Part shown: piece after piece, positions 1 to 64,000 of the stretch | Layout of the letters: each line of letters begins with the position of its first letter | Numbering within the stretch: the stretch's first letter is position 1 | Origin: Paraphaeosphaeria minitans | Lineage: Eukaryota; Ascomycota; Dothideomycetes; Pleosporales; Didymosphaeriaceae | Assembly (NCBI GenBank): GCA_015832175.1 | Contig: WJXW01000001.1 | Coordinates: 3,472,001-3,536,000, forward strand | Direction of reading: 5' to 3' | DNA: 64,000 nucleotides | Position numbers and translations under genes: made by a program | The notes under the pieces: generated by a model | Seen by the model: the letters and a program-made list of their open reading frames with translations, nothing else | Databases searched by the model: none | Told to the model about the DNA's origin: nothing

Positions 1-1176
1 GACGTAGTTCGGATCGGATTTCCATATCCCATCCCATCTGTCCCGAGTGGTGACCAGTAGCGATCATTCGAAGCTTCAGAGCTGCCGTGAAGGCTATTGT
101 TGTCATTGATGGAGGGAGGCTCGGGCGCTGGAGAGTTCCAGAAGACGTCTCCTGCGGTTGATGATTCGGAAGTATCAGGACGCATAACACGAGGCTGATG
201 CGGCGGTTCACTGCTTGAGGACATTGTTCGATTGCGTCTGAAGGGCTGTGCGGTTCGTGGACGCGGCTCTGTTTGGGGCGCACATTCTCTGAAGTTGTAT
301 CGCTGGTGAGAGTCCCAGTAGCCTCGTATAAACCGTGCGGGCGAGCTTGCCTCCGGAGCTGGTTGTCCATTTCCAGGTGTCTGTCCAGCACCGTTGCTGC
401 GCCAGCTAGTCACCAATCTATGCCAAACTATGTACCAGGGATTCGGAGACTCACCCCGTAATTTCTTCCCCGAGACGTGAGATGCCCTGCGGAAGAGTCG
501 GAGCTTGAGTGCTGTGACGGAGGAACGCGCAGACTTGGTTCCTCATGGGTGTTTCGAGTGAGGCTGCGTTGTCGACGTGTCCGTCCGTCGACGCATGATG
601 GCGCGGGAAAGGCAGTTCGTCATTACCTGGCTCTGAGGAATTCGTTCTCGCCCGCCCCAGTCTAGGTGTACTGAGATGTCCTTTGGGTGGGGAGGGCGCT
701 TCCTCGCTAGTGTCCCCTTGTGATGTTACAAGACTTGAATCTCGATCCTGATGAGCAGGTCTGAAAGGAAGTCGCAGTTCACTGTCGGGAAGCGGTACCG
801 TGAGCCGCGCCGTTGTAGCACTTGGCTCCAGGGTCGCCTGGGCACGTAGAAGAGGAGAAACCGGCAACCCGCTCGACACTGCTTCGCTGCTTCCGACGAG
901 ACGATCTCGAAGGTCTCCAGGATCATCGACGGACGAGTGCACAGCTTGCTGAGGTCTCAGGATCGGTACGTCACCGAGAGTGGTGATGGATTCATCGCGA
1001 GCTCGTACCGGCCCGCGCTTCAAGCGGGCTCGGAAGGTAGGTGGGAGGGAGGGGTTGTGAAAGCGCGCTGGTAGGGTTGCAGGGGCATTCGCAGCTTGAC
1101 TGCGTTCCATGCGCCGACGAGTCCCGTCGACATCAGCAGGTGTCAGGGTAAGTTCCGAAGCATTCAGTCGTATCAT
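1..1176 (-). CDS. Hypothetical Ser/Pro-rich protein, C-terminus beyond window
   Basis: I do not recognise this protein. Exon 1 runs from the ATG at 1176 down to 455 and its frame ends at a TGA that overlaps a perfect donor (GTGAGT). Removing 454-397 (58 nt, acceptor GCGCAG) joins it in phase to 396-1, which stays open to the window edge, giving at least 372 residues. The product is low-complexity, rich in Ser, Pro, Arg and Glu, without a visible signal peptide, membrane segment or known domain. The start is uncertain: a further upstream exon near 1360 cannot be excluded. It is divergent from the PDK1-like kinase, with about 1.27 kb of repeat-bearing DNA between them. The splice junction and the open continuation are seen directly; that it is a real gene is inferred from them. 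Confidence 0.6.
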
Positions 1177-1818
1177 GTTGGATGGTGTAGTGGTAACAGA
1201 TCAAAGCGTGGTAAGGTGTAAGTGAGCCAAAACGAGCCAAAACGAACGAAGATGCAATCCTGTGAGCACCCTCGGGGAGAGAGGAGAGATGGCAGCAAAC
1301 GGTGTACACACAACGGCCGAGGAAAGGGAAGCATGGTGGCTGGATGCCTCCTACCTTGACCACTCATGGCGACTATCTACTTGACCAAAGGGTCGCTGCC
1401 ACTCAGTGAAGGACAGCACGCACAGCGGGCGCGACACGGCATGGCAAGGACGCTGGAGCTACACGAAGACGAAGCTGCTGGTGCATGGGACTGCTGCATG
1501 CTCTCCCACAGTGCAGAGAGGGAGTGGGCTTTCGGCACCATGCGCGCGGTGCAACGTCGTTCTGCCGGCAGCAGTGCTCCGCACAGTGGGAGGCCGGATT
1601 CCTGGGCAGAGCATGCCAGCGGAGTAGCGTGCATGGCGAGCGAGATATTGAGTGTGCGTAAGCAGGCACGGGTAGGTACTCGGGCCGTCCCTCATAGTCG
1701 CACATGAGGCGGGAGCAGGAAGGGCGATCGAGGGCCGCTGGTGGGCGTCGGGCCATCGCAGGCGCAGAGGAGAATTTGGGCGACAGCATTGCGGTGTTGC
1801 GAGTCGTCGGCGGTGCAT

Positions 1819-1950
1819 GGATGGGAATGGGGGTGGGCATGGAGATGGAGATGGGCATGGAGATGGGGATGGGCATGGGGATGGGCATGGGGATGGGCAT
1901 GGGGATGGGCATGGGGATGGGCATGGGGATGGGCATGGGGATGGGCAAGG
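1819..1950. repeat. 12-bp minisatellite (GGGGATGGGCAT)n
   Basis: A G-rich tandem array. About seven perfect units of GGGGATGGGCAT lie at roughly 1864-1946, preceded by degenerate units from about 1819. Because 12 is a multiple of 3, the array is open in several frames and gives spurious repeats such as Gly-Asp-Gly-His; none of these is taken as a gene. It lies about 500 bp upstream of the kinase start codon. Confidence 0.9.
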
Positions 1951-2150
1951 AGAAGTAATGGGCAAGCAACGGGGCATGCAATGGGCATGGAGAAGTAATG
2001 GGCAAGCAACGGGGCATGCAATGGGCATGGAGAAGTAATGGGCAAGCAACGGGGCATGCAATGGGCATGGAGAAGTAATGGGCAAGCAACGGGGCATGCA
2101 ATGGGCATGGAGAAGTAATGGGCAAGCAACGGGGCATGCAATGGGCATGG
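1951..2150. repeat. 40-bp minisatellite, five copies
   Basis: Five head-to-tail copies of a 40-bp unit begin at 1951, 1991, 2031, 2071 and 2111, each opening with AGAAGTAATGGGCAAGCAAC. The copies are essentially identical, so the array is young or kept uniform. Its unit shares the ATGGGCATGG core with the adjacent 12-bp array and probably arose from it. Since 40 is not divisible by 3, long open frames on either strand cycle through all three reading frames and are not coding. Confidence 0.95.
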
Positions 2151-2205
2151 GGGCAGTCGTAAGCTACCGAGAATGTCGCGCTAGACTAGACTACCTTAAT
2201 GGGCC

Positions 2206-2240
2206 CAGCAGCACGCAGCACGCAGCACGCAGCACGCAGC
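2206..2240. repeat. 7-bp tandem repeat (GCAGCAC)n
   Basis: About five units of GCAGCAC/CGCAGCA in tandem, directly after the 40-bp array and about 200 bp before the kinase ATG. Probably in the promoter or 5' UTR of the kinase gene. Confidence 0.85.
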
Positions 2241-2443
2241 CTCGTCCCGCTGCTGTCATCATCTCCAGACGACGCATCCTGCCCTGGCCTTGAGGCGGCC
2301 CTCGCCATCACCACAGCTCTCGCTCCGCCTGTCTGCCTGCCTCCCTGCCTGCCCTCCTAGTCCGCCTGCCCTCCACCCTCCGCCCGCCACACGCCGTACG
2401 CCGCCGTCTGCCCTCCGCCCGCCTGCCCTCAGCGCCCGGCACC

Positions 2444-5150
2444 ATGGACGTCGGAACCCTGGGTCGGCTCCAGATCGCCAACCCGGACGAGGACGAACAC
2501 CCGTCGTCGCCCTCCCCCCCATCGCTGCCGCCGCCGCCGCCTCCTGTGTCTGCACACACGCGAACAGAGCCTGCCCCCGAGCACGAGCACGAGCACGAGC
2601 ACGAGACGCCCGCCCGTCCGTCGTCGCCCTCGCAGGCCTCGTCGACCAGCACCAGCACCATCACCGACCGCTCGAAATCGCTCGCTCCGCCCCACCTGCT
2701 GCCAGAGCCTCAGCCGCCCACGGGCTACCTGGGCTTCAACGCAGACAGCTTCACGACTGCCTCGCCCTTGACCCAGACCGACTCGGCCTCGTCCGCCTCC
2801 TCGCAGCCCCCGACCCGTCTTACCCACCGCCAGTCGATGCCCTTCGTACACCATGCCCAGCACCAGGCCTCGCACCCGCCCTATGCTGCGGCCCCCATCA
2901 CACACCAAACCCGCATTGGCCCCGCGCCACCGTCCAGCATGGGTCCGCGGCCCATGTCCACCCAGATGTACATGCACCCCAACCTGTCCTCGAGCTCCGC
3001 CGCGAACCCAGGCACCTACCGCTACAACGACAGCGTCGCCACCGACATACGGCGGACCAGCAGCTCAAGGGTAGCTCCCAAGGGAATGCCCATGGGCATG
3101 CCCTCGCGGGAGCCCAGCAGGAGCAGCAGGGGGTATCCTCCGGAGATGGCGGCAGGAAATGGGCCCTTTCCTCCGCGCCGGAGCTCGCGGCGCATCCCCA
3201 TGGACGGTGCCCATCCTTCGAGCGTGCCCGCGGCTAGCCATTTGTCGACGTCGCCATACGGCTTGGAAGGCGGACCCCTTCCCAGCAGTGACGAGTGGAA
3301 AGAGAAGGGCGCAGCTACAGGCCTGAGGCAGGAGACGGATCAGAATGGCAGACCCGTCACGAGGGTTGTCAAAAAGGGCGTCAAAGACTTCAACTTCGGC
3401 AGGACGCTCGGAGAAGGCTCCTACAGTACTGTGCTGGCGGCCACGGACCGTCAGACGCTGCGAGAGTACGCCATAAAAGTGCTCGACAAGCGCCACATCA
3501 TCAAGGAGAAGAAGGTCAAATACGTCAACATCGAAAAAGACACGCTGAACCGCTTGACCGAACACCCAGGCATTGTCCGGCTCTACTACACCTTCCAAGA
3601 CGAAACTTCGCTTTACTTTGTGCTCGACCTCGCAGCTGGCGGGGAACTGCTTGGATTCCTGAAGAAAATGACCACATTCGACGTGGAATGCACCAGATTC
3701 TACGGCGCTCAAATACTCGACGCAATCGACTACATGCACTCCCGGGGTGTAATCCATCGTGATCTGAAGCCCGAAAACGTGTTACTTGACGACCAAATGC
3801 ATGTCAAAATCACAGATTTTGGCACGGCCAAGATACTGGACACGAAAAGATCCAACGGCGCCGGTTCGACTGCTGGTGATCCGTTAGAGGGCATGGACAT
3901 GGACCGAGCACAGTCGTTTGTCGGAACTGCCGAATACGTTTCACCCGAGTTGCTTACCGACAAAAATGCATGCAAAGCGAGTGACTTGTGGGCATTTGGA
4001 TGCATAATATACCAGCTGCTGGCTGGTCGGCCACCCTTCAAGGCTGCTAATGAATACCAGACCTTTCAGAAGATCGTGGGATTGGAGTATACCTTTCCAG
4101 ATGGCTTCCCGCCCCTGGCGAAAGATTTGGTGGAAAGGCTGCTGGTCCTGGATCCTGTCACGCGTCTTCCCATTGAACACATAAAAACCCATGCCTTCTT
4201 TGAAGGCATAAACTGGGGTAAAGGGCTGTGGAAGCAGAAAGCTCCGCGACTGAAAGCCCATGTTCCGCCAGCCCACGAGCCCATCAGACTTAACGGTAAT
4301 TACGGCCCGTATCCTTCATCGGAACTTCTCGCCGGTAATACAGCACCAGGCCCCGCTGCACCTCCATCTTCCGCAAACAATCTACGCGTGCCACCTAGGC
4401 TCATCACCGAGCTGCCTCCACCGAGCCAGCTTGACATTGATTGGTCACCCGTGCTCACAAAAAGAGACGAGCGGATATTGAAGCTCGGAAACTTGTTCGT
4501 CACCCACCACCCCGCAGGCCATCCTGTGGGTGCGGATGCCGCTGCTGCTCCCGAAACGCCCAAGAAGTTTTCGCGCTTCTTTGGCGGTAACACCGTCAAG
4601 AAGCGACAGAGATTAGTCATGATTACTTCGAATGCCCGAGTGCTTATGTGCGCTGCAGGCACTAATGATAAGAAGCTGAAAGAGGAGGTGTCAATACTAG
4701 CACCAGGCTGCTCTTGGAGAAGCTTCCAGGACTCGAAAGGCTTGACTGCATGGCTTGTTGAAACAGTACATACTACCTCCCTTTCACTCCTTGTGACTAA
4801 CACCCTGGCAGCGAGACAAGCAGTACGTTTTCGAAGATCCAAAGAGCACCACGAGCGATCCCAACGGCAGCAAATTCTATACCCAGGAATGGCTCGACAG
4901 CATAGAACAAGCGCGAGACTACGCTATATCGCAGAGCATGACAAATTCCTACTCGGGCGACTCGACACTGAACGATCTGAACTCTGCTCTTTCAAGCCCC
5001 TCTAGTACGTTAGGTGGTGACTCCGCCCTGGAAGGAGTTAACATCCCAGCTACACGTATGCTCCGCAAAGAGCAGGCTGACTCTGACTCGCTAAAGGGCA
5101 GGAAGAGATTCAGCAAGCGCCACTCGAAAAATGGACTCGCAAACTTCTAA
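2444..5150 (+). CDS. PDK1: PDK1/Pkh-type serine/threonine protein kinase
   Basis: AGC-family master kinase that phosphorylates the activation loop of other AGC kinases; in yeasts (Pkh1/2) it acts in sphingolipid signalling, cell-wall integrity and endocytosis. Exons are 2444-4765 and 4812-5150; the 46-nt intron has a TGACTAAC branch site, and splicing gives 886 residues. The first ~310 residues are a low-complexity Pro/Ser/His/Gln-rich region including a His-Glu run. The kinase domain spans about 313-585: GEGSYSTV loop at 323, catalytic Lys345, HRDLKPEN at 438, DFG at 458, GTAEYVSPELL activation segment. Residues ~670-815 resemble the C-terminal PH domain of PDK1, and the intron lies inside it. 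The ATG (ACCATGG) has a good context and follows a pyrimidine-rich leader. The unspliced frame would end wrongly at 5005. Confidence 0.95.
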
Positions 5151-7072
5151 GGCGCGGATCGATGATCCTGGTCAGCGGTACCAATGGGCGATCATTTTCT
5201 CAGCCACCGTGACACGGCATCTGTTTCTCGACGTTGTCATTTTTTCGGTTCCCAGCCGGGTTCGATTTCGTTATACTCCGGCTTCTCATAGTATTGGCAT
5301 CACAATCAACCATCCAGCGATCGGCGTTCGGGCGTCTCCTTTTTACCACTTCTACAGATATGGTACGTTGTTTGTGTCGCGACGTGTTTCGCGCATCATA
5401 CATTCCCCTTTCCTATGTCCTTACTACCCTTTTGGAACCCCCCTTGGAGGAAAATCTTCTGGTTTAAACCTTGCATTTACCGGCTTCGGCTTTGGCTTCA
5501 CGACTACTTTATTTCTTTGGTGCACGATCGAGGGCCGCCTTCCTAGTCTTCCTAGACTCCTGCGGTACCCCTTCTATCCTGGGCAGAGGCCTGATGTTAG
5601 CCTAGACGCTGTTTTCGCATGTGGTTTCGATGCAACAAGTTTGTCGCGACAAGTCGGCTTCGTTGGGCATGCAGCGTGCGTCATATTTCGTGTACTTATT
5701 TGCTGAAAAGAGAAAAGAGTGCCTGGCATAGAGGTATAACTTGGCTCTCGAATGGTAGGGGGCTTTCTGCATGGCCGGTTTTCAAGACGCCAGGCAACCC
5801 CGCAACACTTTCAAATTAGAGCGTTCCGCGCATTTTACTTCATCCAGTGCATGTCCTGTGCGTGACCCGGCGGCCGTGGCACCGCGACGGAGACGGGACA
5901 CCGAGGGAACCAAGATGTGTGGTTTTGAGAAGGTTTGGTCAACGACGCGTATGGGGCTGCTCACCGTCTGCAATCGACCTATTGTAATGCTGGGGTTATC
6001 AGCGCGAATAATCTGCAGCCTCCACTTAATAACCACCGAATCGTTTGCAACCACCCATCTGTGCAAAGGCACGAAGCGACTCTGGAACAAGATCATGCAA
6101 CACGGGTGCTTCGGACAATGATCCCGTAGACTATCCCGCAATACAGTACACTGAATGGATCGGTCCGCGCTTGAAGTCGTGAGTCGCGTCGGGATACATT
6201 CGGATCCGTGGATGTGTGCACTATTTTCGTTACGTTGTTGAAAGCAGTACAGTAGGTACTGCACCGCACCGTAGCAAATGGTGAAAGTTGGGACCAATCA
6301 TCAATAGGGTGCGCGTTTTGCTGACGGTGCGCACCGACTGCCAAGCTACGATACTGTACGGTACCATCGAAGGAAGAGAGAATGAGAAAAAAAAGTATTT
6401 CATCCACGTAGCAACTCTGCCCTGCCTAAAGGCCAACATGTATACTTCAAGAAGAACATAAGGTCGAGAACAACGCACTCCTCTCATCCACTCCACAAGG
6501 GAAAAAAAGACAAGGACCTAGGAAAGGGATGAACACGAAGATTGAAATCAAAGCACAATTACCTACTTGTTCCCCTAGGTGTGCATCACTCTGCCCCCAT
6601 CGCACCCTTTAGCCAAGCGATACACTCCGAAGGCGTCCACTTCTTCTCCCCTAGAGGAGAGTCGACATGGACTATCGGTCTATATGTCGGTTCTTCCCAA
6701 AGCAGTGTCCAACGAGCGCTCAACTGAGGTACCGCAAGATACGGTAGGTAGGTAATGAAACGTGACGGCTGTCTTCCGGGTCATGGACCGGCCACGGAAC
6801 GAACGGAATCTCTGCCGGTTGGTAAGTAATGCAGCGTTTTCAGTCTCCTGATGGGATCGCAGACACACCGGTCGATTTGTACCTACGCCTGCATGTTGTT
6901 ATACAAGTTTCTACACCGGCTCGTCGAAATCATGCAGCAGGTACCCAGGTATAGCACTTGGGCGGTTCACGTCTTTTTGGTCGGTCTTCTAGGACTAGCG
7001 TCTGAGCACAAGGCTATGCGGGGCTACGTGCAGCTAAGCGAGCTCATGACGCGTGTGAGTCAGTCTTGCTGG
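5151..7072. other. Intergenic region after the kinase gene
   Basis: No supportable gene. The first few hundred bases are T-rich and probably form the kinase 3' UTR; a 191-codon open frame here starts inside the last kinase exon and has no domain-like composition. The remainder up to the tRNA shows only short unrelated frames on both strands. Confidence 0.6.
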
Positions 7073-7080
7073 TATATAAA
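7073..7080 (+). promoter_or_regulatory. TATA element upstream of tRNA-Pro
   Basis: TATATAAA lies 36 to 29 bp before the first base of the tRNA. Upstream TATA boxes at about this distance are used by Pol III at tRNA genes in some fungi (known for Schizosaccharomyces pombe). Its use here is inferred from spacing. Confidence 0.5.
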
Positions 7081-7127
7081 TGCAAAATTGCAACACCTAC
7101 TATCAAACGGCTTCATGGTCTAGTGGT

Positions 7128-7179
7128 GTAAGTTTACTCTATCCAATTCGTTGCGCTTCGTGTTCTAATAAATTTCCAG
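7128..7179 (+). other. Spliceosomal-type intron in the tRNA D-loop
   Basis: This segment fits the fungal spliceosomal intron of this genome in every feature visible here: 52 nt, GTAAGT donor, CTAAT branch-like core 14 nt from the end, and a pyrimidine-flanked CAG acceptor. The neighbouring protein genes have introns of 46-59 nt with the same signals. It is not at the tRNA endonuclease site. Removal by the spliceosome is inference. Confidence 0.65.
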
Positions 7180-7196
7180 ATGATTCCTGCTTTGGG

Positions 7197-7209
7197 TTAC
7201 TTCCTATGC
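7197..7209 (+). other. Canonical tRNA intron (anticodon loop)
   Basis: TTACTTCCTATGC interrupts the anticodon loop between positions 37 and 38, the usual eukaryotic site cleaved by tRNA splicing endonuclease. Its removal restores the 7-nt loop TTTGGGT. Confidence 0.8.
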
Positions 7210-7253
7210 TGCAGGAGGCCCCGCGTTCGAATCGCGGTGGAGCCCCTCTTCTA

Positions 7254-7260
7254 TTTTTTT
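7254..7260 (+). terminator. Pol III oligo-T terminator
   Basis: Seven consecutive T residues 9 bp after the discriminator base of the tRNA, the normal Pol III stop signal. Confidence 0.85.
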
Positions 7261-7713
7261 CCGTTTCGCGGTCACTGGCAAGGTAGGAGGGAGACTTGGA
7301 AACGCAAGTTTTTACACTTTGAGGAAAAGGCTCAAGAAATATCACCGCCTGTGTCAATGCGCAGTGGTTTGCAGTTCGAACCGCGCAATCGATAATTCGT
7401 TAAGATTTCCAATATACTTTGTATGTCATGCCACTAATTTGTGTTTCCTGGCTGCCAGCAAACATTCATAGAAACGTGCTATCTTGATCAGAGCCTCGGG
7501 GAGAAATGGAACTCTCTTATCTCATCACTGTATCTGGCCTGCGTCTGCTCCGTTGGATGGTCATCAACCCGAAGTGAAGTCTCTTGATCCTATAGTCGAA
7601 CAAATCCAAAAAAAAAAAATTTCCTACACCACCGGACATGTGCTTCAACTTCCCACTGGTATAAGGGAGTAAGATGCATTCTCGTAAAATGCTTTCGATC
7701 GAATATGTGTCAT
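7261..7713. other. Intergenic spacer, tRNA to OPT gene 3' end
   Basis: No gene seen. An A9 run sits near 7610. The stretch GCAGTTCGAACCGCGC near 7370 resembles a tRNA B box, but no flanking stems form. Confidence 0.5.
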
Positions 7714-9987
7714 CTACAAATGCGGCACCTTCAAGCTAGCCAAACCCAAATTCACGATACTGAACAGTCCTTCGCCCAATATTAGACCGCTAGCAAGCAC
7801 AACAATCTGCGTCTCGCTTCGGCCCTTCCAACGCCTCCACCACAAGCTGATTAACCCACCAATGGTACGAGCAAGTGTGAAAGAGGGTGTGTTGTACATG
7901 CCTGCGCATCGTTAGTATCGAAAACCATAACTTGATCTGTCCAAATACGCACCAATAGCAAAGGCAATACCACCAGGCACGAAGTCCAGCCACTTTGCGC
8001 CCAGGCCTTGCCTCTTCCTGAATTGGCCGTAGACCCTCAACATCGTCCCCACAGCAAAGATGGCTCCAGCGCCCGCCGCCCATTCGCGAACCATGGGCGG
8101 CAGGCCTTGGCCGGTGACCAGTCTTGCAGTGAACACCCACACGTACGCTGTTGGAACTTCAAACAGGCCACCTGGGATCTGACCAGCGTACACATGCGTG
8201 TAGAGCTTGTATACCAATGCAGAGATCACTGCTCCGACGGCGCTGCCGATCATTTGGCCCCAGAACTGCGCGTTAGGGGCGGCCCCTAGCAGATGTCCGC
8301 ATTTGAGATCCTGCAGCAAGTCGCCTGCTTGGAGAGCCGCCGATTCGGAGACGGCACCGGCGAGCAAGTTGATGATGACGGAGTTCTTTGCGTTCGGTCC
8401 GGTGGTGGGCGTGATGAGCGCGAAGATGAGCTGTGTAAGCTTCGAGATGCCAGACACAGGGTTGAGGTCCGTCTCGCCTAACGCGCGAACGCCCATGATG
8501 GAGAGAAAGAGCGCTAAAACGAGTGCCAGTAACGTGAGACTGAGGGGAATGAGGTTGGGGAAGGATATGTGTACACCGGCTATGCATGCGGCGAGCGAGA
8601 GGATGAGCCCAATAATCGTTGTACGGTTCGAAATCTGGTGTTCGGGCGGTGCGTCCGGCTCGTTTTCTTCAGAAAGATGCTGCATGGCAGTAGTGATAGG
8701 ATTTGCGGAAGTACCGTTGCCGAGCTGAGTGTATGCAGCTTGACAAGTAATGTTGAGGGTGAGAAGCTGTTTCCAGGTGTGCGTATCGTAGATTTCTTTG
8801 ACGGCAGGATGGTACAACCGGCCGATGGCGAGCAAAGGTCGAACAGCGAGCCATCCGAGGTTGACCAAGGAATCTGCCAGCATGATTGCAAGTGAGATCC
8901 ATACGATCCATCCCTTCGACCCATCTGTCCAGTCTGAGACAGGTCCTGGTGCCCAGCCGCGATGTTTTGCCAGTGGCGACAGAATGCCCCAGCCCACTAT
9001 AGCACCCAGTAGCATATGAAGCGTTGTAGCGGGACCCATGATTATGCCCTGCCCTATGTAGGCTGGAGAAGGATTCAAAGTCCATAGCCATTTGCTTGCC
9101 AACGTAATCCCAAAGACGGGGACCTCGTGTAGCTGTGGAATGAAGTAGGTTATTATCGTGTAGAAAGCCGAGCCAGCAAAGGATATGAGCAGCAGACGGA
9201 TCCTGCCTCCCCAGTCACCGTCATCGTCAGGATCATATCCCTGTCCTTCAATCTGCTGCTCGTGGGATGGTCGAAGCGCGTATTCGCCTTCTGTCTCGGA
9301 AGACTGCAGGAGGCGCTGCTCTTCTCCCCTCTCTTCCTCCTCGCCCCTAGGGTTGGACATGGTGACTTTGGATTTCTCGTCGCCATGCAGGACTTGGATC
9401 ATCAGAGCTGTGGCAGTGCCACTCGGAAACTTCAGCTTCTCGCGAATAATCACCTCTTTGCGCAAAGGCACTGCAAACACCACACCGAAGAAACAAATTC
9501 CCAACGACCAGACAATCAGTCTCCAGAGACTGATGTCAAGAGGTCCATTTTCTTCTTTCGTCAACAAGAAGTTGAGAGCTGGGATAACGCCGACAAACCC
9601 GCATCCAAGCGGCATTGTCCCTACGGCGCCAGCAACAGACTGGACAAGTACATTCTCCACGGGTGTGAATGGGAACTTGAGCATATGGGACACCGTCTTG
9701 AAGTAGGCAAAACCGATCAGAGCTGAAGGCATGGCCATGCCCGTGACCCATCCTGTCTGTAGACCAAAATACATGTTGCTGAAGCATATGGCGACGCCGA
9801 TCGCCAAGCCACATAGGACGCCTCGGAGGGTGAAGTTGTGGGGTTGGTCGGCTCTCTCCGCAAGGAACCTGCGTTCTCTTGACTCTCGCGAACTGTGCCG
9901 AGACGGCGTCGCATCATTGGCATCATGCAGTTCATGATTTCGTTGGTTGTAGCCGATGTCCATGGAATCACCCCGGTCTGGAGCCAT
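7714..9987 (-). CDS. Oligopeptide transporter (OPT family)
   Basis: Proton-coupled membrane transporter of the OPT superfamily, expected at the plasma membrane or vacuole and moving small peptides or metal chelates. Exons are 9987-7953 and 7901-7714; the 51-nt intron (GTGCGT...GATACTAACGATGCGCAG) joins ...FAIG to MYNTPSF..., giving 740 residues from the ATG at 9987. A frame start 15 nt further upstream is TTG, so it was not used. The N-terminus is polar, the first membrane pair (LCGLAIGVAICFSNMYFGLQ) begins near residue 45, an acidic cytosolic loop (about 215-260) is rich in Glu, and about a dozen hydrophobic segments follow. NPVSGISKLTQ is a family-type signature. It is divergent from GPI8 with 290 bp between the start codons. 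Substrate is not predictable. Confidence 0.9.
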
Positions 9988-10276
9988 CCTGTGGGCCGGC
10001 AAGGCACAATGCAGGGCGGACAGGTATAAAAGGAGCGGGGCTTGAACAAGCGCTAAAGCGACATGATTTTAGAGAAAGAGAAAAGGTTGCGCGGGAGCAA
10101 CTCGAGGTCGCTGAATGACGTGATGCGCATCATTGTTTCGCCGAGGACGGCGCGGACAGCCGCAACCCTGCATCTCCAACGTGTATCGGAGAAGGCGCGC
10201 ATAATCCCCTCGAAAGTTCACGACATCATCGCGATTCTCCATAGGTTTCGGGATATTGTCGCGTGCTCCTGCCACC
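9988..10276. promoter_or_regulatory. Divergent OPT / GPI8 promoter region
   Basis: A 289-bp gap separates the two outward-facing start codons, so both promoters must lie here. On the minus strand a TTTATACC motif near 10024 could serve the OPT gene. No specific factor site is assigned. Confidence 0.4.
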
Positions 10277-11498
10277 ATGAAGCTCTCCGCTGCCCTCGCG
10301 CCTCTGCTGTTGGCCCCCCTCGCCGCCGCCGAACACACATCCAACTGGGCCGTGCTCGTCGGCACGTCGCGCTTTTGGTTCAACTACAGACATCTCGCGA
10401 ATGTGCTCTCCTTATATCGTACCGTGAAGCGTCTCGGAATACCCGATTCGCAAATCATACTGATGCTGCCCGACGATATGGCCTGCAACCCCCGCAACGC
10501 GTTCCCTGGAACCGTCTACAACAACGCCGACCGCGCGCTCGATCTGTACGGCGACAACATCGAGGTCGACTATAGAGGATACGAAGTCACGGTCGAGAAC
10601 TTTATACGACTCATGACGGACAGAGTGTCGGAGGACATGCCCCGATCCAAGCGCTTGATGACAGACGAGCGGAGCAACATCTTGGTCTACATGACAGGGC
10701 ATGGTGGAAACGAGTTCTTGAAGTTCCAGGACGCTGAGGAGATCTCCGCCTATGATCTGGCAGATGCGTTTGGCCAAATGTGGGAGAAAAAGCGGCAAGC
10801 ATAACCAAAAGCACCTGCATCAGACAGCTCTAACGCCCGATAGCTACCACGAGATGCTCTTCATGATCGACACCTGCCAGGCCAATACCATGTACTCTAA
10901 GTTCTACTCCCCGAACATCCTCGCAACCGGATCCTCCGAGATCGACCAGTCCTCGTACTCGCACCACGCAGACAACGACGTGGGTGTTGCCGTCATCGAC
11001 CGGTACACATACTACAATCTCGAATTTCTCGAAAGAAATGTTCGCGATCCGACCTCCAAGGTCACCATGGGCGAACTGTTTGACAGTTACAACCCAGCCG
11101 ACATGCACTCCGACCCTGGCATCCGGTACGATTTATTCGCTGGCGGCGAAGCTGGCGCTAGATCAAGACTAATCATGGACTTCTTTGGAAATGTGCAGAA
11201 TGTGGAGATTGACGCGGGGAGCCAAAAGAACGAGACACAGTGGCGCGAGGAGCTGGAGGCTATTGACAGGATGATCCTGGAGGCCAAGCGGAGACACAAC
11301 GACACTCTCAAGCTGCGACCGCAGGCGCAGCACATAATAGAAGAAGTGGCTCCAATGGAGCAACAGCAGAGCACAAAGAAGCCTGGGGCTGTGAAGGTTG
11401 ATACAGAGTCCGGATGGTCGAAACAGATCGTGGGGGCCGCAGCATTGCTAGGATTCGCCGGCGTTTGGGCTGCTGGATCCTGGTTGGAGTCGCTCTAA
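10277..11498 (+). CDS. GPI8: GPI transamidase catalytic subunit
   Basis: Catalytic subunit of the ER GPI-transamidase (peptidase family C13), which cleaves the C-terminal signal of precursors and attaches the GPI anchor. Exons are 10277-10794 and 10844-11498, giving 390 residues, close to the yeast length. The 49-nt intron begins GC, not GT (GCAAGC...CTAACGCCCGATAG); only this junction restores ...[19 protein letters not shown]. Residues 1-19 form a signal peptide. The catalytic dyad is His142 (TGHGGNEF) and Cys184 (IDTCQA). A hydrophobic segment near the C-terminus (about 365-387) is the expected membrane anchor. The ATG in CCACCATGA is preferred; an in-frame TTG 21 nt upstream was ignored. 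Divergent from the OPT gene. Confidence 0.95.
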
Positions 11499-11568
11499 AA
11501 CTTCGAGAATCTCTTTCGATCACTCTGCAATTAGCGTCAAGATACCCTTCCATCATCATGTATCCTAA

Positions 11569-12150
11569 CATTTCCGTTTCCCTGTTTCATCTCTGCGGTC
11601 AGTAACGAACTACGCCCTTCTCACTGTCGTGAATGGTCCGACCCTTCAGACCATCGCCTCCAGCACTAATGAAACTGGCTTCAGCTATACGTTCCTTTGC
11701 GAGAACTGCATGTTTACAGACACCATGGTGAAGTCGCTCAACGTCTCAGCCGAGACTAGTATCTTTGGTTGGGCTATCGCCACCACTTCTGGTCCCTTGA
11801 CCTCGTCCAACCCCAGCTCTTTCATTGAGCAACACGACACCTTTGGTCTCTATACGTTTGAAGTTGCCAATGCAAAGTCTGCTGATTTGCGTCGTGGCAG
11901 CGCCTTCCAACCCGAGTAATGGAACGCTTCCAACCACCGGCACGACGCCCTACAATGGCACGGTGACAACCCACAACACGACACACGATTGTATCGTAGT
12001 CAGAGGCAGGGCTAGTGGAATCGTTACTGCTCAGAGTCTCACTGAGATGACAAGTCAGTGCTCCTGCTTGAGCGTGGTGGTCCATCCTTCTACTCTCCTG
12101 GCGGTACTCTCACCGTGGCCTGGAACGACACCACTACAGTCTATGAGGTT
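11569..12150 (+). pseudogene. Cellobiose-dehydrogenase-like pseudogene
   Basis: The pieces resemble the secreted flavocytochrome cellobiose dehydrogenase. 11608-11919 reads as the second half of the cytochrome domain (NGPTLQTIASSTNETGFSYT, a Cys-x-x-Cys-type FLCENC stretch, then FGWAIATTSG and a QHD motif). A Thr/Asn/Gly-rich linker follows in another frame (about 11880-11985). Then comes the start of the FAD domain (HDCIVVRGRASGIVTAQSL), where the glycine-rich dinucleotide motif is damaged. After one more frame change, VLLLERGGPSFYSPGGTLT ends at a TGA near 12150. The N-terminal cytochrome part and nearly all of the oxidase domain are missing. At least two frame changes and the truncation argue for a relic. 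It lies directly downstream of GPI8. Confidence 0.65.
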
Positions 12151-12306
12151 CCATGAATTTTCATGCAACTAATTCTCATGAGCTTCTCTTCCCACCTTTG
12201 TAGTTGCTACCGGAGGGCCGTAAACCTCTCATCTCTTACCTCTCGTTCTTACTGGATGGCCGAACATCTCTCAATTCAAGTCTAGTGTATTGTAGCTTCA
12301 ACTATC

Positions 12307-12314
12307 TATAAAAG
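12307..12314 (+). promoter_or_regulatory. TATA box
   Basis: TATAAAAG, 115 bp upstream of the small open frame at 12429. The context (CTATCTATAAAAGCCCGCC) looks like a fungal core promoter. Confidence 0.4.
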
Positions 12315-12428
12315 CCCGCCTCTCGTTTCTCCAAACCTAACCTCTACATCCCACATCTTCCTTAGAACCTTTAAAAGACCAAGCACTGCCCGCTGGTTGA
12401 ACGGTACATCTCCACACACTCCACTCCA

Positions 12429-12635
12429 ATGATATCTCCTCATACTACCACCATGTCAGTTGACTACACTGACCCAGAGGCACCTCGCCCCCAGCTGGCC
12501 GAAAACTTTACTAGCGATATAGGAAAACTGCCAGCTTACCGCTTGCCCGATCCAGAGCACCCGCCAAACGTACCCAAGAACCCGCACGTCAAGACAGAAG
12601 CAATAGTGAAGAGCGGCGGTAACATCACTTTTTAA
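12429..12635 (+). CDS. Small hypothetical protein (68 aa)
   Basis: Unrecognised. The frame opens at an ATG (a second, MSVDYTDPEAPRP, is 30 nt in) and encodes a polar, Pro-rich peptide without membrane segment or cysteine. Support is only the intact frame and the TATA box 115 bp upstream. It may be a true small gene or part of the decayed stretch that follows the pseudogene. Confidence 0.3.
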   Translation: MISPHTTTMSVDYTDPEAPRPQLAENFTSDIGKLPAYRLPDPEHPPNVPKNPHVKTEAIVKSGGNITF

Positions 12636-12942
12636 AGCGAGGATACGGCGCTCCTCACCGCCCAGTGCTACATAAACGCAAACGGGTAGTATGATACAGC
12701 CACAACATTGCAATTTTCCTTAAAAACGCCTAGCAAATTGAAGTTCCAACATGACGGCCAAGCCTATCACGCCGTTTGTAGATACACCGCCCTATCATGG
12801 GCTCCAGTAAGTACAATTTTACTCCCCCATCCTTTTCACACGGTTGGCTATCAATTGCCCATTCTCGGGTGTGAGACACGTCGATAATCAGGCGGATTGA
12901 ATTATCAAGAAGGGACAGGAGTTGAGCTATGGCAAAGTGACC

Positions 12943-13173
12943 ATGTCATACATGGTTTGGACTGGCTCAAGCACCACAGGCTCCGGAGGGGTTAAAGAAT
13001 CGCCGAAATCGAAATACATAACACGCGCGCGCTTGAGGAGGTGGTCAGTGAGGACTGTTGAGGGTGAAGTTCAGTACGGTGTGAAATCTCGCTTTCCTGG
13101 GAAGATTTCGGTGGGGGCGGTTCTTGTGGTACTGGTGTTCTTGCTCATTCTCAACATTTTGAGAAATGGATAA
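12943..13173 (+). CDS. Small frame with C-terminal membrane segment
   Basis: Unrecognised 76-residue frame from the ATG at 12943. It has a basic middle (ITRARLRRW) and one strong hydrophobic helix near the end (SVGAVLVVLVFLLILNIL), as in tail-anchored proteins. A plausible upstream exon (ATG at 12752, ending at a GTAAGT donor near 12809) cannot be joined to it in phase with any acceptor I can find, so it could be a gene remnant. Confidence 0.25.
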   Translation: MSYMVWTGSSTTGSGGVKESPKSKYITRARLRRWSVRTVEGEVQYGVKSRFPGKISVGAVLVVLVFLLILNILRNG

Positions 13174-16016
13174 GGCGGGCCAGATGAATGCCTCTGAGTT
13201 GGTCTTCTAGTAGACAGCACTGACTGAAAGCTCCTTGTTTGTCCTAACAATATGAACAGACGTGCTAATTGTGAGAAATGCTGGCCAGGCTATGTTAGAA
13301 GATATCATAAACGAGCGGCTAAGTGGCCTGACAGCTGACGCATTCAGGTCCTCGTATCACAGCCTGTTGGCCTTGGGTAAGGACGAATTATCGGCCCACG
13401 ATATGACTATACAGCTCCGTCTGGTTATTATTGTGTTTTGAGTCTCGTTATTCTCTACATTTTAGCACATGCATCTTCCCTCCAAGGGCACCAATGGGAT
13501 CTTCCATTGACGCTTCCCCATCAGCAGGCATAATTCCACTAGATCATGGGGCCGATGCTGAACTTGTGCAAGCTCAGACTGTTCGATAGAAAAAGTATGT
13601 CATTTGACGCATGTATAGGTGCTTTGTGCGATTCGGAGACGGATAATGGAAGCCGAGATGCAACAAAGAGTGGGAAGGTGCTATGGAATAGTGCGGAATG
13701 ACGTGGTGTTACGCGAGTGGAGTAGATACCTAGGTAAGGGGCCGAAAGTACGGATGGGCGGGTCGAGCAGGCCCGGCACTGACTGGGCTCGAGCACCGCG
13801 TTCCTGTTCCTCATGACATAAAAATATGTCCAGAACCTGCCCCGAAGATCACATCATTGGTGTCCAGATAGTTACCGCGAATGTATGACGCTCTATCTTC
13901 GCAAGTTGTGGTGATCGTCGGTCCACCTTGCGCGGCTTTGGTTCGCAACATACGGTGCCTACTGTACCTAAGCGAATGACCCCAACAATTTGGCTTGAGA
14001 ATCGCTAAGTACAAAGTGAGAATTGTAGTGCGTTCTCGGCCGAGAATTTGTAATTTGATGAACTCTGATCACTGAAAATTTTTAGACTAGCATCTGGCTA
14101 GGATTTTCTCCTGCACGAGCGATGCATACATTCGTCAAATAGAAATGAATATCGAGGGAAGGAGAACAATGACAACAGCTGGGAATAAATCGCTGCGCGA
14201 TCCGACAATTCTGTGCGAGGTGGACGTTGCAGCAAACGCTAGTATATCACAGGGGCGAACACAGAAAACTGGACTTTGGAGCCCGAAACAGTTATGTAAC
14301 CATTCTTTTTCTGATGGTCTATCTTGCTAATCTATAGTCATATGGAACCAGGTTTTACTGTCAGCCACTGCGTGTGTGCATTATAATTCGGGCCACATCG
14401 AAAGGACTACTATCTTTTCGAATATAAGTACTCTGTTTCTAAATATCACTATGAAAATTTCGTACATAACCAGGTATTTTCTCAGCAACATCAGGAACTT
14501 GCTTATCTGCGTTGAGGTACTACAGATAGATAGCTTTGACAAGTAAGTACATAATCGTTTTCCATTAGATCCTATATCCTAGGGTAACTTGCGCTGCAAT
14601 GCGTATCTACTCCTACCATATGTTAGTCTAGCTAGACAACGTACCACTCTGAGGACTGTTTTATGCCTCCCCTCGGCTTCTTTGTCGGCTGTTTCTTCGC
14701 AAGCTACAAACACCGAAACTCATTCACACATCCAAGCCACTTATTAGGCGATGCTTCAGTACTTCGTTCTGGATGATCAATAGCTCACTTTAATATATTG
14801 GATACATATAAACTAGCCATTCGCTTATTTCTATGGAACTAATCCATACAATGCCAAGAAATGACGTATCACCTGGTGGCGAGTACATCGATGCGTGCAT
14901 ATGTTAAACAGGCAAAAATTCATCCTCGGGTCTCGGATGGTCGCTTTCCGCGGGATTGCTTTCTACTTCTAGGAATTTGGTAAATGGGACCATTTTGTCA
15001 ACTTATGAATGTAGGCGATGGTTGTTGAAGTTTTCCTTGCCTCTGAAGTCAAATCAGACCTGACTCATCGGACGACACAATTGCAAATTAGTACTGTCGC
15101 TTATTAGGCTTTTAGACTTATGGCGTGATGTTTGTTTGCTTGGGCGAATCAATGCAGTATCTCATGTATGGGGCAATTTAAGGTACTGTAACCGACAGAA
15201 AGATTCAATTTCACCGCCACTGGGCCTCGTCATACACTTGAGCTCCGGTGGAATAAAGGATTCACAGTGGCATGTACTGTATGACTTTCACATGAATGTA
15301 TTTGGCTTTCAAATTGACTAAGACACCTACAAATACTGATTTAAATATAGATGGCCACTCTGGACTCGAAACATGGGCCGTGTATCGTCTGAAAGATGAT
15401 CACAAAGACAACTGAGTGAATGCTGTCAATATTCATGAGCAACCGGCACGGGTAAAAACAATAAACAGCACAAGGTTGGAAACGTGTGGGAATCCTGTGG
15501 TCTCGGAGGAATTCGAAACAAGATGCGCATAGCTTGGTCCTCTTCGGCTCATATAGATAACATCCCCGCCTCAACAACATAGAGGCTACATCCGTTGTGA
15601 CATCAAGTTGGCGCGTGCCAGACCTACGGTAACGGATCAGCTTTGGTCCGGTATCCGGCAACACCATCATTGCTCCTAGGTCAATCGCCAGCCAATAGCA
15701 AGCGAGAATCTCGAAGACACCCCAAGTGTTGCCTCCTAATCCTGATGTATACAGACATCAGACGACACCGTACTGCACATACTGTGTATTGTGTCCACAA
15801 CTGTGCGATCCACATATGCAAGCACCCAGGTCTGCACAACAGTCGGCCGGAAAAAATTGGAGTAATATAATTCGTAGAATCTGGGCAAGCTGTTCTGTTC
15901 GCATTGACGTATAGAAAGTATAAATGGCTTGAATTCTTGAGACGCAAAGAACAGAAACAGTCAGTCATTCTGCATTCAGAGTGTACCTAATCAGCACCTC
16001 ACTGCCCCGTCACATC
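13174..16016. other. Gene-poor, AT-richer stretch
   Basis: No convincing gene in 2.8 kb. Composition is richer in A+T and TA dinucleotides (notably 14.3-14.9 kb) than the flanks, and only short unrelated frames occur. It may be an old decayed repeat, but I see no terminal repeats or domains. Confidence 0.5.
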
Positions 16017-17604
16017 ATGGGTCTTTCGATTTTGATCCCCGACACTGCCGGAGGATACATCCTTGGAATTGCTCTAGCAGTAAGCTGCGTTCATTGACTC
16101 CACGTTTGACCTACTAAGGAACTACCTCAGAGCTTTACCTATCTCAGCATTACGGTAGTTTATAGGCTCTACTTCCATCCGCTCGCAAAGTTCCCAGGAC
16201 CTAAACTCGCTGCCATAAGTATTGTATGATATATGCATCACGTTACTTTCAAGTACTGATCATCCAAAGCTATGGAAGGTGTTTCATTGGACAAGTGGTG
16301 ATTGGCCGCATCGTCTAATCAAAGCGCATCGGAAGTACGGAGATGTTGTTCGCACTGGGCCCAACGAATTATCGTTCGCGTCAGCGGAGTCCTGGAAAGA
16401 TATCTATGGTCATACAGGCAAAGGAAGATCGGCGTTCATCAAGTCCAACTTCTACGACTCTCAAGGCAAACAACCAAGCGTAATCACATCCCGTGATCTA
16501 GTCGAGCACAGCATTCAGCGGAAAGCACTCTCAGCAGCATTCAGTGCGAAGGCTCTTCGGGATCAAGAGGGTGTTGTACACCAGTATGTCGACTTGTTCA
16601 TTGCACAGATCGGGAAGCTTGGTGGTGCCGCCACTATGGGTGTCAACATCCCTGAAGCTTTCAATTGGCTTACCTTCGACATCATTGGCGACCTTACCTT
16701 CGGCGAGTCGTTCGACGCCGTCAAAAACGGACGAACGCACCCTTGGGTCTCGGTAATCGTCGAGTCTACATTTTGGGGAAGCATTCTGGATCTGCGCGAA
16801 CAGGTCCCAATATTAAAGCTCGTTCTTCCGTTCCTCGTCAACGGTGATCTTGCAAAGGGGTACAAGATGCACAACGAACTTACCAAGGAAAAGACAGAGA
16901 AAAGAGTTAAGCAGCAGGACTCCGTGGCTAGGGAAGACTTCTTCAAATCCATTCTTTCCAAAGGTGACTGGAGCCAAGGCAAGCTTGAAAGTAACGCTGA
17001 GGTGTTGATTATTGCTGGGTCCGAGACCACGGCAACAACTATGTCTGGATTAGCGTACTTCTTGTCTAAGCATCCCCACTGCATGGCTCAGCTACAGAAG
17101 GAGGTTACAAGTGCTTTCAATTCGTACGACGACATCAATGGGGACGCGACCGCTAGACTCCCCTACCTCCACGCCGTCATTGAGGAGGGACTTCGCATGT
17201 ACCCGCCTGTAGCGTTTGGGCTCCCTCGAGTCTCCCCAGGCGCGATGGTCTCTGGTCACTATGTTCCTACTGGCACACTTACCTCAACGCAGAGCTGGTC
17301 TTCGAAGCGCGATCCCAGGTATTGGCACAGGCCCGACGACTTCCTACCTGAACGCTGGATTGGAGAAGGGTTCGGAGACCGAAAGGAAGCTTTCAATCCG
17401 TTCTTGCTGGGCCCGAGAGGTTGCCTCGGTATCAACTTGGCGTACCTAGAGTTGAGGGTCATACTGGCCAAGATGGTATGGGCCTACGAGTGGGAAATGG
17501 TGGACAAGGATGTTGACTGGATTCGGGACAATAAGATGTATCTGCTGTGGAAGAAGCCTGAGATGAAGATGCGTTTCCATCCTCGCGCAGGAGCCAAAGC
17601 ATAA
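16017..17604 (+). CDS. Cytochrome P450 monooxygenase
   Basis: Membrane-anchored microsomal haem monooxygenase. Exons are 16017-16079, 16131-16223 and 16270-17604; both introns (51 and 46 nt) lie within the N-terminal region, giving 496 residues. The N-terminal hydrophobic anchor ([20 protein letters not shown]) is split by intron 1, and the proline hinge [11 protein letters not shown] follows. Other marks: I-helix [14 protein letters not shown], ExxR motif Glu358-Arg361, PERW motif (FLPERW), and the haem loop [10 protein letters not shown] with Cys437. The overall pattern resembles fungal CYP families related to isotrichodermin C-15 hydroxylase and benzoate hydroxylase, but the substrate cannot be read from sequence. 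No biosynthetic partners are adjacent. The second donor (GTATGA) was chosen by phase. Confidence 0.9.
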
Positions 17605-17849
17605 GAGTGGACGCAAAGCTCGAGCGGATGTGCCGAGGAACGATGGTGGCACTGCATGTTTGGCGTTGAGGTCACGGAGTTAGCGTACTACTAGTCTAAG
17701 ATAGTATTAGCTCCCAACAGGCAGCAATCAATCCCACACAGACTGTATCAATGTAAGAACTGTCCTCAATACAGATATTTTGAATCCCTTCATCGCCAAT
17801 CGGAAGACGACAATCTTACGGTCTAACTACAGCTGGTCATTAGTCAACA

Positions 17850-19292
17850 ATGATCCCCACCATCAACTCCTTGCCGGACGAGCTACTGGTCACCGTCATT
17901 GAATCTGCAGTCTTCGAGGCCATCTCTATAGACCGCGAAACCTGCTCAGAATGTGCGCGTATCCCAAACAACAGCCTCGTGAAGACTCTTTCTTTAGTGT
18001 CCCACCGTTTTTGCCGAATTGCGCAGCCTTATCTCTTTTATGCTCCACGCGCGCGGCACGACGGTAGTGATCTCAGCTACCCACTCAATCCCTTGGCAAA
18101 GCTTCGGGATACATTAGAATCTCGAAAAGCGCTGTGTTCACGCATCAGAGTACTAACCATTCATCTTACTCGCTATACCGCCCATGAGGATCTGGAAGCC
18201 GCCGAACATATCCTCAGACGGCTTGCCAGACCAAGCTGCTTGACGTTAGAAGCTGGCGATGATTGGGGGCACCCATCTCAAAGTCGCTCGCTCAAGATGG
18301 CAGTCATCGTTGCTGCCACTCAATGCTCAACTAGTGTGAGGCATGTTCACATAGGAGGGCAGTCTGCGAGTATTTCTCAATTATTTGAAAGCAAGTGGAA
18401 CTCGCTGGCACGTCTGGATCTGAGACACATTGGAATCATCCCGTCCCTGAAAGGCAAGACAGTTGTATGCATTCTGGCTTCATCACATGGCGCTGTTCTC
18501 TGACAAGGTTTCGGATAGGAATTCGGCAGTGCATCTTTCACGACACTTTCTGTGAGGGAGACCAACTTTCTATCCAGTTCGCTTGAAAGAATTGTGAGAT
18601 GGCCTAGGAAGCTCGAACACTTCGCTTTCATCAAATTGCAAGGTTCCACATCGGCCCTAGATTGGAATAACATCCTGCTGCCTATACTCAAGCATCATTC
18701 CTCAACGCTACGCACCATCGATATCCGCTGCGGGATCGACAGGAGCAATGGGGAGCCCCTCTTCGACGCCCGTCTTTTTCCCTGTCTTACGCATCTGCGC
18801 CTCCGGTGTATCAAGAATATTAACGTCCTAGGACCTAGCGTCACACACTTCACCTGGGACCTCCCGAGGGCAAATTCCTACTCAAGCACTGGCCAAATCA
18901 TACCCGACGACGAGGAGAACTGGTCTCAGTTCGGCGAGCGACATGAAGCACGTCTGCGTGATATTGCCACCGCAGCCGTGGCACAAGACGCCGCTCTTCG
19001 GACAATACACATTGAATTTCATCCGGGTAACGATGGGCGCGAGGGACCAAATCCATGGAACCACTACAATACCTTTTCGGCGTGGTATCCGTGGGAGTTG
19101 ATGGAGCGCGTCAGGGACGAAGTGCTTAGACCCAGCGGAAGGGAGCTCACGTACTCCAGGCCGCCGTTCGAGACGAAAACGGCGTGGCAGAGGGACTTTT
19201 CTGCGGCGGTGAAGCAGCGCGAGAATTTTCTCAAGCGTAAGATTGCGGAGATCCAGGCCCGGGAGCGCGAGAGGCGAGCTCGTGGATTGTAG
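17850..19292 (+). CDS. F-box-like hypothetical protein
   Basis: Exons are 17850-18464 and 18519-19292 with a 54-nt intron (GTATGC...CTCTGAC...GGATAG), giving 462 residues. The first ~55 residues (NSLPDELLVTVIESA ... LSLVSHRFCRIAQPYLF) look like a fungal F-box, which would link the protein to SCF ubiquitin ligases through Skp1. The rest has leucine-rich segments reminiscent of degenerate LRR-type domains (TIDIRCGID, LRLRCIKNINVLGPS), and a strongly basic, charged C-terminal helix (KRKIAEIQARERERRARGL). Such F-box proteins are numerous and fast-evolving in Pezizomycotina. The substrate is unknown. Start is the first ATG after a stop-rich leader. Confidence 0.75.
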
Positions 19293-19493
19293 TTGGGTAG
19301 CTCACACACTCGTCTCAGTATCACAAAAACTTTAGTATGTTGTAGAATAGTTTTCCAGTGCATGTTGGCTAACACAAAAAGGGGGATGTCAGGGCATTCT
19401 GTAGTAACTCAACGCTTACAAAACCATCCGGGTACGCCTAAGTCCTGTCGGGACTCACCCTACCTTACATTCATCGAGCTTTGGCCTTGTAAC

Positions 19494-20145
19494 CTATCCT
19501 GAAAGCTCATATACATGTAGAGGCGGGCTAGTGGAGCCTCTCATGGGTGCCGCTTCTGCCTTCACGGCCGACCGACTTAGATCTAGTATCGTGGCTTTGT
19601 ATCTGTCTGCCGCCGAATTCATGTTGCTAATAAACTGTCCATGTGCCGTAAAATTTGTAGCCAACGTGGTAAACCACTCTTCTGTCTGCCTGTTCTCAGG
19701 TCCACGAATGCTTGCGCGCCTTGCCGCATCCCAAAAGGGATATGTGTAGGCAAATCTGACCAACTGGCTAACCGGTCCGTGGACTCTTTACATCTGCGTA
19801 CAGAGTGTTTTACTAACCGACTGGAGCTGTTGCACCTTGTCGAACGTTTCTGGTGTTGGAGGCGACTCTTCCAACACACTGATCTCCTTCAATGCACCGG
19901 CGAGGTTCTCGCATGTGGTCTCAAACCGCGCAGTGGTCTTTTTTTCTCTCCTTCTTCAATCGATCCTTGGAAATTAGGAGACCGTCTCGCTCGCTATGTA
20001 ATGAAGCAAGGTCAATTCGGAGTTTGATATACAGCAACGAGAGGTGGTATGTTATCAACAGCCGAAGCGGCGCTACGCTGAACGTAAAGTGAGAGACATG
20101 CTGCAATACAAAAGCAATGTAAGGCCAGAGAGACCTATCTTGCAA
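19494..20145 (-). pseudogene. Probable broken hypothetical gene
   Basis: On the minus strand three blocks have protein-like composition. Frame 20145-19946 ends in a charged helix (LHSERDGLLISKDRLKKERK). 19945-19818 continues in another frame with FETTCENLAGALKEI, the shift lying at an A7 run (19939-19945). 19763-19494 follows after an apparent 54-nt intron (GTTAGT...GTTAGCCAG, 19817-19764) and begins LVRFAYTYPFWDAARRAS. I do not recognise the family. The intron and coiled-coil-like content suggest a former gene; the homopolymer shift and lack of a clear start suggest decay. A sequencing error at the A7 run is an alternative. Confidence 0.35.
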
Positions 20146-20568
20146 GCTTCTTATTCATCATGAGGACTTGAAAATAAGCCGGAGTCATTGTCCACGGTGG
20201 CTGACATTAGGATGGGAACCCATAAGGTAGATCCTACTGTGGACAGCCACGCTGACCTGCTATACGATAAGGTTGCAAACATATAGCAGACTGAGTTCGT
20301 ACAGTTTCGTTGTGTCCAGCAGAACTGGCCAGTGCATATTTCCCATCCCGACGACTCTTTTGACAGAGACAGCAACACCTCCAACGGCAACGTTCCGTTG
20401 TCTAGTATCAAGGAAATTTCTTTATTTAATCCCGCCCGCTCAAGGCGTGCACAGTGGTATCAGTTACACGAAACACCTTGATACGCCTTATCTTCGGCCT
20501 ACGCAATGTAATGTAAAAACCATACTGAACTCCATACTAGTACACAAACATTCCGCGCTCAAAACATA
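20146..20568. other. Intergenic spacer
   Basis: No gene seen on either strand; it holds the 3' flank of the SWIB-domain gene and the upstream flank of the broken minus-strand gene. Confidence 0.5.
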
Positions 20569-22220
20569 TTAGTGCGCCTTTGGAATGCTCTGACGCGCCA
20601 ACCACAACGCCACGCTCTCCCTCGCGGTCTCAGTTCCCCAAACACTGTCTGCACCCCCACGCTTCCATTCCTCGCCCGAGGCATCCTCACCGCCTCCACG
20701 CGCAGCATCGCCCATGATGACTTCGAGGTCGCGCTTTTGCGATGAGAACCAGCGCTTGACAAATGCGACAGGATCCGTTGCCATGCTGGTCCAGAAAGCG
20801 TGCTTGGCCTTTGATCTGCCGAGAGCGCTCATGAGGAGCACGATCTGGTCGTCGATGTTGTGGATCTGCTGGAGCGTCTCCGTGCTCTGTTTGGAGCGGA
20901 GAATGCTGTGGAGGAGTGGCTGGAGGGGATCGTCCAGTGCGACCTGCACGTCGTAGATAGTAGGCTCGGAGGGCTGCTTGCCAGACTCGGGAGATGGTGC
21001 GAGATACTCCTTGTCGACGCGGATGGTGTACTGCAGTTGCACAGGAGGGAGAGTGGTGAGGTGGGGCTTGATAAGCTGCGGGAGGCTGGGGAAGTAGAAG
21101 GAATCTGCGCCGCTGAAGAGGGCCTTCAGCTTGGAGTCGCAGGCGAACTTGCGCTCGTCGTCATCTTGCTGGAGGTTCTGCGAGCGGGCATACTCCCATA
21201 CGCCCATCAGGACGCCGGCACGATCCTCCTCGTCGGTGTCCAAGAGCTCGGCCATCGGCTTGCTCAGGCGGAATATCTCCGGGTTCTGGTGTCGCTGGAG
21301 ATTGATGGTAATGTTGATGTTCTCATCGCCCTTGCGCTCGAACTCAATCTGGCTGAACGGGTTGTCCTGCGGCTGGGCGCCCTCTGGCCGCTTCCATTCG
21401 ATCTGCGTGAAGTTGTCGGGCTGCAGGCTCTTGGCGCGGTCGAAGTCGATGGTCACGGACGTGAAGAACTGGGAGAAGGGCTTGAGTTTCTCCGCCGGGT
21501 CTGCTTCTTTCTCGCCCTCTGCGCCGTCGTCCTCCATCGCATCCGGGTCTTTCTCGTCCTCGTCCAGGCCCTCGTCGCTGTTCTCGTCAAGCAGGCGGCC
21601 CTGGATCTTGACGCGGTACGTCGCATTGGCGTCGCTCTCGAAGTCGAAGGCGTCGGCGTCCATGCTGCTGTTCTGCCAGGGCTGGTTTTGGGCGGTGTTG
21701 GATATCCAGATGCGCATGGTCCCGGTGCGGCCGCTGCGCGAGTGGTAGACGGAGTCGGAGGCCTCGAGCTTTTTGCGCATCATGGTCGCGTCGAGGGTGC
21801 GCTCGACGTCTCGCAGCTCCTTGTAGCGGGCGACAGCGTCGCCAATGCAGATGTCCTCGACACCCTCGGGCACGTTCTTGTTGGTGGGCGTCTTAGCCAT
21901 GCGACGTAGCCGGTCGCGCTTCGCCTGGTCGGCGCTCTGCTGCTGGATCAACTGGGCATTGTTGTGGTGCGACGGCGGCTGGGGCGGGTACTGTGCTGGA
22001 TGGGCGATAGGAGCTGGTTTGCGGAACATGTGCTCCAGGTCAGCCTTTCTGATCATGGTGGGCACAAGGCGCAGGGTGTGCGGGCAGCTGGGGGTGGGCG
22101 CAGTGCTGGTGCTGGTGCTGGCGCAGAAAGGTACGTACCGGGCCCTCGTCGTGCGGGCGGAGCGTGGTGTGCCGCTTGGGCAGCAGCGAGCGGGTAATTC
22201 CGCCCGTACTGCGGTTGCAT
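20569..22220 (-). CDS. SWI/SNF- or RSC-complex subunit, SWIB domain (Swp73/Rsc6 type)
   Basis: Orthologue of the Snf12/Rsc6/SMARCD (BAF60) family, a nuclear chromatin-remodelling subunit. The main exon (22056-20569) encodes 495 residues: basic Gln/Pro-rich start, conserved NVPEGVEDICIGDAVARYK block (about 55-75), coiled region, acidic stretch (SDEGLDEDEKDPDAMEDDGA), then a SWIB domain (FRLSKPMAELLDTDEEDRAG and following) and a C-terminal region with a helix-rich tail. A probable first exon starts at the ATG 22220 (MQPQYGRNYPLAAAQAAHHA) and ends near 22139-22133 at overlapping GTACGT/GTACCT donors; homologues of this type often begin MQPQY. The exact junction to the main exon (acceptor CCCCAG near 22085 is one option) is not settled. 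The antisense strand is open over 1 kb only through codon bias. Confidence 0.85.
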
Positions 22221-22820
22221 GGCTGCGCGTGCGATGGCAGATGCGATAGAATGGCCACGAGGATCAGTTCGCGATGCGCTCGCCGGTGAAAGACGATGGA
22301 GTCCAGCGCAGGGACGTGCTTTTCTGGAGACGCGTCTGTCGCAGCGCTGCAGGGCTGAACTGGGCGAATCACGCCCCTTCCCCCAGCCCCGCCATCGGCT
22401 GGCCTGCCTACCCCGCGACCGCGACCACCTGCAACACCTCGTCCATCACCTCGTCCATGTCCATACGGCGTTCAAGCAGAACAGGGACGCGCACCAACAG
22501 ACGCGGGTGGGTGCCGTGGCCGTCGACTAGAGCCCACTGCGCGAGCAATTCACCGTTTCGCTCCTTCCGATGATCCTTGGCCGAGCGCGACCACCTTCAA
22601 GTCCAGTGCATCACCTACTGTCCCAACATCATCTAGCGTCATTGATTGATTGATCAACGTCCATCTCATCGCCTCTTTCTTCAAGGCACGCATTTTCCTG
22701 CCAACTCATCATCTAAGTCGCGCGATAGAGAGTCGAGAAAGGGACGGAGCCGCGCTTACGTGCCCACTCGAGACGCATCGTCAATCGTTCGATTCGAGTA
22801 TACCTGGGACTTTGTGCACC
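22221..22820. promoter_or_regulatory. Divergent promoter region
   Basis: About 600 bp between the putative start of the SWIB-domain gene (minus) and the amidohydrolase (plus). No gene is seen; short CT-rich leaders occur near 22660-22700. No factor sites assigned. Confidence 0.35.
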
Positions 22821-24585
22821 ATGTCGACAGAAGGTGAATCGGCACAGGATGTGCAAAGCGCGCTATCAGTGCTGCCGCCTACACGGCCATGCCTTTCGGG
22901 ACACTTGGATAGAATCGCCGGCGTGCGTCTACCCGGAAAACCTCCATCGTCGCTGTGGGATGTATCCATCCAGGAAGGCAGAATATCTTCCATTGACCCA
23001 CACGATGGAAACAAGAGTGGGTTCCGCAATGTGGCCACCGAGACTGTCCACGGTAGCACCTTCGATGGATTCGATCGTTTGCTCGCACCGTCGCTCTGCC
23101 ACGCCCACGTCCACCTGGATAAATGCTTTCTCCTGCAAGACCGCAAGTACAGCGACCTACAGATTGAGAGCGGCGATTTCCGGGAAGCAATGGAGTTGAC
23201 CGAAAAGGCTAAAGCACGGTTTGACCAAGACGATCTCCTCCGGCGAGGACGCACGCTCATCGAAGAGAGCATATACCACGGTGTGACAGCCATGCGAGCG
23301 TTTGTGGAAGTAGATGGAGGTGTGCAGTTCGAGTGCGTTCTCGCTGGCTTGAAGTTAAAGGCCGAGTATAGAGATCTTTGCGACATTCAGCTGTGTGCCT
23401 TCGCGCAGCTGCCACTTTTTTCCAGAGAGGACGAAGGTGAACAGGTTCGAAAACTCATGAAAGTTGCTGCCACAATGGAAGGCATTGACGTACTAGGCAG
23501 CACGCCGTACGTTGAAGAAGACGCGGCAAAGCAAGAGGCAAATCTCCACTGGATCAGCTCATTGGCGCTGGCCAATGGTAAACACCTCGATCTGCATCTT
23601 GACTATTTTCTAGAGGAGCACAAGCATCCGTTGATCTGGTTGGCGCTGGAAACCATCCAAGGATACAAGTGGATAGAAAACCAAGGCAAGCACATCACAC
23701 TGGGCCACTGCACTCGCCTTACAAGATTCAATGACGAGGAATGGACGGCATTAAGACAGAGCATTGGCAATTTACCAGTGTCTTTCGTCGGGCTTCCGAC
23801 GTCCGATCTATTCATGATGAGAACTCGCGAAACCTGCGTGGCACATTGCCGATTGTTGAGATGATCCAGCGTCACGGTTTGGAGGCTGCGATCGCCATTA
23901 ATAATGTCGGGTACAATCCCCATGTTCAAATACAGATAGGCGCGACAGTAAGCTAATGCTTCCAGCAACGCGTTTACGCCGCAAGGGAACTGTGATCCAC
24001 TTAGTATCGCGAGCCTCGGAGTGGGAATCTACCAAGCCGGCACAAAGCAGGATACCGAGATACTCTATGTAAGTCGCCGTCTCCCCCATGTGTAGGCAAA
24101 CGTCCGAATTTCTCATAAGACGCTCCCGGTGGCTGACATGAAAACGTGGACCTTCCTGAGCGCACCTAATCCTGTCGTAACTCACTCCCAACTATAATCC
24201 AATAACCTGGCGTGGGCATTGACTGGAGAGATCAGCGACAGGAGGGTCCCATTCTTATGGTCGCCCATTGTAGCTCAAAACGCCCGTGATCCAAACCATC
24301 CCGAAGTCGTATACAGGTCACCTGAGACGTGGCTGCCCGGCGTTTGTCCTGGCAGATTGGGAGTTGCAACTGACTGCAATGTAGGAAGCCGTCTCGAACA
24401 GAGCGAGGACAGCCATTGGCTGCGAGTCTACGCCGCTCGGTCTACCTATCGGAGAACCTGCAGATTTCGTGCTCTTTAACAGGCTAAGTGACGGGCGGTG
24501 TAGGAAGAGCATATCAGAAGTGGTGTATGATGCAGGTCCCATCAGGGCGACAATTCGACGTGGCAGATGGACTGGGAAAACGTAA
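22821..24585 (+). CDS. Cytosine-deaminase-type amidohydrolase, frameshifted
   Basis: Metal-dependent amidohydrolase resembling fungal cytosine deaminase-like/N-isopropylammelide-type enzymes. The frame from ATG 22821 carries the metal motif HAHVHLDKC, HLDYFLEE and LGHCTRL, then PTSDLFMM at 23796-23819. Immediately after, homology-like sequence continues only in another frame (NLRGTLPIVEMIQRHGLEAA, to 23910), so a 1-nt loss or 2-nt gain lies near 23817-23825. Intron 23911-23965 (55 nt) joins ...INNVG to NAFTPQGNCDP. Exon 23966-24068 ends ...TEILY; a 316-nt intron (24069-24384, GTAAGT...GTAG) leads to the last exon 24385-24585 (EAVSNRARTAIG ... PADFVLF). Apart from the shift everything is intact (about 464 residues), so it is either a recent pseudogene, an allele, or a sequence error. 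Confidence 0.75.
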
Positions 24586-25011
24586 GCAGTTCAAACGGTA
24601 GTATCATGTGGCTGTGAAGAGTTATGTGGCAACAGTAATTCGAAAAGATGAGATGTGTGAGCAGCGGTCGTACCTAGCTGTGCCGCGCTCGTGCCGCTTT
24701 TGTGCAGCTGTCCTAGTACTTCCCATGCAGTGCAACAAACACGCGGCCACCAGTCTTCGCATGCCTTTCCAATACCCAATTCTCTCATACGAGCAGGTAT
24801 TGTCGACTTCGGGTTCTGACCGCTTCTCCAAATTCCATTGGTGGGTCCAGGCCATACTCACACGCTTCTCCCTTCACTTGACGACTGCCAAGGCCCGCTA
24901 TAAATCACATCCCCACCCCAATCACCACTCGTTCCCAGCTCGCAGTCACAATTAGAAACCTCGACCTATCGTGCCAATTGCAACGAATCAGCCGCGGCTG
25001 CACGGTGCGCC
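24586..25011. other. Intergenic / promoter of the zinc-finger-like gene
   Basis: No gene seen. A CTATAAAT TATA-like motif lies near 24898, about 115 bp before the next ATG. Confidence 0.4.
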
Positions 25012-27338
25012 ATGGATTCTCCTACAGTCGGTGCTCCCAGGTAAGCATGATGGTAGTTTGCTTTTGCAACACAATATACTGACGCCTGATCCAATCAAGC
25101 CCGCCTCAAACGCCTCTCAAAAAGAGTGATTCCGTGGCAGTCTCGCCGAAATCGATTGCGCTAACCCGGCACTCCCCACCTGCACAAGACCATGCAACTG
25201 AGATTGAGGCCGGCGCGCACGGCCACTCAAGCGAGAGCCTTGCCAACCTCTCTTTCAATTTCTTAGTTAAGGTTCAGGTATGATGACGCCCCTGTTAAAC
25301 CTTAAGATTGTTGCTCATGAAACATAGCAAGTCTTTGGCCAGCATTCGGATGAGTGGAAGATGATCAACCGTGCCCTCCTTCAATTCAAACACGGGGCCA
25401 TGAGCAAGAAGGAAGCTCGCCACATTATGACGCAAGTCCTGAACGACAACGACATGCTCAGTCATGACTTGCTCGATATCATGAACCACCCCGACACCGA
25501 TTGGGCACCAGAGGACTGGTTTCAGCCCATCGTTCCTCCTGGGTCTCTACCGTCGTTCAACCCCACTTCGCCCGATTTCCTTGAGCCATCACATGAACCC
25601 AATATCCCTCGTCTGCCATCCATGCTCCAGGCCTTGGGTGGCAACTCAAACGCATCTCTGTCGCAACCATCAGCCAATCCCACCATTCTTCGGTCGCCAT
25701 CGATGCCTTACGCCGCTCGCAGCATGATACCGACTTCGTACCATGGCGGTCAAGAGCAGTCAGATTCGCTTGATTCAGCATTTGGAGGCTACTCTGGACA
25801 TGGTGCCCAACAAGAGCAGTTCACGCCACACTCTCAAGACTTACACATTAGCTGGATCTCTGATTCTTCCGTGCCTAATAGTCTGTCGTCCCCCGGTATT
25901 CCGATGGCAAACTCAATACCTCTCTCGCAACATCATCTATCACGATCCTGGCATCATGACCCGACTTTGGCACCGGCGAGGGATGTCCACCGTGAGATGG
26001 GCATGGTTCCACATGTACAGACATACAACCGGAACGAGCCGCAATCCTCAGCCGCATACACCGCTGGGCTCTATCAGCAATATCCACAACGCCACCAATG
26101 GCAGAGCGCTCATTATATGGGCGGCTGGGCCAACGACGATCTTTGGCAACATGAGCATGAGCATGAGCATGAGTACAACCAGGCATCACACATGTCCCCT
26201 AGCCTTCACAATCAAGCTATTTCACAATTATCTTCAGGACAGCTAAGCTCGAATGCATCAACTTCCATGATCGCAACACCAGCAGCGAGTATGGCGAACG
26301 TTCCTGGACCATTCCGGAACGAGCTGCATAGAGGCGAAGCTGGGCAAGTAGAGACTGAGCAAAACATCAACACGTATGAGTCGCACAAAGATGCAACTAC
26401 AAACAACAAGGGATCACGTACCGGGCTATCCAGAGAGAACGAAGCAAAACGATCTGCAGTCCAGTCAACCCCTAAAATCCAAGGCGGATTTATTCACGCA
26501 ATCTGTGGACGGGATTTCCATTCTAGAAGCGCAGTCAGAAAGCATCACTGGGGTCCTAAGGCTGGAGACTTGGCGACTACTCGAGGCTGTTGGGTCAAGA
26601 ATAAAAAACCAGACGTTGCTTGGTATGTGGCACGATGAGCGCGACAAGCTTATAACTAACATTGACAGGGACGCGCATCCCAGCTGCAAAACAGGATCTA
26701 CTCGTTCGAGCACGAGCAACCGCCAGTCGATTGTCACCGATGACGCCAATTCCATAACATTAAGCCCCGAGTCAAACGCAGCGGAAACACCGAGCATGGT
26801 GTTTGGGCGCCCGACGGCCCAGCAATTCCATGACACCCCTGCTCATGGTCTCAATACTCTTGTATCTGCTGCCTCCTTTGCCGAGAGGATCGACGCACCG
26901 AAGCCACAAGAGGGCCGAAACGACTCCGTCGTAGCTCAACTGAATGTACAAGGTGCTATTGCCGAACGCAGTGGTAGGACGCTACCGCCTTGGTCTACTC
27001 CAACCGGGTTTGGAACCGCACTCACAGGAATCAGCCCGTACAGGCAGATGCAGGCGGCTGCCGCTTCCTTGGGCACCACTCTTAGTCCGTCGAATCGGAT
27101 CCCCACGACCATGATGTTGCCATCTCAGCATTTCGAGGGTTTGGTTTCCTCTGAAGGCCAGATTAGCCACGCTCAGACTGTCCAGGAAGACGACGTCGAA
27201 CCCACGGTGGATCTTAACGTGAGCAAGAAGCGGCAGCATGCTACCAGCAAGAAGACAAGCGTGTCCAAGCGCGTGAAGAAGCAGCCAGAGTCACGGTCTT
27301 CAAGCCCGGATCGGAAGAAGGGGGAGGTACAAAAGTAG
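25012..27338 (+). CDS. Hypothetical protein with degenerate C2H2-like zinc finger
   Basis: Four exons: 25012-25040, 25100-25277, 25328-26622 and 26669-27338 (introns 59, 50 and 46 nt), giving 723 residues. Most of the protein is low-complexity, rich in Ser, Pro, Gln, His and Asn, as in fungal transcription factors; one His-Glu run is encoded by GAGCAT repeats near 26155. Around residues 450-500 a compact block (AICGRDFHSRSAVRKHHWGP ... RGCWV ... WDAHPSC) has paired His and several Cys resembling a fungal C2H2 finger, but the usual first Cys pair is reduced to one. The last intron falls inside it. The C-terminus is Lys-rich (SKKRQHATSKKTSVSKRVKK), a likely nuclear-localisation signal. DNA binding is inference. 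Confidence 0.8.
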
Positions 27339-28681
27339 AACTCCGAGTACGCCACTGTACTCCAGTGCGAATGGTGCAGCGGCCAGAACAAGCCAAGTCT
27401 CGTCTGTTGGGCATAGGAGGCTGTCCAACAGCACCGACTGTAGTTCCAAGGTTTCCTTTGCGTCTATGGTGTCCAAGGTCATGTATCGATGTGTGTGAAT
27501 TTCTGCTAGGTGGAGTTGAAGGACTGGCTAGGGCGACCATGTCCATTACAGTTTTCTCTGTTGCCCAGGTTCCCCGGTGTTGATTTGGGTCACGTGTCTA
27601 TTCAGGCGTTCAAAACGGACATATACCCAAGGTCGTCTGTACAGATACTCATCTCCGAGGCGGATTGCATGGGGCATGGTAGTATAGACACACAAGTGCG
27701 ATTGTCGACGATGGAATTACTGAATGAACCTCACGGTATCGATACTAAGAAAGCACTCTTCACGGGTTCGTAAGGATAAAAACAATTGTATACCACAAAG
27801 GTCAATGTCTGTATATCCACAAGAAGGCGTGTTTTGTTCCCAGCATCTACATACGCCACCAATGCAAGCTTCCCCCGCCCACTCCTCGGCGAAAACAAGC
27901 TTCACACAGCAAAAGGCGGGTCGACGCACAAGCCGCAGTCGGCTCCCATGGCGCGCATCTCCACATTTGCAATCAACCGACCCTGTCGACGACTGTCATC
28001 AGGCTGCAGGCGTGGTAATCATCCTCCAATCGGAGGACGGTCTGTTGGTGTGCCGGATGCGTACCTATGCGCGACTTGCGTGCATGCTGGGACAGGGGAG
28101 AGCTCGGAGCTCAAGCTTCTGGAAGAGGGAGCGTCAGACGCGGTAGCACTCGACGCGATGTGGTAGGTAGGTACGTGAATCGAGGGCGTACATGATGGAG
28201 AGCAGAGCGTACCACGAGCGAAAGCAAAGGAGAGGAATTGACCCTTTATGGCAATGCGCCCGCCCGCCCGCCGCGCAGGTAGGTAGTGTGTCATGACTGG
28301 GCAAGGCGCGAGTCATCCTACCGTAGGCAAACTACTTACCGTACCCCATGCGGGGAAATGAGAGCTAGCTACCTTACCTACCTACCTAACCTCACCTCGG
28401 TAGCTTGGTGCGTCCTGCGTCGAAGCTCGAACCCCCGGTAAAAGACGAGGCAGGGCCTCTGCAGCTGCGTTACCCGCCGGTGGTCCACAGGTCGAATCGC
28501 TAGGGACAATGGGAACAAGTAGGTACCTACCGTACCAGGCCGTGGGATCGGGATCTGCGTGTGTAGGTAGGTATAAAGCCGTGGCGCGCCTCTTTCTCTC
28601 CGTATCACCGCTCCCTCCTGCCTCTGCGCCCATCAATTGAGACAATCCTGGTCTCCCTTAGGTCAATTGAGACTATCCAGC
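27339..28681. other. Intergenic region with GGTAGGTA motifs
   Basis: No gene seen in 1.3 kb. From 28155 to 28575 the motif GGTAGGTA or its complement TACCTACC occurs at least five times (near 28163, 28275, 28375, 28520 and 28563). The last is followed by GTATAAAG, a TATA-like box about 110 bp before the aldose epimerase start. Confidence 0.5.
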
Positions 28682-30076
28682 ATGATGTGGACTTCTGCTG
28701 TGCTCCCGCTCTTTGCAGCGACTGCTCTCGCCAAGTACACCACGGCTCCACCCTCGCAGAACGAGACCACCGGCCCCGATGCAGACGCCAAGTACGAGAT
28801 CTCGGCCGAGGGCATTCGTGCCCACTTCATTCCGTACGGCGCGTCCATCTCGAACCTGTTCATCAACGACACCAACGGCATTGAGCGCGACATCGTGCTC
28901 GGCTTCGATAACGCAAGCCACTACTCGGTCGACCCCTTCCACCCTCATCTGGGAAGTGTGCCTGGTATGTTTGCTCCGAAGACATTCGCAGTTGGGTGAG
29001 AGCTAAGGGACACCAGGGCGCTATGCCAACCGCATCAAGAACTCGACCTTCACTATCGATGGCGTCGACTACCACATCGATGCCAACGAGAACGGCGGTG
29101 CTGATACCCTGCACGGTGGATCAGATGGCTGGGACTACGTGAGTCAATACTGGGCGAACATGCTGAACGACACTGACCGGCCTGCAGCGCAACTTCACCG
29201 TTGTCGCGCACACTGCCGACTCCATCACCTTCTCTATCGTCGATCCTGATGGCAAGGAGGGTTTCCCTGGAGAGGTTGTGAGCTACATCACCTACACAGT
29301 GACGGCCTTCACATGGCACATCAAGATGGTGGCTCTGGCGACGACCAAGAAGACACCCATCATGCTGAGCTCCCATGTAAGCGCACTACTCACTTGAATT
29401 GGAGCACCATAAGCTGACCAAATAGACCTACTGGAACTTGGATGGCTTCGCAAACCCCGACACTGCTACAACCGACAACCACACGCTCCATTTGCCTTAC
29501 TCTGGCCAGCGTATCGGTGTCGACAACATCCTCATCCCCGATGGCACCATCCTCCCCAACGAGAAGTACTCGGTGAATGATTTCTGGTCATCGCCCAAGC
29601 AGCTCGGCGCGAACTATTCTTCTCCCGAGATCAAGAACAACTGCGGCTTCGGCTGTGTCGGTTACGACAACGCCTGGCTCGTCAACCGCGACCAGAACGG
29701 CCCATACGACGGGCGCACTTCTGGCCCGGTCGCCACCATTTCTAGCAACTTCACAGGTATCCAAATCGACATCTTCACCGACCAGGATGCGTTCCAGGTG
29801 TACAGCTGCCCTGGCCAGAACGGTACGTTGTCACATCCGTCGTCCTATTGGAAGCAATTACTGACAGCACCGCTAGGCTCCCTCCCCATCAAGTCCACCC
29901 AAGGTTACGAGGGTCGCCCACGTGTCGTCGAGAAGTACGGCTGCGTCGTCATGGAGGTCGAGGACTGGATCGACGCCATCAACCACCCTGAGTGGCAGCG
30001 CGAGAAGAAGCAGATCTTCGGCCCCGGGGATGACCCATACGTCCTCGAGGCGAAGTACGTCTTCTCGGTGAACTAA
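28682..30076 (+). CDS. Secreted aldose 1-epimerase (mutarotase)
   Basis: Interconverts alpha and beta anomers of hexoses such as galactose and glucose. Five exons: 28682-28964, 29017-29138, 29188-29376, 29426-29822 and 29877-30076; introns of 49-54 nt. The last intron (54 nt) has no stop and keeps frame, so retained-intron protein is possible. The product has 396 residues with a signal peptide (WTSAVLPLFAATALA), hence extracellular or cell-wall localisation, and N-glycosylation sequons. Family marks: HLGSVPGRYANRIKN, the HGGSDGWDY catalytic-His region, FTWHIKM, and an acidic ME(V)ED near the C-terminus as probable base. Not adjacent to other galactose genes. Confidence 0.9.
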
Positions 30077-31150
30077 GTAAAGACATCCAAGACTGGCCCC
30101 GTGTAGAGGATCGGATAGCTGGGAGTGATGATGAATAATGTCAATGCACAACTTCAAATGCCTCACCCTTCGCTGTGCACTCGCCTCTTGTGTCTTTGAT
30201 TCCCGGGTTCAATCGTCGGCAATGTGATATGGATGGTCTTCCTCAGTCGCCATGTCGAGCCAACTTGTCGAGGGCGTCATCATTAAATTCTTCAATAATA
30301 GGTGATGTAATAGACACTCTTACCTTACAAGGTAGCGAAAGGGCTTCAACGTGGCAATTCTCTATAACAGACGAACTAAATTCCACAGGCAGAAAATCTA
30401 ACACTTCTGGATGTCCTTTCCAACGGGGTTGAACATAGCTCTCGTCCTAGGCCGTCTTTCCGTGTTGCTCGACTAGTATTCGAGCGCTTCCATAGGTATT
30501 TCTACATCGTGCATTCGACGCGCCGTGAGACGCGGTGCGATGGGTACATGTCGGCCACCGCTGCGGACCGTTCCAAGTCCTGTGGGAGACGTCTTGAACT
30601 ACCCATGTTCGTGTACAGAAGCGGAGTACGGTAGGTAGGTATGCTAACAAGGGGTGCAGACATGAGGAAAGGGCCAGAACATGGCGGCTTTGGTATGTTT
30701 GGCTGATCCGGGCAATTCAGAATCGCATTCTGTGGCTGCTGCGAGTGACCTGCCTACGTCAAACCGACTCCCATCCTCCCCATATCTCATTAATACCAGA
30801 CTCCACCCGGTGCCCCGAAAAGCTCCTTTACGAACAGCTTGGACGGACAAGCCGTAGGTAGCCTGCCTCCAACGCTCGCGAACACGAGCAGCGACCGTCG
30901 CAGCGCCCAAGTAGGCACAACCTCCGACCCCAGATTCCTTGCCCCTAGGCGAGCTTGGAAACAGGAAAGTGGCCCGTGCAAGTGTATGATCGCTTTCCCT
31001 TTCCAGCCGGCGCACCGAGGCCAACGCGCAGTCGCATCAATCACATGAAGTGCGGGTCATCGGGTTGATGGCGATAACAAGCGTCTCGATTCCCGTTTCC
31101 CCTCTTCAACGTCGATGCGACAAGAGACGCTGCGCGAGTCGTGAATCAGA
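30077..31150. other. Intergenic region
   Basis: No supportable gene on either strand in about 1.1 kb. One GGTAGGTAGG motif lies near 30630. The 120 bp before the next ATG include CCCCTCTTC-type pyrimidine tracts. Confidence 0.5.
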
Positions 31151-32881
31151 ATGGACGACGCTGCGCACAGGAACAGCGACGGAAGCAACGGCAAAGATGG
31201 GGCGTCGTATCGCGAGCACATTCCGGAGGTGGAGCCAGCGCGCAACGGGGAATCGAGCTCGACGCAAAGAGGGGGAGATGTAGTAGAGGAGAGCGAGCCA
31301 GCGACACACGAGGGCGCGAGGAGGTGGTGGAAGCGTGGCCCGAGGGGGCCCTACAGCCGTGCGCATTTCAAAGTGTACAAGAGGAGGTGGTTTGGGCTGG
31401 GGCAGCTGGTCTTGTTAAACATTGTGGTTTCTTGGGATGTAAGATGCGAGGCTCCGTACCTACCGTACCTAGGCGAGGCTGAGAGCTAAATGGTTTTCAG
31501 TGGTTAACCTTCGCGCCGGTGTCCACCAAGGCCGCGGACTACTTCAGGGTCAATGAAAGTTCTATAAACTGGTTGAGCACGGCGTTTCTCTTCAGTTTTG
31601 TGGCTATCAGCCCGTACGTTGTCTACTGTTGTACGCATGACTTGGTTCCGACTGACGACCAAACAGGTGTACGATATGGACACTCAACCGCAGCCCAAAG
31701 CAAAGCATCGTTGTCGCGAGCGTGCTTCTGCTCGTAGGAAACTGGATCCGCTATGCAGGTACCAAGGCTGATCGTGGTATCTTTGGGCTCGTCATGTTTG
31801 GCCAGATCTTGACTGGACTGGCGCAACCGTTCGTGCTTGCGGCCCCTACCCGCTACTCCGACCTATGGTTCACCGAGTCTGGACGTGTTAGCGCCACAGC
31901 CGTAGCCTCACTGGCGAACCCCTTTGGCGGCGCTGTAAGTTATTACTGCCCAAGAATCACCGCTGTGAGACTAATAGCATACAGCTCGCCCAGCTGATCA
32001 ACCCGTCCCTTGGCTCCATACCCGACATCGTTCTTTATGTGTCCATCATCTCGACGGTGGCCACTATCCCCTCGCTTTTCATCCCAGCCAAACCCCCAAC
32101 CCCACCCTCGGCCTCGTCAGAAGTGCCAAAGGTGGCCCTCGGACCGTCTCTAAAGGCATGCTTGCGCTCTCCGCCTTTCTACATCGTCTTCATCACCTTC
32201 TCCGTTTACGTGGGATCCTTCAACTCCTTCTCCTCGCTCCTCAACCAGATGCTCTACCCCTATGCCTACTCGGAAGATGAGGCTGGCATCTGCGGCGCCA
32301 TTCTCATCGTCGTGGGACTCGTGACCGCAGCCATCACATCGCCCATCTTCGACCGTACGCATGCCTACCTAACGGGCATCAAAATTTTGTGCACACTGAT
32401 CGCGATCGGATATCTAGCTCTGATCTGGGCGCCTCAAACAAGAGGCCTGGTTGCTCCGTACGTCCTCGCTGCAATCGAAGGCGCAGCCTCCTTCTCCCTC
32501 TTACCTATCGCTCTCGAATACCTAGTTGAGATTACTTTCCCTGCTTCGCCCGAAGTCAGTTCCACCGTCTGCTGGGCAGGCGGTCAGCTGTTTGGCGGCA
32601 TCTTCATTGTCGTCATGAACGCGTTGAAGAACCAGCGACCTGTAGATCTCGCGAAGATCAGGGAGAGGGGCAGAGGTGCTGGGGGCGATGCGAGGCCGCC
32701 GGGCCACATGTTCAGGGCGCTTGTCTTCCAAGGAGCGCTTGCTTTGGCGGTGCTGCCGTTGCCGTTGATGCTGGGCGTCAAACGGCTGGGGTTGGCGCAT
32801 GGAGAGGGGAGGCTGAGGGTGGATGAGCACAGGAACTCTAGGGAAGGGGATGGAGAAGGGGAAGACGAAGAGGGAGCTTGA
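31151..32881 (+). CDS. Major facilitator superfamily transporter (FLVCR-like)
   Basis: Integral membrane transporter. Four exons: 31151-31438, 31501-31613, 31667-31934 and 31985-32881 (introns 62, 53 and 50 nt), giving 521 residues. A ~70-residue polar N-terminus (MDDAAHRNSDGSNGKDGA...) precedes KVYKRRWFGLGQLVLLNIVV, the first helix. Further helices follow, including LAQPFVLAAPTRYSDLWF. A central cytosolic loop (PAKPPTPPSASSEVPK) splits the two six-helix halves, and a charged acidic tail ends the protein. The pattern RRW-(F/L) plus WLTFAPVS and the NP-F-G-A motif after helix 4 resemble the FLVCR/DIRC2 group of haem, choline or metabolite carriers; fungal members lack an assigned substrate. 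Intron phases rejoin helices precisely. Confidence 0.85.
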
Positions 32882-33224
32882 CTATTGGCGCACGGTCAGA
32901 CGCTTGGACATAAACTGGAGCAGGACTCGGTAGGCGTTGCTGTAACTATGGTTCAAGTTCAGTGCGCGGCGCAGCCTGCCAATCTCATGATATCCTTACG
33001 TCACGCAACTCGTATCGGCTTCAGATTTGCATTGATGATGGATTGCCCGGGTTGTGACTTGGAAGGAAATAGTACAGTGATATTCTAAACAAGTCTTGGT
33101 GGTATATACAGTTGTCTCGTTGCGGTCGGATTGGTTCTCGATGATTCATCCGTGCTTCCCACCCACTGTAACCACTCGTTCGGCATCGATCGTGGATGAG
33201 GCGGCTTGGCTTGCGTGCACATGT
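32882..33224. other. Convergent intergenic spacer
   Basis: 343 bp between the 3' ends of the MFS gene (plus) and QCR6 (minus). No gene seen. Confidence 0.5.
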
Positions 33225-33871
33225 TTACTTCAGCTGCGCGAAGAGCTTGGGTGCGGCGCACTGGGTTGCGCAATGGGCGAGGTGGAAGACTGTAGCGGCG
33301 TTAGGAAGCCCACGTGTTGCGGCGCTCGACAGCTTACATTCTTCAACGCAGTCCTCGCTTGCCTTGCCGTCGTTCTCGATCTGGCCTGTGACGCGCTCGA
33401 CGCACTCGTCGTAGTGATGCTTGGGTCCGTGGCATGCCTTCGACTCTGCGCACTCTGCAGGTACGGATTAGCAATCGCTCAACCAGGGCTTGCTGAGGAG
33501 CTCCCTTCTGGGGGGCCTCGGTATGCAATTGGACATCCGAATACATCCAAGAAGATCCAGAGATGCCCGTGCCGCCCGAAGAAAGCTGTCCGATGCGACT
33601 CACCCTTCTCGAGAATGTCCTTGGGGTCCTGGGGCTCCTCCTCCTCCTCGTCATCCTCGTCATCGTCGCCGCCGCTGGGCTTGTGTCCCTGCTCGCCCTC
33701 GCCCTCATCCTTGGCGTCTTCTTCGTTGATCTCCTTCTCGGCGTTGGATTCCTCGTTGGTGCCGGAGGCTGGCGACTCGGTCGAAGAACCACCCTGGGGC
33801 GGCGCTTCGGCGTCGGGCGACGGGTAGGAGAAGGTCTCCCAGACGTCGGAGAAGAAGTCGGTGATACCCAT
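33225..33871 (-). CDS. QCR6: Cytochrome bc1 complex acidic hinge subunit
   Basis: Subunit 6 (hinge protein) of mitochondrial ubiquinol-cytochrome c reductase, which sits in the intermembrane space beside cytochrome c1. Exons run 33871-33604, 33454-33338 and 33289-33225; introns are 149 nt (GTGAGT...CTGCAG) and 48 nt (GTAAGC...CTAAC...CTACAG), giving 149 residues. After a short start (MGITDFFSDVWETFSYPS) there is a long Glu/Asp-rich region typical of the family. The C-terminal part holds regularly spaced cysteines (ECAESKAC, HHYDEC, EDC, HCATQC) of the disulphide-linked helical hairpin, ending AAPKLFAQLK. Without splicing the frame runs on for 40 unrelated residues. Confidence 0.95.
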
Positions 33872-34264
33872 TGTTGCTGATGGGAGGTAATTGGCTGGCG
33901 GGGAGGTGTGGGCGTGCGGCGATGGGGGTCTGAAGCTGGTAGGGTTAAGAATTGCGTCCGCGGCAACCGAGCGCTTGGCGATTTGGTCACGTGAACGGCA
34001 GCATTCACTGATCTGGATTTGGATGGAGCTTATGCTGAATTAATACGTGTTAATTCAACAGAAGTAAATTGGTAATATTAAAAGTCTAGGCAGCACGTAT
34101 TAACTTCGCCTTGTTAGTAAAAAAACGGTGGATACTACGAAGACGACAATATTATAGGCGGATTAGGTCATCATTAGTGGACTGCGCGTCAATGCGTCTT
34201 GCGATTACAGTTATTGCTGTGGACTTGAGCTGCAACGTCCTCTCTAACACGTCTCCAATGCCAA
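33872..34264. other. Intergenic, AT-rich with imperfect palindrome
   Basis: The half from about 34020 to 34160 is AT-rich and holds a near-palindrome, GAATTAATACGTGTTAATTC (about 34035-34054), with a related half (CACGTATTAAC) 60 bp on. No gene. It might be the footprint of a small mobile element. Confidence 0.4.
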
Positions 34265-35085
34265 TCATGCACTTCTGTGCTTCTTGAAAGCTTCGTCGAC
34301 TGTCCTGCCGTTCTTCACGTCGCTGATTACCTTCTCATCTGCTCCCACAAGCTTCGGCAGCAACTGCAACACCTCCTCTACCTTGCTCTGTGGCACTGCA
34401 ACTACTCCGTTCTCGAACGGGTCTATCATCACTATATCTCCAGGCTCAACTACCGTCTCGCCCACCTGCACAGGCACCTCGCGCGCGTGGAAGCTGGTCT
34501 CCGCACCTGCCCCGACGATCGAGGTGCCTTTCGACCAAATGGGAAGACCCGTTTCTGCTAATGCGACCAGATCTCGTACACGACCATTTATCACGATGCC
34601 CTGTGCGCCTGAAACCTTCATTCGCGCCGCCATTATACCGCCCATCACCGCGCAGGACTGGCCCGGTGGTTGGCTGATAATAACTACGGTTCCAGTCTGT
34701 GTGAAGTCTGCGTACGGACCAGATGCCGACAAATTGGACTTGGGTAAGTCTTTAGGTAGCGACACAGGGTGGGGGAAGGATGGTGTCGCTTTTGGTGCCA
34801 TTAGGAACGTGGAAGCTGGCGCGATGATCTTCTTGAGCTCAGGCTTGCGTAGTTCTGATGTGTGTGGCATCGGTGCTACAAAGTCATTACTCTAGAACAC
34901 GTGGTAAATCTGCATAGAGGCGGACATACTCATGTCTGGCAGGAAGCCAGCGCCGGGCACACCCAGCTTCAAGAGCGCATCCGCGATCTGTTGAGCTTAG
35001 CTTAGCTTCAGATGACACGGGTGCGGGATTGACAGACATCGCATGCTGAGTAGCGGGACAGCTCTTTCAGTTTCGAGGGAGACAT
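34265..35085 (-). CDS. RraA-like family protein (HMG/oxaloacetate aldolase-like)
   Basis: Resembles the RraA / 4-hydroxy-4-methyl-2-oxoglutarate aldolase fold. Exons are 35085-35038, 34987-34930 and 34875-34265; introns are 50 nt (GTCTGT donor, weak; GCTAAGC branch) and 54 nt (GTATGT...TTTGTAG), giving 238 residues. The N-terminus MSPSKLKELSRYSACDIADA and LLKLGVPGAGFLPDM match the usual family start. The active-site-like stretch GAQGIVINGRVRDLVAL supplies the Arg-Asp pair that binds metal and substrate in family aldolases (the common DG is NG here). Expected cytosolic. The true activity of eukaryotic members is mostly untested, so the enzyme name is family inference. Confidence 0.85.
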
Positions 35086-35703
35086 GATGTCTTGACCGGC
35101 CGGTACGTGATTCACTGACAGCATACCGTATGATCTGAGCTGCAAGGGACCGAGGGCGCTCTGGTGGGGTTTTCTAGCCCCGCCATCCGAGGGACTGGGA
35201 CCGTTTTCGTGGGACTAATATGACTGCTGGAACCCTGACATCTAGCATGTTTACAGACGTGAGAATTATATTGTAATATTCGTCCTTGGTGTGCCCTCAG
35301 TGCACTTCAGTGAAACTACCGGTCCGAAGGCATACATTGTCGTATCCGTAGTATCTGTCGTCTCTCACTAACAACGCGCAATTACGCAACGACATAACAT
35401 AGGCAGCCTAGACCTTTAAATATTACAAATTCACTTCTATTGGATAATCACGTCATAACCTAGCCCAAGCTCCTTCCCAGTCCAAATCAGTGAATGCTGC
35501 CGTCCACGTGATTCAGCCGCCAAGCGCGCAATCGGCGGACGAGCCACAAGTCCGCCGCGTCCGTGTTCGACTGAACGCCATCTGGTTCTAGGGACATCAT
35601 CGCCATCGCGCTCGATCACCTCAACTGATGCGCCCTCACTCTTTCGACATCTGAGGCTCTCCTATCAATTAAAGCGGCTCGCGCCGCAAAATCACCCGTC
35701 ATC
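35086..35703. promoter_or_regulatory. Divergent promoter region, RraA-like / YME1
   Basis: About 620 bp between two outward-facing genes. AT-rich patches occur near 35410-35430. No gene seen; no specific sites assigned. Confidence 0.35.
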
Positions 35704-38027
35704 ATGGCTTTACACACGCCGCTCGCCATGCAGGTCAGTTCTCGCCACGCCTTCCTGTCGCGCCCGAGAACAGCACACTGACTTGCACACAGAATGTCCT
35801 CCGTCAAACACTGTCTTCGCATGCGATGCCGTCAACAGCCACCGTTGCCGGCACGCTGTTCGCTGGTAACGTTAACATACCCATGTTGTGTATGTCTGTT
35901 CGCTGACAGCGCGTAGTATCCCATAATGGTCCCCGTCTCTGCACTCCGCTCACGCGCAGTATGTCCCTCAACTCGTTCATGGCTAGGCAATTCTCTACCG
36001 CCACGCGCAACGGTCCGCTTGCGAACCTTCGCCCGATACTGCGAACCGGAAACGGAGGATTAGCTTTGGCACAACAGCGCGCGCTCTTCGGTGGACCAAC
36101 TCACAGCCAACTCGCCCGTTACGAACAGAGTGCTAACAACAACCCTTCGAGCGCATCGGTGCAGGCTACGTTCTACCAGGCATTGCTCAGGGCCAACATG
36201 CCCAAGATCATTATCGAACGCTACAGGACCGGACAATATGCTACCAATGTGGCCGTGGAGCAGTCGTATCAGAGGGCCTTGGAACAACTTGGTCAATCGG
36301 GTGGAACTGCCGGCGGTATGGGATCGGAGCAGATGCAGGCTGTCGGACAGGCTGTTGCCGCTCATGTCGGCAAAGGCCAGGTGGGCATTACCAAGTCTGG
36401 ATCCGGCGACCGAAAGGATCCCCTTTACGTTGTCGTTGAAGAGTCTATGGCAAGCGTCATCTTCAAATGGGTTCGCTGGGTTGCTGGATTTGCTCTGTGC
36501 GCCTACGTCGCCCTGGTTCTCATTACCCTGTTTGTCGAGACGAGCGGCGTTCTCAAGAAGGTCGGCGGTACCAACAACGCCGAAGTTCGTCCCGAAAGCC
36601 AGAGCACACGTTTCTACGACGTCCAAGGCTGCGACGAAGCCAAAGAAGAGCTTACCGACATTGTCGACTTCCTCAAGAACCCCGAACGTTACAATAAGCT
36701 TGGTGGCCGTCTTCCTAAAGGTGTCCTACTTATTGGCCCCCCTGGTACCGGAAAGACCCTGCTTGCTCGTGCTGTTGCTGGTGAAGCTGGTGTTCCCTTC
36801 TTCTACATGTCTGGTTCCGAGTTCGACGAAGTTTACGTCGGTGTCGGTGCCAAGCGCGTACGTGAGCTGTTCACTGCCGCTCGATCCAAGGCCCCTGCTA
36901 TTGTATTCATCGATGAATTGGATGCGGTCGGTGGAAAGCGAAACTCCCGCGACGCCGGCTACCACCGCCAGACCCTCAACCAGCTTTTGAACGACCTCGA
37001 TGGTTTCGATCAATCAACCGGTGTCATCTTCATCGCAGCCACCAACCACCCTGAACTATTGGACAAAGCTTTGCTTCGACCCGGTCGTTTTGACAGGCAT
37101 GTTCAGGTCGAGCTGCCAGACGTACAGGGACGACTAGCCATTTTGAAGCACCACACGAAAAAGATACGCCTCTCCCCGGACGCCGATCTGTTCAAGATTG
37201 CTCGCGGTACGCCTGGCTTCTCTGGAGCCGAATTAGAGAACTTGGCAAACACGGCAGCGATCGAAGCATCGAAGCAACAGGCCAAGTTCGTATCTTTGCT
37301 AAATCTCGAATGGGCTAAGGACAAGATCATGATGGGCTCCGAGCGCAAGACCAGAATGGTTCCTCTCGTCGACAAGCTACAGACCGCTTATCATGAGGGT
37401 GGACACACTCTCGTTGGTTTGTACGAAGTCGGCTTCCAGGAGCTCCACAAGGCCACCATTCTACCCCGCGGTCAAGCTGCCGGTATCACCTTCTTCCTAC
37501 CTCAAGATCACAAGCATCACCGCTCTAAGATAGAATATGAGCGCCATCTTGCTATGTGCATGGGTGGCACCGTCGCCGAAGAGATCGTGTACGGTCCTGC
37601 AGAGATTGGCGACGGCGCATCAAGCGATATTTCCAACGCCACCAGCACAGCACACTCGATGGTTACCCGCTATGGTTTCTCGCCAAAGCTGGGCAGCATT
37701 GACTACGGCTCCAACTACGACCAAGTTTCACCCGAGACCAAGCGTGTCATCGACAACGAGGTGCGGAGATTGGTTGAAGAAGCCAAGGACAGGGCGAGAA
37801 AGTTGTTGACCGAGAAACGCGTGGAGCTAGACCGGTTAGCGACAGCTCTCGTGCAGTATGAGACGCTGGACAAGGAAGAGATCGTCAAAGTGATCAAGGG
37901 GGAGGACCTGCCAGGTCGCTTAAAGGCGATGCCGGATACGCCGATCAAGCTTCCCGAGCTGACACTTCCGTCTGCTCTTCATCCGCCGGCGCGGGGCAAC
38001 GACGGGGATGGAGGTGTACCTGCATAG
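35704..38027 (+). CDS. YME1: Mitochondrial i-AAA protease
   Basis: ATP-dependent zinc metalloprotease of the mitochondrial inner membrane with its active site in the intermembrane space; it degrades misfolded or surplus inner-membrane proteins. Exons are 35704-35733, 35793-35887 and 35960-38027 (introns 59 and 72 nt), giving 730 residues. The first two exons and the start of the third make a basic, Ser/Thr-rich presequence ([18 protein letters not shown]). A transmembrane helix near residues 210-235 ([20 protein letters not shown]) precedes the AAA module: Walker A GPPGTGKT at about 301, Walker [11 protein letters not shown], and the second region of homology ([20 protein letters not shown]). 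The protease motif is HEGGH at about 520-524. An internal ATG at 35961 could start a shorter form with a weaker presequence. The second donor (GTGTAT) was set by phase. Confidence 0.95.
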
Positions 38028-40599
38028 ATTGGGTATTTCGGAAAGTGCACTTATTGCATGCATGCGAGGCGAATCGGCGTTACCAGAGCAAACCCCTCCT
38101 CTCGTTGCGATTGTAGGCCCTCGATGTTCATAGCTATCGACGGGCTTTTCCTTTTCTTTGTAAGACTATAGGTATTGGTACAGCTAGCATGTGGCGAAGT
38201 GGAACACGCTCCCGACCCAGACCCAGCGATGGTATCGGAGCTACTACGTAAAGAAAATAAACAGTAAATTGCATGAAACCTGACCTTGCTGTTGATCCTA
38301 GAGTGTAATAGACGGCATGCGGCCATGCCAATGAGCGAAGATCTCTGCTTTGGGAAGCAGTGATGTGAGTCAGCGCGGTCGTATTTGCATATCAACAACT
38401 GGTTGTTTTGATGCTCCCTTCCCTCCACGAATAGATTCAACTTCCCCTAACTCGCAATCCTCGCGCTTGCGAACTTCTATTACGCTAGGACTGTAGACGC
38501 ACTGCTTGCGTGCATAATTATTATAAATGTAAAGCTTTTTAGGTCTTCTTTCCTAGCTAGGTCTAAAGAGCGTGTCGCGGAGGTTAGCTTGCTGGCGCGA
38601 AAACTGCTAGATGAGGCCGGTATATGCTATATACCTACCAATACAGGGTCCTTTATGTGGATCAATATGACGCCGTGGTTTAGGGAGGAAGATGGGGATG
38701 ATGGGATGGGCTAGGGGAATGAAGTTGGTGGAGAGACTGATTAGTTTTTATTGCAGGTGGGCAGATGAAGGATGTCGAAGAGCCGGAGTTGGTCTCGCTT
38801 GTGTTCACAAGAGAGCAACGATTGGTTACGGAGTGCGTGAGAAGGTGGAAGAAGGTCAGTGGGATCGTCTGACGACTCAAGAACGCGCATAAGTAGGTGG
38901 CAGTACCATTGGATCATGACTTGAGTTCAGTCTAGCTTTGTCGATGCGAAGTGCCATCTCCTCGAACGACCTTCTTTTCGTCTCGGGGTAGAGTTGAGAA
39001 AGGCGAAAATATGTCCGCCCAGCAGGATCGCGAAGGATATTTATGCAACCTTGCCTCCCATGTTTGTCTGATCGGGGCTGACCATGTACGGGAGCGAGAG
39101 CGACCAAAGCGCGTTCGATGCACCGTTGCCGATGGTAGCCATGGACTGTACCGCGGAACGAAGAATCCATAATATTGACAAAATCGAGGACTCTGAAGGA
39201 CAATCTGAGTCTCAGTCAAGTCCGCCAAAAGAAAAGCTGCTGGTACTTACGCTGCCAGCCATTCCATCGTGACTCCGCACAATACATGTGAAAAGCATGA
39301 AACAGCAGCAAGCGATAGACTTGGGAAGCCTCCTGACGCTTTCAAATGCAGACATTTTCTCGTCGACCTTCACATGTTGTCCCTTGGCGGCATCAGCCTC
39401 AACATCGTCCACATGAAGGACTCCATGCTTGATGTTGGTCTTTTCCTCGTCTATTGTGCTGTCGGCGTGGAGAGGTAGGAGTAAACAAAGAATGCAGACG
39501 CCACTAACCGTGCGGTAAGAGCTTGGTCGGGCTTCGCGTTCATGGGGGCTAGATGCACCAGACATGAACATACGTGGGGAGCCCACAATTTTACACTGGG
39601 GACCCATGGGGTTGTCTACCACCCTTACGGTACAGGACAGATTATGTACGGGGGGGAACATAGTTGATGGCGAATTGGCGGCTGGCCAGGATTTGCGTTC
39701 AGACGATGAATGCCGTGACGAACGTGCTTGATTGCTTGGATCAATACCTACCTAGTTGATCTGTGAATTCATGCTGCGAAGCCATGAACAGAGAACGGAG
39801 AAAGCCCATGATAGGCGCATGGACAGCACGCCAAAGTCTCAAAGTCCACTTTAGGGTGGAGTTCCAATGTTTAGCAACTACTTACCTAATCCCTAGGTAC
39901 CGTACAGGGCGGCGCGACCGAGGTAATACCTCGCTGTCAAGAATTTCCGAACCTGATGGGAATGAAGCGTCCGCTTAGAACGTAAGTCTAGCGCTTTTTC
40001 AAAAAAATAGTACGATGTGTTACCTACCCAGGAGGAACAACACAGTGCCCACCCTCATGATCTGGAGGGTCGCCGCATGCTTCGCCATACAACTCACTCG
40101 CAGTAGGATGGTTGACCTAAGTCAGGAATGCAAGAACAACGAGAGTTACTGACGCAGTATCGGTCCGATAAATGGATTCTGTCAACCCCAGATTCTGTGA
40201 TTTTGTTTGGCACGAGATGCGCTGATCAATCCACGTGCACGCAGATACGCCTAGGCGCCTGTGGGGCTCCAGTCGGAGGTTGTACAGATGCTCGTTGCGA
40301 GCACGAGCGACGACTTGCCGTAAAGCGCATTTTCCTCGCTTGGCAGAGAGGTAATCCGTATGTGAAGATGCGTACGGTGGGGCTATCGGGTGTGGTCGAC
40401 TCATCGAGACATCTCTAGGTACCTTAGGTACCTACCTAGATCATAACTGGTGTAGAAAAGAAATCTAAGACGAAAATACTCCGAAGATGAGCCACAAAGT
40501 GACAAAGTGGGCCTAGACGCCGTATTGAAACTCTCGCGATGTTTGCCATTCGACTCGATGCCGCTATTCGTGCCGTGGCAGTTGAGGAAATTGCCTTAG
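38028..40599. other. Gene-poor flank before the transposon block
   Basis: No supportable gene in 2.6 kb. The part near 38510-38580 is AT-rich. TACCTACC/GGTAGGTA motifs recur near 39748, 39879, 40018 and 40425. The last bases, CTTAG (40595-40599), are the left target-site duplication of the outermost retroelement. Confidence 0.5.
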
Positions 40600-40911
40600 T
40601 GTCCGTACAGTTTATCGTACAAATAGCACTGAGTGAAATAGGGGCCTGCCTACCTATAGGGACCCGCACAAGGACCCACTACTTAGGTCAGCGCTAAGAG
40701 GTAGAGACTTTATAAGGCCCTGCCTACCTATAAAGACCTGCATAAAGACCCCCTGCTTAGGTTAGCGCTAAGAGGCAGAGACTTTATAAGGTCCTTAGTG
40801 CCCCTTTGTATAATAGACAAGACGTAATTAATTAAACCTACTTTTTACCTTTTATATAATAGTATACTATTAACCTTTAAATGCTTAATTATAGATTAAG
40901 CTAAACCTATA
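40600..40911 (+). repeat. 5' LTR of X copy 1
   Basis: 312 bp, begins TGTCCGTACAG and ends CTATA (CTACA after RIP). It contains two tandem ~73-bp subrepeats (about 40645-40717 and 40718-40790), each with the palindrome TTAGCGCTAA (TCAGCGCTAA in the first) followed by GACTTTATAAGG. The outer edge is the least mutated of all six LTR starts. Confidence 0.95.
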
Positions 40912-41359
40912 CTAATTAGTGGTTAATTCTAATTAACTACAAACTAGTAAGGTCTAAAGACAGAGCGCCCTATAAGCTAAATACGTAGGCTCTATATTAT
41001 TACTTTTACTAGAGATTAAATTTTAGATTATATAATAAGCAGAAACAAAGCGCGTATATCTATAAAGAGTTACATAATCTAGTCTAAGCTATTCTATAGA
41101 AAAGAAAGGAGATAATACCTTTACTAGAGATTAAATTTTAGATTATATAATAAGTAGAAATAAAGCGTGTATATCTATAAAGAGTTATACAATCTAGTCT
41201 AAGCTATTCTATAGAAAAGAAAGGAGATAGTGAGTATATTTATAACCCTAAAAAACACATTATATAATTAAACTAGTAATAACTAAACGTAAACACGTTA
41301 TATAATTAAACTAGTAATAACTAAACGCAGACATGTTGTATAACTAAAAAAGATAATAA

Positions 41360-43040
41360 TAATATGGCCTTAAGACTAAGAGACTTCCTAGAGGAACTAC
41401 AACCTAAAGACGTTATATAATAATTAATACTGCCTTTTTAGTAAAAAGACAAAGCAATATAGCTTTAATAAGTAGAGGAAGTAATAAATATTAAGGCTAT
41501 TACCTTAAGAGGAGAGATTGCATAAAAGTACTAGATAGATAGAGTAGATCTACACAGCTACTTACCCCCTTCTCTAAAATAGCTAAACACTTATATAGTA
41601 TATATAATTATGCAATATCGCGCAAGTAGCCTTAAAGGTAAAGAGGTAATTTCTTTTTTTACTAAAGATTTTAATAACTAGAAAGAAAGAACTTTTAATA
41701 AGATTAGTTATATAGTAAGAAAAGAGCTTATTACTTTTTTTATAAAAGAAGGCTTTATTACTACTAATTCTATAATAAAGGACACTTATATAAAGGAACT
41801 CTTTAAACTATTATAGCTTAACTATAAGCTATAGACCTTTTATACAATAACGCTATAACTGTAACCTAAACTACTTTGTATAATTCTAATAATATAACCT
41901 ATACTATCTGTAGGTAATATATATACACATAGAGCACAGCTAGGGCCTATTCCTATACATGCGAGGATAGAGACACTATATATAAAGCTACACTAGTGGT
42001 AGTAGCCTAAAACCTAGACTGCTTTTGCCTAATAAACTATATTATATAAAGAGGCTAGACACTCTTAGTCTCCTTAAAAACTAAGAGATTATACTTATAT
42101 CTAGCTAGACAAGATTATTCTCTTTTAGAAGGCTTAGAGTAAAAAGAATAACTATACTAGTAGGCTATATAATATCCTAGTAAACAAAATAAAAGTCTTT
42201 AGAGAACTATGCTATAGGCTAGGTATACTATAGGACTAGTATATAAATATCTTTTTAAGAATCCTTTCTAATCGTGCGAGTACCTACTACCTACATAATA
42301 TTAGACTAGAACTTCTATAGGATAAATTATACAATAGACTAAATAGGCACTTTAACACTAGTATTAATTATAATTAGTACTAGATAGACTAGACTACTCT
42401 TACCTTTAAACACTATAAAAGGGATAATCTAGCTGCTATATCGCATAAGACTCTAGAAGTAATAATTAATAAGCTTACCTTAGCCTAAAGGGCTCTTAAA
42501 CAAGGCTTTAGTAGTAAACTATAACTACACACTACTATTATATAAGTATACTATAGCTATTTTAACCTTAAATAAGCTATATTTAACCCTAAAAATATAG
42601 TAAAAGGCTTACTTAGCGACCTTTATACGTTACTTTAAGTTACTAAAAATAGGAAGAAGTTACAGTTTCTCTAAGATAGTAAAGAGGTGTACTACACTAA
42701 TTAATAATATAATAATCCTAATTACATAAGAGGATCTAGCCCCTCTAGAGGCAGATTAACCTTTAGACTAAAAAGAAAGGGTAACTTTAGAAGTTTAAGC
42801 TCTTATATAAAGTAGAAATACTTTATATACTATAAAGAAAGATGCTAGTCTACTAACTATCTACTAAGGGATACTTAGCGAGCTAGAAGGTAATATATAT
42901 TATTATACGCTAACTTCTATAAACATAAACCCTTTGCTATAGATGTATAAATATATATCCTTAACTTTAAAGGAGAGCTAGAGGATAAAAACTATCGCAT
43001 AAAAGAGGAGGAAGATAAATAAAACTAATAAGGTAATAAA
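41360..43040 (+). pseudogene. Gag-like relic of element X copy 1
   Basis: Reading through the many TAG/TAA codons, one frame gives protein-like text, including SLKGKEVISFFTKDFNNWKE near 41640 and, near 42810-42880, a basic tract followed by a damaged Cys-rich block (YYKERC-stop-STNYLLRDT). The latter resembles the C-terminal zinc-knuckle region found in gag of several fungal LTR elements. The stops sit where Trp (TGG) or Gln (CAA/CAG) codons would be expected, consistent with RIP. No intact frame of even 60 codons survives over most of it. Confidence 0.5.
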
Positions 43041-43044
43041 GAAG

Positions 43045-43455
43045 TGTTAAGATCCGAAGGCTAGGCCTCCTAGGATCTTTATATGTATCTACATTCGTTA
43101 TTCGAGTGGCACAGCACAAAAGGTCACGTAACCTAATTAGTGTAATCAGAGCGCTAAGACAACTAATTAGACTAAGCACTTAATATACTAAGTAACTAAT
43201 TAGTGCTTAATTAGTTTAATTAGAGCGATTAGTCCACTAATCGCTTAAAGTATATAGGAACGCGAGAATAGGCTCTCTATACTTATGTTTAATCTGTTTA
43301 TTAATCTATTGTTTAGATTCTAGCAGACTAAATTGTTAACTTATTACACTTTGTAAAATACTATTATATTAATAAGACCTTCTACCTTCTATAAGTACTC
43401 TTGCCTAAGAACTAACCTTAATCCTTTAGGACTAGCTACCCTTTTAGATTTAACA
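43045..43455 (+). repeat. Left LTR of the chromovirus
   Basis: 411 bp, TGTTAAGATCC ... GATTTAACA. It includes the near-palindrome GCGATTAGTCCACTAATCGC. It is the same length as the right LTR (55660-56070), the differences seen being C/T and G/A. Confidence 0.93.
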
Positions 43456-45959
43456 TCTTAAACACCCTTAATATAAATACTTTATAAACTCCTACCTCTT
43501 CTATAGCTTTAGGTGCCACCAAGATTACTTTTATAAAGGATAGTAGTAAGGCGCACAAACTTAATTTCTACTTTAGTAAATAATCTTAAACTAACGTCTA
43601 GATTCTCTAGTTAGACCTCTACTTCTTTAACTTAGACAAACTACTTAAAGACAAAAAGAAGGTTATTTTTGCAGCAATATATATATAAAAAGATATAGGA
43701 TTATAGATCTATCCCTACCTTAAAAAGTACCTAGGAATAGACTACAATAACAATAACAACAATTACGTAAACAAGCACGCTAATACAGTTAATATTATTA
43801 AGAATTATAATAACTTTAAGAAATGCCTTAAACAACTCTTTAGGATCGCCAATAAGGACTCTATTATAAAGGTAAAGATTTAGACTATAATTTAGAAATA
43901 ATTAGTAGCTAAGTATATAGCTAAGTTTCGCAGATACGCTGTGCAACTTAACTAGGACAATAAATCTCTTTAGGATATATATAAATAAGGACTTAAATAG
44001 AAACTACGTAAGAAACTCTTACGTAGTAGTGTATAAATTGCTAACCTTAAAAAACTATATAAAGAAACTATTAGAATTAACAAAGAGTAGTTTTTACTGC
44101 AATAGAAGCTCTACTAAAACCCTAGGGCGATAAGCTTTAGACAACTAGTAAAAGTGGTTTATAAGAACCCTATTAGAATCGTCTAAAAGTAATAGCTAAA
44201 AAACTACTAAAGATATAAACTAATAGAAGATGTCTAGTTTAACTACATAGGTAAAAGAAAAAGAGGAAAAATAGGCCCTAAGCAGCCTAATAAACGCGTC
44301 TCTAATAGAAGTTAACAACTAATAACTAAGACCTATAAATACTTTATATATAGCAAACTAGACTATATAGCTAGGAACTATAGATTAAAGAACAAAGTCT
44401 ATTAAACTAAGTTAAATGTACTAACTATTAAGGACTAAGAACCTAATAAGGAATAAGAAGTTATTACAACGCTATTTAGTTACTAACACGTTACGCTAGA
44501 ACAAAGTAAGCAATTAGATTTACCTAACTCACAATTATACAAAGATCTAGAAGACGACTCTAACGTATACTACAACATAGAAAACATAGAAGAGATACTA
44601 AGATCTCCTACTCCTTACCTACAAAGTAGGCAGGAAAAAGACAACCCTATGTCACTTAAGTATAAACTAAATGTTTAGGACTATATAAAACCCTACTAGG
44701 CACTAAAAGGAATGCAACCCTATAAAAATAAGAAGTTAGACTATATACTAAAGTACTACCTAGACTACTAAAATCCTACACACTAATTCTGTATATGGAC
44801 GCATTATAAAGAACTAATATACACATAATATAAGGCAGAGAAAAAGGAGAATAAGAAACAACCTAGAAGGAAACTGCGCTATAAATAGATATAGATAGAC
44901 TACCCTATCGCAGCTTATAACAAACACCTCTAGAATAAACAATAAGTAAAATACTTTCCTTACCTTACACTAAAGGGTAATAAATACTATAATATACTTA
45001 TTAATAGAGACTGTATATAACTATACTAGTACACGTGTTTAAACTAAGACTATAAATACTACTATATAGCTAAATATTTAGATAGCTTTGTAAACTACCC
45101 TACGTAAGAAGTAATAATAGAGCTACTAATTTAACTAGTATACAGGAATAGTAAAGACTGCGGGAGGAACAATAAAAGAACATCTTTATAAGAAGAAAAA
45201 AAAGACAATTTACACAAGCTATATATTTAAGAATAATAATAGAAGTAGATGCTTAGAAACGCATACTAGGCACTAGAACTTAACTATAACCTACACAAAT
45301 AGATGTCTTTTTTAGGCTTAAACTTAGACAAGAAAACGCCTTTATTAAATTAAATACTATAGTAAGCACGGTATTAGTTAAGCTACTAGTACAGCTTAAA
45401 GGAATATAGGCTTAAGCTCTTATAGACTTAGAAGTAGAAAAGAACTTTATATCTTATTAGACAGCAAGATAAGCAGGATTTATAATATTAGAGAAAGAAG
45501 TACTTTATATTATCTATATTGTAAATAGATCCCTAATGCCTAAGACACTTTAAATATACTAGGAGGTCACTACCACAATAACAGTCTAAGGACATAGAGA
45601 GGAACTTACCTTAGATATCTTACTAGGATCTAAGTATAAGTTAGTCTTAGGATTACCTTAGTTAATAATACACAACCCGCAGATTAACTAGGGTACAAAG
45701 AAAATATTATTTAAACGCTATAATTATGTATTATAAGTAAAGCCTACGCATTAACTAAAAAAGATAGTAGATAAGGGAGTTATTAATAACATAATACTAC
45801 GATAGATAGTTAAAAAACAGAAGCACACCTTAGTAGACGCTAGTAGAAACTACTAGATTAAGAAGCGTAAGAAAGAGGACAATAGCACACCTCTTACCTT
45901 ACTAAGAGAGTACAGGAAATAGACATATATATTTATAGAAAAAGAAGGAAAAGCAAACC

Positions 45960-46632
45960 TACCTAAACATTAACCCTAGGATCTTATAATAGACCTAAAA
46001 GAAGGGAAGATGCCACCCTTTAGACTACTATACAGTAAGATAGGAGAAGAACTCCTTAAAGAACGTAATTTTATTAAAACAAACCTTAAAAAAGGATATA
46101 TATAACTATTAAAGTTACTAGCAGTAAGCCCTTTTATATTTATTAAGAAAAAGGATAGATTAAATAGACTATACGTTAACTACTAATAACTTAACAATAT
46201 AATAATAAAGAACTAATATCTACTACTAAATATTATAAAGTTACGAGATTAACTATCTTAAGCTAAGATATTCATAATAATAGATCTAAGAGACAGTTAC
46301 CACCTTATATAAATTAAAAAAAGTAAAGAATAGAAAACAGCGTTTTAATCACGCTACAGACTATTTAAGTACAAAGTTATACTATTTAGACTTACAAATG
46401 CACTAGCAGCTTTTATAGCACTTATTAATAATGTACTCTACGAACATCTAGACATATTTGTTATTACGTATATAGATAATATCCTTGTCTTTTCTAAAAA
46501 CAAATTAGACCACACTAAGCATGTATAGACAGTACTAGAAGCACTAGATAAAGTATACCTTTATATTAAACTTAAGAAATGTAAGTTTAACGTTAAACAA
46601 CTCGAATTCCTAGGATACATTATTACTATAGA
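45960..46632 (+). pseudogene. Chromovirus reverse transcriptase relic (5' part)
   Basis: With stops read through, the frame shows the order of motifs of Ty3/gypsy reverse transcriptase: DLKEGKMPPFRLLYS, SPFIFIKKKDRLNRLYVNY, FIIIDLRDSYH, FRLTNALAAFIALINNVL, then YIDNILVFSKN at about 46472-46504 in place of the catalytic YLDD, and KKCKFNVKQLEFLGYII just before the break. The second catalytic Asp is thus changed to Asn (GAC/GAT to AAT, a G-to-A change). It is interrupted at 46632/46633 by X copy 3 and resumes at 52953. Confidence 0.85.
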
Positions 46633-46944
46633 TGTTGGTTTGGCTTAATCTGTAATTAAGTATTTAAGGGTTAATAATATACTATTGTACAAAGAGTAAG
46701 AAGTAGGTTTAATTAATTACGTCTTATCTATTATATAAAGGGGCACTAAGGACCTTATAAAGTCTCTGCCTCTTAGCGCTAACCTAAGCAGGGGGTCCTT
46801 ATATAGGTCTTTATAGATAAGTAAGGCCTTATAAAGTCTCTGCCTCTTAGCGCTAACCTAAGTAGTGGGTCCTTATGTAGGTCCCTATAGGTAGGCAGGC
46901 CCCTATTTTACTTAGTGCTATTTATATAATAAACTATATAGATA
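46633..46944 (-). repeat. 3' LTR of X copy 3
   Basis: Reverse-oriented 312-bp LTR. Read on the minus strand it starts TATCTATATAG and ends AGCCAAACCAACA. Confidence 0.93.
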
Positions 46945-48801
46945 CTAGTAACTTTTCTTTTATATAATAGCTTATATCTATTATATACTTTCCTTTTCCT
47001 GTCTTTCTCTATCTATATAGTTAGCCTTCCCCCATTAGAATAGGTTATAAGGTAGGTGCAGTGTTACTGTGTAGTAAAGGTCCTATTTACACTTACTCTT
47101 ATATAAATAGGTAGTAATAGCTAACCTACTTAGTTCTTACTCTACCTCTTTATATAGTAGTAGAGTCGTATTGCGTAATAAAGCTCTTTCTAGACATATA
47201 TCCTATACGCAAACAGAAGGTAGGGTGTTAAGTAATATAATACTTAGCGCTAGGTCTTAGTAAGTAAATATAGAAGGATTACTCCTAGTTATATAATAAA
47301 GGTATATAGTAGAAGTAAAGTATAAAGTAGCCTTCTATACTTTTTCTTTATTACTCTATTAGTCTTATTTATCTTCCTCCTCTTTTATGCGATAGTCTTC
47401 TTCCTCTAGCTCTTCTTTAAAGTTAAAGATATATACTTATATATCTATAGTAGAGGGTTTATATTTATAGAAGTTAGTATATAATAACATATATTGCTTT
47501 CTAGCTCGCTAGGTATCCCTTAGTAGATAGTTAGTAGACTAGTATCTTTCTTTATAGTATATAAAGTATTTCTACTTTATATAAGAGCTTAAACTTCTAA
47601 AATTACTTCTTTTTTTTAGTCTAAAAGTTAATCTGCCTCTAAAGGGGCTAGATCCTTTTATATAATTAAGATTATTATATTATTAATTAGTATAATACAC
47701 TTCTTTACTATTTTAAAGAAACTATAACTTCTTTCTATTTTTAGTAACTTAGAGTAACGTATAAAAGTTACTAAGTAAGCTTTCTACTATGTTTTTAGAG
47801 TTAAATATAGCTTATTTAAGGTTAGGATAGCTACAGTATGCTTATATAATAGTAGTATATAGTTATAGTTTACTACTCAAGCCTTATCTAAAAGTCTTTT
47901 AGGCTAAGGTAAGCTTATTAATTATTACTTTTAGGGCTTTATATAATATAGCAGCTAGATTATCCCTTTTATAGCGTTTAAAGGTAAGAGTGGTCTAGTC
48001 TATCTAGTACTAATTATAATTAACACTAGTGTTAAAGTGCCTATTTAGTCTATTATATAATTTATCCTATAGAAGTTCTAGTCTAATGTTGTATAGGTAG
48101 TAGGTACTTACACAATTAGAAAGGATTCCTAGAAAGATGTTTATATACTAGTCCTATAGTATGCCTAGCCTATAGTATAGTTCTCTAAAGACTTTTACCT
48201 TATCTACTAGGATATTATATAGCCTACTAGTATAGTTATTCTCTTTACTCTAAGCCTTCTAAAAGAGAATAATTTTATTTAGCTAGATATAAGCATAATC
48301 TCCTAGTTGTTAAAGAGACTAGAAGTGTCTAGCCTCTTTATATAATATAGTTTGTTAGGCAAAAGTAGTCTAGGTTTTAGGCTGCTGCCACTAGTGTAGC
48401 TTTATATATAGTGTCTCTGTTCTCGTATGTATAGGGATAGGCCCTAGCTATGCTCTTTGTATATATATATTACCTACAGATAGTGTAGGTTATATTATTA
48501 GGATTATGCGAAGTAGTTTAGGTTACAGTTGTAGTATTATTATATAAAAGGTCTATAGCTTATAGTTAAACTATAATAGTTTAAAGAGTTTCTTTGCATA
48601 GGTGTCTTTTATTATAGAATTAGTAGTAACAAAGTCTTCTTTTATAAGAATAGTAATAAGCTCTTTTCTTACTATATAACTAATCTTATTAAAAGTTCTC
48701 TCTTTTTAGTCGTTAAAATCTTTAGTAAAAGAAAAGATTACCTCTTTACCTTTAAAGCTACTTACGCAATATTATATAATTATATACACTATATAAGTGT
48801 T

Positions 48802-49113
48802 TATGTCTGTACAGTTTATCGTACAAATAGCACTAAGTAAAATAGGGGCCTGCCTACCTATAGGGACCCGCACAAGGACCCACTACTTAGGTTAGCGCTA
48901 AGAGGCAGAGACTTTATAAGGCCTTGCCTACCTATAAGGACCTATATAAGGACCCCCTGCTTAGGTTAGCGCTAAGAGGCAGAGACTTTATAAAGCCCTT
49001 AGTGCCCCTTTATATAATAGATAAGACATAATTAATTAAACCTACTTCTTACCCTTTACATAATAGTATACTATTAACCCTTAAATACTTAATTATAGAT
49101 TAAGCTAAACCTA
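48802..49113 (+). repeat. 5' LTR of X copy 2
   Basis: 312 bp, TGTCTGTACAG ... ACCTATA, with the two internal ~73-bp subrepeats. Confidence 0.93.
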
Positions 49114-51646
49114 TACTAATTAGTAGTTAATTCTAATTAACTATAAACTAGTAAGGTCTAAAGACAGAGCGCTTTATAAGCTAGATACGTAGGCTCTGTA
49201 TTATTACCTTTACTAGAGATTAAATTTTAGATTATATAATAAGCAGAAATAAAGCGCGCACATCTATAAAGAGTTATATAATCTAGTCTAAGCTATTCTA
49301 TAGAAAAGAAAAGAAATAATACCTTTACTAGAGATTAAATTTTAGATTATATAATAAGTAGAAATAAAGCGTGTATATCTATAAAGAGTCGCATAATTTA
49401 GTCTAAGCTATTCTATAGAAAAGAAAGAAGATAGTAAGCATATTTATAACTCTAAAAAATACGTTATATAATTAAACTAGTAATAACTAAACGTAAACAC
49501 GTTGTATAATTAAACTAGTAATAACTAAACGTAGACACGCCGCATAACTAAGAAAGATAATAATAATATAGCCTTAAGACTAGGAGACTTTCTAGAAGAA
49601 CTATAACCTAAAGACGTTACGTAATAATTAATACTACCTCCTTAGTAAGAAGACAAAGCAACATAGCTTTAATAAGTAGAGGAAGTAATAAATATTAAGG
49701 CTATTACTTTAAGAGGAGAGATTACACAAAAGTACTAGGTGGATAGAGTAGATTTACACAGCTACCTACCCCCTTCTCTAAAATAGCTAAACACTTATAT
49801 AGTATACATAATTACGTAATATTACGTAAGTAGTCTTAAAGGTAAAGAGGTAATCTCTTCTTTTACTAAAGATTTTAATAACTAGAAGGAGAGAATCTTT
49901 AATAAGATTAGTTGTGTAGTAAGAAGAGAGCTTATTGCTTTTTTTATAAAAGAAGGCTTTATTACTACTAATTCTATAATAAAAGACACCTATGCAAAGA
50001 AACTCTTTAAACTGTTATAGTTTAACTATAAGCTATAGACCTTTTACATAATAACTCTATAACTATAACCTAAACTGCTTTACACAATCCTAATAATATA
50101 ACCTACACTATTTGTAGGTAATACATATATATATAGAGCACAGCTAGGGCCTATCCTTATATATGTGAGGACAGAGACACTATATATAAAGCTACACTAG
50201 TAGTAGTAGCCTAAAACCTAGACTACTTTTGCCTAATAAACTATATTATATAAAGAGGCTAGACACTCCTAGTCTCCTTAATAACTAGGGGATTATGCTT
50301 ATATCTAGCTAGACAAGATTATTCTCTTTTAGAAGGCTTAGAGTAAAGAGAATAACTACACTAGTAGGCTATATAATATCTTAGTAGATAAGATAAAAGT
50401 CTTTAGAGAACTATACTATAGGCTAGGCATACTATAGGACTAGTATATAAATATCTTCCTAGGAATCCTTTCTAATCGTACGAGTACCTACTACCTATAT
50501 AATATTAGACTAGGACTTCTATAGGATAAATTATATAATAGACTAAATAGGTACTTTAATACTAGTGTTAATTATAATTAGTACTAGATAGACTAGACCA
50601 CTCTTACCTTTAAACGCTATAAAAGGGATAATCTAGCTACTATATTGCATAAGGCCCTAAAAGTAATAATTAATAAGCTTACCTTAGCCTAAAGGGCTTT
50701 TAAATAAGGCTTTAGTAGTAAACTATAACTATATACTACTATTATACAAGTATACTGCAGCTATTTTAACCTTAAATAAGCTATATTTAGCCCTAAAAAT
50801 ATAGTAGAAGGCTTACTTAGTAATCTTTATACGTTACTCTAAGTTACTAAAGATAGGAAGAAGTTATAGTTTTTCTAAAATAGTAAAGAGGTGTACTACA
50901 CTAATTAATAATATAACAATCCTAATTATATAAGAGAATCTAGCCCCTCTAGAGGCAGATTAACCTTTAGACTAAAAAAAAGGGGTAACTTTAGAAGTTT
51001 AAGCTCTTATATAAAGTAGAAATACTTTATATACTATAAAGAAGGATACTAGTCTACTAACTATCTACTAAGGAATACCTAGTAAGCTAGAAGGTAATAT
51101 ATATTATTATATACTAACTTCTATAAATATAAACCTTTTACTATAGATATATAAGTATATATTCTTAACTTTAAAGAAGAGCTAGAGGAAGAAAACTATT
51201 GTATAAAAGAGGAGGAAGATAAATAAGACTAATAGAGTAATAAAGAAGAAGTACAGAAGGCTACTTTATACCTTACTTCTACTATATACCTTTATTATAT
51301 AACTAGGAGTAATCCTTCTATATCTACTTACTAAGACCTAGTACTAAGTATTATATTACTTAACACCTTACCTTCTATTTACGCACAGGACATATGCCTA
51401 GAAAGAGCCTTATTATATAATATAACTCTACTACTGTGCAAAAGGGTAAAGTAAGAACTAAGTAGGTTAGCTATTACTACCTATTTATATAAGAGTAGGT
51501 GTAAATAAGACCTCTACTATATAGTAATACTACACCTACCTTATAACCTGTTCTAATAGGGGAAGGCTAACTGTATAGATAAAGAAGGATAGGAAAGGGA
51601 AAGTGTATAATAGATATAAGCTATTATATAAAAGAAAAGTTACTAG

Positions 51647-51958
51647 TGTCTATATAGTTTATTATATAAATAGCACTAAGTAAAATAGGGGCCTACCTAC
51701 CTATAGAGACCTATATAAGGACCCACTACTTAGGTTAGCGCTAAGAGGCAGAGACTTTATAAAGCCTTACCTACCTATAAGGACCTACACAAGGACCCCC
51801 TGCTTAAGTTAGCGCTAAGAGGCAGAGACTTTATAAAGCCCTTAGTGCCCCTTTGTACAATAGACAAGACGTAATTAATTAAACCTACTTTTTACTTTTT
51901 ACACAATAGTATACTATTAACCCTTAAATGCTTAATTACAGATTGAGCCAAACCTATA
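51647..51958 (+). repeat. 3' LTR of X copy 2
   Basis: 312 bp, TGTCTATATAG ... GAGCCAAACCTATA. It differs from the paired 5' LTR by transitions only at the ends compared. Confidence 0.93.
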
Positions 51959-52635
51959 GTTTAGCTGTTTTAGAGAAGGGGATAGGTGGCTGTATAAATC
52001 TACTCTATCTACCTAGTACTTTTGTGTGATCTCTCCTCTTAAGGTAATAGCCTTAATATTTATTACTTTCTCTACTTATTAAAGCTATATTACTTTGTTT
52101 TCTTACTAAGGAGGTAGTATTAATTATTGTGTAACGTCCTTAGGTTATAGTTCCTCTAGGAAGTCTCCTAGTCTTAAGGCCATATTATTATTATCTTTTT
52201 TAGTTATGTAACGTGTTTATGTTTAGTTATTACTAGTTTAATTATACAACATATTTGCGTTTAGTTATTGCTAGTTTAATTGTGTAATATATTTTTTAGG
52301 GTTATAAATGTGCTTACTATCTCCTTTCTTTTCTATAGAATAGCTTAGACTAGATTATGTAACTCTTTATAAATATGCACACTTTATTTCTGCTTATTAT
52401 ATAATCTAAAATTTAATTTCTAGTAAAGGTATTATCTCCTTTCTTTTCTATAGAATAGCTTAGACTAGATTATATAACTCTTTATAAATGTGCGCGCTTT
52501 ATTTCTACTTATTATATAATCTAAAATTTAATCTCTAGTAAAAGTAATAATATAGAGCCTACGTATCTAGCTTATAAGGCGCTCTGTCTTTAGACCTTAC
52601 TAGTTTATAGTTAATTAGAATTAACTACTAATTAG

Positions 52636-52947
52636 TGTTAGTTTAGCTTAATTTGTAATTAAGTATTTAAGGGTTAATAGTATACTATTATATAAAAAGT
52701 AAAAAGTAGGTTTAATTAATTACATTTTATCTATTATACAAAGGGGCACTAAGGACCTTATAAAGTCTCTGCCTCTTAGCGCTGACTTAAGCAGGGGGTC
52801 CTTATGTAGGTCCTTATAGGTAGGTAGGGCCTTATGAAGTCTCTGCCTCTTAGCGCTAACCTAAGTAGTGGGTCCTTGTGCGGGTCCCTATAGGTAGGCA
52901 GGCCCCTATTTCACTTAGTGCTATTTGTACAATAAACTGTACAGACA
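52636..52947 (-). repeat. 5' LTR of X copy 3
   Basis: Reverse-oriented 312-bp LTR. Read on the minus strand it starts TGTCTGTACAG and ends GCTAAACTAACA. Confidence 0.93.
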
Positions 52948-52952
52948 ATAGA

Positions 52953-54945
52953 AGGAATTAAGATAGCACTAAGTAAAGTTAAATGCATTAAGAACTAGCT
53001 AATACTAAAGATAGCTAAGAATATCTAAGAATTCTTAGGATTCTATAGATTTAATTAACAATTTATCTAAAATTATATAAAGGTTACAATACCCTTAACA
53101 AATTTTATAAAGAAGGATGTACCCTTTAAATAGACAGATAAGTGTGGAATATTATTCTAACTCCTTAAGATAGTATGTATTATAGAACCTATCCTTATTT
53201 ATTTTAGAAGTAATAAACTACTACGCTTTAAAATAGACGCTAGCGATCTTACGCTAGGCGCCTACACTAAATAAGAACATAATAGTAAATAGCACCTAAT
53301 TGCCTATTACTTATATAAATTTAATAACGCTAAAACACAATATAATATACATAATAAAGAACTCTACGCTATTATTAAAGCCTTAAAGCACTAGAGAATT
53401 TACGCGCTTAGTTACTTAACGCTAGAAATTTACACAAATTACAAAAACTTTCTAAGGTTCACGACAATAAAAGAACTTACGCTATAATAACAAAAATAGT
53501 TATAAACTATAGGGCAGTACAAGTTTAAAATCATCTATGTAGCTAGGAAAGAAAATAGCAGAGTAGACGCTCTTAGCTAATAAAGTAATCTAGTAGGAGA
53601 AAAGGCAAAAACCTTCTCTACAATCCTTCGCAAAGCCAAAAATAGATCTCTAGAACTAATAGCAGAACTAAATTAACTTTTAGTAATTAACTAAGAAGTT
53701 CTAGAACATCTACAGACTAAGATTATCTAATAATACCACAATAACCCTATATACAGACACCTAAGTATCACAAAAACAATAGAACTTATCTAAAGGAATT
53801 ACACCTTTAAAAGAATTAAGGAAGCTATAATAACTTATATCCGCAAATGTGCAGAATACTAGAGAAACAAATATAGTACACATCTTAAATATAGAGAGAT
53901 ATAAGCAATTAGAATACTAATAGCACTATAGAAAGACATTATTATAGATTTTATTATAGGAATTCTAAACTCTAAGAATTTAACAACAGGAATTAAATAC
54001 AACAGCATACTAGTAATAGTCTACTAACTAACTAAGTATATTAAGCTCATTCTATGCCTTAAAAGAATAATAGTAAAGGAACTCGCTTTTCTTATCTTAG
54101 ACTAACTAATTAGACACTATAGAATTCTAAAAATAATTATTAGCAATAGAGACAAGCTCTTTATATTAAATTATTAGATAACACTTATAGCACTACTTAG
54201 AACGAAACAAAAACTATTAATAGCTTACTATTTATAAACTAACAGACAAATAGAACGTATAAACTAAACTATAGAAACGTACCTACGCATCTACTGCAAC
54301 AGTTAGAAGAATAACTAGGTTTTATTACTACTTATAGCACAGTTAGCCTATAATAATAAAGTATTAGCAGCATTAGGACATACACTATTCTATATAAACT
54401 ATAGAAAACACCTACATCTCTTTAACTAACAATTTTCTACGACAATTAAAGCAAAAGAAGCTATAAATATAGTAGAAAATATAAAGAAAATACACTAATA
54501 ACTCTAAGAAAATCTCAAGAAAGCTTAGCAGCAATTAATTTTATACTAAAATTAAAAACAAAAAATAGCACCTTAGCTAAAAAAGGGGGATAAAGCATAT
54601 CTACTTACAAAAAACCTTTAAACTTAGAAGAAAAAACACAAGAAACTAGATTATATTAAAGTTAGACTATTTTACATTTCTAAGTAAATATCACTAGTAA
54701 ACTATAAGTTAGAACTACTACTAGATGCAAAGATACATCTAGTATTCTACGTATTACTACTAGAACTAGCAGACCCTAATACACTAGTTAGAACTGCCTT
54801 CTACCACAGAACTAAAGAAGAAAATAAATTTAAGGTTAAAAGAATTTTAGAATATAATTAGTATAGCAACGCGTACCTTATTAAGTAGAAAGGTTACTTA
54901 TATAGCGAAAACACTTAGGAACTAGAGAACTACCTAGGAAACTGT
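52953..54945 (+). pseudogene. Chromovirus RNase H, integrase and chromodomain relic
   Basis: Continuation of the pol frame after X copy 3. Read through stops it shows: the RT thumb (IEGIKIALSKVKCIKN), RNase H (LRFKIDASDLTLGAYT near 53230, ARKENSRVDALS near 53560), the zinc-binding and catalytic integrase parts (IIIDFIIGILNS near 53940, ISNRDKLFI near 54150, AYNNKVLAALGHTLF near 54350), and a C-terminal chromodomain (ILEYN-YSNAYLIK-KGYLYSEN, about 54840-54920). Aromatic Trp positions of the chromodomain are now TAG. The chromodomain places the element among chromoviruses, which in other fungi target heterochromatin. Confidence 0.85.
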
Positions 54946-55645
54946 TAATAAAAGATTAAAAAATTCTACTAATAACTTACACAGTATAATAATATTTATA
55001 CCTAAAATAGTAAAGGCACCAAATTATCCTAGAATTCTAATAAGAAATCTTTAAAAGCGCTCTATATCGTAAGGGATAAGAAGGGACCTAAAGGAGTCTT
55101 ATTAACTACTAGATTAATAGCTTTATAAGATTTAGCCTCTTTAATACTTTTCTCTTTAACTACTATTATATCCTTAGTACGCTTATCTAGTAAGTCTATT
55201 TACTAATATAACTAATCTTTATATGTGCGTGTAACCTATAACTTCTCTAACGCCTCCTTATAGGCTTTAAACATAGCCTCCTACGTTTCTTTTAACTCTT
55301 TTATTTATATACGCAATTTCTCTTTCTCCGCTAATAAACGCTTAAACTTAGACTCTAAAACGCGTATATTGTAATGTTAACTTTAATAAACACATTCCCT
55401 ATATCTTTTAGACTAAACGTGAACTTTGTAAATATAGTTATGTTTTATATATATTAAGCATTTCTTAACTATAACTTCGTTAAAGGAGTTAATAAAATTA
55501 GTTAGGTAATAGTAATAGGTAGTGCTAGACTTAGAAGGTTATTAGGGCATAATATAAGTAAGCTAATACTACTTATAACGCGGGGCGAGCTCTAGTTATA
55601 ACTAGGCATAAGACATAGTTATATAATTTAAGGACAAATCCTAGT

Positions 55646-55656
55646 AAGGAGGGAGA
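55646..55656 (+). other. Polypurine tract of the chromovirus
   Basis: AAGGAGGGAGA immediately upstream of the right LTR, the expected primer site for plus-strand DNA synthesis. Confidence 0.7.
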
Positions 55657-55659
55657 TAA

Positions 55660-56070
55660 TGTTAAGATCTAAAGGCTAGGCCTTTTAGAATTTTTATATG
55701 TATCTATATTCGTTATTTAAGTGGCACAGCACAAAAGGTTACGTAACCTAATTAGTGTAATTAGAGCGCTAAGATAACTAATTAGACTAAGCACTTAATA
55801 TACTAAGTAACTAATTAGTACTTAATTAGTTTAATTAGAGCGATTAGTCCACTAATTGCTTAAAGTATATAGAAACGCAAGGATAGGCTCTTTATACTTA
55901 TATTTAATCTATTTATTAATCTATTGTTTAGATTCTAGCAGACTAAATTATTAACTTATTACACTTTGCAAGATACTATTATATTAATAAGACCTTTTAC
56001 CTTCTGTAAGTACTCCTACCTGAGAACCAACCTTAACCCTTTAGGACTAGCTACCCTCTTGGATTTAACA
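55660..56070 (+). repeat. Right LTR of the chromovirus
   Basis: 411 bp, TGTTAAGATCT ... GATTTAACA, followed by the duplication AGAAG. Confidence 0.93.
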
Positions 56071-56473
56071 AGAAGAAGTATAGAAAGCTACCTTATACCT
56101 TACTTCTACTATATACCTTTATTGCATAACTAGGAGCGATCCTTCTATACCTACTTACTAAGACCTAGCGCTAAGCATTATATTACTTAATACCCCACTT
56201 TCTATTTACGCATAAGATATATGCCTAAAAAAAGCCTTATCGCGTAATACAACTTTACTACTATATAAAAGGGTAGAGTAAGAACTAAGTAAGTTAGCTG
56301 TTACTACCTATTTATATAAAAGAAGGTGCAAATAGGACCTCTACTATATAGTAACACTATACTTACCTTATAACCTATTCTAATAGAGGAAGGCTAACTG
56401 TATAGATAGAAAAGGACAGGAAAGGAAAAGTATATAATAAATATAAGCTATTATATAAAAGAAAAGTTACTAG

Positions 56474-56785
56474 TATCTATATAGTTTATTGTATAAATAG
56501 CACTAAGTGAAATAGAGGCCTACCTACCTATAAAGACCTATATAAGGACCCACTACTTAGGTTAGCGCTAAGAGGTAGAGACTTTATAAGGCCCTGCCTA
56601 CCTATAAGGACCTACACAAGGACCCCCTGCTTAGGTTAGCGCTAAGAGGCAGAGACTTTATAAGGTCCTTAGTGCCCCTTTGTACGATAGATAAGACGTA
56701 ATTAATTAAACCTACTTCTTACTCTTTGCACGATAGTATACTATTAACCCTCAAATGCTTAATTGCAGATTGAGCCAAACCTACA
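56474..56785 (+). repeat. 3' LTR of X copy 1
   Basis: 312 bp. Its inner start is heavily mutated (TATCTATATAG) while its outer end, GCAGATTGAGCCAAACCTAC plus A, is intact. Followed by the duplication CTTAG. Confidence 0.95.
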
Positions 56786-56790
56786 CTTAG

Positions 56791-57154
56791 AGAGTTTGGG
56801 TCCTACCAGCTAGCATGACTCGCTCTTCCTCTCTGCCAACCTAAAGCGCTCTACCTAACCGGTAGGTAGTCAAGGATCTCGGAGTATCTTAAGGCTGATA
56901 CTCCAGAACGTGAAGTTTCTCCATTTTCTTTGCAATTATCATCGATCCGCCGCTATATTGGCTCAACACGCGGACACCACGCCAGGTTGTCACGCACGAT
57001 GCCCATATCCGATGCCGCCGTTGCCGACTTTGACGGTTGAGCGCAGTGCGATGATTATCTTCATAAGCGCCGCTTTTGATGTTGCGCTCAAACTCACCAC
57101 TTTTTCTTCTTTATAGTGTTTTCGGTGTGTGTTGTCCAAGCAGTTTCTTTAGCC
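56791..57154. promoter_or_regulatory. Short flank between RIP block and GH3 gene
   Basis: 364 bp of normal composition containing CCGGTAGGTAGTC near 56860. It must hold the GH3 promoter, so the outer retroelement landed close upstream of that gene. Confidence 0.4.
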
Positions 57155-59766
57155 ATGGGTTTCTCACCGTTAGATACTCCGGACTTTGAGCATCTGGTGC
57201 AGCAGATGACCGTTGCAGAGAAGGCTCTTCTGCTAGCCGGTTCGAGCTTTTGGGAAACAAATCCCATCGAAAGGTTAGGGATACCGCAAATGAAAGTTTC
57301 TGACGGGCCCAATGGCGCAAGAGTTGAGCATGGCGTGACGAGCGCCTGTTTCCCGGCATCTGTGTGCCTTGCAGCTACTTTCGATGAAGAACTTGCAGGG
57401 CAAGTCGGGAAAGCTCTCGGTCAAGAGAAGAAGACGAAGGGAGCGAGAGTGCTGTAAGTGAAGTCGGCCTCCAAGTTCCTGGGTCTGATGCTAATCTACG
57501 TACTCAAGACTGGGTCCCACCGTATGCCCACATCGTCATTCAACTGGTGGTCGTAACTTTGAATCGTTCTCAGAAGACCCGCTACTGACTGGCCTTCTGG
57601 CGACGCATTATATCAAAGGGCTCCAAAGTCAAGGTGTTGGCGCTACCATCAAACACTATGCAGTCAACGAGCAAGAGAGCAATAGATTTAGCATGGATGC
57701 CCATGTGAGCGAGCGGGCGCTTCGAGAGATATATCTCAAGTCGTTTGAAATTTCTATAAAGGTTTTCATCATTCCTAGCAGCGGCCGCATAGGTGGTTTT
57801 GCTAACCTATGTCCAGAATGCCAATCCTTGGTCGGTTATGACAAGCTATAATCTCGTCAATGGAACGCACGCGGATGCCAGCGACTTCTTGCTGACAGAA
57901 GTATTGCGGAACCAATGGGGCTACAAGGGCCATGTTATGAGTGACTGGGGAGGTACCAACTCGGTGGCTGACTCACTCGATGCCGGACATGACCTAGAGA
58001 TGCCTGGCCCGGCAGTGCATCGTACAGTGGACAATATCCAGAAAGCGCTTGACAGCGGTGCCCTCTCTGTCGGTACCCTTGACCAGCGGGTCCTGGCCAA
58101 CCTCAAGCTGCTCGAGCAATGCAACGTTTTCAACGACCCAAGCATCCCGCCCGAGAAAGCTGTTGATCTTCCTGAACACAGGGCTTTGATTCGGAAGGTG
58201 GGAGCTGGGGGCGCGCTGCTATTGAAGAACGATGAGTCCATTTTACCTCTGAAAAAGGACAAGATCCGCTCGATTGCCATGATCGGTTTGGCAAAAGAGT
58301 TCCTTGGGCACGGTGGTGGCTCTGCTGCGGTGAACGCTCACCGTAAGATCACAGCTTATGAAGCCTTTGAAGAAGCAGTTGGAGGAAGTATTGAGCTCAA
58401 GTACGCCGAAGGTGCTTGAGCCTGGAGAAGTTTGCCCTTGATATCCGAAAGCGTAGTAAATATTGATGGCAAGCACGGATTCTCTGTCAATTGCTGGGAT
58501 GCCGACGGCAACACCCAAGAAACGCAACAGGTTCCGTCTTCCAGCTTTCGTTCGTTCGAGTCTGGCGGCCCATCCCGCGTGGTCATGTCCGGCACCTACA
58601 CGCCCACAGTCAGTGGCAAGCACTACATCAGCTTCTCAACTATCGGAAACACCACAGCTTACATCAACGATGAGGAAGTGTTCAAATACGAGGGCAAGTC
58701 TGCCGACGTAATGGCAGTCCTCATGGGCGTGGCGAAGGAAGACCAAAACCGCTACGACTTTGTTGCTGGCAAGGAGTACAAGATCCGCATCGAAGCCAGA
58801 ACCGTGAGAGATGCAGAAAGCCCTTTGTCATTCTTATCCAGCAACGTCATTGGTTTTAACTTTGGTCTTGTACATCAGGACCTTTTCGAGGCACATCTAG
58901 TACCAGAAGCTGTGGAAGCTGCTAAAGCATCGGATGTTGCGGTGGTATTTGTTGGCAACACATCAGCTTGGGAGACCGAGGGCTGCGACCGCGATGATAT
59001 GAATTTGCCGAAGGACGGGTCACTGGACAAGTTGATCCTCTCTGTTGCAGAAGCCAACCCCAAGACGATAGTCATCAACTCCACCGGATCTCCCATCAGC
59101 ATGCCGTGGATACTCGATGTTGCCGGGGTTCTTCAAGTCTGGTTCCCTGGCCAAGAAGCCGGTCATGCGATTGCCGACGTTGTTTTCGGCGACGCATGCC
59201 CTGGTGGCAAACTTCCTGTCACGTTTCCTATACAGTTGTCCGATTCGCCTGCCTACGAAAACTTCCCGGGTGATCTCGAAGCCAACCACGTCGAATACAA
59301 AGAAGGTATCTACATCGGCTACCGATACTATGACAAGAAGTCGGAGACCGTTCTCTTCCCCTTCGGCTTCGGACTATCCTATACCTCCTTTGACGTCTCC
59401 AACGCTATACTCTCGTCCAAGACGTTCTCGCAAGGACAACAGATTCACATAACCGTCGATACCAAGAACATCGGAGACCGGAATGGTAGCGAGACGATAC
59501 AGATATACGTCGGGGCGAGCGAGGATGCGTCTGTCGATCGACCTCTCAAGGAACTCAAGGGCTTCGCGAAGGTGCACCTTGCGCCAGGAGAAAAGAAGAC
59601 AGTCCGCGTATCGCTGGATCAGGAGAGCTTCGCATACTTTGACGAGGCTAGCAAAAAGTGGGTCGTGAAGGCAGGGAAGTACATGGTGTCGGTCGGTACT
59701 TCAAGCAGAGATATCCATGCGACACTAGAGATCGAAGTTGAGTCGAGATTCGACTTCAACCCCTGA
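57155..59766 (+). CDS. GH3 beta-glucosidase with in-frame TGA
   Basis: Glycoside hydrolase family 3, releasing glucose from beta-glucosides. Exons are 57155-57453, 57509-57761 and 57817-59766 (introns 55 and 55 nt; the second has a weak GTTTTC donor but a TGCTAAC branch). The spliced frame has 833 codons plus stop, the usual size for the intracellular PA14-containing subgroup; no signal peptide is present. Marks: KVSDGPNGARVEHG, GPTVCPHRHSTGGRNFESFS, KHYAVNEQE, nucleophile Asp227 in MSDWGG, a PA14-like insert (about 400-530), and a C-terminal fibronectin-III-like part. Codon 385 (58417-58419) is TGA, in frame, between ...LKYAEGA and AWRSLPLISES. No intron of workable size removes it. Either a one-base nonsense mutation has inactivated the gene or the stop is read through. 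Confidence 0.85.
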
Positions 59767-60380
59767 GTTATTTAGGTGTTCTTGTTTATGCGGCAGATAA
59801 TCGCTTTGTTTTGTTCGTAGATCAATACCACAATATTGGACCACAGAGACGGAAAGAAAGTCTGGACTATTAACAACCCTTATATCATCGTTAGCTTCAG
59901 CTAGATTGTTGTAGCACAAAAGTAGAGGCGTATCATAGCACAAGCTACCCCAGGATATATCTTCTAACGCAAACCAGAGGGTAAAACTAGCTGAGAAGAG
60001 CTTATTGGATTTCCTGGTGGTGTAGCTGATTACACTAGCAGAAGGACATAAGACTTTCCATCATTGAAGCTCTAAATACATCCATATAGCACTGTACAGT
60101 CTACTGTTCTTGAAATACCAATCGCTTAGAAATATCTTAGGGTAGATCATCATGTATAAGAAATGCGAAAACTAATAGGGCGCAAGCTTTGACATGTAGT
60201 TCGGCTGTGGACGGAGTTGCATTTGCGGCTCTAAATATGAACAGAAGCTGCTACTCCACCAGCTCCTTCACCATTGTCGTAGCTCTCGAACAAGCGGAGG
60301 CACCTCTGCCCGACTTGCGTTAGGCGTTATTAGTTAAGGTCAGAACTAGCCTCCCAATACTCTGTCATACATTTGAGAGA
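59767..60380. other. Intergenic spacer
   Basis: No gene seen; AT-rich to about 60180. It holds the 3' flanks of two convergent genes. Confidence 0.5.
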
Positions 60381-60740
60381 TTACGACGGTTCTTCATCAA
60401 GCCCTGTTCTCGTGTCATATCGGGGAGGTTCTGCCACGTCAGCAGATGCAGCGCTATCATTCAGCTTGAGTTCACCGGCATCAGTTGCTCTCACAATATC
60501 TAAAGATTGAACAGGGCGGTCAACCACGCTCGCTGTTTCAAAGTTGCTAGGAGACTGCTGCACTGGAAAAGGACTCTGGATTTCACTCTCGTGTTGAGTG
60601 AGATACTTCTTAAACTCGGCCCGTTTGGGGAGAGCCTCCTTACCTCGATCAGTTTCGGCATTTGATGCATCATACAACCCAATGAGCTCTCTGAATAGAG
60701 CTAGACAGCGGGTATCGCGAGTAACATCGATGCGTACCAT
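60381..60740 (-). CDS. Small hypothetical protein (119 aa)
   Basis: Unrecognised intact frame from the ATG at 60740. The N-terminal half (LALFRELIGLYDASNAETDR, then a Lys/Arg-Glu helix) looks like folded protein; the C-terminal half is polar and acidic (TDAGELKLNDSAASADVAEP). No cysteines beyond one, no membrane segment. It lies 181 bp downstream of the 5'-nucleotidase-like gene on the same strand. Composition supports coding; function unknown. Confidence 0.45.
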   Translation of the reverse strand: MVRIDVTRDTRCLALFRELIGLYDASNAETDRGKEALPKRAEFKKYLTQHESEIQSPFPVQQSPSNFETASVVDRPVQSLDIVRATDAGELKLNDSAASADVAEPPRYDTRTGLDEEPS

Positions 60741-60921
60741 ACTTGGCTGCGCAGTGGGGAGGGAAGAAGGGGCACTGTAAACGCCGAGCCAAACGCGCGG
60801 CGTTCACAGGAGCAAGGTAAGTATGCAAAGAGAGGGAAGGTGGACATGCAACGTCACTTTCGGAACACGAAAAGTCTCTATCTTCAAAAGCCTGATACCA
60901 TGACCGCCATCGGGATAGAGC

Positions 60922-62983
60922 TCATGACTTGTTTATCTCCCTTATTCTTCCCTCTATCCGCGGCGCAATAGCCCTAGTCCAGTCCACCCTCAACTCGTCT
61001 TTGCCCACGTCATCCGTGCACTTCGGCGTGCTCTTCAGTCCAGCTAGTCTCCACCACTTCCGCATAGCCCTCCTCAGCAACCCCAATTCATGCTCGTTGA
61101 ACCTGATCAGTTCACTGTCGTCGTACTCGTAGTCTTCGTCGTCAGTATCGGGATCCTCCTCCGCACCGTCGTGGTGCTTTTGTGAGGGTGGTATGGCGAT
61201 GTTGGACCGTGATGTGGGACTTGTGGGTGAGGCGTCCGGGTCGTGAAAGGTATGTTTCCGTTGAAGGGAAAGCTGGACTTTGGAGAATTTGTCGGTCATG
61301 TCCGGCGCCCAGTTCTTCCATTTTCCGAGGATCTTCAGTGACATAAAATATTGTCGGAGGATGGTGGAGATGAGCACGCCGTTTTCCTCGTTGACTATCT
61401 CTTTCGCCGTGCCGCCCTCTTCTTCGATGAGAAGCGAGGTGTAGCCATCTAAAAGGTCCATAAGTAAAGAATCCCAATGCGTGAATGAGTGCCTTACCTT
61501 TTCCACGGCCCATGTAGCCTCGGGTAACAAGTTTGTATTCCTTCTCCTCATTTAACGGGTCCTCGCCAATTTGGACGCTTGTTACCCGCTTCATCGGTGG
61601 CTGAGAGTAATCCACATCGAAGAAGATGTTCGAAACTTGTGGGAAGCGTCCTTCAAGCGCGGGATAGTTGGACACGCCGTTTTCCAATGCTTCTCGTATC
61701 TGTTTTCCGGTGACCTGCATCACAACCACGGGATCTTCGAATGGGAAGCAGTTGACTATGTCGCGCACTCTCAGAACACCCGGTGGGTAAATTTGATCGC
61801 CGCGAATAGTACCAGCAGCCATAATGCAACAGTCTCCCTCGTAGTAGAATCGCATGAGATCGCACACAAAATTGCCAATGTTTGACTCTTTCGTGCGGAC
61901 GGTGGTGAAGCGGGCGTCCAGAGGCGCTGCAGTGTAGCCTATCGGCCTGTCCAGCTTCTCATTCAACTTCTTCGTCAGGCCCTCTACTAGTTTCATGGCT
62001 CTTTGATCCTGCGGTATGCTGCTGACAACGTCTCTTCTTGTAATCTTGAAATCCCAACCCTGGCCGCTTGACTTCTTCCATGCCTCGATGTGGGAGAGCT
62101 GTTTGAAATCTGTGCCGGACCGCAGGACGTGTGTTCCGTTGACGACGCTATGAGCGTAGTAATGGTCATGTCCACCTAGGATGATGTCAATCAAGCCCCC
62201 TCCAGTATTCTCGGCAAGCTTATTGTCGTTTGGCTCTCTCTGGTGGGACACTGCCACGATTATCTGCGCGCCCTGCTGCTTCAGGCTTGGGATCAGCTCC
62301 TTTGCCGTCTCACTTGCGCTCTTGTATATTATATTTGGCGGTAACGAGTTGATGGTATCCAGCCATTCCCGCTCTCCCAGGCCGATGACGCCAATCTTGA
62401 TCCCGTTCGAGGATGTGAGCATAACCGTCTTCTTCGCGTTGCCTAGAGGCACGTCATTTCCAAGGGCAGGGTCGATGACATTCGCGAGTAGCCAGGGAAA
62501 TTTGCATTGTTCGGTAAGGTTCATGTATTGTTTCACACCGAAGTCAAGGTCGTGGTTCTGCTCCTGTTAGCATCCATCATCGCGATCTGGAAGCATGCTC
62601 AATACTCCGACACAGGCCACATCCGTTCCAATTCCATTCAGTATAGGTACCATGTGGCTTCCTGATCGCAGAAGTCAGTCGCGAATTCGGGTTTAAGCCT
62701 CAATTTCTGACACACCCTTGGTCACACTGCTCTCCAAACTTGGGTTGAAGGCATCGCCAGAGAAAAAGGTAACCAGCTTTGGCTGGTTTTTGTACTTCTC
62801 ATCCTCTCTGTAATGATTGACCAACGTCTGGAATCGTTTTACGCCTCCGACAGGCTCAGCCGATCCAGCTTCGACGTGGTAAACATCGTTGTAGTGTAGG
62901 AAACGTAGATCTGGCGGGGCGGACGAAGCGGGGCTTGGGGCGAACACGATCTGCTCGTCAGCGGGGATGTCTTTTGGTGCCAT
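60922..62983 (-). CDS. 5'-nucleotidase / 2',3'-cyclic phosphodiesterase family protein
   Basis: Two-domain metallophosphatase of the UshA/5'-nucleotidase family. Exons are 62983-62716, 62661-62606, 62557-61498 and 61448-60922 (introns 54, 48 and 49 nt), giving 636 residues. The N-terminal metallophosphatase domain shows LRFLHYNDVYHVE (Asp and His ligands), FFSGDAFNPS, VGNHDLDFG spanning the second intron, and ILGGHDHYYAHS. The C-terminal nucleotide-binding domain shows ESNIGNFVCDLMRFYYEGDC and VLRVRDIVNCFPFEDPVVVM. The last ~170 residues add an acidic linker (EEDPDTDDEDYEYDDSE) and a basic helix-rich tail not found in bacterial members. No signal peptide from the chosen ATG (MAPKDIPADEQIV), so probably cytosolic. 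An upstream in-frame region has no sensible start. Confidence 0.9.
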
Positions 62984-63626
62984 CGGCTCAATTGCAGCAG
63001 GAGGAACTCTCGGAATCACGAAGCAGGCTTGGAAAGAAGAGCAAAGTGAGAAATGACTGAATCGCTGTGTGTTTGTGTTCTGGGTAATGTGTGCAAAGCG
63101 GGTGGTGACTCTCACGTGCAGCAGCTTGGCGGGGAGCTGAATCCAGGGTCCAGCTGCAGCTCCGAAACGCAGCCAATTGTGAACACTGATAAGCAAGGGG
63201 CACGGAAGTGGATACACCTTGATGTGCTCAGTGCTGACCGTCTTTATTTCATCTCTTATCTCCATATCAGCACAACACCTCGAAGGAATCATTATTGAGT
63301 AGTGAGCACTGTATTCGACGCTATGCATCATCTATACGACACAGTCGGAAGGCGTAGTTTACACACCAACATCCAAACTTTCCAAAGCCGTTGCCTAATA
63401 TCATAACAATGTTCATCAATCGCAACGCCGTCCAGCCCCTCAAAGACAAGGCCGAACGCCGCCATCCCAAGATACCCAACCCAGAGACCAAAGCAGACTC
63501 TAATCAATCAGGAAGGGCATGCCAGCCATCCCATAATCCCAACTTAGCCTTGCCCTTACCCTTTGGACCCGGCCTAGACCCATGTGCTGGACCCGACTCT
63601 GAACGCCTTGAACTCCGTCCTAATTC
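62984..63626. other. Intergenic spacer
   Basis: No gene seen. It includes the promoter of the 5'-nucleotidase-like gene and the 3' flank of the PHD-finger gene, both on the minus strand. Confidence 0.5.
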
Positions 63627-64000
63627 CTATTGGCGACTGCTTCCTGGACGTCCACCCTTGCCAGTCTTCGCCTTTGCGTGTGCATCTTTGCACTCATCGC
63701 TACAGAACCATTTCGTTCTACCTGACGGGGCTCTATCGAGGTTCACGCAGGGCAAATGGAACCACTCACGTGGACAAGAATCATTGTCACACGCTATCAT
63801 GTTTCCAAAGGATACTTGGTTGCAGTAGCAGTACCGCGGCTCGTCGCCATCTTCGTCTGATTCTGCTTCCTGCGACTGTTCCTCGGGAACGATGGAACTC
63901 GCCCTGGATGACTGCGGATTCGATTTTGGATCGGGTACTGCTTCCAGAGCAGGGGATTGCATAGTCGCGCTATTAGTCGCTGTGGTCTTCTTGTTCCCAC
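63627..64000 (-). CDS. ING-family PHD-finger protein, N-terminus beyond window
   Basis: C-terminal part of a histone-mark reader of the ING/Yng/Pho23 type, which recruits histone acetyltransferase or deacetylase complexes to H3K4-methylated chromatin. The frame is open to the right window edge; the ATG at 63962 is internal, because upstream codons ([10 protein letters not shown]) continue the protein. After a Ser/Glu-rich linker comes a complete PHD finger: [20 protein letters not shown], then [10 protein letters not shown] and WFCSDEC, matching the Cys4-His-Cys3 pattern with the Trp and aromatic cage residues. A basic tail ([15 protein letters not shown]) ends it at 63627. Only about 123 residues are visible. 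Confidence 0.9.

Follow-up and report, generated by a model that had tools for sequence, protein, structure and literature searches.

Can a working nuclear tRNA gene carry an intron of the kind that interrupts messenger RNA genes, and would the spliceosome then have to take part in tRNA maturation? The question is raised by a tRNA-Pro gene of the ascomycete Paraphaeosphaeria minitans, which lies in the stretch of 64,000 nucleotides analyzed here (the window) and which a first-pass annotation had read as interrupted in its D-loop by a spliceosomal-type intron. In the textbook account, nuclear tRNA introns are excised by the tRNA endonuclease and by nothing else, and to our knowledge no earlier spliceosomal intron has been described in a tRNA gene. 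Spliceosomal splicing is normally coupled to RNA polymerase (Pol) II, and mRNA-type introns are found also in the U6 snRNA genes of basidiomycete yeasts.

The U6 RNA of Schizosaccharomyces pombe is a spliced Pol III transcript, according to the available part of one report (PMC8917221). Most eukaryotic tRNA introns are canonical in position and non-canonical ones are supposedly rare, the eukaryotic cases named in the accessible sections of a review being those of nucleomorphs and Cyanidioschyzon (PMC4090602); the string "spliceosom" is absent from the main text of this review. In red algae, permuted and interrupted tRNA genes are tied to bulge-helix-bulge (BHB) motifs, as far as the excerpt of a second source goes (PMC3978253). 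Among the matches listed from the open-access literature, outside which most subscription journals lie, no paper mentions a tRNA gene with a spliceosomal intron in its title or in the opening of its abstract, and novelty is not proven. The portions available of PMC12730881, PMC11782384, PMC13149111, and PMC13130702 describe none either.

The tRNA-Pro Gene and Its Two Introns

The window gene consists of three exons of 19, 17, and 36 nt, which together form a tRNA-Pro(UGG) of 72 nt. Its parts and flanking signals, all on the plus strand, are as follows.

7073..7079, plus: TATA-like box TATATAA, starting 36 nt upstream of the tRNA 5' end (sequence)
7109..7245, plus: tRNA-Pro(UGG) gene with two introns (sequence, ARAGORN)
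7109..7127, plus: exon 1, 19 nt, tRNA nt 1-20, the same as in the intron-less paralog (paralog comparison)
7116..7126, plus: A box, TGGTCTAGTGG, intact (sequence, A-box consensus)
7128..7179, plus: 52-nt spliceosomal-type intron at tRNA positions 20/21 (sequence, paralog, border tests)
7128..7133, plus: 5' splice site GTAAGT (sequence)
7165..7169, plus: branch-point-like CTAAT, with its A at 7168, 11 nt before the intron end (position computed)
7177..7179, plus: 3' splice site CAG (sequence)
7180..7196, plus: exon 2, tRNA nt 21-37 (paralog, ARAGORN)
7197..7209, plus: ordinary 13-nt anticodon-loop intron at 37/38 (ARAGORN)
7210..7245, plus: exon 3, tRNA nt 38-73 (paralog, ARAGORN)
7225..7233, plus: B box, GTTCGAATC (sequence, B-box consensus)
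7254..7260, plus: T7 run resembling a Pol III terminator, beginning 9 nt downstream of the tRNA gene (sequence)

The exons, both inserts, and the GTAAGT, CTAAT, and CAG motifs thus lie where the first-pass annotation had placed them, and the upstream TATA box, A box, B box, and T7 run that it had reported are present. Only one spacing had to be corrected: after CTAAT the insert runs on for 10 nt and not 14. The claim that a tRNA-Pro(UGG) is obtained only after removal of the segments is borne out by ARAGORN with introns allowed, which calls tRNA-Pro(tgg) with the 13-nt intron once the 52 nt are taken out and gives a false tRNA-Ser for the unspliced gene. At the tool's settings ARAGORN reports no tRNA in the whole window, and the Rfam gathering search of the whole window gives no match. 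The folding z-score of the unspliced transcript (-1.14) is uninformative. The 13-nt anticodon-loop intron is expected to be a substrate of the tRNA endonuclease.

The tRNA-Pro gene adjoins an oligopeptide transporter gene (7717-9987, minus strand), whose product is listed as 100% identical to a P. minitans protein over 95% of the query; in a tblastn alignment with the P. minitans protein one of 740 residues differs (V43A). Another window gene finds its best match in Paraphaeosphaeria sporulosa (96%, with 74% of the query covered). Both matches point to a pleosporalean ascomycete of this genus, probably P. minitans. Further along the window, at 40001-56000, an AT-rich block with a GC content of 28-36% lies between gene regions of about 50% GC, and is presumably comparable to the RIP-affected repeat islands of Pleosporales.

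The borders of the 52-nt insert are fixed by a second tRNA-Pro(UGG) gene in the genome assembly (G000, contig C3, 3288366-3288459), because this paralog has the same exons (72/72 bases identical) without the insert. It carries an anticodon intron of its own. A genome search with the insert-less Pro D-arm pattern gave four matches, which are this paralog, two Pro(CGG) genes, and a single Pro(AGG) gene, with anticodons read by eye and AGG also called by ARAGORN.

Interrupted tRNA Genes in the Genome

The genome searched comprises 47,450,912 bases (47.45 Mb) in 30 contigs. GT-AG inserts of 49-56 nt were found in 12 tRNA genes, the window Pro gene and 11 more, at ten positions from 3/4 to 46/47 (numbers assigned by hand). 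Twelve is a lower bound since the tRNA inventory is partial. The 11 further genes are listed with the search that found them.

C4:4038604: tRNA-Val(CAC), 55-nt GTAAGT..CTAAT..CAG insert at 20/21 (D-loop plus GT pattern)
C1:568627: initiator tRNA-Met copy 1, 53 nt at 38/39 (Rfam family search)
C9:583301: initiator tRNA-Met, 52 nt in the variable loop at 46/47 (initiator D-arm pattern)
C17:1062599: initiator tRNA-Met, 52 nt in the variable loop at 46/47 (initiator D-arm pattern)
C4:3088709: tRNA-Ser(CGA), 49 nt in the acceptor stem at 3/4 (Rfam family search)
C10:238894: tRNA-Leu(CAG), 50 nt at 10/11 (Rfam family search)
tRNA-Leu(AAG), GT-AG insert at 23/24 (B-box screen)
tRNA-Leu(CAG), second gene, GT-AG insert at 24/25 (B-box screen)
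tRNA-Arg(UCU), GT-AG insert at 19/20 (B-box screen)
tRNA-Arg(UCG), GT-AG insert at 18/19 (B-box screen)
tRNA-Ala(CGC), GT-AG insert at 25/26 (B-box screen)

The Rfam family search, in which 62 of 1307 candidates were scored, gave 52 tRNA matches, and the three interrupted genes among them (initiator copy 1, Ser(CGA), and Leu(CAG) at 10/11) stand near the low end. The B-box pattern screen, which does not presuppose GT-AG, produced 81 rows for 78 distinct sites; 24 were already Rfam matches, and 46 of the other 54 were read. These 46 include 23 clear tRNA genes and three with unclear long anticodon inserts (L152, L160, L172), which were left out of the 12. In five of the 23 clear genes an insert lies elsewhere than in the anticodon loop, and each of these inserts is GT-AG.

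After in-silico splicing, each of the 12 genes is recognized as a tRNA by ARAGORN. The expected anticodon is given for 11 of them, and an ambiguous "(cg)" for Ser(CGA). Without splicing, half of them (6/12) receive no call, and the amino acid is correct only for initiator copies 1 and 3. An anticodon intron is also present in 7/12 genes. Six of these introns are given by ARAGORN, and that of Ser(CGA) was recognized by eye and shows as an insert in its cmscan alignment.

The insert borders of Pro, Val, and initiator copy 1 are unique, without sliding; those of the nine remaining genes slide over 2-5 frames, of which exactly one per gene gives GT..AG. Insert-less paralogs are known for Pro(UGG), Ser(CGA), Ala(CGC), Arg(UCG), and Leu(AAG), and the interrupted copies of these tRNAs could therefore be dispensable. 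With the anticodon intron counted, identity to the paralog is 84/87 for Ala, 95/98 for Leu(AAG), and 80/85 for Arg(UCG). Compared by eye with its paralog L121, Ser(CGA) shows two compensated stem-pair changes, A10-U25 for G10-C25 and C5-G68 for U5-A68. A second Val(CAC) gene was found neither by DNA search nor with an anticodon-arm pattern, both of which a differing copy could escape.

Several candidates were rejected. The remaining five of the six matches to the Val(CAC) anticodon-arm pattern are not tRNAs by eye. For the other matches to the D-loop plus GT patterns (8/10, 18/20), 230 nt of sequence contain no T-loop motif, and ARAGORN makes no call. When two bases of the D-loop pattern were left free, 67 of 70 matches were one repeated sequence, and one of the other three was read and is no tRNA. 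The tRNA-like loci L160 (C5:1251256) and L172 (C14:416459) have anticodon-region inserts of 93 and 100 nt according to ARAGORN; within the 93-nt insert of L160 there is CTACTAAC..CTAG but no GT start, and L160 was not accepted as a GT-AG case.

Other loci were met in the same searches. L171 (C12:1506702) is probably a pseudogene; it has the 3' part of a tRNA-Asn, with 5 nt inserted close to the acceptor end, and a 5' half is not recognizable in the stretch read. L155 (C4:1989659) has a B box, an upstream TATA-like box, complementary ends, and a T-run after them with no tRNA call, and is perhaps another Pol III transcript. On the 4.3-Mb contig C3, tRNAs for Ile (GAT), Arg (ACG), and Met and one with a TCA anticodon lie within about 13 kb (2840217-2853194; L084, L087, L088); by our own reading this cluster is of mitochondrial type, either a nuclear mitochondrial insert or a mis-assembly. 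The exact 20-mer TAGTATAATAGGATGTAAGT has 67 copies on many contigs (e.g., C1:1550 and C2:4810943), often about 1.5 kb from the contig end. It is probably a subtelomeric repeat family, with many contigs reaching near the telomeres.

Initiator tRNA-Met Genes

All three initiator tRNA-Met genes found are interrupted, at 38/39 or 46/47, and after splicing they are identical to each other. The initiator D-arm pattern gave 18 matches, 14 of them with one mismatch; the four exact ones were read, of which three are the genes and the fourth is not a tRNA. The initiator T-arm pattern has three exact matches, which are the same three genes. It has no match with one or two mismatches and 15 with three, compared with 35 matches at up to three mismatches for the reversed control. 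An initiator gene with a T-arm intron or a more diverged T arm, or one outside the assembly, would be missed by the T-arm pattern. No intron-less initiator tRNA-Met gene is present among the D-arm and T-arm pattern matches, and because the genes found include no intron-less source, the initiator introns would have to be removed. This suggests, at the level of the genes, that the mRNA splicing machine must process tRNAs before protein synthesis can take place. For relatives, a scan of viral contigs with the initiator 5' part gave 0 matches.

Splice Signals of the Inserts

All 12 inserts start with GT[AG]NG, seven of them with GTAAGT, and all end in AG, which is YAG in 11 and AAG in one. CTNAY occurs within the last 20 nt of every insert, as CTAAY in nine, and its A lies 9-13 nt before the end. 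Among 400,000 random window segments of the same lengths, 1541 were GT..AG and 25 of these also had GT[AG]NG and CTNAY, compared with 12/12 tRNA inserts; the combined rule (CTNAY in the last 20 nt) was written after the sequences had been seen.

Two mRNA introns of the window, set by protein alignment, are 51 and 49 nt long, start with GTGCGT and GTAAGG, have CTAAC and CTTAT near their ends, and terminate in CAG and TAG. The likeness to introns of nearby genes that the first-pass annotation had drawn is upheld by these two. Shared sequence among the inserts, as would be seen for introner-like elements, was also looked for: the best pair (the third initiator and Ala) scores 14, a value reached by 5/200 shuffles and a weak sign of a common origin.

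Transcription Signals

A run of at least four T lies within 45 nt downstream of 10/12 genes, the other two having been read for 27-28 nt. A TATA-like box starts 27-54 nt upstream of 9/12 genes (46-70 nt read), and none is seen for Val in 70 nt or for initiator copies 2 and 3 in 47-49 nt. TTTT is absent from the 622 nt of the 12 tRNA introns, where shuffles contain 3.5 on average and reach zero in 5.4% of cases, and is present in both window mRNA introns. Since TTTT is a Pol III stop, its absence is suggestive but is not proof. The Ser(CGA) intron puts 49 extra bases before the A box, and the A box of one Leu(CAG) gene is split by its intron; either change could weaken Pol III transcription. 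The U6 gene of this genome has no intron, which means that such introns are not general for Pol III genes here.

Weighing the Explanations

The best explanation of the 52-nt insert is a true spliceosomal intron of the U2 type that sits in a functional nuclear tRNA gene. At least 12 genes of the genome would be of this kind, their Pol III transcripts being spliced by the spliceosome. A probability of about 0.87 is given to this reading from the gene sequences, and the proposal of a spliceosomal-type intron made in the first-pass annotation is supported to that extent. A rival reading is that the inserts are non-canonical tRNA introns cut by the tRNA endonuclease at BHB motifs, as in archaea, Cyanidioschyzon, and nucleomorphs, and several of their positions (3/4, 20/21, 25/26) do overlap archaeal ones given in the accessible part of a review (PMC4090602). 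Four genes also reach three of four pairs in a test of the BHB central helix, in which intron nt 2-5 pair with exon nt 2-5. However, in the strict form of this test all four pairs form in 0/12 genes; on average 1.9 of the 4 pairs form, where random letters would give 1.5. Moreover, the endonuclease needs neither GTRNG nor CTNAY nor AG, yet all are present 12/12, and cleavage of the inserts by this enzyme is considered very unlikely.

The interrupted copies could also be silent or dying genes that acquired inserts while other copies do the work, and the intron-less paralogs of Pro(UGG), Ser(CGA), Ala(CGC), Arg(UCG), and Leu(AAG) fit this idea. The first-pass annotation had held that several normal Pro(UGG) copies, together with no reads spanning the 7127/7180 junction, would refute its own reading. 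One intron-less paralog does exist, so that the cell may do without the window gene by itself. However, the three initiator genes found are interrupted without exception, which argues that the introns are removed. The exons are intact, being identical between copies in Pro and the initiators, and the two stem-pair changes that separate Ser(CGA) from its paralog are compensated, by eye. Complete splice signals in 12/12 would not be expected in dead genes, and decay of these loci is given slightly less credit even than endonuclease cleavage. No better placed is the idea that the spliceosome does remove the introns but that Pol II makes the transcript, the tRNA being released from a longer RNA. 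It agrees with the usual coupling of spliceosomal splicing to Pol II and with the TATA-like box not being seen in 3/12 genes, but T-runs follow 10/12 genes and TATA-like boxes stand 27-54 nt upstream of 9/12. The A and B boxes are also kept in the window gene; in one Leu(CAG) gene the A box is split. In addition, S. pombe U6 is a Pol III transcript that can be spliced, according to the part of the report available (PMC8917221).

Proposed Maturation Pathway and Implications

For the preferred reading, a spliceosomal intron in a Pol III transcript, the analysis shows the gene anatomy, insert borders, splice signals, in-silico spliced folds, the recurrence in 12 genes, and an intron in each of the three initiators found; Pol III transcription, spliceosomal removal, and the order of steps are proposed. 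Pol III would transcribe the window gene, using its TATA-like box, A and B boxes, and T-run. The spliceosome would then recognize GTRNG, CTNAY, and AG in the pre-tRNA and take the intron out as a lariat. Folding of the tRNA and trimming of its ends would follow only after this removal, since each intron interrupts an element of the tRNA structure, be it the acceptor stem, the D arm or its junction, the anticodon stem-loop, or the variable loop. In the 7/12 genes with an anticodon intron, this second intron would be lost afterwards to the tRNA endonuclease.

It is rather likely, judging from the genes, that tRNA maturation cannot do without the spliceosome in this fungus and perhaps in related ones, that translation initiation depends on the splicing of every initiator tRNA, that two-intron pre-tRNAs pass two unrelated splicing systems in sequence, and that tRNA genes have repeatedly been targeted by spliceosomal intron gain at many positions. 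If true, Pol III transcripts other than U6 would be spliceosome substrates, and the initiation of protein synthesis would be tied to the spliceosome. The genes would also offer a natural system for intron gain in RNAs under strict structural constraint, and would show how tRNA finders miss genes, as ARAGORN and the Rfam gathering search did in the whole window.

Comparison with Known Systems

Canonical nuclear tRNA introns, which lie at 37/38 and are handled by endonuclease and ligase, share the tRNA hosts with the inserts, and 7/12 genes carry one too. In contrast, none of the 12 GT-AG inserts is at 37/38, the nearest being that of initiator copy 1 at 38/39 (numbered by hand), and the inserts have splice signals and no strict BHB.

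BHB introns of archaea, Cyanidioschyzon merolae, and nucleomorphs likewise fall within the D arm, acceptor stem, or variable loop, and more than one may occur per gene, according to the accessible sections of two sources (PMC4090602, PMC3978253). Unlike them, the inserts have GT-AG termini and a branch-point motif, and lack the strict BHB helix.

The mRNA introns of this fungus, of which two were checked (49 and 51 nt), resemble the inserts in size and have the same motifs. They differ in their host, which is not a tRNA, and in TTTT, which is present in both mRNA examples and in none of the 12. Compared with the mRNA-type introns of U6, those described here reside in at least 12 tRNA genes at ten positions, whereas the U6 gene of the same genome is intron-less.
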